31,466 bases of DNA from a virus. Both the position numbers and the translations under genes were made by a program. Of the stretch, positions 1 through 31,466 are shown piece by piece. Below the pieces are notes generated by a model. It was not told where the DNA came from, did not search any database, and worked only from the letters and a program-made list of their open reading frames with translations. Each line of letters opens with the position of its first letter. The stretch's first letter is position 1. The DNA lies in IMG/VR virus record IMGVR_UViG_3300030106_002327, positions 1 through 31,466 of that record. One strand, written 5' to 3'.

Positions 1-102
1 ACAGGAACTTCTCATGAACTAGGAAAGTATATTCAAACAGTATTTGATATGTACCCTAAAGTTAAATTAAGAGAGGAGGAAAATTTAAAGAATGAAGAAT
101 GA
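1..102 (+). CDS. C-terminal end of an unidentified upstream gene (partial)
   Basis: An open frame enters from the left edge and stops at TGA 100-102. The 33 visible residues (TGTSHELGKYIQTVFDM followed by a charged KVKLREEE tail) look like an ordinary soluble C-terminus. The next gene starts inside it at 92, and the Shine-Dalgarno AGGAGG at 74-79 lies within its codons, as expected in a compact phage operon. Too little is present to name the protein. Confidence 0.55.
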   Translation, partial: TGTSHELGKYIQTVFDMYPKVKLREEENLKNEE

Positions 103-322
103 AAATAATGAAATTGTTAAATCAATAGCAGTCATTGTTAATTTTACACAACGATGGATAAGACATAAACGAGATGCTATCAAAGAATATAAACTTACTT
201 ATTATGATAAAAAGAAGTTGAATAGTCTTGAGATAGCAACTAAAATATTAAGTGAATTTTATTATAAGATAACACACGAAGGAGAGAGCCATGACAAAAC
301 TAGGAGAAGCAATAAGAAATAG
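92..322 (+). CDS. Small basic hypothetical protein
   Basis: This 76-residue protein is rich in Lys, Asn and Arg and has no membrane segment or recognisable motif. The ATG at 92 is preceded by AGGAGG at 74-79, a rather long 12-base spacing. Its 3' end overlaps the next gene by 32 bases, so the two are probably co-translated. It lies in the early/replication-side + strand operon ahead of the exonuclease. Function unknown; the assignment rests on frame openness, ribosome site and position. Confidence 0.6.
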   Translation: MKNENNEIVKSIAVIVNFTQRWIRHKRDAIKEYKLTYYDKKKLNSLEIATKILSEFYYKITHEGESHDKTRRSNKK

Positions 323-566
323 ATTGTATTCTGCTTTATCTCTTGTTGATTATTCGAAGAAAGAAAACAGAAGAGATAGATGGAAACAAAAAATATTTAG
401 ATATCTAATCTACAAAAGATATGATGTAGAAGATGCTCTAAATATACTAACTGCATTTAATGAAGGACATCCAGATGCAAAGAAATTTATTAACGCTGCT
501 GATAAACAAAGATTAGCAGAAGAAAAGAAATTCGGGAGAGGTTTTTATGAAAAGAAAAGACGATAA
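291..566 (+). CDS. Small basic hypothetical protein upstream of the exonuclease
   Basis: The protein is 91 residues, strongly basic (RNRLYSALS, KKENRRDRWKQK, C-terminal FYEKKRR) and predicted largely helical. AAGGAGAG lies a few bases before the ATG at 291. It overlaps the preceding gene by 32 bases and the exonuclease start by 20 bases. The charge pattern would fit a nucleic-acid-binding accessory factor, but I recognise no family. Confidence 0.65.
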   Translation: MTKLGEAIRNRLYSALSLVDYSKKENRRDRWKQKIFRYLIYKRYDVEDALNILTAFNEGHPDAKKFINAADKQRLAEEKKFGRGFYEKKRR

Positions 567-1104
567 GTATCTTACACCACTCAAAACTATTGGTGGTACA
601 GATGCCAATATGATTGCTCAAGGCAAACTATATGAAGTATGGATTAATAAATTACATCCAGAAAAACAACCAGATTTATCTGGGATATTCCAAGTTAATC
701 TTGGTGTTGAAACAGAACCATTTAATAGAGAATGGTTTATGGAACAAACTGAAAAGAAAGTAGTTATGCCTGAGAAAACATTCTATAGAAAAGGTATACC
801 ATTCGGTCATTGTAGACCAGATGGTATTATTAAGAATGATAATAAGTATGGTGATTCTATTTTAGAATGTAAACATACTAATGCATTTAATGATATCAAG
901 AAAGTTACTCAAAGATATTATTATCAGATCCAATGGAACATGTGGATTACTAAATCTGCTCTTTGTTACATGAGTGTTATCTTTGGAAACAAATGGGATT
1001 ACTGGGAAGTAGAACCAGATGTAGATAAAACCACAGATTTAGTGTTAAAAGTAGAAGATTTCTGGGAAAAGTACATAAAGACAGGTATCGAACCACCCAG
1101 ATAA
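547..1104 (+). CDS. YqaJ / lambda-exonuclease-family recombination nuclease
   Basis: This is a 185-residue PD-(D/E)XK nuclease of the YqaJ/lambda exonuclease type, which resects DNA ends to make 3' single strands for phage recombination. Visible motifs in family order are IGGTDA (residues 15-20), the GVETEPF helix with Glu57, the metal-binding Asp92 in RPDGII, the ExK pair Glu107/Lys109 in ILECKH, and the QIQ motif (127-129) that ends the core. All expected catalytic residues are present and the length is normal for compact phage members. A putative annealing protein gene follows after a terminator-like structure, forming the usual exonuclease/annealing pair. GGGAGAGG precedes the ATG. Confidence 0.87.
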   Translation: MKRKDDKYLTPLKTIGGTDANMIAQGKLYEVWINKLHPEKQPDLSGIFQVNLGVETEPFNREWFMEQTEKKVVMPEKTFYRKGIPFGHCRPDGIIKNDNKYGDSILECKHTNAFNDIKKVTQRYYYQIQWNMWITKSALCYMSVIFGNKWDYWEVEPDVDKTTDLVLKVEDFWEKYIKTGIEPPR

Positions 1105-1119
1105 CAAGTTTATTAATCA

Positions 1120-1181
1120 GGTATAAAACCCTACGAAGGTAGCAAATATGCTCTCAGTGGGCTTTATATCGCTTTTTTTTT
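1120..1181 (+). terminator. Branched intrinsic terminator after the exonuclease gene
   Basis: The outer stem pairs GGTATAAAACCC (1120-1131) with GGGCTTTATATC (1159-1170), with one A/C mismatch and one G/U pair. A run of nine T follows at 1173-1181. The apex is not a simple loop: it can form two small hairpins, CTAC-GAAG-GTAG (1131-1142) and AGCA-AATA-TGCT (1141-1152), which share two bases. The T run indicates termination or attenuation between the exonuclease and the next gene. A structured regulatory RNA is an alternative. Confidence 0.6.
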
Positions 1182-1198
1182 AAGACAAAGGAGAGAAC

Positions 1199-1654
1199 AT
1201 GCCTAAAATACCAAATGATACTATAATTACAGCAGTCAGGAAACATATGCCTAATCTAACTGATGCTGATAAGAAAGATATGTTCTGGGATTGTCATGGT
1301 CAATGGATAATCAAGAACAAATGGATGCAAAGATTGGCTGCTTTAGCAGGTGTAGAAGTAATAGATATTACTTGTCTACATTCTGAATCAAATTCTGCTG
1401 CACTCGTTATGCAAATCAAGACTGCAACAGGAGGAACTATTATGACAACTGGTGAAGCATCACCAGGTAATTCTAAGAATGCTTACTTCCATGCTATGGC
1501 TGAGAAGAGAGCATTTGATAGAGCAGCACTCAAAGCTTTAAATCTTCAGGGCTTTGTATATACTGAAGAGGATGCTGAACAGATTAAGGAAGGTCGCAGA
1601 AAAACATCTAAAGAAGATGTTAAAAAAGGTGTTGACATTCCTTATCCTAAATAG
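1199..1654 (+). CDS. Putative single-strand annealing protein (Rad52-like type)
   Basis: The protein is 151 residues. Its central segment has alternating beta-strand character (LAGVEVIDITCLHSES, AALVMQIKTATGG), then GEASPGN (85-91) and the helix AMAEKRAFDRAALKALNLQG (99-118), ending GFVYTEEDAE. The AEKRAxDRxxLKxLxLxGxVYTEEDA pattern recalls short phage recombination proteins that bind or anneal single-stranded DNA. A neighbouring YqaJ-type exonuclease supports this role. AAAGGAGAG precedes the ATG. Family membership is from memory of the pattern and context; a different ssDNA-binding function is possible. Confidence 0.55.
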   Translation: MPKIPNDTIITAVRKHMPNLTDADKKDMFWDCHGQWIIKNKWMQRLAALAGVEVIDITCLHSESNSAALVMQIKTATGGTIMTTGEASPGNSKNAYFHAMAEKRAFDRAALKALNLQGFVYTEEDAEQIKEGRRKTSKEDVKKGVDIPYPK

Positions 1655-1668
1655 AAAATAATAACAAT

Positions 1669-1675
1669 AGGAGGT
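1669..1675 (+). promoter_or_regulatory. Strong ribosome binding site of the PqqA-like gene
   Basis: AGGAGGT lies six bases before the ATG at 1682. It is a full anti-Shine-Dalgarno match at near-ideal spacing, among the best on the + strand of this window, and implies high translation of the short PqqA-like gene. Confidence 0.75.
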
Positions 1676-1681
1676 ACACAT

Positions 1682-1864
1682 ATGTGGACAGAACCTGAAA
1701 TAACTGAAGTATCAGTCGGACTTGAAATCAACTCTTATGCTTGTGCATTAATGGGTGATGATGAAGACGCTGATGATTCAGATGATTCAGCAGATGTATC
1801 AGAAGATGATTCTGATGATGACGCTGATGATGATGATTCTGATGACGAATTAGGATCTGATTAA
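1682..1864 (+). CDS. pqqA: PqqA-like PQQ precursor peptide with an acidic C-terminal tail
   Basis: The 60-residue product begins MWTEPEITEVSVGLEINSYA. This matches the PqqA pattern: W2, P5, E9, G13 and the Glu15-x3-Tyr19 pair (EINSY), followed by the ACA often seen in alphaproteobacterial members. In PQQ biosynthesis PqqE (radical SAM), with chaperone PqqD, cross-links that Glu to that Tyr; the two residues become the cofactor after proteolysis and oxidation. Normal PqqA is about 22-40 residues. This one adds a 35-residue tail (26-60) with 20 Asp, 3 Glu and 6 Ser. No pqqB-F gene is in the window, so processing would rely on host enzymes. PqqA is a stoichiometric substrate, so a highly translated phage copy could raise PQQ output. 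A decoy for PqqD/PqqE or a different RiPP is an alternative. Confidence 0.8.
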   Translation: MWTEPEITEVSVGLEINSYACALMGDDEDADDSDDSADVSEDDSDDDADDDDSDDELGSD

Positions 1865-1867
1865 TTA

Positions 1868-1882
1868 GGTTTCATTGAAACC
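1868..1882 (+). other. Perfect hairpin directly after the PqqA-like stop codon
   Basis: GGTTTC-ATT-GAAACC forms a perfect six-base-pair stem with a three-base loop, beginning three bases after the stop. It lacks a T run, so it is more likely an mRNA 3' stabiliser or part of a compound structure with the next hairpin than a terminator by itself. Confidence 0.55.
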
Positions 1883-1884
1883 GA

Positions 1885-1933
1885 GAAGAGTGCTGGTATT
1901 TATCCCTTTCTCTCTCTAACACCAGTGCTCTTC
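1885..1933 (+). terminator. Long hairpin between the PqqA-like and TSCPD genes
   Basis: GAAGAGTGCTGGT (1885-1897) pairs with ACCAGTGCTCTTC (1921-1933) over 13 positions, with two G/U wobbles in the RNA. The 23-base loop is pyrimidine-rich. It is followed by TTTATTATTA, an imperfect U tract that overlaps the approach to the next start codon. It may act as a partial terminator or may control translation of the next gene, which has no Shine-Dalgarno sequence of its own. Confidence 0.45.
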
Positions 1934-1942
1934 TTTATTATT

Positions 1943-2257
1943 ATGAGAAAGAAATTACCATCAAGAAGACCTTGTACTATTATTAGACTAATGAGAAATG
2001 CTAATAAGTTCTATGTTATAATAGATCGTGATCCAAATACTGGAGAACCAAGAGGATTACATTGTCATGGTTCTAAACCAGGATGTGAGGTATGGGCATT
2101 ATTACATGAAGCTTTACCTATTATATCTAGAAACATTCAATCTATGAAAGATCCAGAACATATAGCTAGTTTCTTTAAGTATCAAAGAATATCTATATTA
2201 TCAGATATAGTACAAGTATTTGTAAATGAATATAAAGATTGGAGAAAAACACAATGA
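1943..2257 (+). CDS. TSCPD-domain protein
   Basis: This 104-residue protein opens KLPSRRPCTIIRL, then FYVIIDRDPNTGEPRG, then GCEVWALLHEALPIISRNIQ. That is the order of the TSCPD domain best known at the C-terminus of B12-dependent ribonucleotide reductases (LPxRRxG, a beta strand, DxxGxPxE, GS, helix). Stand-alone TSCPD proteins occur in phages of alphaproteobacteria. Its biochemical role alone is unclear; a link to nucleotide reduction is a family inference. I chose ATG 1943 because the upstream GTG at 1925 lies inside the hairpin arm. The end overlaps the next ATG as ATGA. Confidence 0.7.
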   Translation: MRKKLPSRRPCTIIRLMRNANKFYVIIDRDPNTGEPRGLHCHGSKPGCEVWALLHEALPIISRNIQSMKDPEHIASFFKYQRISILSDIVQVFVNEYKDWRKTQ

Positions 2258-2460
2258 TAGAATATATATTATTAATATGGGTAGGAGAGTTTTTATATTT
2301 TGAAGATATCTATATTAATAGACATGCTTGTTCTGTTAATGCAGAAAAAATATTAAATAAACAAAGTACCTATTCATATATTTGTGCACCTAATACCCCA
2401 AAAAATCAAAAATTAAAAGTTAAAGGAGTGTTCCATAAGGACTTATTAAAAAAGAAATGA
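2254..2460 (+). CDS. Small exported hypothetical protein
   Basis: The 68-residue protein begins with a hydrophobic stretch (MIEYILLIWVGEFLYF) and carries two later Cys residues (HACSV and YICAP). This suggests export or membrane association with a possible disulfide. I chose ATG 2254, which overlaps the previous stop as ATGA and has GGAG at 2241-2244, over a TTG at 2239. Its last codons overlap the lipoprotein gene start by four bases. Family unknown. Confidence 0.6.
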   Translation: MIEYILLIWVGEFLYFEDIYINRHACSVNAEKILNKQSTYSYICAPNTPKNQKLKVKGVFHKDLLKKK

Positions 2461-2648
2461 ATAAACTATTAATATTATTATTCTTTATTTGTACTAGCTG
2501 TTCTCATTTAGGAGTAGTATCATTTACTTCTAATATTGTTACTTATGAAGTAACAGGTAAAACAAATTCAGAAATTGTAGTATCAATGTTACTACAAAAA
2601 GATTGTAAATATATTAGAATATTAGAACAAAGGAGGATCTGTGAATAA
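2457..2648 (+). CDS. Small putative lipoprotein
   Basis: The 63-residue protein has a short basic N-terminus, a hydrophobic core (LLILLFFI) and a CTSC-S site resembling a weak lipobox, so Cys15 could be lipidated. The C-terminal part (VTGKTNSEIVVS, then DCKYIRILEQRRIC) keeps two spaced Cys, similar to small bacterial and phage lipoproteins of the TGK/DCK type. It could be an outer-membrane-facing lysis or host-surface factor, but its separation from the holin block argues against a confident spanin call. The AGGAGG used by the next gene lies within its final codons. Confidence 0.55.
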   Translation: MNKLLILLFFICTSCSHLGVVSFTSNIVTYEVTGKTNSEIVVSMLLQKDCKYIRILEQRRICE

Positions 2649-2946
2649 AAGTACAATAAAAAAATTAATGATGCTAGATAATCTAGCAAAGTATTTTTTC
2701 TTTGATCATCGATGGTTACAATCATCAATGACAAGAGCAACAAAACAAGAAATAAAATTAAGAAATACTTTCTTAGCAATAGCTAGAATTAATGGCTTTA
2801 GTGTTAATATGATAGCTAGATATTTACATAAAGATCATACAACTATTCGACATCACTTGGCTTCGATGAAGCCTCATTGGCAAAGTCTAAGTCCTTGTCA
2901 TCGTGAACTTTTTGTCGTGCCACCTTCTCAGCTACAAGATCAGTAA
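2641..2946 (+). CDS. DnaA domain IV-like small DNA-binding protein
   Basis: A GTG start is preceded by AGGAGG (2631-2636). The 101-residue product holds a helical segment TFLAIARINGFSVNMIARYL then HKDHTTIRHHLASMK (residues 63-77). The KDHTT motif followed by I/V and H is the hallmark of the DnaA C-terminal domain, which reads the DnaA box. There is no ATPase domain, so this is a domain-IV-only protein, perhaps an origin-binding or host-DnaA-competing factor. The final 24 residues look unstructured and are encoded antisense to the converging DUF6378-like gene. Confidence 0.65.
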   Translation: MNKSTIKKLMMLDNLAKYFFFDHRWLQSSMTRATKQEIKLRNTFLAIARINGFSVNMIARYLHKDHTTIRHHLASMKPHWQSLSPCHRELFVVPPSQLQDQ

Positions 2947-3211
2947 CTCCATTCTTTTTAGTTCCTGCTGCTAAAGCTGCATATCCTACAATATCTATAA
3001 AGTTATCATCAAGATCTTTGCCCTGTTTTTGTCGCATCATTTTTACAAGTGCCATACAAATAGGTATATCTTGAGCTGTTACATTGAAACCGAAATAGGC
3101 AGTCCACATAGTGGCTACACTTCTAAACATAGAATTATAATCCCCATATGCATCTGCTCTTTCTTTAGTGATTAATCTTTTAGCTTCGTCTATTATTTCT
3201 TCTGGTGTCAT
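2843..3211 (-). CDS. DUF6378-like phage protein
   Basis: This 122-residue helical protein carries the pattern ERADAYGDYNSMFRSVATMW (residues 17-36), AQDIPICMALVKMMRQK and DDNFIDIVGYAALAAG. I recognise this as the DUF6378 type, common in phages. The family resembles small helical nucleotide-handling folds such as MazG-like proteins, but its activity is not established. It is the last gene of the leftward late unit and overlaps the phosphoesterase by 32 bases. Its C-terminal 35 codons lie opposite the DnaA-like gene. Confidence 0.72.
   Translation of the reverse strand: MTPEEIIDEAKRLITKERADAYGDYNSMFRSVATMWTAYFGFNVTAQDIPICMALVKMMRQKQGKDLDDNFIDIVGYAALAAGTKKNGVTDLVAEKVARQKVHDDKDLDFANEASSKPSDVE
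2859..2873. other. Perfect hairpin inside the convergent overlap
   Basis: GGCTTC-GAT-GAAGCC is a perfect six-base-pair stem with a three-base loop, lying in DNA coding on both strands near where the two operons meet. No T run follows on either strand, so it is not a standard terminator. It could still slow converging polymerases, or be a chance result of codon use. Confidence 0.4.
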
Positions 3212-3956
3212 ACATATCCTCTAATGTTTTCATAGTTATAAAACTAACATCCTGGATATGATTGTCAAATATATTTATTTCTGTAATACCCCATGCCCAA
3301 CCAGTAGTACATATCTTACAATAATTTTCTACATGACCATAAGGCAAAGAACAACCAACATTTAAAACTCTAGTATAATTTGATTCTCCAATCTTAGGAC
3401 ATCTAATATCATTATACTTATGTGAGTGTCCAAAGACTACATCAAATTGAGAGTGCTGCCCAATATTTCTTTCAGCATTAACTCCACCAAATTCTTTACC
3501 CATTACATTAAAAGGAACATGAACAAATCCTACATTATCTATCATATGAAATACACCATATGTAGTATAATTCCAACCAAATGAAGTAAAAGTATCTCCT
3601 AATTGTTTTTGCATCATAGAATATATTTCAGGATTTTGTTGTTCCCATTTATATAATCTATGTTCATGATTACCATAAGTACAATGTTTTAAACCTTTAT
3701 ATTTTTTCATAGAATTATCCAGTACTGAAAGACATTCTTTAAAAGAATCCATATCTTCTGTAAAAGTTCCTTTATTTCTACCAGCCATTGTTTCATTTCC
3801 AATATGCCAACATAAAGAATCAAAGGTACAAAAATCTCCTATCTGAACTACATGATCTGGATCTTGTTCTTCAATATGTTTACCTATCCATTTCATTCTA
3901 TCCTTAGGAATAGCTGGTGCATCATGTACATCTGCAATAATAATTACTCTTGTCAT
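3180..3956 (-). CDS. Calcineurin-like metallophosphoesterase
   Basis: The 258-residue protein has the metallophosphoesterase core in order: DVHD (residues 9-12), GDF (40-42), GNHEHR (95-100), His146 in FVHVP, and GHSHK (176-180). These supply the dinuclear metal ligands. Such phage enzymes hydrolyse phosphomonoesters or phosphodiesters; the substrate cannot be read from sequence. It overlaps the upstream small gene by four bases (ATGA) and the downstream DUF6378-like gene by 32, placing it in the late leftward operon after the lysis genes. All metal-ligand motifs are intact. Confidence 0.87.
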   Translation of the reverse strand: MTRVIIIADVHDAPAIPKDRMKWIGKHIEEQDPDHVVQIGDFCTFDSLCWHIGNETMAGRNKGTFTEDMDSFKECLSVLDNSMKKYKGLKHCTYGNHEHRLYKWEQQNPEIYSMMQKQLGDTFTSFGWNYTTYGVFHMIDNVGFVHVPFNVMGKEFGGVNAERNIGQHSQFDVVFGHSHKYNDIRCPKIGESNYTRVLNVGCSLPYGHVENYCKICTTGWAWGITEINIFDNHIQDVSFITMKTLEDMYDTRRNNRRS

Positions 3957-4129
3957 ACTTTAACTGGACCTATTTTAGAATAAGGAATATATTCACCATC
4001 AATATTTCCACACATTATTCCTTTATATAACACAGGTTTAATAGGAATCCATTCTCCATTTCTATAGATTTTTCTCATTGAATCTTCTGGTTTTTCTTTA
4101 TCTTCCCCTCTAATTTTTTTACTTGCCAT
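3953..4129 (-). CDS. 58-residue hypothetical protein
   Basis: A short open frame begins ATG (4129) with MASKKIRGEDKEKPEDSM and continues IYRNGEWIPIKPVLY and GNIDGEYIPYSKIG, with two similar strand-forming GE(W/Y)IP elements. Its TGA overlaps the ATG of the phosphoesterase, the tight coupling seen elsewhere here. No strong Shine-Dalgarno is visible. The overlap and compositional match to neighbours support it as real. Function unknown. Confidence 0.6.
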   Translation of the reverse strand: MASKKIRGEDKEKPEDSMRKIYRNGEWIPIKPVLYKGIMCGNIDGEYIPYSKIGPVKV

Positions 4130-4209
4130 AGTTTTACATTTAGTTTAATATTTAATTTTATCAACAATTATGTTGATATATACATTTAATAACTAATCCC
4201 GACTATAGA

Positions 4210-4237
4210 AACTGGGGGGAGTAAAATCCTCCCAGTT
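4210..4237. terminator. Hairpin after the holin gene
   Basis: AACTGGGGGGA (4210-4220) and TCCTCCCAGTT (4227-4237) form an 11-base-pair stem, with one G/U or A/C position depending on strand, and a six-base loop. It overlaps the holin stop codon. On the - strand only a short T stretch follows; on the + strand TTATTTT follows. It is probably a partial or bidirectional terminator within the leftward unit, separating holin and phosphoesterase transcripts. Confidence 0.5.
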
Positions 4238-4565
4238 ATTTTAAAAATTTCTTTGCTATATTAATCCCAAAACTACCAGCAATTATCACAAGTAATGCCC
4301 AAGAAAACCATTCAGGTACATCAGTATTTAATATTACCCATCCATTAATTAAGTATGGCTGGACTGGTGGAAAAAAATGTAGACAAAAAATTCCTGTAAA
4401 TAATAAACAAAGATACTCATCCTTCCAGGAAGTTTCACTAGCTCTTTGAGCAGAAGCTGCCCAATCTAATTCTGCTTTTCTTTCAACCTTCTTTCTTTCA
4501 CCATAATGTTTGATGCCTTCTACTACAGAAGATCCAACAGTTTTAATTAATAAAGACCAAATCAT
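4236..4565 (-). CDS. Holin of the GTA 3TM type
   Basis: The 109-residue protein contains ETSWKDEYLCLLFTGIFCLHF (44-64), a membrane segment, then PPVQPYLINGW and a second membrane segment after VPEWFSWALLVIIAGSFGINIAKK (84-106). The SWKDE-x-hydrophobic and PEWF...FGI elements match the GTA_holin_3TM family of gene-transfer-agent and alphaproteobacterial phage holins. It would form inner-membrane lesions at lysis. It overlaps the upstream coiled-coil/TM gene by four bases. The segment near 5-15 may be the third, weaker membrane helix. Confidence 0.72.
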   Translation of the reverse strand: MIWSLLIKTVGSSVVEGIKHYGERKKVERKAELDWAASAQRASETSWKDEYLCLLFTGIFCLHFFPPVQPYLINGWVILNTDVPEWFSWALLVIIAGSFGINIAKKFLK

Positions 4566-4780
4566 TTAAATACTCTCATTACTAAATATACTAATCCCAG
4601 TATTGAAGTAATGTATGCTAATGCTTTTATACTACCAGAGCCCATGGCTAATTGTTTTTCTATTCCTAATATTGCTTTTGTATTTTCTTTTGATTTATTT
4701 TCTAGCCTTGATAAGGAAGATTTAATTTCTTTATATCTCTCAGAACAAATGTCCTCATGATCCTTGAGAGTACTAGCCAT
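4562..4780 (-). CDS. XhlA-like coiled-coil/transmembrane lysis accessory protein
   Basis: The 72-residue protein has a charged helical N-terminal part with heptad spacing (KDHEDICSERYKEIKSSLSRLENK) and one C-terminal membrane helix (IKALAYITSILGLVYLVMRV). This is the architecture of XhlA-type phage membrane proteins that assist holins. The stop/start overlap ATGA with the GTA-type holin supports a joint role in lysis. Assignment is by architecture and neighbourhood. Confidence 0.6.
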   Translation of the reverse strand: MASTLKDHEDICSERYKEIKSSLSRLENKSKENTKAILGIEKQLAMGSGSIKALAYITSILGLVYLVMRVFK

Positions 4781-4781
4781 C

Positions 4782-5057
4782 TTAAATATTTACTCCAGGT
4801 GTAATTATTTCTTTTGATTTATTTGGAAATGCTGGATGCATATATACAGTAAAAGGACCATCAGTACAACTAGCTAGTTTCCAGTCATACATAAATTCAT
4901 ATTTTTTTATTTGTTGTATTGTTTGATGTGGTTGGTCATCTAAACATTCTTGCATTGTTGTATATTCCTTATCAACTTTTATAAATTTAATATTGTTTGG
5001 TGTTGCTAAATCATATTCTGAAATATGAATTAACATTATAAGCATGAACCATTTCAT
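4782..5057 (-). CDS. Putative exported protein at the head of the lysis block
   Basis: This 91-residue protein starts with a short hydrophobic segment (MKWFMLIMLIHI) that may be a signal peptide, followed by a soluble part with Cys38 (MQECLDD) and Cys64 (ASCTDG) that could form a periplasmic disulfide. It ends one base before the XhlA-like start. A candidate late promoter lies 37 bases upstream of its start, so it is the first gene of the lysis transcript. I do not recognise the family; a periplasmic lysis helper is possible. Confidence 0.6.
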   Translation of the reverse strand: MKWFMLIMLIHISEYDLATPNNIKFIKVDKEYTTMQECLDDQPHQTIQQIKKYEFMYDWKLASCTDGPFTVYMHPAFPNKSKEIITPGVNI

Positions 5058-5093
5058 AGTATTATTAAGATTATATAAAATATATTAGACTAA

Positions 5094-5102
5094 CAACGCA
5101 CA
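5094..5102 (-). promoter_or_regulatory. Candidate late promoter P5 (lysis block)
   Basis: On the - strand this reads TATTGTGCGTTGTTAG. The core TGTGCGTTG is shared with four other sites in the window. It lies between the 222-residue gene and the lysis block, pointing into the lysis genes. The GC-rich core stands out in AT-rich intergenic DNA. Confidence 0.6.
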
Positions 5103-5105
5103 ATA

Positions 5106-5774
5106 TTATTTGTTCTTTTTTTGTATTTGTTGTTGAGGTTGAGCACTTGGAATTGTAACTCCACCTGTTTCATTACTTAATTTATCTCCACGATTTAATC
5201 TTTGTAGAGTTTGTAGTGGTCCTAATACATTTATAACTTCTGCTTGTGAACTTCCAGGTGTTAGTGTATTAGCTCTGTTAATTAAATTTTGTTCATAGCT
5301 TTTAGCTTGATGGTCGTTTACATCTTTAGTATTAAAACTACCATCATCTAATTCTTTTTTTAATCTAGACCAATGTTCTATCTCTCTTACTCTATCTTTA
5401 GCGACAGATTCATGCTGTGATTTTATCCACCTGCATTCATCAATATCAATTTGTAATAATTCTTTTTTAAATTCATCAGTTTCTGTTTCAATCTTCTTTT
5501 GTTTTCTTTTTAACTTAACTAAATTTCTTCTGTATTCAAAAGATAATGTATGTAAGTTTTCAATAAACACTCCTTGTTCTCTTACACATTGCCAATACTT
5601 ACTTGCTTTAGTAGGATGTTTACCATCATTCAAAACAGAAAACCTCATCTCAGTTTCTGTTCTAAACATTTGTTTCTTATTCATGGTATCATTAAGTTCT
5701 TCTTTAATTTTATTAATGAACCCATTATCCTTTGTTGGTAACATAGGATAACTAATTTTAGTTAACTTAGTCAT
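5106..5774 (-). CDS. Coiled-coil hypothetical protein downstream of the tail genes
   Basis: The 222-residue protein is mostly charged helix: ETEMRFSVLND (40-50), KYWQCVREQGVFIENLHTL, then a long Lys/Glu-rich coil (LVKLKRKQKKIETETDEF). It ends in a disordered Gln-rich tail (SAQPQQQIQKKNK). Similar helical proteins sit near tail genes in marine phages, but their function is unknown to me. A virion-assembly or chaperone role would fit the coil and position. The gene lies just upstream of a candidate late promoter. Confidence 0.6.
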   Translation of the reverse strand: MTKLTKISYPMLPTKDNGFINKIKEELNDTMNKKQMFRTETEMRFSVLNDGKHPTKASKYWQCVREQGVFIENLHTLSFEYRRNLVKLKRKQKKIETETDEFKKELLQIDIDECRWIKSQHESVAKDRVREIEHWSRLKKELDDGSFNTKDVNDHQAKSYEQNLINRANTLTPGSSQAEVINVLGPLQTLQRLNRGDKLSNETGGVTIPSAQPQQQIQKKNK

Positions 5775-5802
5775 AATATATTATATATAACATATTATTT
5801 AA

Positions 5803-6087
5803 TTAATCCAATATGTATTTTACAGGTCTTTCTTGTGGATATTTTGGTTCAGGTTGATTATCCCATTCTTCTTGTGCTTCTTCAACCTTATCATCTACAA
5901 TTTCTTGTGCTTGTGCTTTAGTTTTAGTAACATGAGAATATTTATTTGCCCATATTATTGCTTTAGCATTGTCAGATGTAATCCAAACATTACCAGGATG
6001 TCCTTGAAATATTGGCATATCACTTCTATCTTGATGAGTGAAAAAGTCTTTGCCTGTATTTTCAATTACCCAATATTTATTTGCCAT
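5803..6087 (-). CDS. Small hypothetical protein after the kelch tail genes
   Basis: The 94-residue protein has an N-terminal strand-rich part (MANKYWVIENTGKDFF, GHPGNVWITSDNAKAI) and an acidic helical/proline-rich end (VDDKVEEAQEEWDNQPEPKYP). AGGAGGAAAACT precedes the ATG, a strong ribosome site. Its position directly after three tail adhesin genes would suit a tail-fibre assembly chaperone, though no known chaperone motif is visible. Confidence 0.6.
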   Translation of the reverse strand: MANKYWVIENTGKDFFTHQDRSDMPIFQGHPGNVWITSDNAKAIIWANKYSHVTKTKAQAQEIVDDKVEEAQEEWDNQPEPKYPQERPVKYILD

Positions 6088-6108
6088 AGTTTTCCTCCTT
6101 TCAAATTC

Positions 6109-7134
6109 TTATGAAACTGTTACAGCTCTTGCTGTTAATGCTTCTGCTACCTCTTCAGTTGTTGTTAATACTGCTGTTGAATCTGTATCTCCAGATGCTA
6201 CCATTCCACTAGATGCACCACTTCCTGCACAAACCCCTCCATATCTTTCAGCTGACATAGAAATATCTGTAGACCATGTTGTTCCATCATATGTTTCTGT
6301 TCTAGTTAATTCATCACTTGCATCAGAATTATAACCAGCACACATTCTTGCATCAGTTTGAGTTCCAAAAACATGAGTGTCCATTGTTCCTGTATTACAA
6401 TCATTAACTGTTGTAAAAGCTGTTCCATTATATTCTTGTGTTTTATCATTTATACTAGAGCCACCACCACCAACTACAAAACCTGCTGCAAGAGTTCCTG
6501 CTCCATTACAATCTGGATTTGATGTTGATTGATTACCCCCTGAAGACCAACTTGTACCATCATATTCTTCAGTAGATTGAATCCAACTTCCTGAACCACT
6601 ATGTCCTGTTCCACCAGAACCAACTGCTGCTGTTTGAATACCAAACATAGCATAAGTAGAACGACCAGTAGAAAAATCATTTCCTTCTGTCCATGAGCTT
6701 CCATCATACTCTCCACATTCATCTTTTAAACTTGAACCATCATAACCACCACCAGCAATTACTGCTGTATTTGAAGAACCACAAGCTGCTTGTCCACTAT
6801 AGCTACCCCAATAATTTCCACCTGAACTCCAAGAAGTTCCGTTGTATTCTTCAGTACGATTTGTACGACCACTACCTGTATGACCACCACTTGCAAGACC
6901 AGAATCAACTGTTCCACAATCTCCCATACCACCATATTTTGTTCCAGCAGATATTGCACCACCTGATGAAAATGCTGCTATAAGTCTTGCAACTTTTAAA
7001 GCATTAGCAGTTGTGTTATACCACATTAATCCTTCTGATAATGTTGGATCATCACTTCTGATTTCCACACCACCAGCAGATTCTGTTATTGAACCACTAC
7101 TTTGACTTATATTATTACTTACTGTTCCACTCAT
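6109..7134 (-). CDS. Intact kelch-repeat tail protein (copy 3)
   Basis: The 341-residue protein starts with a virion-attachment-like N-domain shared with two neighbours (MSGTVSNN..., VEIRSDDPTLSEGLMWYNTT). It continues as a kelch-type beta propeller: units carrying EEYNGTSWSSGGN, GEYDGSSWTEGND, EEYDGTSWSSGGN, QEYNGTAFTTVND and ETYDGTTWSTD, each followed by diglycine-type segments, and a closing EALTARAVTVS strand. Counting the first LKVARLIAAFSS strand gives six units plus closure. It is the only one of the three copies without an internal stop/start. The likely role is a distal tail adhesin binding host surface glycans or proteins. The gene begins seven bases after copy 2 ends. Confidence 0.75.
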   Translation of the reverse strand: MSGTVSNNISQSSGSITESAGGVEIRSDDPTLSEGLMWYNTTANALKVARLIAAFSSGGAISAGTKYGGMGDCGTVDSGLASGGHTGSGRTNRTEEYNGTSWSSGGNYWGSYSGQAACGSSNTAVIAGGGYDGSSLKDECGEYDGSSWTEGNDFSTGRSTYAMFGIQTAAVGSGGTGHSGSGSWIQSTEEYDGTSWSSGGNQSTSNPDCNGAGTLAAGFVVGGGGSSINDKTQEYNGTAFTTVNDCNTGTMDTHVFGTQTDARMCAGYNSDASDELTRTETYDGTTWSTDISMSAERYGGVCAGSGASSGMVASGDTDSTAVLTTTEEVAEALTARAVTVS

Positions 7135-7141
7135 AATTTTT

Positions 7142-7603
7142 TTAACTATCTGTTACTGTTTGTGCTGTTACTGCTTCTGACCATTCTTCTGATGTTCTTG
7201 AATCAGAACCATCTGAACCACCCCAAGCTAATGCTGTTGAAGATATACCTGCACCACAAAGTTGTTCTTTAGCAGTTGCCAAACTATTTCCTTCAGTAGA
7301 CCAAGAAGTTCCGTTATATTTTTCTGTTCTATTTTGTAAACTTCCAGTATCTCCACCAAAACATAAAGCACTTGTTAATATTCCTACTGCTTCAAAATCT
7401 CTTTTTGATTGCGACATGTTTCCACCTGAACTCCAAGCACTACCATCATACTCTTCTGTACGGCTCATATATTCTCCACCTCCACAAGCTATAGCTGCTG
7501 TTTGAGTACCACATCCTGCTAAACCACTTGCAGCAGATGATAAATTTCCACCACTTGACCAAGATGTACCTCCATATTCTTCTGTTGTATTTTTATCTGC
7601 CAT
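7142..7603 (-). CDS. C-terminal half of split kelch tail protein, copy 2
   Basis: These 153 residues begin MADKNTTEEYGGTSWSSGGN and carry three kelch units (EEYGGTSWS, EEYDGSAWS, EKYNGTSWS) and the closing SEAVTAQTVTDS strand. There is no N-terminal domain. The ATG overlaps the stop of the N-half as TAATG, so it is probably made by translational coupling. The blade count shows it is exactly the second half of a propeller like copy 3. It is likely to assemble with its N-half to close the propeller. Confidence 0.72.
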   Translation of the reverse strand: MADKNTTEEYGGTSWSSGGNLSSAASGLAGCGTQTAAIACGGGEYMSRTEEYDGSAWSSGGNMSQSKRDFEAVGILTSALCFGGDTGSLQNRTEKYNGTSWSTEGNSLATAKEQLCGAGISSTALAWGGSDGSDSRTSEEWSEAVTAQTVTDS

Positions 7604-8127
7604 TATACACTATCTGAACCTCCAAAATATAAACCAGAATTTTGTGTTCCTGCTGAAGCAGCGTTGTATCTTGATGTACTTAAATTTCCTATACCACTAT
7701 TACTCCAAGCACTACCATCATACTCTTCTGTTTCATTTGATAATCCACCTGCATATCCACCACAACTTGTTGCAGCAGTTTGTGTACCAAAGTTAGATAG
7801 CCAATATCTTGCATGATTCATATTACCACCTGCTGACCATGAGCTACCATTATATTCTTGTGTACCATCTGTATCATCATCTGGTCCAGAACCCATAGCT
7901 GCGTCTTGTGTTCCACACCCACCTGCTAAATCAAAATCAACTGATAAAGAACCACCTGAAGACCAAGAAGCTACATTGTTATAAACTTTTAATAAACTTG
8001 TTGTTGAGTTGAACCATGCTTTTCCATGTTCTGCACTTGGATCAGATGAAAGTATTTGTATACCTGCAGCTGCTGCTGCTATTACTCCTGATTGTCTTCC
8101 TGCGTTATCTGCTGTTGTACCACTCAT
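7603..8127 (-). CDS. N-terminal half of split kelch tail protein, copy 2
   Basis: The start is MSGTTADN at 8127, chosen over an upstream in-frame ATG at 8256 because it matches the shared N-domain start and overlaps the previous stop as TAATG. The 174 residues contain the N-domain (QILSSDPSAEHGKAWFNST), the first strand LKVYNNVASWSS and two kelch units (QEYNGSSWSAGGN, EEYDGSAWSNSG). It stops after FGGSDSV, where the intact copy continues into unit 3. GGAGGT codons in this last diglycine (7618-7623) lie 14 bases before the next ATG. Confidence 0.72.
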   Translation of the reverse strand: MSGTTADNAGRQSGVIAAAAAGIQILSSDPSAEHGKAWFNSTTSLLKVYNNVASWSSGGSLSVDFDLAGGCGTQDAAMGSGPDDDTDGTQEYNGSSWSAGGNMNHARYWLSNFGTQTAATSCGGYAGGLSNETEEYDGSAWSNSGIGNLSTSRYNAASAGTQNSGLYFGGSDSV

Positions 8128-8603
8128 TATGAATCTGTTACTGTCCTCGCTGTTACTGCTGAAGCATATTTTGCTGTGCTTGTTAAATAAGTAGATGAAT
8201 TTGTTTTTTGTCCACCATGATTTAAACCATCTGTTCCACCAGTTGCTTGTCCACAACCTTGAGAATAACTTTTACCTTCTGGAGAAGCATCTGCTGCTGA
8301 CCAAGAAGTTCCATTATAGGTTTCTGTACTTGTTGCATAACTTGAGTTTCCAGTTGTAGCTGCAGCCGTTTGTGATCCCCAACCTGCGTGTTGGTGTCTT
8401 GCTGTTGTTAAAGTTCCTGAAACTGACCAATTAGTTCCATCATATTCATGTGATACAGTTCTTTGAGAAGTTGGGTTACCCCCAATAGCAAGTCCTGCTG
8501 TTTGAGTTCCTGCTGCTGCTCCATCTCTTTTATGTGCAGTCATATCATTTGCAGTAGACCAAGATGTTCCATTATATTCTTCAGTCTTTGATGTATCTGC
8601 CAT
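8127..8603 (-). CDS. C-terminal half of split kelch tail protein, copy 1
   Basis: The 158 residues begin MADTSKTEEYNGTSWSTAND and contain three kelch units (EEYNGTSWS, HEYDGTNWS, ETYNGTSWS) and the closing ASAVTARTVTDS strand. The start overlaps the N-half stop as TAATG and has GGAGGAG (8611-8617) seven bases upstream, an excellent internal ribosome site. Length and blade content make N-half plus C-half (332 residues) equal to the intact copy (341). Confidence 0.72.
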   Translation of the reverse strand: MADTSKTEEYNGTSWSTANDMTAHKRDGAAAGTQTAGLAIGGNPTSQRTVSHEYDGTNWSVSGTLTTARHQHAGWGSQTAAATTGNSSYATSTETYNGTSWSAADASPEGKSYSQGCGQATGGTDGLNHGGQKTNSSTYLTSTAKYASAVTARTVTDS

Positions 8604-9127
8604 TAAGTTTCTCCTCCAAATCTAAGTCCTGCTGTTTCTGTTCCCATTCCTTTAGATTCATTAAATGATTCATTTAAGTTTCCACCTGAACTCCAAGACG
8701 AGCCATCATATTCTTCTGTAGAATTACTAGCACTTCCAGTATTTCCTCCTGCAGCTACAGCAGCAGTTTGAGTTCCAAATCCACCACCATCTCTTCTTGC
8801 TGATGCTAAATTTCCAACGCCAGAAGTGGACCAGTTTGTTCCATCCCATTCTTCTGTTTCTGCTGTAGTTGAACCATCATAACCACCAAAAGATAATGCA
8901 GCAGATATTGTTCCTGCACCACAATTTGCATACACTCCTGTGTTTAATGCATTAACTGCTGACCAAGCTGCTACACTTCTATAAACTTTTAATGTTCCAG
9001 ATGTTGTATTGAACCATACTGTGCCTTCAGAAGCTGATGGATCGTCAGAACGAATTTCTGCTCCACCTGCTGCTTCTGCGATTACACCAGATTGTCTATC
9101 GATGTTATCAGAAACTATACCACTCAT
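8603..9127 (-). CDS. N-terminal half of split kelch tail protein, copy 1
   Basis: The 174 residues start MSGIVSDNIDRQSGVIAEAA, with the shared EIRSDDPSASEGTVWFNTT domain, then LKVYRSVAAWS and two kelch units (EEWDGTNWSTSG, EEYDGSSWSSGGN), and stop after LRFGGET. The stop falls at the unit 2/unit 3 boundary, the same place as in copy 2. The diglycine codons double as the ribosome site for the C-half. The N-domain presumably docks to the tail or to a fibre, as it is shared by all three copies. Confidence 0.72.
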   Translation of the reverse strand: MSGIVSDNIDRQSGVIAEAAGGAEIRSDDPSASEGTVWFNTTSGTLKVYRSVAAWSAVNALNTGVYANCGAGTISAALSFGGYDGSTTAETEEWDGTNWSTSGVGNLASARRDGGGFGTQTAAVAAGGNTGSASNSTEEYDGSSWSSGGNLNESFNESKGMGTETAGLRFGGET

Positions 9128-9134
9128 AGTTTAC

Positions 9135-9464
9135 CTACAATGTTTGATCTAAATACGAAACAACTACATCAACATTAGCACTACTACCAGTTGCAATACA
9201 CAAATGATCTGTACCTTCTATAACAAATTTACTTGTGTGTTCAAATGTAGCGTTAGCTGCAAGTGCTTGGTCAGAATAAATTTCATAATCTGTACCACCA
9301 CCATCATCGTCTATATAGAGATCAAAAGTTTCTGCTGCACCTGCTGTTTCACAAACCATAATTGATAAAATAGTATAAGTGTGTCCACTTGCCCCATTTA
9401 TTAAAACAGTTTCTGAGTTTGTTACTCCTGCTGCATGAGCTACTTTTAATACTTCACTAGCCAT
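9135..9464 (-). CDS. Small beta-rich tail-associated protein
   Basis: This 109-residue, strand-rich protein (TYTILSIMVCE, TFDLYIDDDGGGTDYEIYSD, FVIEGTDHLCIATG, VDVVVSYLDQTL) resembles small jelly-roll-like proteins found next to phage fibres in marine genomes. A ribosome site (GGAGG) precedes its ATG. It lies between the main tail fibre and the kelch adhesins, so a collar, trimerisation or adaptor role joining these parts is a reasonable inference. Family not named with confidence. Confidence 0.6.
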   Translation of the reverse strand: MASEVLKVAHAAGVTNSETVLINGASGHTYTILSIMVCETAGAAETFDLYIDDDGGGTDYEIYSDQALAANATFEHTSKFVIEGTDHLCIATGSSANVDVVVSYLDQTL

Positions 9465-9479
9465 TTATTTCCTCCATAA

Positions 9480-11342
9480 TTAAAATCCTAACACTAATGC
9501 CTTTCCTGTACCTGTTATAGTTGGGTGCATACTATCATTAAAAGAAACTGCACCTGAAGTTACTGTAAATTCTTGAGCAAGAAAACTTGCTGCACCTTTA
9601 GCAGAAGTTGAAGCATCAGCTAAAGTTATTGTAACTGTACCTGATGTACCACCACCAGATAAGTTGGTTCCTGCTGTTACTCCTTCTATATCTCCTGTGC
9701 CATCTGCACCAGAAGCTACAAATTGTACTCCTACTCCATCATCATCTGAAAACGAACCAGAACTAACAATATGAGCAACTGGAACTTTAGTATATCCTGA
9801 AGCATCAGTTACTGCACCAGTAACTTTATAAACAGCATAAGTACTAGGTGTTCCTTCTTTAGTTACAGTAACATATCCTCTTGCACTTGCATTAGAAACA
9901 TCATCCCAACTTTGTACAAATCCTGAGATATCTGCTGAAGCATCATCAGCATCATCTACATATAATTCTGTAACACTTGCAAGTGTTGCGTGATTAAATG
10001 CTATCTTACCTGCACCTGGATCAGCTTCTGATGTTGTGCTTTCCCAAGTCATAGCTAATCCTGCAACTCCACTTGCCCCTACCGATCCAGTTGAACCAGT
10101 TGAGCCCGTGTCGCCTTTATCGCCATTTCTTGTAAAGATTAAAGCAACAGCTCCACTATTAGTTATAGTTCCATTACTATCTAAATGAGTAACTGCTAAT
10201 TTACTATATCCTGAAGCATCGCTTGTAGAACCTGTAATTTTATATCTTGCATAAGCTGATTGAGTTGTTTTATCTTTTATAGTTACATAACCTTTTATTG
10301 TTGATGTGGAATCATCCCAAGTATCTGTATCTCCAGATACATCTACTCCGTTAGCATCTTCATCATCAATATAAATTGCTGTTGCTGATGAATAAGTACT
10401 ATTATTTAATCTTAATGTTCCTGATCCTGGATCTGAATCTGTAGTTGTGCTGCTAAATGTATAATCTAAACCAGCACTTACTCCATCTTCACCATGAGCT
10501 ACAAAAGAAATAAATACTTCATCATTATTTGAAAAAGAACCTGCTCCTGCAATATAAGTCAAAGGAACTTTTGTATAACCAGATGCATCTGTAATAGCTC
10601 CTGATATTTTATATACTGCAAAAACACCTATACTATTTGCTTTATACATTCTAATTCTACCACGACTGGTAGCATTTCCTGTAACATCATCAAATGATTG
10701 CACCCATGCTGTTACATCATTAGCAAAAGCATCTGCATCATCTATATATGCTATTGTTGCTGAAGCTAATGTTCCATTATTAAATCTGACATATCCACTT
10801 CCTGGATCTGAATCAGTTGTAGTTGTTGAATAAGTAAATTTTGTTGAATCTCCACCACTTGGAACTTTATCTGTTGATTCTAAAGCATCTCCTGCTGCGT
10901 TCCATGCAATAACTTGACTTGCTGTTGGTTCTGGAAAAACTAAATCTAATGTACTAGAAGCAGGTTTAACTTTAGGAGTTCTTCTAAAATCAAACTCTAA
11001 TTCTTGTAACATCGCAGTATGTTTATCTAAATCTGTATTTAAGGTATCTATTTGAAAAGCACCTGATGTTGCAAAGTCAGTTGTTCTTGCAACTGGTACA
11101 TCTCTTAGTATGGAAATAATATCACCACTTGTTGCACCAGTACCGAGTGTCATTGTACCACCAGTAGATGCTCCAGCACCTGTTACTGTGTAGTCGCTAG
11201 TTAATGTTTTTAAAGTATCGTTTTGATATACTTTCAAATCAGAATCAGCAAAGAATGGAAAGTTTACAGTAAATGCAGTTTGACTGCTACTTGCTGTATA
11301 ATTCACTCTAGGCGTTGTATCTGATATTGTTATATGTGCCAT
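9480..11342 (-). CDS. Tail fibre with T7 gp17-like N-terminus, three tandem beta modules and a collagen-like stretch
   Basis: The 620-residue protein starts with the T7 tail-fibre attachment domain (NYTASSSQTAFTVNFPFF near 14-31, TSDYTV, LRDVPVARTTDF, then a helix to about 120). Three tandem modules follow (about 169-287, 294-407, 431-546), each starting STTT(S)(D/E)xDPGxG and containing YIDD, a W(D/Q)D element, YxVYKITG and DASGYTKV. Seven Gly-X-Y triplets (about 407-428) separate modules 2 and 3. A candidate late promoter lies 41 bases upstream of the start. It is the main receptor-contact fibre, with an unusual stalk. Confidence 0.82.
   Translation of the reverse strand: MAHITISDTTPRVNYTASSSQTAFTVNFPFFADSDLKVYQNDTLKTLTSDYTVTGAGASTGGTMTLGTGATSGDIISILRDVPVARTTDFATSGAFQIDTLNTDLDKHTAMLQELEFDFRRTPKVKPASSTLDLVFPEPTASQVIAWNAAGDALESTDKVPSGGDSTKFTYSTTTTDSDPGSGYVRFNNGTLASATIAYIDDADAFANDVTAWVQSFDDVTGNATSRGRIRMYKANSIGVFAVYKISGAITDASGYTKVPLTYIAGAGSFSNNDEVFISFVAHGEDGVSAGLDYTFSSTTTDSDPGSGTLRLNNSTYSSATAIYIDDEDANGVDVSGDTDTWDDSTSTIKGYVTIKDKTTQSAYARYKITGSTSDASGYSKLAVTHLDSNGTITNSGAVALIFTRNGDKGDTGSTGSTGSVGASGVAGLAMTWESTTSEADPGAGKIAFNHATLASVTELYVDDADDASADISGFVQSWDDVSNASARGYVTVTKEGTPSTYAVYKVTGAVTDASGYTKVPVAHIVSSGSFSDDDGVGVQFVASGADGTGDIEGVTAGTNLSGGGTSGTVTITLADASTSAKGAASFLAQEFTVTSGAVSFNDSMHPTITGTGKALVLGF
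9705..10838 (-). repeat. Three tandem about 115-residue modules in the tail fibre
   Basis: Module 1 covers about 10838-10482, module 2 about 10463-10122 and module 3 about 10052-9705. All share SDPGSG/ADPGAG, a YIDD/YVDD element, a (W)DD turn, (Y)K(I/V)(S/T)G and DASGY followed by K(V/L). Modules 1 and 3 are more alike than either is to module 2. The collagen-like linker lies between modules 2 and 3. Confidence 0.7.
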
Positions 11343-11382
11343 ATGTTAAAACTTTTACATTAATTGATTTATAAAAATAAGT

Positions 11383-11391
11383 CTACGCACA
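11383..11391 (-). promoter_or_regulatory. Candidate late promoter P4 (tail fibre)
   Basis: The - strand reads CAATGTGCGTAGACTT, with core TGTGCGTAG, one base different from the other four copies. It sits between the end of the gp16-like gene and the tail fibre, matching the position of the T7 promoter before gene 17. A seven-base inverted repeat (TTAAAAC/GTTTTAA) flanks it. Confidence 0.55.
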
Positions 11392-11396
11392 TTGTT

Positions 11397-14300
11397 TTAA
11401 AAAGGAAGATGAGTAATTGTATTAGTAGGAATAAGTCTAATCATATTTCTTTTAGTATGATAATCAACATCTCCTGAAGCTAAATCTGATAATACATCAT
11501 ATGCTCTAGTTGCAGTTGTTCCTGTTGGTCCTAATACTGAGCCTACTTTTGTTTGTAATGAAGTAGGATATTGATGCCCAATACCCAACATTGGTCTTAA
11601 TCCTATTTGATTACTTGATAATCCTTCTATAGATTTATTTATATCTAGAAAATATCCTGTAACAGCAGATCTTTCTATTGCATCATATAATTTTTTATTA
11701 TAAGGCTTTGCTGCATAGCTTTGTTTAAAAGCATATTCTGTTCTAATAAAATCAACAAAAGCTCCCATACCAACTAACATTACAGCTCCTTGCATAAATG
11801 GAATTACGCCTTCTTGTAATCCAGCAGTTAATACTCTATTGGTTGCTGCTTGTGAGAATTTTTTAAATTGTGATAACATTCCTCCCCATTGTGTATTCAT
11901 CCATAAAGCCACATCTCCTTTAGATGGAGTAACAATAATTTTAGGAACATCGTGAGCTAATGCTGATTCCCAAGCTGTTTTATTTTTAATATTCCAATTT
12001 GATGTATCAGCAACTTCTATATATTTTCCTTTCATTGTGCCTCCTCTTGTATTTAATTCTTTTAAAATATTTTGAGTTCTTAAAGAAGCTTGTCCTTTTT
12101 CTGTAGACAATCCAGCACTTGCTAATCTTTGCTTCCATATTTGACTAATAGTACCTTTACCACCATTCCATTGTTTTAAAACATTTATTACTTCAGTATT
12201 CCATAACATAGATGCTATTGATTTTACACCTTGATTCCATGCCGACATTCCGTTTATATAAGTAAAATATGCTGTTTGTAATGGAGCAAGTGATCTTTCT
12301 AATCCATTATGAAAAGCAGCAACATCAGGAATATCACTAAACATTTTTAATCTTGATGCTGTATATAAATCTGTTGCTTCACCAAAAGCTTGTGCTTGTT
12401 TGGTACTTAATTTTAATCCTTTTTTTAATTCACCTAAATCAGAAAACAATGTTCTAAATGCAGGATTAAATGCTTTGTTTAAACTAAAATATGTTGCTAT
12501 TCGTGCTACATCAACACTTGCTGCAATAAAACCAGTCAGCATAGTAAAAGCATTAAATAATTTTGCTGTTCTAATTGCTATAGCCGTAGCTCCTTCTGGG
12601 TTTTCTGGTAATCCATATGTACCTCTAACTAAATCTCTCATAGCTCTTAAATCTCTAAGATCTGCTTCTCTTCTTTTTAAGATTTTATCTATTAATTTTG
12701 TATTTTTTGTTCCAACATTAATTACTTCTGGATCATTTGTATGTTTTAATATTTTTTCATATCTAGGTTTTATTTTACCTGCTAATGATTTATCTAAATC
12801 AAATTCATATCTATAAGGATTCATTCTTAAATCAGCTCCTAATTTATTAGCTCTTGCTAACCAATTATTAGATACTTTAGAAAATAAATCTCTTAAAGAA
12901 TGATCTCCATAACCTCCAAGAGCTGTAGATAATTTAGATAATTCTATATCTGCTCCCATTGATCTTCCATAATATCTTGTTATTGAATGAGTATCAGTAA
13001 GTAATAATGATTGATTAGCTTCATCTGACCAATCTAACCAAGTTAATTTTCTAACATGAGCAGAACTTGCTACACCAGTTGTATCAGGATGTAAAGGTTT
13101 AAAAGTATTTTGTTTTAAAAAATGCTGCATAATAGTTTTAGCTTCTTGGGTTGCTTCTTTTAAAGTTATTTTTGGAGCTTTTGCCATAATTTGGTCTATC
13201 CATTTATTTAAAAATTCTTTTTGTTTATTTCTTAATAGATCTCTTTTAACCAGTATTGGAAAATACTCTTCAGCTTTAAACCATTTTATTTTATCTTTAA
13301 AAAATTTATCTTTATTTTTTATTCTTGTTGCTTCTTTTTTTAATAAATCTTTATGAAGAGCTACTAATTTTTTTATAGATGTAGATTTTCCATCTATGTC
13401 AATAGAAGATAATTTAAACTTTTTTGCTTTAGCAATAGAAGCAGCTACAATATTTAATTTTTTTTCAAATGTTCTTTCAAAAATATTTAAACCATCACCA
13501 CCTTGATGTGCTGCAAGTTGTTTAAATTGTTTAAAAAAAGGAGTAAGCTCTTGTCCTGCTTTTATTATTTCTGGTATTTCTTCTCCATGAACATTTGCTA
13601 TTCCTTTCATTCCTGGAAATCTAGATAGAACAGCTCTTTTTTCAAATTCTTGAAATGTTAAATATTTAGATCTTGCAGGATCATATACTGTTGCTCTTAT
13701 ATGTGTTTTCAATTCATCTAATTTTCCTGGTTTTTCTTTTCCTTTTATTCTTGTTATATAATCTGTGTATCTATTTCTAATATTTCTATTAGCATCTAAT
13801 GCTTGTGCCATATGATGTTGTACTTTCATTTCTACACTAACTTGGGTAGGAATGCCTAATTTATTTTTTTTTAAATACATAGCATTTGTTAATAATCCTT
13901 CTCCTATATTATTAACTGTTAAATCAGGTGATTGAAATATTCTTTTAATAGGATTATCTTTAATAAGTTCTAAACCGTATGCTTTTTCTAATTCATTCTC
14001 TAATCTTTTTTGAAAATATGTTTGATGTTTGATAGATTTTCCATTCTTTAAAGCTGTTACTTCTGCTTTAGTTAATAAAGCAGGATCGCTTAATAATGCA
14101 GAAGTACTTAAAGGATCTATAACTCTTCCATCACTTACAGCTAATACATTATGTTCTGATAATTCTTTTGCGAATCCTGATAATTCATCTTGTGTTAATT
14201 CTCCTGGCTTACCTTTTCCTTTTACAAATACTCTAGGACCTACATAACCAGCTCCCATTGATAAAGGGGAAGTTTGCATAGATTTACTAACTGGATCATA

Positions 14301-15419
14301 TACCCAATATCCTGTATTTGGTGCAAATGCTTTTTCATAATCACCTAAAAACTTATTTTGATTTTGTCCTAATCTACTTATTATACTTTTAGGAACACCA
14401 TATTTTGCAAACAAAGGAGTTAAGGCAGCAGTAATAGTTGCTGCTCCTGCAATTCCATAAGTTGTATGTTCTATAGGTCTAAAAGGATCTTCTAATCTTC
14501 TAATTGTTTCTCCTACTCCTTCTGCTGCACCTCCAGCAACAGCTCCTGTTGCTATTTTTTTTATAGTAGATAATTTATCTATTGTTGAAACTTTAGCTGC
14601 AATAGGTAAGGGTAAAAAAGTTATTGGATCTGAAAAAATCCCAAGAACTTTTCCCAATAAAAAACCAGGGCTATCTTCATGTAAAATATGTTTTTCTAAT
14701 TTTTCTTTTAGATACATAGCTTCTCCTTTGCTATGTACTACACGAAAATGTTCTGGATATATTAATGGTAGTTTTCCTAAATCTTCATCTTCTTCTACTT
14801 TATAATCAGGATCAAACCTTGTGCTAATATCAAGATCTTCTCCATAATTTTTAATTGTATTATATGTATTTCTAAAAAAAGAAAATGTTGCATTTTCTTG
14901 TAAAGCAACATCTAAAGCTACATTGTCTTTTTCTATATTAATTCTTTTTTTATCTCTATAATAACCAGGAGCATGTCTTTCTAATGTCTTTTGTCTATAT
15001 GCCCAATTTTTTTCAATCCATTCTAAATCTGGATTTTGTTTAAATGTTTCTGCATAATTAGGTGTGCTTGAATGTTCATTATACCAACTCATATAATAAG
15101 GTTTTTTTAATTTTTCTTTTTCTTGTCTTTCTTCATAAGCCGCAACTGCGTCATATGTTGGATTGCCTTTTTCGTTTACTCTTTTTGTATAAGCTGCTTT
15201 TGTTTCTCCTTGTTTCATTTTTAAAGGATGCCCATATGGAAGTTTTTTTTGAATTTCTTCTGTTGCAAAATGTTTCTTAATAGCCACATCTCCTTCAGCT
15301 ATTGCTTCTTTTGTATTTTGTTCAATTACAGCTTCTTCTTCTGGAGATTTTTTTCTCATTAATTCTTTAGTTTCTTCTTCTGATAAATTAGAAGGATGTG
15401 TTTGTGGTCTAGTTACCAT
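11397..15419 (-). CDS. Large internal virion protein (T7 gp16-like)
   Basis: At 1340 residues this is almost the size of T7 gp16 (about 1318), the ejected core protein that helps build the DNA channel through the envelope. It is third in the internal-protein series, as in T7. A region near 255-345 has two hydrophobic Ala/Gly-rich segments (KKIATGAVAGGAAEGVGE, GIAGAATITAALTPLF), and the C-terminus contains further hydrophobic stretches and a final RLIPTNTITHLPF. The T7 N-terminal lytic transglycosylase is not visible; the N-terminus is charged and helical. The start overlaps the gp15-like gene by 11 bases. Confidence 0.75.
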   Translation of the reverse strand: MVTRPQTHPSNLSEEETKELMRKKSPEEEAVIEQNTKEAIAEGDVAIKKHFATEEIQKKLPYGHPLKMKQGETKAAYTKRVNEKGNPTYDAVAAYEERQEKEKLKKPYYMSWYNEHSSTPNYAETFKQNPDLEWIEKNWAYRQKTLERHAPGYYRDKKRINIEKDNVALDVALQENATFSFFRNTYNTIKNYGEDLDISTRFDPDYKVEEDEDLGKLPLIYPEHFRVVHSKGEAMYLKEKLEKHILHEDSPGFLLGKVLGIFSDPITFLPLPIAAKVSTIDKLSTIKKIATGAVAGGAAEGVGETIRRLEDPFRPIEHTTYGIAGAATITAALTPLFAKYGVPKSIISRLGQNQNKFLGDYEKAFAPNTGYWVYDPVSKSMQTSPLSMGAGYVGPRVFVKGKGKPGELTQDELSGFAKELSEHNVLAVSDGRVIDPLSTSALLSDPALLTKAEVTALKNGKSIKHQTYFQKRLENELEKAYGLELIKDNPIKRIFQSPDLTVNNIGEGLLTNAMYLKKNKLGIPTQVSVEMKVQHHMAQALDANRNIRNRYTDYITRIKGKEKPGKLDELKTHIRATVYDPARSKYLTFQEFEKRAVLSRFPGMKGIANVHGEEIPEIIKAGQELTPFFKQFKQLAAHQGGDGLNIFERTFEKKLNIVAASIAKAKKFKLSSIDIDGKSTSIKKLVALHKDLLKKEATRIKNKDKFFKDKIKWFKAEEYFPILVKRDLLRNKQKEFLNKWIDQIMAKAPKITLKEATQEAKTIMQHFLKQNTFKPLHPDTTGVASSAHVRKLTWLDWSDEANQSLLLTDTHSITRYYGRSMGADIELSKLSTALGGYGDHSLRDLFSKVSNNWLARANKLGADLRMNPYRYEFDLDKSLAGKIKPRYEKILKHTNDPEVINVGTKNTKLIDKILKRREADLRDLRAMRDLVRGTYGLPENPEGATAIAIRTAKLFNAFTMLTGFIAASVDVARIATYFSLNKAFNPAFRTLFSDLGELKKGLKLSTKQAQAFGEATDLYTASRLKMFSDIPDVAAFHNGLERSLAPLQTAYFTYINGMSAWNQGVKSIASMLWNTEVINVLKQWNGGKGTISQIWKQRLASAGLSTEKGQASLRTQNILKELNTRGGTMKGKYIEVADTSNWNIKNKTAWESALAHDVPKIIVTPSKGDVALWMNTQWGGMLSQFKKFSQAATNRVLTAGLQEGVIPFMQGAVMLVGMGAFVDFIRTEYAFKQSYAAKPYNKKLYDAIERSAVTGYFLDINKSIEGLSSNQIGLRPMLGIGHQYPTSLQTKVGSVLGPTGTTATRAYDVLSDLASGDVDYHTKRNMIRLIPTNTITHLPF

Positions 15420-18400
15420 TCGGTTCTATTGATCCTATATCAAAATATTTCCAATCTTTTCCTTGGAATATTTGTTTATATTCTTTACCCAAAGTTGGTT
15501 CTACTTGAAAAAAATGTGCTGTACTTTTAACCATATCTGGAATCCCTAATCTAAAAAATTCTTCTCTTTGACTTATGGTTGCATTTTTTAAATATAAAGC
15601 TACATTAAGATAATTTCTTTTTAAAAGATTTTTTACATCAGGACTGTTTATTTTATCTATATTCTTATATATAGAAGATGATAAGTTTTCAAAATTACTT
15701 AATATTAATTCTGGATTATTAAGTTCTGCATTTCCAGTTATTTTATTTATTCGTAATTGATTTATTTTATTTTTAATAGAATTTTTATAATTAATTTCAT
15801 ATGATTGGTTTGCCATTATACCACCGACATCATATGCTGGATGAATTTGTTCTAGTCCATTTCTATCTATATATTTTGGAATCCATTCTCCATTAGGATT
15901 TTTTTCTATATATAGTTTATTTGAATCTAACAAGGCATAACCCATTTGAGGATCTGATTCTATCCATTTTTCTGGTCTTAATGTTTTATCTATATCTAAT
16001 TCTTTTAATAAAAAACTATAATCTTTTTCTGTTTCTGATAATCTTTTATCTCTTTCTTGTTCTGTATAACCATCTGTAGGTATTCCCAAGTTTTTATGAT
16101 ATTGTAATCGTTTATATTCAAGTCCACTTTCAATAGGTAAATCAAAATTACCATCTGCTTTTTTAATCATTCCGTCATACATCCATAAATGTGCTAAATC
16201 TTCTCCTACAAATCCTATAACATTACCTCCACCATGTTGTTTTGCACTTTTATATTCTTGTTTTTCTACTGGATTATAAGTCCATTCTACAGCAAATTCT
16301 TCTGGTTCTATAATTTTGCCAGGAAGCAATCCACTTTTATGATCTATAAATGGAAGCCAATCAATAATTTTCATTGGTCTATTCCACCACCTTACATTAT
16401 CTTTATACCATTGTTTTTTTGCTGCTTCTTTAGTTTTTACACTTGAAAAATTATAGTTTTCACTTTCAAATTTCATTTCATAATCTGATGGTGGTCTTCC
16501 ATCTACAGTTGGTCCAAGATTGGATGCTTCTAAAAGTTGGAAAAAAGCATGATGAGCTCCTACATCATTTATAAAACCTTTTACCGTTCCTCCTTCTGCT
16601 CCATGTTTAATTAACCAAGGTGTTAATGACATAATAATATCTGTTGTTTCTCTTCTATTTTTAGAATTTAATAACCCTCTAGCTTTATCATTAAGCTTTG
16701 GATAACCTTTTTTATTAAATAACCCTCTTGGGTCCATATAAGATTTTAAATACCCAGTATCATCATATTGAAAACCAGTACCAGGTAGAGGAGTTCTATC
16801 TCTATGATTATATTTATTGTATAAAATTTTAGGAAAAATTAACCAATTCCATTTATTAAATCTTGTTGGATCTTTTTTATTATATAATGTTCCTAATGCT
16901 GCTTCTAAAAACGCTTTTTGATTTTCTTGTCTTGCCATTGTTTTTGTAAAACCTTCCATATTATTTTGTGATGCTGGAGAAAGTTTTACTTTTCTTTGAG
17001 CTTCTAAACCGTCATATATAATTTTTAATGCATCTTTATCTATTGTGCCATTATCTTGTATAGCTTTTTCAATCATGTTTAATGATTGTAGTAATATTGG
17101 ATCATCTCTCCATTCTGAATTTACAGCTTTAAATATTAAACTTGGATCAGAATGTAATATTCTGGCTAAAGTATTTGCAACTACTTCAAAATCTCCATAT
17201 TTTATACTTACTCCACCTTGTGAGAAAATTTGTAAAAATCCATTGTGAACAAATTCAGGAACTGCTCCCATTGAAGTTATAGTATTAACAAATGTTTTTA
17301 ATCGTTCTGGATCTTTTAATTGTTCAACTAAAGTAACATTATCATTAATATCAAATCCTTGAGAATTTAATATTCCTGCTACTAAATCTTTGGATTCTGC
17401 ACTATCATCTAATCTAATTGATGGATCGCCATATGCTCTTGTTGCTTCTAATATATATCTTTTTTGAGCAGCAGTTATAGCATTTAATTTAATTATATCA
17501 GCCACACTTACTAATGTTTTATCAAGCCATTGAATTTGTTCTGTTTCATTCATTTCACCTAAATTAATTTGAGAATGTGTTATCTCATTTTTTAATTTAT
17601 GTATAACAGCACCTATTTGTTTGCTTTGATTAGGCATAAAGTTTCTTTTTACTTGATTACCTAAATTATCTAACATTCCTCTTTGACTTGCTAATGCATT
17701 TTTTTTATCAAAATCAATTTCTTCTTGTCTAAAATCTGTAAAACTTTTAAATTGATCATGTATATGTGCTCCTAATAATTTATGTTGTAAATTTGTTGTA
17801 CCATGATGAGATGCATTAGTCATTTCCTCTACTATATTTGTAGATAATTTATATTCTTCTTTACTTAAATTTGGTTTTAATTCTTCTAATTCTTTATCTA
17901 ATATAGAGTTTATAAATTGTTTACCATTCTTAGTATTTTTATAATTTTCAAATATTTCTTCTCCTTTTCTTTGTGCTTTTACAACTGCTAAATAATCATT
18001 ACCTCCATTTCTATCTAATTCTTTTTGATATTCTTTTATCATATGTTGTGTAATAATTGCAGCAGTTAATCTGTTTCCTAAATTTCTTTTTCTTCTTGTT
18101 GTTTCTGCTGGACCCCAATAACCAGAAACTGTATTAGCTTCATATTGTGCATGTATTAAATTAAGTTCTGGTTGCATTTTTTGAAATGCACTAATTGTAT
18201 TATTCTCTTTTGCAATTTGATTAAGTATTTTATCTTCTTGAATTAGAAGATTTTCATTAGCTAGAGTTTCTGTTTCTTTTATATCTCTTTGAGTTTTTTG
18301 TTTACTTACTTCATCATGTATTCTAATAATACTTTTATTTACATATGCTTTAGCATAATGAACTACACCTGGATTTTCTTTTTCTATTTCGTCTAACCAA

Positions 18401-18687
18401 GCTTGAGATAAATCTTGATATTCTTTAGCTGTTGCTTCTGGAGCAAATGGATTATTTCCTTTTGCTCTAGTTTCTATTGAATTTAATGAAATTACTTTCC
18501 TGCTTAAATAATCTGTATCTATTTTAATTTGTTTATTTTGCCCTAATTTTCTTATACCTTCACCTAGATCAAACATGCTATTCATAGCTGTTTCCCAAGC
18601 TCTTCTTCCTGTATCATCAGTTTCATATTTAACAAATGGAGCTGTGTCCAATTCCATCTTTTCATATTTTTGTTTACTTACTGCCAT
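15409..18687 (-). CDS. Internal virion protein (T7 gp15-like)
   Basis: The 1092-residue, mostly helical and polar protein lies between the gp14-like and gp16-like genes, the T7 position of gp15 (about 747 residues). It would be ejected into the periplasm to form the DNA conduit. The N-terminus (KQKYEKMELDTAPFVKYE, then a glycine/helix region) and long coiled stretches fit this class. Its extra length is typical of marine podovirus relatives. The assignment is mainly from order, size and composition. Confidence 0.68.
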   Translation of the reverse strand: MAVSKQKYEKMELDTAPFVKYETDDTGRRAWETAMNSMFDLGEGIRKLGQNKQIKIDTDYLSRKVISLNSIETRAKGNNPFAPEATAKEYQDLSQAWLDEIEKENPGVVHYAKAYVNKSIIRIHDEVSKQKTQRDIKETETLANENLLIQEDKILNQIAKENNTISAFQKMQPELNLIHAQYEANTVSGYWGPAETTRRKRNLGNRLTAAIITQHMIKEYQKELDRNGGNDYLAVVKAQRKGEEIFENYKNTKNGKQFINSILDKELEELKPNLSKEEYKLSTNIVEEMTNASHHGTTNLQHKLLGAHIHDQFKSFTDFRQEEIDFDKKNALASQRGMLDNLGNQVKRNFMPNQSKQIGAVIHKLKNEITHSQINLGEMNETEQIQWLDKTLVSVADIIKLNAITAAQKRYILEATRAYGDPSIRLDDSAESKDLVAGILNSQGFDINDNVTLVEQLKDPERLKTFVNTITSMGAVPEFVHNGFLQIFSQGGVSIKYGDFEVVANTLARILHSDPSLIFKAVNSEWRDDPILLQSLNMIEKAIQDNGTIDKDALKIIYDGLEAQRKVKLSPASQNNMEGFTKTMARQENQKAFLEAALGTLYNKKDPTRFNKWNWLIFPKILYNKYNHRDRTPLPGTGFQYDDTGYLKSYMDPRGLFNKKGYPKLNDKARGLLNSKNRRETTDIIMSLTPWLIKHGAEGGTVKGFINDVGAHHAFFQLLEASNLGPTVDGRPPSDYEMKFESENYNFSSVKTKEAAKKQWYKDNVRWWNRPMKIIDWLPFIDHKSGLLPGKIIEPEEFAVEWTYNPVEKQEYKSAKQHGGGNVIGFVGEDLAHLWMYDGMIKKADGNFDLPIESGLEYKRLQYHKNLGIPTDGYTEQERDKRLSETEKDYSFLLKELDIDKTLRPEKWIESDPQMGYALLDSNKLYIEKNPNGEWIPKYIDRNGLEQIHPAYDVGGIMANQSYEINYKNSIKNKINQLRINKITGNAELNNPELILSNFENLSSSIYKNIDKINSPDVKNLLKRNYLNVALYLKNATISQREEFFRLGIPDMVKSTAHFFQVEPTLGKEYKQIFQGKDWKYFDIGSIEPNGN

Positions 18688-18689
18688 AA

Positions 18690-19367
18690 TTAACCTTGCC
18701 TCCTATATAAATCTGGTCCTATATCAGCTAATTTTTTAGTTTCTTTTTTTGGTGGCTCAGGCAATTTTATTATAATATCCTGTTCTTCTTCTGGCTTAAA
18801 GTATGCTCCTGCATCCATAGCCAATGTTCCAAGATCTGCTGCAAGTGTAACACCAGCAGCTTTTTTAGCAATATCAAGTTGAGTACTTTTATAATCAAGA
18901 TTAGACAAGGCTATATCTCTATCAGTTACAACTTTATCATAATTTAATGTCCAGTAATTTTGATAATCTTCATCTGCTGCTAAAAAAGAATGACTTTCAT
19001 TTGGTAAAATACCTTGTGATGCAGCGATAACTAAATTCTTACTTCTTTGTCTATCTTTTGTTCTAAGTAATTCTATTTCTTTTAACTGAGCATCTGATTG
19101 TACTAATTTTTTATTATTCTCTAAAATATTTTTATCTTGTTCTATTGAATCTGTTTGATTTTTATAATTTGCTACTGCTGCAACACCTTTAACAGCAGTT
19201 CCTACTCCATATATAATCTTACCTAAATTTTGGCTCCAAGTAGAGCCTCCTTTTCCTCCTCCAAATGGACTTCCATATGTAGCCCCAGCTATTAAATGTG
19301 CAGCAAATTGAACTTCTTTTGGAAATAAACTTGTAATAAAACCTACTGGTCCTGCATCACCTTGCAT
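18690..19367 (-). CDS. Internal virion protein (T7 gp14-like)
   Basis: The 225-residue protein has a Gly/Ala-rich N-terminal region with hydrophobic segments (FAAHLIAGATYG, KIIYGVGTAVKGVAAVANY), then a long charged helix, a short QGILP-type turn and a second Ala-rich helix (KKAAGVTLAADLGTLAMDAGA). This plan matches T7 gp14 (196 residues), which inserts into the outer membrane on ejection. Its ATG overlaps the tail-tube B stop as TAATG, and it precedes the gp15-like gene by two bases. Confidence 0.68.
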   Translation of the reverse strand: MQGDAGPVGFITSLFPKEVQFAAHLIAGATYGSPFGGGKGGSTWSQNLGKIIYGVGTAVKGVAAVANYKNQTDSIEQDKNILENNKKLVQSDAQLKEIELLRTKDRQRSKNLVIAASQGILPNESHSFLAADEDYQNYWTLNYDKVVTDRDIALSNLDYKSTQLDIAKKAAGVTLAADLGTLAMDAGAYFKPEEEQDIIIKLPEPPKKETKKLADIGPDLYRRQG

Positions 19368-21859
19368 TATACTCTTACCTCTACTGACATTCCTAATATC
19401 TTAGCTTCTAAAGGATGTTGTTGTGTTATTAATACCGTTGGTTCATCTGAATATCCTATAGATACAATTTCTTTTCTTCCAGTAAATGCAGATGGATCTG
19501 CTTGTTGGTCATCTTTTACTGCTCTAAAAGTTATATTTTTATTATTAACTGATATATTTCTTGCTTCATTAAGATCTAAATTAACTCTATTAATTCTTCT
19601 TTTCTCTCCTGTTAAAGAACCTTGTTCTAAATTTATATCTATAGGCATAGATTCTAAAGTTGGAGTATAATTATATCCACCTTTAACTGTTGCATATGCT
19701 TCTGGTAAAACTATTTTACCATTAGCAACCGTTAGTGTTCCTGATGAATATACAGGTGAACTACTAGGTGATACAAAATTTAATGATTGTCCATTTAATG
19801 TAGTAAATCCATCATGTATTCTAGTTACTGTAAAAGTTATAGCTGCATTATCAGCAGGAGTAGATGCTAAAGCATCGTTTAATGTTAAGGTTACTTCACC
19901 ACTAGACATAGTTGATACACCATTTATTGTATGTGTTTCTGATAATCCTGCAATAGTAAATTGTTCTCCTACAAATGGTTGATCAGTTAATCCATCTATA
20001 ACTAAAGTATTACCAGTATTACTTGCTCCTTTGACTAATGGAGTTCCATTAGCATAAGCAGTATCTGTAAAACTACAATCTAAAGTTAGACTATTAGCTT
20101 CACTTAATTGTTCTATTGTAAATAAATCTGTAGTTCCAGGAGATGATGCATCTGATATAACAAAACTTCCACTTCCTTGAGATGTTAATACTAATCTAGT
20201 TGTTGCTGAATTAGCTGCTGCTCCATCTGATGTAGTATGTAAATAAAAAGTATTTGCATCTACTCTATAAACATAATAAGTAGTTTCTCCATCAACAGTT
20301 GTTGCAACACTATTAACTGTTCCTGATGGATATACTCCTCCATTATTAGTTATAATCACATCATTACCTGTTGTTAATCCATGACTAGTTTTAGTAAACA
20401 AACCATTTGATACATTAATTGCAGTCGCATCTAATGATGTTGTTATATTGTTTGTTCTTCTTTGATTTAAAGTAAATACTTTGCTACCAACAGATGATAT
20501 ACTTAAATATCCTGAATCTGTATCAGAAGTAAATCGTGTTTTCCATTGGCTCCATCCTGCTAGTTTTTCTATTCTTATAGAATGAAAAACTGCAAGAGTT
20601 CCATCTGTCATTACAAAATATGCAAATGCTTCTGGTCTTGTAGAATTACCATACATTACTGTTGAATCTGTTGGAGTTCCAATTAAATGAGAAGATAATG
20701 TAGATACCGAATTAGAACTATATGCAGATTCTAAATCTGTAAATAAAAATTCTCTTATTGCTTTTCCACTTTTTTGACTAAATAAAGTTCCTCCATCTAA
20801 TAATTGTGGTTGTACTCTATCACAACCAAATGGAGTTTGTCTTTTTAATGTTATACTTGCAGGTGTTATAGATGTTGTAGTAGAAGAAGTTTCATAAAAT
20901 TCTCCTGAATCTGTAAATAATTGTAAATGTCTAGAAGATACCATATGTCTTATTTCTGATATTTGATCAGATCCAAGTAATACTTGTATAGAATCACTTG
21001 CAGATGCATCATCTACATTAAAATTATCATAATCTCCAGTTTGAGATGCCCATATACCATTAGGTAGCCCAGGGGAACCACCAAACCATAATCTATCTTC
21101 ATGAAAACATATTGCAGAAGGATATTTTTGTTCAGCAGAAAATGCTTGTTCATCCCAATCTTGATCTGCAGAACTACTTGCTAGAGTTTCTAACACAGTT
21201 CCATTCATAACAGTTGCACTAGATTTTGTTGTAGTTAATATTTCTTTTCCTTTATATCTAACTCTTATTGCTTCATGATCATCTGTCCAATAATCAGCAG
21301 ATGTAGTTAAAGTAATTGTTCCTGATGTTCCACTAGGATTTAATGTCATAGTAGCAGGAGCAAACTTATAATAAGGTTGATAAGTTGGGTTACCTGAAGA
21401 ATGAGTTGCGTAAGAAAAATTACTTCTAGTAAAAGTTGTTGCTGAAGTTCTTAAAATAATTTGTGGTTGCATTAATCTATGGACTACATACATTGTATCT
21501 CCATATTGTGCAAAATTTAATTCAAAAATTGTAGCAGTAGTCCAAGGACAACTTGTAATTTCTTGAGTTAAACTAATAGTTGAATTATTAACATCATAAA
21601 TTCTTAATTTTGTATTCATAAATACAAAAAGATATTCTTCTGTATCTGAAAATCTAAAAGGAAGTAATCTGCCTGTTTCTCCTATACTATCAATATATTT
21701 TGCCCCAGGTCTTCTCATTACTCCACCATGTTGAAGTAAACTAAAATTTTTTAATTGTTTGCATCCTTTAAAATATGCTTTGACATCTGTTCTAGAATTT
21801 AAACCTGGTTCTAATTCACCTGACGAGAAGTTCGTTAATAATGTTTTTAATTGTGCCAT
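19367..21859 (-). CDS. Tail tubular protein B (nozzle, T7 gp12-like)
   Basis: The 830-residue protein begins with the family N-terminus: TNFSSGELEPGLNSRTDVKAY, then CKQLKNFSLLQHGGVMRRPG (positions about 9-53). This is the typical gp12-type start found across podoviruses. The size is close to T7 gp12 (794). Later beta-rich segments include a distinctive YPSAICFHEDRLWFGGSPGLP stretch shared by the family. It forms the nozzle at the tail tip, to which fibres attach. It follows the gp11-like gene, the canonical order. Confidence 0.85.
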   Translation of the reverse strand: MAQLKTLLTNFSSGELEPGLNSRTDVKAYFKGCKQLKNFSLLQHGGVMRRPGAKYIDSIGETGRLLPFRFSDTEEYLFVFMNTKLRIYDVNNSTISLTQEITSCPWTTATIFELNFAQYGDTMYVVHRLMQPQIILRTSATTFTRSNFSYATHSSGNPTYQPYYKFAPATMTLNPSGTSGTITLTTSADYWTDDHEAIRVRYKGKEILTTTKSSATVMNGTVLETLASSSADQDWDEQAFSAEQKYPSAICFHEDRLWFGGSPGLPNGIWASQTGDYDNFNVDDASASDSIQVLLGSDQISEIRHMVSSRHLQLFTDSGEFYETSSTTTSITPASITLKRQTPFGCDRVQPQLLDGGTLFSQKSGKAIREFLFTDLESAYSSNSVSTLSSHLIGTPTDSTVMYGNSTRPEAFAYFVMTDGTLAVFHSIRIEKLAGWSQWKTRFTSDTDSGYLSISSVGSKVFTLNQRRTNNITTSLDATAINVSNGLFTKTSHGLTTGNDVIITNNGGVYPSGTVNSVATTVDGETTYYVYRVDANTFYLHTTSDGAAANSATTRLVLTSQGSGSFVISDASSPGTTDLFTIEQLSEANSLTLDCSFTDTAYANGTPLVKGASNTGNTLVIDGLTDQPFVGEQFTIAGLSETHTINGVSTMSSGEVTLTLNDALASTPADNAAITFTVTRIHDGFTTLNGQSLNFVSPSSSPVYSSGTLTVANGKIVLPEAYATVKGGYNYTPTLESMPIDINLEQGSLTGEKRRINRVNLDLNEARNISVNNKNITFRAVKDDQQADPSAFTGRKEIVSIGYSDEPTVLITQQHPLEAKILGMSVEVRV

Positions 21860-21862
21860 ACA

Positions 21863-22474
21863 TTAATCTGGTGATCTGGTACTTTTTCTAAAAGCTAAAT
21901 ACCTATCTACTCCTAATCTTTTGTTTGTTCTTTCTTGTGATCCTATAGATCTAGCAATTCTAACTTGTGTATTAAATAATACATTAAATGATTGTACTAA
22001 ATTAGGATCTCTTGCTATAGAAGCACCAAATAAAGAAGCTAATTTATATTGTAATGTTATAGTAAAAAATGGAGGAAATTGATCTTCTTCTTGTCTAAAT
22101 GTATAATCCATTATAACAGTAGATGTACTATCTAAATTACAATAAATTTTATCTCCATATCTTTCATATTTAACTAAATTATCATTAACAGTTATTGCAT
22201 GAATTAAAATACAATCTGCTGGTATTTGATATCCAGCATCCCATCTGCCATGTGGTGTATTTTCTAATCTACTAAGTTGAACTTGTTGGGTTGAAAATCT
22301 CCATCTATGTTGTGTTAATAAAGCTCTTAAAGTATCTTCATATAATTGACTTGCTATATCTGATTCTGTTGTGCCATCATCAAACGAACTTATAGTATTT
22401 GCTCCAACCATAGTTAATGCTCTGGAACATATATCAAATTTTGTTGTCGATTCGTTTGTATTTTCAGCTACCAT
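21863..22474 (-). CDS. Tail tubular protein A (adaptor, T7 gp11-like)
   Basis: The 203-residue protein (T7 gp11 is 196) has CSRALTMVGANTISSFDDGT (16-35), ALLTQHRWRFSTQQVQL, and YQIPADCILIH in the family order, and ends with a conserved-looking helix (LFGASIARDPNLVQSFN). It forms the ring joining portal to nozzle. The start is ATG 22474; the upstream sequence is A-rich (AAAAAAAGATATG) with no strong Shine-Dalgarno. It lies next to the gp12-like gene with three bases between. Confidence 0.82.
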   Translation of the reverse strand: MVAENTNESTTKFDICSRALTMVGANTISSFDDGTTESDIASQLYEDTLRALLTQHRWRFSTQQVQLSRLENTPHGRWDAGYQIPADCILIHAITVNDNLVKYERYGDKIYCNLDSTSTVIMDYTFRQEEDQFPPFFTITLQYKLASLFGASIARDPNLVQSFNVLFNTQVRIARSIGSQERTNKRLGVDRYLAFRKSTRSPD

Positions 22475-22491
22475 ATCTTTTTTTTTATTTT

Positions 22492-22517
22492 GCCAGTTTC
22501 TGTTTCCAAGTACTGGC
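22492..22517. other. Hairpin between head and tail genes
   Basis: GCCAGT and ACTGGC form a perfect six-base-pair stem around a 14-base loop, in the 77-base gap between the putative decoration gene and the tail adaptor. In the direction of transcription it is followed by an A-rich stretch, not U, so it is more likely an RNA processing or stability element than a terminator. Confidence 0.35.
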
Positions 22518-22551
22518 GAACTCAGAATCTTATTTCATTAATTTGAATCCA

Positions 22552-22806
22552 CTATGTTCCGTTAGTAGTAGTAACAGTAGTTGCACCTGTAGCAGAAGAA
22601 ACCACTAATAGATCAACTGTTTCAGTTCCACCAGCAGCACCAACACAAAGAATAACATCGTTTTCTTTTAAGTTTTGGTATTCAGAATTAAAATATCCTG
22701 AACCTGCGATAGTACCTACAGCATCTCCATCTACATAATACCAGATTGAGTTTCCATCACCACCTTGGGCAATTTTTTTAATTGGATTGCTTGTTGCATA
22801 AGCCAT
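22552..22806 (-). CDS. Putative head decoration protein
   Basis: The 84-residue, compact, beta-rich protein (NSIWYYVDGDAVGTIAGSGYF, DVILCVGAAGGTETVDLLVVSS, Thr-rich end) lies directly after the major capsid gene. Small secreted-like beta proteins in this slot are often capsid decoration or head-fibre proteins. No family motif is certain, so the call is from position, size and composition. Confidence 0.5.
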   Translation of the reverse strand: MAYATSNPIKKIAQGGDGNSIWYYVDGDAVGTIAGSGYFNSEYQNLKENDVILCVGAAGGTETVDLLVVSSATGATTVTTTNGT

Positions 22807-22819
22807 TTAAAATATACTC

Positions 22820-23632
22820 CTATTCATCACATTCTACTATTCTAACCCCGTCTTGGTCAATGATTTTTGCTCCCATTGACATAGATGATGTTACAAGATG
22901 TGATACTTTTTCTGGTACATAATTGATCTCCGTGCTAACATCTGTTCCAATTCCTAAGCCTGTAGAACTTGAATGCCAAGCTACAGAATCTCTTTCTGAG
23001 CTATTAAGAGTTAAACCACTATGAGTAAACCATAGATAACCTAACCATCTTTTGGCAACCATGCCGCCTGGGAGTGGAAGTTGGTCTGTACCAACATAAT
23101 CAGCATGTGAGAATTCATCTAAGTCGATTAATTCAGTCCATGCTTTTGGAGCAACTGCCCAATATCTCTGACCATCGTCAGGAACATCAGCGTTACCCAT
23201 TCTTTCCCATTCAGCAAAAGCTTTAGCTTTAGTCATACCACCAGCAGTAGTTATAGTTGTACCAGTTGCCCATTCAGTTGTAAGAAGTGAATCAGTTTTT
23301 CTGCCTAATGCGTAAGCAGCGTTTTGTGCGACCACATTTCTTTCATCTATATTGGTTTTTAATAGATCTAACTTATCTACATACTCAGATGCATAATAAT
23401 CTGAAATAGTTGCATCAACATTACTATGAGTTAAATCCATCGCTACAACTTCAGCATGTCTAGCTTTAGTACTAGCACTACCTTTAGCGACTTTTTGGAA
23501 ACGAACAGTATTACCTACTACATTGTTTACTACACGAACTGTGTTTTTTAGCTTTGAACCCATCCTTTGATACGCAAGATGAACTTCGGCTTCAAATTGT
23601 GTAATAAAAGCTTCTGTAATTGTAGCAGCCAT
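22820..23632 (-). CDS. Major capsid protein
   Basis: The 270-residue protein starts MAATITEAFITQFEAEVHLA, continues GSKLKNTVRVVNNVVGNTVRF and KARHAEVVAMDLTHSNV, then YYASEYVDKLDLLKTNIDERN, and has the C-terminal beta-rich P-domain. It is shorter than T7 gp10A (345) but fits HK97-fold capsid proteins of marine podoviruses. It follows the scaffold gene and has its own candidate promoter and a structured leader, as expected for the most abundant virion protein. GAGGT lies seven bases before the ATG. Confidence 0.83.
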   Translation of the reverse strand: MAATITEAFITQFEAEVHLAYQRMGSKLKNTVRVVNNVVGNTVRFQKVAKGSASTKARHAEVVAMDLTHSNVDATISDYYASEYVDKLDLLKTNIDERNVVAQNAAYALGRKTDSLLTTEWATGTTITTAGGMTKAKAFAEWERMGNADVPDDGQRYWAVAPKAWTELIDLDEFSHADYVGTDQLPLPGGMVAKRWLGYLWFTHSGLTLNSSERDSVAWHSSSTGLGIGTDVSTEINYVPEKVSHLVTSSMSMGAKIIDQDGVRIVECDE

Positions 23633-23665
23633 TATATATACCTCGTTTGGTTAATAAAAAATAAT

Positions 23666-23688
23666 AATATCGGTTTATCGCTGATATT
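23666..23688 (-). other. Weak attenuator-like hairpin ahead of the capsid gene
   Basis: On the - strand AATATC and GATATT pair around an 11-base loop, then ATTATTTTTTATT follows. The short AT-rich stem makes termination weak, so any effect would be partial. It lies in the capsid leader between the promoter motif and the ATG. Confidence 0.35.
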
Positions 23689-23726
23689 TTTATCTCTTAT
23701 CCAGGATGGGGAGAATATTATATATC

Positions 23727-23754
23727 TTTGGACCTAGAGCTAATCTAGACCAAA
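23727..23754 (-). other. Stable hairpin in the capsid mRNA leader
   Basis: TTTGGACCTAGA (23727-23738) pairs with TCTAGACCAAA (23744-23754) with one bulged base and a five-base loop. It lies about 20 bases downstream of the promoter motif in the capsid leader, so it would form near the 5' end of the transcript. It could protect the mRNA or serve as an RNase-processing site. Confidence 0.5.
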
Positions 23755-23795
23755 TATCCCACTATTTGCAACGCACAAATTAATATGTGGGATAT
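23754..23795. repeat. Nine-base inverted repeat enclosing the capsid promoter motif
   Basis: ATATCCCAC (23754-23762) and GTGGGATAT (23787-23795) are perfect inverted repeats, 24 bases apart, with the promoter motif in the spacer. On the + strand a T-rich run follows at 23796-23814, so it could also terminate stray rightward transcription. Confidence 0.55.
23769..23777 (-). promoter_or_regulatory. Candidate late promoter P3 (capsid)
   Basis: The - strand reads ATTTGTGCGTTGCAAATA with core TGTGCGTTG. It lies between the scaffold and capsid genes, 137 bases ahead of the capsid ATG. This is the position of the strong T7 promoter before gene 10. Confidence 0.62.
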
Positions 23796-23813
23796 CTTTT
23801 TTTCTTTTTCTTT

Positions 23814-24725
23814 TTAGCCAAGTTTTCCTGTACTTCCTTTACCTGCTGGTTCATCTCCATATTTTTTATTGAATTGCTCAGTTACATAATTAACATAAGC
23901 AATATCTCTTTTATTTGGATCTGAATATCTAGGATCAGCCATTAAAGATTTTAAATCAGATTCTGATGCAGCAGAACTAACAGCAGCACCTTGAAGATCT
24001 CCTACGCTTGGTTGTGCAGAAGCATTCATTATTTGTTCCATAGTTTTTACACCATTTGCTGTTGAACAAAAATTTTCAACAAGATTATATGCTGATTCAT
24101 CTAAGTGTTTTTTTGCCCATAATTGAACAGCTTCAACTCTATTTTTTGCACCATCTCCTAATATTCTCATTTCTTCATCAGGATCTGGAGCATCTGCTTG
24201 TTGTGCTCTTATGTACATATCTACTAGACCATCTACTTCTGGTTGAGATAATTTACTATTAAATGCTTCTTCTTTTAAGAATTTCCAAACATTTGTTTGT
24301 TCCATTTCATGTTTGGCTTCTTCCAGATCTTCAGGAACATTTAATTTATAATTATCCAAACTTTCAGGAACTTCAGCTTGTGCTTGTTCTTCAAGTTCTT
24401 TTGAAAGTTCTTGTGTCAATTCTTCCTTTCGTTGTCCTAACTTACCTTCTAAATTACGATAACTTTCAGATAGTTTTTCAACTTCAACTAATCCTTTATC
24501 TTGATTCCAGAATTTATCCATACCTTTTAAATATTCAGGCATTTCATCTGAACCTTCTTCTGGTGTAGATGTATATTCTGGTTCATCAGCAGGATCTAAT
24601 CTTCTTTTAGATCCTTCTGTTGGTGCAACAGGAGTTTCCTCTTGTTGTGATTGCTCTTGTGGAGCTTCTTTTACTTCATCATTTGATGATTCGCTTGTTT
24701 GGTTTGACGATTCTTGTTCGGGCAT
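23814..24725 (-). CDS. Capsid scaffolding protein (T7 gp9-like)
   Basis: The 303-residue, very acidic protein begins with a disordered Glu/Gln/Ser-rich N-terminus (about 1-65), then EYLKGMDKFWNQDKGLVEVEKLSESYRNLE (about 64-93) as in T7-type scaffolds, and long charged helices (QELSKELEEQAQAEVPE). T7 gp9 is 307 residues. It sits between the portal/Bbp19 genes and the capsid gene. GGAGGT precedes the ATG, and the start overlaps the Bbp19-like gene by 47 bases. The C-terminal basic end (FNKKYGDEPAGKGSTGKL) would contact the capsid protein. Confidence 0.8.
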   Translation of the reverse strand: MPEQESSNQTSESSNDEVKEAPQEQSQQEETPVAPTEGSKRRLDPADEPEYTSTPEEGSDEMPEYLKGMDKFWNQDKGLVEVEKLSESYRNLEGKLGQRKEELTQELSKELEEQAQAEVPESLDNYKLNVPEDLEEAKHEMEQTNVWKFLKEEAFNSKLSQPEVDGLVDMYIRAQQADAPDPDEEMRILGDGAKNRVEAVQLWAKKHLDESAYNLVENFCSTANGVKTMEQIMNASAQPSVGDLQGAAVSSAASESDLKSLMADPRYSDPNKRDIAYVNYVTEQFNKKYGDEPAGKGSTGKLG

Positions 24726-25005
24726 CTGTACCTCCTTGGTTATGTGATGTTATCCTTCTTAATAATATTGCGACTATAAAACGCATACCTTCTAAATGAC
24801 GAAGGTAGTCATTAGTTACATTTGGACCACTTACTGCTTCTACAGTTATTGATCGTAAATAGTTAATAACTTCTTTTCCATTAGCACCAGTAAATACAGA
24901 TGCAACTAATTCGTTTAATTTCTTTTCTTCTTCTGGAGATCTTTGAAATCCATCTATGCTTACACCATGAGGTGTTTTATCTTTTTTTATATCTTCCCAG
25001 GTCAT
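24679..25005 (-). CDS. Bbp19-family phage protein
   Basis: The 108-residue protein holds FTGANGKEVINYLRS (37-52), then EAVSGPNVTNDYLRHLEGMRFIVAILLRRI (about 55-85). The P-N-x-T-x-x-YLRHLEGMRxIV core is the signature of Bbp19-type proteins, found next to portal genes in phages of alpha- and betaproteobacteria. Function is unknown; the portal overlap (ATGA, four bases) suggests a head-assembly role. Confidence 0.72.
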   Translation of the reverse strand: MTWEDIKKDKTPHGVSIDGFQRSPEEEKKLNELVASVFTGANGKEVINYLRSITVEAVSGPNVTNDYLRHLEGMRFIVAILLRRITSHNQGGTDARTRIVKPNKRIIK

Positions 25006-26567
25006 TCTTGTGGTTGTTGTTGTTGTGCCATTTGTTGCATTTGAGCTATTATTTGTTGCTGTTCTTCAGGAGATCTAATTATATTTCCTGGCAATCCTAG
25101 CTTTCTTGCTATATATCCTGCAACTATATCTGTTTTAACAAACATATTTAAACTTTCTGGTCCAAATCTTGCTCCTATTATATCTAAGAATCTATCTATA
25201 ATTGACACATCTTGATTATTTTGTGCTTGTGCCAATGGAGAAACAGGTTTAATTTTAATTTCTCTATTACCTATTGTAGGTAATTGTATTCTTCCTTGTT
25301 TCTTTAGAAGATAGATAACCCTTCTTAAAATAGGATTAACAAATTCTGCTTGTAGTCTACCAAATGCAGAACCTATTTGTCTACTTAAATCTGCCATTCT
25401 TTCTGTAATTTCTGTAGCAGTTGCTGGAGTTTTATTTGGATCTCCTAATTGTTCATTATATAATGCTTTTTTAATATTTAATCTCATATCTTGAAGTATT
25501 AATTGAGCTACATCAAAATTTCCTGGTGGAGCTATTGGAGTTAATCCAGTAGATCCTGGAGATCTTGGAATAATAGAACCTGGTACTAATTGGATTGTAT
25601 CTGGATTTATAACACCATCATCATCTACTTGATACATTCCAGCAATAGACATCTGAGCATTTTCTAATATTAATTCAACAGTTAGGTTACAAGTTTTGAT
25701 TGCAGGTAAAGCATTTAATAACGGACCTCTTCCATAAACTTCTCCTGCTGCTTTAGACCATCTAAATACAATCCAAGGATTAGCACCATCCCCCTTTAAA
25801 CTTTGTTCAAAAATTAAAGCTTTATGTTCTTTTAAAATAACACAATGCTTCCATATATATTCATTTGGTTTTAACCAATCTCTTTTTACAACTTCTAATA
25901 TTTCACATTTTTTTACTGGATTTTTTAAAAGATCCATTTTTTGTAAAACTGTATCTGGTATAATAGCTTTAGGATAAGCATTTTGTATATCTTCTGCTTT
26001 TATCCATCTTGTTCTAAATACAGCATCTACATCATCGTTTGGTCCTGTTTCTAAAACTAAATGTGCTAAAGGAACTGCTCTAAATCTTATAGGATTATTT
26101 GCATCACCTTCTTCTACTAATAATGCTCCTGTACCAACAGCAAGATCCATGAAGGATTCATGGACTTCCTGATTAAAATTAGAGTTTTGTAAAATCTCAA
26201 ATATATAATCGGTTATTTGATCTAATCCTTGATCTACTCTTAATCTATCAGCAGGTGGGATTTCAGTTCCACTTCTTAAATCTGCCCATCTGGCAAAAGT
26301 TGGAACCATTCCTGCTTGTAATCTAGATGCAAATTCTTGAACTCCTACAACTGCTGTTTCATCAAATATTTTATCATTCTTTTTTTTTGCTACTTGTTCT
26401 TCATAGAAAGATTCTCTTTGTGGTAATGCATATTCATAACATTCTTCAAAATGTCCTGACCACATTTCTTTTCTTGCTTTAGCTGCTTTAAATCTTTTAA
26501 GTATATCGCCCACATAGTCATTTGATATTCCTATATTTTCGTCTATACCTGTACTTTGTAATGCCAT
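25002..26567 (-). CDS. Portal / head-to-tail connector protein (T7 gp8-like)
   Basis: The 521-residue protein (T7 gp8 is 536) has the podovirus connector pattern: LKRFKAAKARKEMWSGHFEE, YALPQRESF, FDETAVVGVQEFASRLQAG (about 70-88), VPTFARWADLRSG, and YNEQLGDPNKTPATATEITERM (about 370-390). It forms the dodecameric ring at the packaging vertex. A Gln-rich C-terminus (EEQQQIIAQMQQMAQQQQPQE) overlaps the Bbp19-like start. Confidence 0.88.
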   Translation of the reverse strand: MALQSTGIDENIGISNDYVGDILKRFKAAKARKEMWSGHFEECYEYALPQRESFYEEQVAKKKNDKIFDETAVVGVQEFASRLQAGMVPTFARWADLRSGTEIPPADRLRVDQGLDQITDYIFEILQNSNFNQEVHESFMDLAVGTGALLVEEGDANNPIRFRAVPLAHLVLETGPNDDVDAVFRTRWIKAEDIQNAYPKAIIPDTVLQKMDLLKNPVKKCEILEVVKRDWLKPNEYIWKHCVILKEHKALIFEQSLKGDGANPWIVFRWSKAAGEVYGRGPLLNALPAIKTCNLTVELILENAQMSIAGMYQVDDDGVINPDTIQLVPGSIIPRSPGSTGLTPIAPPGNFDVAQLILQDMRLNIKKALYNEQLGDPNKTPATATEITERMADLSRQIGSAFGRLQAEFVNPILRRVIYLLKKQGRIQLPTIGNREIKIKPVSPLAQAQNNQDVSIIDRFLDIIGARFGPESLNMFVKTDIVAGYIARKLGLPGNIIRSPEEQQQIIAQMQQMAQQQQPQE

Positions 26568-26570
26568 TTA

Positions 26571-26813
26571 CTATCCTAATGTATCACCAGAACCTTGTGT
26601 TGCTGCAAACAAACTTCTTGCAAAACCACCGAACCCACCAGATACTAAAGATTTTCTTCCTCTATTTGTATTTCTCAAATCTTCTTTTTCTTTATCTTTT
26701 AGATCTGCTAATGTTTCAGTCCTATTACTTTCTGTAGGAGAAGGTTGCACCACATTATATGTAATTTGAGGAGCTTTTGGTTTTGGTTTGCTAAAAGGAT
26801 TCATACCACCCAT
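26571..26813 (-). CDS. Small hypothetical protein upstream of the portal
   Basis: The 80-residue protein starts MGGMNPFSKPKPKAPQ and contains a charged middle (TLADLKDKEKEDLRN) and RGRKSLVSGGFGGFARSLF. Small proteins with a SKPKxPK start and RG(R)xSLxSGG motif occur just before podovirus portal genes. Function unknown; virion or connector accessory role inferred. It is the first complete gene after the candidate promoter P2. Confidence 0.6.
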   Translation of the reverse strand: MGGMNPFSKPKPKAPQITYNVVQPSPTESNRTETLADLKDKEKEDLRNTNRGRKSLVSGGFGGFARSLFAATQGSGDTLG

Positions 26814-26833
26814 AATTTTTTACCTATAATTAA

Positions 26834-27241
26834 TTATAAAAAATATATATTATCTTTAGATATTTTCTTTTTCAACGCACAAAATAATTGATAAGGAGTA
26901 ATAACAAACATATTTTTCATTCCTATCATATATTTAATTGCTGATACACAATACATTGGAACCCAATTAAATAATCTTTTATTTTTATTTTCACTTTCAA
27001 TTACTATTGCTGTTGCTTTATGTTTTTTTAATATTTGATGATGAGTATATAACATTTGTTTAGTATTTAAAATATTAATAAACACACCATTTAATGCATA
27101 ATCAAAAGCAATCCATTTATTTGTTAAGGGATCATACCCGTATATAAAACAATGTCTAAATCCTGGTTTTGTAAAGAAGTCAAACCAATATTGTGATTTT
27201 CTATCTATAAAATAGATTACCCACCTCGAAATAGTTTCCAT
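26834..27241 (-). CDS. Permuted papain-like (NlpC/YiiX-type) protein
   Basis: The 135-residue protein keeps a conserved-looking His (GFRHCFIYGYD, His30), a strand/turn (NKWIAFDYA) and a later Cys at the head of a helix (PMYCVSAIKYMIGM, Cys98), then TPYQLFCAL. His before Cys is the order in circularly permuted papain-fold amidases and peptidases such as YiiX/LRAT-type enzymes. Similar proteins lie near TerL in marine phages. It may cleave an amide bond in the envelope or modify a host lipid or peptide, but the catalytic reading is inference. The start overlaps the TerL end by 25 bases. Confidence 0.5.
   Translation of the reverse strand: METISRWVIYFIDRKSQYWFDFFTKPGFRHCFIYGYDPLTNKWIAFDYALNGVFINILNTKQMLYTHHQILKKHKATAIVIESENKNKRLFNWVPMYCVSAIKYMIGMKNMFVITPYQLFCALKKKISKDNIYFL
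26873..26881 (-). promoter_or_regulatory. Candidate late promoter P2 (portal block)
   Basis: The - strand reads TTTTGTGCGTTGAAAAAG with core TGTGCGTTG. It is placed within the last codons of the papain-like gene and 60 bases ahead of the small pre-portal gene. The other four copies are intergenic, so this is the only one inside a coding end. Confidence 0.58.
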
Positions 27242-28752
27242 TTATTTTTATTTTGTTCCTTTGGTTTTCTAGTAAAAACATCCCAGTTTCTTTTAACTAC
27301 AAAATTTTGCATTGGTTTTTGTTGTTTTAATAACGACTTGCCTTCTCCTGCTCCTAAGAACATATACTGAAGAGCATCATGTATATGAGAATATTTATTT
27401 TTATCTGGCTTCTCATCATACTTATCTCCAATAACATTAATTCTTCTATAACAATATCCACCATCAAAACCTCTTAATAAGATTTTGCATGACGGATCTA
27501 TTAATACTCCTGATTTTCCATCTATCATTCTGTTTAATACAGAATTAACTGCTTCTGTTCTTGTAACAACATCATTAGTAGGAGCTGGTCTTGCTTGTAA
27601 TCCAGCAGCCCTCATAATCTGGAATGGAGTTGTTTCATCTGTTTGAGCTCTAAAATCTCCAGCAGGATCTCCAATAATTGATATTTTTTGAGATTCCTGT
27701 GGAAACAGAGCTGCTATCTCTCCTTTTAATAATTCTGAAAATTTTTTTACCCCCATATCCATACACACTAACTCTTTAACAAGAAGCCATTTGTTTCTTG
27801 CAGTTCGCTGTCCAAAGATAGCAGCAGGTGTCAAACCAAAATCTATTCCAATAAACACTTCCAGATCCTTACTAATAGGGATTGGTTCTTTTGCTTTATG
27901 AACAGTAGAATTAAAGTTAGGATAGACTAACTTTCCTTCTTCTATTGTTCCTAGTTTATTTAAAACATAGACATCAATCCAGGATTTAGTCTTACCTTTT
28001 ATAATATTATCATAATAATTTGGTGTTAGATGTTTTGAATTTTCTGCTTTGTTATTTGGTTTGTATTCTAATAGTTGTCCTTGTTTATTTTTTTTCTCTA
28101 ACATTCCTGGAGGTTGAGTATAGAAAGACCAGTTGTCAGGTTTCTGCAGCATAAGAGCTTCTTCTGGTGCGATGTAATCTGGTACTGCACTATCTCCTGC
28201 CATAACTGCCCACCAATGATCTTCCTCTGGTGCATTAGTATCGCATATTACCCCATACCAACTAGGACCACCATCACGAATAGACGGAAATCTTCCTACT
28301 CTCATAGTACAGGCATCTACTATAGACTTTGGAATTTCTCTTGCTTCATTAATCCATACTCCTGTTAGTTCTAAAGATAAAAGTTTTTTAACATCTTCAG
28401 GTCTATCTAGTGCCAGGAATATAACTTCTATATCTAATCCCTTCTTTTGTATTCTATGAGTAAAAGGAACTGACCAATAAAAATATCCCCATTCTGTTTC
28501 TGGAATCCAGTCTATCCAGGTTTTAATTGTTGTTGTTTTTAATTGAGGATTTGTATTTCTAATAACTGCCCATCTTGTTTTTCTTACTCCTTCTTTATTT
28601 GGTTTTTGCATTAATGCTCTTCTCATTATTTCAATACAACATGCAACAGATTTACCAGATCCAACTGGTCCTCTGATTCCTCTAAAGAAGGAATCATCTT
28701 TCATAAAATTTTTTAATACTTCTCCCCCTGGTTTATAACTTAAACTTGGCAT
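27217..28752 (-). CDS. Large terminase subunit (TerL)
   Basis: The 511-residue packaging motor has a Walker A motif GPVGSGKS (28-35), a Walker B-like VWINEARE (132-139) with the acidic pair, and an RNase H-like nuclease domain with Asp304 (GIDFGLTPA), Asp362 (IIGDPAGD) and Asp459 (HIHDALQYM). T7 gp19 is 586 residues. All catalytic motifs are present. The start overlaps the preceding small gene as TAATG; the end overlaps the papain-like gene. Confidence 0.92.
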   Translation of the reverse strand: MPSLSYKPGGEVLKNFMKDDSFFRGIRGPVGSGKSVACCIEIMRRALMQKPNKEGVRKTRWAVIRNTNPQLKTTTIKTWIDWIPETEWGYFYWSVPFTHRIQKKGLDIEVIFLALDRPEDVKKLLSLELTGVWINEAREIPKSIVDACTMRVGRFPSIRDGGPSWYGVICDTNAPEEDHWWAVMAGDSAVPDYIAPEEALMLQKPDNWSFYTQPPGMLEKKNKQGQLLEYKPNNKAENSKHLTPNYYDNIIKGKTKSWIDVYVLNKLGTIEEGKLVYPNFNSTVHKAKEPIPISKDLEVFIGIDFGLTPAAIFGQRTARNKWLLVKELVCMDMGVKKFSELLKGEIAALFPQESQKISIIGDPAGDFRAQTDETTPFQIMRAAGLQARPAPTNDVVTRTEAVNSVLNRMIDGKSGVLIDPSCKILLRGFDGGYCYRRINVIGDKYDEKPDKNKYSHIHDALQYMFLGAGEGKSLLKQQKPMQNFVVKRNWDVFTRKPKEQNKNKWKLFRGG

Positions 28753-28979
28753 TATACATTTCCTTTATCTACATGATGTTTAATCATTTTATATAATACT
28801 TTTGGACCTTGAGCATTAATCCACTTATCAGCTTCATAATCTGTTATCATAGATTCAGGATATAATTGATGTATTTGTTTGCGTTTACCTATTCTTGATT
28901 TATAACCGAAGATAACGGTTTTAACTATTTTTCTAAGACGAAGTAAGTCTTTATGTGATAAGTCATCTATGAAAGGCAT
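28752..28979 (-). CDS. Small basic hypothetical protein before TerL
   Basis: The 75-residue, helical, basic protein (LSHKDLLRLRKIVKTVIFGYKSRIGKRKQIHQLY, then DYEADKWINAQGPKVLYKMI) is coupled to TerL by a TAATG overlap. A role helping packaging would suit the location and charge, but no known motif is seen. Confidence 0.62.
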   Translation of the reverse strand: MPFIDDLSHKDLLRLRKIVKTVIFGYKSRIGKRKQIHQLYPESMITDYEADKWINAQGPKVLYKMIKHHVDKGNV

Positions 28980-28982
28980 AGA

Positions 28983-29060
28983 TTACATTCTAGCCAGATA
29001 TATTATATATGCAAATACTAAAACTAAAACTGCAAAGAAACCATATGCAAAAGGATCCAT
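28983..29060 (-). CDS. 25-residue membrane peptide
   Basis: A very short gene starts at 29060 with MDPFAYGFFAVLVLVFAYII, a single transmembrane helix, and ends LARM. GGAGGTAACTA gives an excellent ribosome site six bases upstream, and the ATG overlaps the previous stop as TAATG. Such tiny membrane peptides in late operons often act in lysis or membrane remodelling; nothing more specific can be said. Confidence 0.62.
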   Translation of the reverse strand: MDPFAYGFFAVLVLVFAYIIYLARM

Positions 29061-29248
29061 TAGTTACCTCCTTTTATTTTTTGTTCATAAAATTGTTTAT
29101 ATTTTTTATGTTCGTCATCTGATACTCCTTGTTTAGCTGTATCTTCTCCTGCACCTTTATAAACTTTTTCCCATCCTTTATACTTAGGATCTTTACTATA
29201 GTCTACAGGTTTATCTTTTTTATCTTTATGTTTAAATAATGATATCAT
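29060..29248 (-). CDS. Small Lys-rich hypothetical protein
   Basis: The 62-residue polar protein (FKHKDKKDKPVDYSKDPKY, WEKVYKGAGEDTA, HKKYKQFYEQKIKGG) is probably helical and disordered in part. Its final GGAGGT-containing codons supply the ribosome site of the 25-residue membrane peptide gene. Function unknown. Confidence 0.6.
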   Translation of the reverse strand: MISLFKHKDKKDKPVDYSKDPKYKGWEKVYKGAGEDTAKQGVSDDEHKKYKQFYEQKIKGGN

Positions 29249-29293
29249 TTAATACCCCAAAGATATGAGTAATCCGTATGCTCCCCAGTCCAT
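29249..29293 (-). CDS. Possible 14-residue peptide
   Basis: MDWGAYGLLISLGY starts as TAATG on the stop of the 262-residue gene and ends just before the next ATG. It fits the local stop/start chaining, but is so short that it might only be a coupling leader. Confidence 0.35.
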   Translation of the reverse strand: MDWGAYGLLISLGY

Positions 29294-30081
29294 TAGTAAG
29301 TCTTACCAGTAGGATAAATTGTTATTCCACCAAATAAGAATCCCTTCTTTTTTCTTTTCTTTTTTGGTCCTTGGGTAATTTTGAATGCATCTTGTCCTGT
29401 AATCTTTTTTTGTGTATCTGTTCCAGGTTTTTTCTCCCATGAAGAAGGTTCTTCTTTCTTTATATTTAGAGTACCAACTTTTTTTTCAATTACTTTTTGT
29501 TGAGCTGGTGGTGAAACCTTATCACTAGTTAAATGGCTAGTTCCTAGACCACGATCAGCAGCTTTTTTCAGTTTTCTATATACTGTACCTGAATATGTAT
29601 CGAATCCTCTTGCACCCATTCCTGTAGTTGCTCTTTTTTTATGTTTATAATAATAATCAGATGTTAATGCTTCATTACCTGGTATATCTCTACTTCTTTG
29701 CCAAGCATCTATTCCTACAGCACCTAATGCTACAAGACCAATTCCTCCTGCTCCTTTTCCACCTGGTGATTTAGCAGCAGTTGCTATCTTAGCTCCAGCA
29801 TATTTTAATCTACTTCTAATCCCAGGATCTAATCTTTGTTTTAACCATTGACCTTTTGCATATTTATGTTGTCCTCCCCCTCCTACTCTTATTACAAAGT
29901 CTTTAGCTTTAGTTAATTTGGTTCCAATTCTTTTTAATCTTGATGATTCTTTTACTTGTATAGCTTTGCTTTTGCTCCATTGCCAACCTTCTTTTATAAA
30001 TCCTTTTGCTTTATCACCTCCAAAAAAGGAAACATTTTTCTTAACATTTGTATACCATTCTAGTCCTTTAGGTTTAGCCAT
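29293..30081 (-). CDS. Basic Gly/Lys-rich hypothetical protein
   Basis: This 262-residue protein is very basic. It contains a central hydrophobic Gly/Ala segment (GKGAGGIGLVALGAVGIDAW, about 108-127), flanked by Lys/Arg-rich stretches, and a final KKKRKKKGFLFGG. It resembles membrane-touching or DNA-binding virion proteins more than an enzyme. The start overlaps the previous stop as TAATG. Function unknown. Confidence 0.6.
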   Translation of the reverse strand: MAKPKGLEWYTNVKKNVSFFGGDKAKGFIKEGWQWSKSKAIQVKESSRLKRIGTKLTKAKDFVIRVGGGGQHKYAKGQWLKQRLDPGIRSRLKYAGAKIATAAKSPGGKGAGGIGLVALGAVGIDAWQRSRDIPGNEALTSDYYYKHKKRATTGMGARGFDTYSGTVYRKLKKAADRGLGTSHLTSDKVSPPAQQKVIEKKVGTLNIKKEEPSSWEKKPGTDTQKKITGQDAFKITQGPKKKRKKKGFLFGGITIYPTGKTY

Positions 30082-30524
30082 TAGTTTTTCACCTTACGAA
30101 AGCTTATGCTGGGATTGGTCCTTAATAATTTTTTAATAGTTTCTTTTCTATATATAGGATCTTGTCTAAACTGTTTAGCTTTTTTAGTTTGGGCAAGTAA
30201 CGATACTCCTGTTATTAATGCTCCCCATCCTGAACCTATGCCGATTGCACGACCTACTGTTGGTAAAACTTGTTTTACTCTTGTAGCATTAAGCCATTTT
30301 GTATTTTTTTTAGCTTGATTCCACTTATTAGATTCTTTATTCCATTCTTTTACTTCTTCCCGTGTGGGATTCCATGATTGATCTGATGGATTACCTCCAA
30401 AATCCCATCTTGGTTTTATAGGATTTGCTTTTATAGGATTCTTTTTAGATCCTGGTCTACTATCTTTATACCGCTTATTAGCTTCTTTATTCCATTTAGA
30501 CCATAGTCCAACAATATCTGGCAT
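30081..30524 (-). CDS. Basic Trp-rich hypothetical protein with one hydrophobic segment
   Basis: The 147-residue protein has a disordered, Trp/Asn/Lys-rich N-terminal half (LWSKWNKEANKRYKDSRPG, EWNKESNKWNQAKKNTKW) and a hydrophobic segment (GRAIGIGSGWGALITGVSLLAQ, about 91-112) before a basic end. Its layout parallels the next gene, so the pair may act together at a membrane or in the virion. It starts by TAATG overlap. Function unknown. Confidence 0.58.
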   Translation of the reverse strand: MPDIVGLWSKWNKEANKRYKDSRPGSKKNPIKANPIKPRWDFGGNPSDQSWNPTREEVKEWNKESNKWNQAKKNTKWLNATRVKQVLPTVGRAIGIGSGWGALITGVSLLAQTKKAKQFRQDPIYRKETIKKLLRTNPSISFRKVKN

Positions 30525-30802
30525 TATCCTTTACCCCAAAAATACCAGGCTGTAAGAGCTATCATAATAGCTCCCCATATCCATTTACATTTAAAATACT
30601 TACAAAATTCTTCTCCACAGGATGGACAATGATCTCCTTCAGGTGGGAAACTAAAATCTTTTAGTGGTGGTTCAGAAACATTTATTATACTACTTTGTAG
30701 TTCTTCTTTAGGTATTGATGCCTCTTCGGATTGTTTTCTTGCTTCTGCAAGATCTGCCGAAAAATTTGCTTTGGCTTCGTCTTTTTTAGGATCTCTTACC
30801 AT
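30524..30802 (-). CDS. Zinc-ribbon-like plus transmembrane small protein
   Basis: I start at ATG 30802 (MVRDPKKDEAK), which overlaps the previous stop; an in-frame ATG at 30841 lies further upstream. The 92-residue product has an acidic helix, then CPSCGEEFCKYFKC (four Cys, C-x2-C-x4-C-x4-C), a possible metal-binding knuckle, followed by a C-terminal membrane helix (WIWGAIMIALTAWYFWG). It is probably a membrane-anchored late protein of unknown role. Confidence 0.58.
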   Translation of the reverse strand: MVRDPKKDEAKANFSADLAEARKQSEEASIPKEELQSSIINVSEPPLKDFSFPPEGDHCPSCGEEFCKYFKCKWIWGAIMIALTAWYFWGKG

Positions 30803-30915
30803 ACTATATACCAAATAACAATAGCAGCTACCAGCCACCATGCTTTGATATCAGCAAGAGTAAATTCCTTCACATCCCACCATATATCACTTATCTTATC
30901 TTTTAGCCATTCCAT
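30796..30915 (-). CDS. 39-residue single-pass membrane peptide
   Basis: Start ATG 30915 (MEWLKDKISDIWWDVKEF) gives a 39-residue peptide with an amphipathic N-terminal helix and a C-terminal membrane segment (AWWLVAAIVIWYIVW). I preferred it to an in-frame GTG at 30978, which lies inside the leader hairpin. It is the first gene after the candidate promoter P1. A holin- or pinholin-like role is possible but unproven. Confidence 0.55.
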   Translation of the reverse strand: MEWLKDKISDIWWDVKEFTLADIKAWWLVAAIVIWYIVW

Positions 30916-30928
30916 AATAATAACTTTC

Positions 30929-30977
30929 TGTCGGTTGCAACCGTTGATCCCTAAGGGGGATTTCCTAACTGCCGACA
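30929..30977 (-). other. Branched hairpin in the leader of the first late gene
   Basis: TGTCGG (30929-30934) pairs with CCGACA (30972-30977) around two further self-pairing elements: the perfect palindrome CGGTTGCAACCG (30932-30943, competing with the outer stem) and ATCCC-TAAGG-GGGAT (30947-30961). It lies between P1 and the 39-residue gene and is GC-rich for this genome. Confidence 0.5.
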
Positions 30978-31008
30978 CTTTTACCTTATAGGGAAAAAAA
31001 AATTTTCA

Positions 31009-31017
31009 CAACGCACA
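31009..31017 (-). promoter_or_regulatory. Candidate late promoter P1 (first late transcript)
   Basis: The - strand reads TAATGTGCGTTGTGAAAA with core TGTGCGTTG. It starts directly after the stop codon of the 36-residue gene and points into the membrane, basic and TerL genes. Confidence 0.6.
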
Positions 31018-31128
31018 TTACTTCTGGTAGTTTCTCCACCGTTTCTTCCAGATCCAATTACCGAACCTAGTATTAATTCTGTCTAGCCATTTAAACAAGA
31101 AGCTATGATATAACCATTTATTTTTCAT
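31018..31128 (-). CDS. 36-residue Trp/Arg-rich peptide gene
   Basis: AAGGTG lies four bases before ATG 31128. The product (MKNKWLYHSFLFKWLDRI... ending RWRNYQK) is basic and holds five Trp, so it could be an amphipathic membrane-active or nucleic-acid-binding peptide. Its TAA abuts the P1 promoter core. No family recognised. The good ribosome site and clean placement between TerS and P1 support it. Confidence 0.55.
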   Translation of the reverse strand: MKNKWLYHSFLFKWLDRINTRFGNWIWKKRWRNYQK

Positions 31129-31173
31129 AATCACCTTTTTTTAAAATATCTAGTGAGCAACACTTAATCATAT

Positions 31174-31190
31174 AAAAGTGTTCCACTTTT
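31174..31190 (-). terminator. Terminator after the small terminase-like gene
   Basis: AAAAGTG-TTC-CACTTTT forms a perfect seven-base-pair stem, with the 3' arm ending in a T run on the - strand. The palindrome GGGGTACCCC (31192-31201) lies between it and the TerS stop and may add a second stem. It would end the TerS transcript ahead of the 36-residue gene. Confidence 0.5.
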
Positions 31191-31202
31191 TGGGGTACCC
31201 CT

Positions 31203-31466
31203 CTATTTATCCGAAAGGTCTATATTAACTTTAACATCTCCTATTACTTGATGCTGATGTTTCTCTGGTGCTTTAAAGCCTGTCCTATCTAGTATATCTA
31301 TACAGCTTTGTAGTTGTACATACTCTGATTTAGCATTAGTTGCTAGATTTATTAGCTTACTACTAGCTATACCTGCCCCTACCCCTAGTGTTTTAGCTAT
31401 TAGTTGTAACATATACTTCTGTACTTTTGGTAATCGTAGTGTCTTACTTGCTATAACTCTTGCTGA
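31203..31466 (-). CDS. Small terminase subunit-like protein (partial, 5' end outside window)
   Basis: The frame is open from the right edge to TAG 31203-31205, so the N-terminus is missing. The visible 87 residues include SARVIASKTLRLPKV, the A-x-x-L-x-x-P-x-V helix that ends the DNA-binding part of many TerS/phage packaging proteins, then a helix and LDRTGFKAPEKH...VIGDVKVNIDLSD. The RxGFKxxEK and final strand-D motif are common at the C-terminus of small terminase subunits. TerS would mark phage DNA for TerL. An internal ATG at 31412 exists but would discard the motif helix, so I treat the gene as truncated by the window. Confidence 0.68.
   Translation of the reverse strand, partial: SARVIASKTLRLPKVQKYMLQLIAKTLGVGAGIASSKLINLATNAKSEYVQLQSCIDILDRTGFKAPEKHQHQVIGDVKVNIDLSDK

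Follow-up and report, generated by a model that had tools for sequence, protein, structure and literature searches.

A phage-encoded PqqA peptide with an acidic tail and the supply of PQQ precursor as an apparently recurring phage strategy

PqqA is a small peptide that bacteria turn into the redox cofactor PQQ, one peptide being spent per PQQ made, and it is usually about 22–39 residues long, ending soon after the conserved Tyr. In the described pathway the PqqA leader is held by PqqD while the C-terminal part lies at PqqE, which cross-links the Glu and the Tyr (PMC10906245). In Gluconobacter, work cited in PMC7936290 found the PQQ level to change when single PQQ genes, pqqA among them, were overexpressed. 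A pqqA gene is also known from a phage, the Lake Baikal methylophage VP_266, where it lies beside a phage methanol dehydrogenase (PMC7678222), and viral pqqA is further described in a reservoir study (PMC13188868). Here, we analyze a pqqA gene in a marine viral record of 31,466 nucleotides (the window), for which an original prediction, made from the letters alone, had left open whether the gene had been reported before; for phage pqqA as such it has (PMC7678222). Like VP_266, the window has a phage-encoded PqqA, probably in a phage of PQQ-using bacteria, but VP_266 is another phage from another habitat, and no acidic tail is mentioned for it. In the literature searched there was no report of an acidic-tailed PqqA, and PQQ synthesis genes go unmentioned in a global-ocean survey of phage metabolic genes and in the main texts of the Melnitz, Venkman and MEP401/402 isolate papers. 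The acidic tail and the breadth of pqqA among isolates appear to be new.

The window peptide carries the PqqA hallmarks that had been proposed for its first 22 residues. NCBIfam TIGR02107 matches residues 2–22 with 31.3 bits (cut-off 20) and Pfam PF08042 residues 1–19 with 28.2 bits (cut-off 21.1), both above the curated cut-offs, and W2, P5, E9, G13, E15 and Y19 are all present, with the Glu-x3-Tyr pair in the conserved frame. In a six-frame search of the whole record the PqqA profile finds this gene as its single match (E 5.5e-9). Being short and ending soon after the Tyr is usual for PqqA, though no profile criterion, and here the window peptide departs from its family with 60 residues. Its tail, probably disordered and described at the outset as two-thirds acidic, indeed has Asp or Glu at 23 of 35 positions and holds no Lys or Arg. 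The AGGAGGT site is likewise confirmed (Table 1), and AATAGGAGG at this ribosome-binding site is kept in two related phages, L163 and L173. Situated among phage genes and having cellular homologues, pqqA is a candidate auxiliary metabolic gene.

Table 1. Features of the window around pqqA, with marker genes of the phage
Feature	Position	Strand	Basis or remark
YqaJ/RecE-like exonuclease	547..1104	+	PF09588, 53 bits; phrog_434; upstream neighbour of pqqA
151-residue gene adjoining pqqA	1199..1654	+	38% identical to Hodr gene at the same place; no Pfam match
Ribosome-binding site AGGAGGT	1669..1675	+	6 bases 5' of the pqqA ATG
pqqA ORF	1682..1864	+	ATG start, 60 aa; MWTEPEITEVSVGLEINSYACALMGDDEDADDSDDSADVSEDDSDDDADDDDSDDELGSD
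PqqA core, residues 1–25	1682..1756	+	MWTEPEITEVSVGLEINSYACALMG; profile matches; Glu15/Tyr19 the expected cross-link pair
Acidic tail, residues 26–60	1757..1861	+	ORF translation; 35 aa with 20 Asp and 3 Glu
Stop codon TAA	1862..1864	+	End of the pqqA ORF
Strong hairpin, terminator-like	1883..1935	+	15-bp stem, 23-nt pyrimidine-rich loop CCCUUUCUCUCUCUAA; between pqqA and the next gene
Metallophosphoesterase	3180..3956	-	PF00149; phrog_221
Head-tail adaptor/portal	25002..26567	-	Podovirus marker; 60% identical to Hodr
Terminase large subunit	27217..28752	-	66% identical to Hodr

Genes of podovirus type for portal, terminase, capsid and tail tube mark the record as a podovirus-like phage. Among cultured phages its closest relative is Hodr (Pelagibacter phage EXVC031P, OQ414635), which was grown on Pelagibacter HTCC1062. 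The two share, besides terminase and portal, the exonuclease and its neighbour gene, but Hodr is without pqqA between that neighbour and the next, SSB-like gene. The neighbour, the 151-residue gene, probably encodes a single-strand annealing protein, as its position beside a YqaJ/RecE-like exonuclease indicates.

Among cellular sequences, the nearest matches of the window PqqA come from HIMB59/AEGEAN-169-type genomes, the clade name HIMB59 being taken from record titles such as 'HIMB59-MED-G10'. Their alpha-type PqqA has the identical core VGLEINSYACA and the same six key residues, but the copies read are only about 25 residues long, stopping shortly behind YACAEK without an acidic tail. Of the host copies, one is part of pqqABCDE, whereas profile searches of the window record gave no match to PqqD or PqqE; the claim that pqqBCDE is missing from this DNA thus holds for these two genes. 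In HIMB59-type genomes pqqA is nearly universal (31 of 32, with one to five copies), and PqqE scores above cut-off in 8 of 9 tested. In L110 the genes read in the order pqqA-pqqB-pqqC-pqqD-pqqE, and other copies stand alone. We infer a HIMB59/AEGEAN-169 host for the window phage, on a match of 22 residues that cannot prove the donor; that the nearest cultured relative, Hodr, infects Pelagibacter counts against it. The window terminase was not found in the 32 HIMB59-type genomes, a result uninformative on the host. Most HIMB59-type genomes hold several pqqA copies (e.g. L101, L121 and L127, with L110), the extra ones far from pqqBCDE, and multiple lone copies are surprising in such streamlined genomes.

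The tailed form recurs in close relatives of the window phage, as the original prediction had suggested checking. The window phage is represented by one more metagenomic contig, L001 (98.9% DNA identity over 6.6 kb), whose pqqA is identical. In the relatives L163 and L173, diverged tailed versions lie behind the 151-residue gene as in the window, with peptides of 59 and 54 residues and tails of 34 and 29, respectively. Because the identical gene occurs in L001 and diverged versions of the same architecture in two further phages, the tail is real and neither chance nor an assembly accident. The tails of L163 and L173 are 62% acidic and differ in length and order from the window tail; all three end in Ser-Asp, and E15 and Y19 are intact in all three alleles. 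Core positions 10–11 read KA in L163 and L173, a departure from the usual PqqA pattern, and L163 scores 18.9 bits against TIGR02107, just under the cut-off of 20. A DNA-pattern search for tailed alleles returned, besides L001, only L160/L163 and L173; L161 and L174 were rejected as unrelated proteins. A search with the 151-residue gene found only members of the window group, all with tailed pqqA; among loci related to this gene, three carry a beta-type PqqA.

Compared with L163 and L173, the pqqA core has a dN/dS of about 0.2 (dS about 1.0–1.1, dN 0.22), a rough rate over 25 codons that points to purifying selection on the peptide core. For the 151-residue gene, in contrast, dS relative to the window is 0.02 in L173 and 0.19 in L163, which suggests, again on 25 codons, that the pqqA allele has a history different from that of its flank and was probably exchanged by recombination.

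How widespread is PqqA among phages outside this lineage? An IMG/VR scan yielded 223 relatives; of the 80 analyzed among these, all but the tailed L001 (79) have a PqqA of the usual kind without a tail. The tail-less copies are 23–26 residues long, and all 79 alleles keep E15/Y19. By the genes they share, viral loci of the alpha type fall into five groups: A (52 viral contigs, with portal, holin-like and Cpn10 neighbours), B (16 viral contigs, with pqqA near iscA- and iscU-like genes), C (8 viral contigs), D, which is the window group, and E (3 viral contigs). Judged by gene sharing, alpha-type PqqA occurs in at least five unrelated phage lineages, four of them tail-less. A search of 32 viral records gave a single pqqA in each and in none the PQQ-enzyme repeat domain PF13360, so these phages bring no PQQ consumer, a point against a role in PQQ supply. 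In one phage lineage (L008, 4345–5525; L021, 4372–6488) pqqA lies between IscA-like and IscU-like iron-sulphur protein genes; since PqqE is an iron-sulphur enzyme, this lineage may supply both PQQ substrate and cluster assembly. The window itself encodes, at 4236–4565 (-), a 109-residue protein about 44% identical to the holin-like one whose gene immediately precedes pqqA in phages of lineage A; besides pqqA, no other window gene matches lineage A loci. Two pqqA contigs, L082 and L083, are assigned to Flavobacteriaceae and Maricaulis genomes but cluster with the viral contigs by shared genes and are probably misbinned phage DNA.

A second form, with the beta-type core EMRFGFEVTMY, is present in at least 120 viral stretches, 80 of which were read and encode peptides of 23–25 residues. 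A beta-type query matches one environmental phage genome and nine cultured-methylophage records from several phage groups: P19250A, Venkman, MEP301, MEP401, MEP402 and four Melnitz. These nine of nine are the records met and no census, since taxonomy lists further methylophages; MEP301, Venkman, Melnitz, P19250A and MEP401 were read in sequence, and MEP402 and three Melnitz siblings are search matches only. In the five regions read, PqqA has 23 residues (24 in Melnitz) and scores 34–41 bits against TIGR02107. The deposited annotation of these regions is without PqqA, showing either no feature or, in Melnitz, an ORF on the other strand (L378, 2961–3056) that hides the peptide. The beta-type alleles read also keep E15/Y19, and the pair, whose conservation the original prediction had made a check, is thereby found in every phage homologue whose peptide was read. 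In a blastn comparison of a 3.1-kb MEP401 stretch with methylophages other than its sibling MEP402, only the pqqA segment of less than 100 bp is common to P19250A, MEP301, Venkman and Melnitz. PqqD was not found in five complete methylophage genomes or in nine viral records including that of the window; the methylophages thus bring the substrate and not the enzymes, in agreement with the idea of a precursor supplied alone.

The cultured-methylophage PqqA therefore resembles that of the window in standing without PqqD, and differs in its beta-type core and the lack of a tail. In both MEP301 and the window, pqqA comes after a YqaJ exonuclease and one further gene, of the ERF family in MEP301 and for a probable annealing protein in the window, but in MEP301 pqqA lies on the opposite strand; a phosphodiesterase is also near it there, comparable to the window metallophosphoesterase. 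Between these neighbours there is no clear sequence homology except for a weak phosphoesterase match, so despite the same order of functions a common locus is not proven. A tblastn search of phage records with alpha-type PqqA, with plasmids as positive control, gave nothing or only weak Acinetobacter records. One match labelled 'Acinetobacter phage' (CAKLQF020000010; L382, H48) was rejected as a mislabelled bacterial pqqABCDE region, having pqqB, pqqC, pqqD and polyphosphate kinase.

What might a phage gain from its own PqqA? We favor, with a probability of roughly two in three, that the phage peptide feeds the PqqD and PqqE of the infected host as a working substrate and so raises PQQ, with a tail that serves solubility and longevity. 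Host PqqD would hold the N-terminal part and host PqqE would cross-link Glu15 and Tyr19, after which proteases would free the cross-linked amino acids and PqqB and PqqC would complete PQQ. The resulting increase might allow PQQ-dependent dehydrogenases to keep energy flowing during phage replication. As one peptide is spent per PQQ, a gene of 70–180 bases that encodes no enzyme can raise flux, and the use of PqqA by PqqD and PqqE, together with the PQQ response to single-gene overexpression, makes a consumable peptide a cheap boost. The proposal of extra precursor is strengthened by its recurrence in unrelated phages, of which the cultured ones are methylotroph phages. The lack of pqqA at the corresponding site of Hodr, a phage grown on Pelagibacter, also speaks in its favor. 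As a first guess, the tail keeps the peptide soluble or stable at high expression and would then be removed with the rest of it.

Located directly behind the cross-link site, the tail might also hinder PqqE rather than help it. The main rival on its role is accordingly a decoy or brake, in which host PqqD/PqqE would take up the peptide but process it poorly because of its tail, so that PQQ synthesis is lowered or the enzymes are tied up. The cross-link site binds in the PqqE barrel (PMC10906245), the tail is confined to the window lineage, and the KA at core positions 10–11 is off the usual pattern. A decoy need not, however, keep the reactive pair, whereas Glu15 and Tyr19 are kept in a core that seems to be under purifying selection; and as phage copies without a tail resemble ordinary PqqA in full, supply is the general trend. 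We therefore regard a decoy as unlikely. We also consider it quite unlikely that function resides in the tail itself, for instance through contact with a host or phage protein or through DNA mimicry, behind a core captured from a host and kept for recognition by PqqD or a protease. Phage proteins for host takeover often contain acidic segments, and the tails retain their composition and final Ser-Asp although they vary in sequence and length, but the conservation of the core and the number of phage homologues without a tail argue that selection acts on the core.

The many GAT codons and the length differences by whole codons would fit a tail that arose neutrally, by expansion of GAT repeats downstream of a working PqqA. 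Ser and Ala codons are interspersed, though, GAC and GAA changes occur, basic residues are nearly absent and the Ser-Asp end is conserved, all of which suggests selection for acidity, with three alleles too few for a firm test, and makes neutral expansion very unlikely. Binding of Ca2+ or a lanthanide for PQQ enzymes, a role also raised at the outset, fares worst and is highly improbable: such a density of Asp would bind cations at least weakly, but the canonical EF-hand loop pattern matches none of the three tails (shuffled tails match in 0 to 18%), and the window peptide has no export signal, whereas PQQ dehydrogenases acquire their metal in the periplasm.

Tail-less copies in many unrelated phages, including all cultured methylophages met, make the supply of PQQ raw material look like a recurring phage strategy. 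We hold it to be an even bet that precursor-only pqqA is a general, convergent strategy among phages of PQQ-making marine and freshwater hosts, with copies of 23–26 residues that are nearly always unannotated, and that the acidic-tailed form of one lineage alters the fate of the peptide. Phage metabolic genes usually encode enzymes, whereas this one provides raw material in the form of a ribosomal peptide, of which each cofactor uses up one, and the same is seen repeatedly in unrelated phages. Such a short gene escapes annotation even in cultured methylophages, and the prevalence of phage pqqA is therefore probably underestimated. Existing pairs (Venkman and Melnitz on H5P1, MEP401 on FZCC0133, MEP301 on FZCC2181) make the effect of phage on PQQ directly testable; a rise, if true, would mean more methanol and alcohol oxidation in abundant aquatic bacteria.

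Finally, the hairpin 3' of pqqA has z-scores of about -5.6, -3.5 and -4.5 in the three phages with tailed pqqA. Its loop is kept in all three while nearby intergenic DNA differs, a conservation beyond what an ordinary terminator loop needs.
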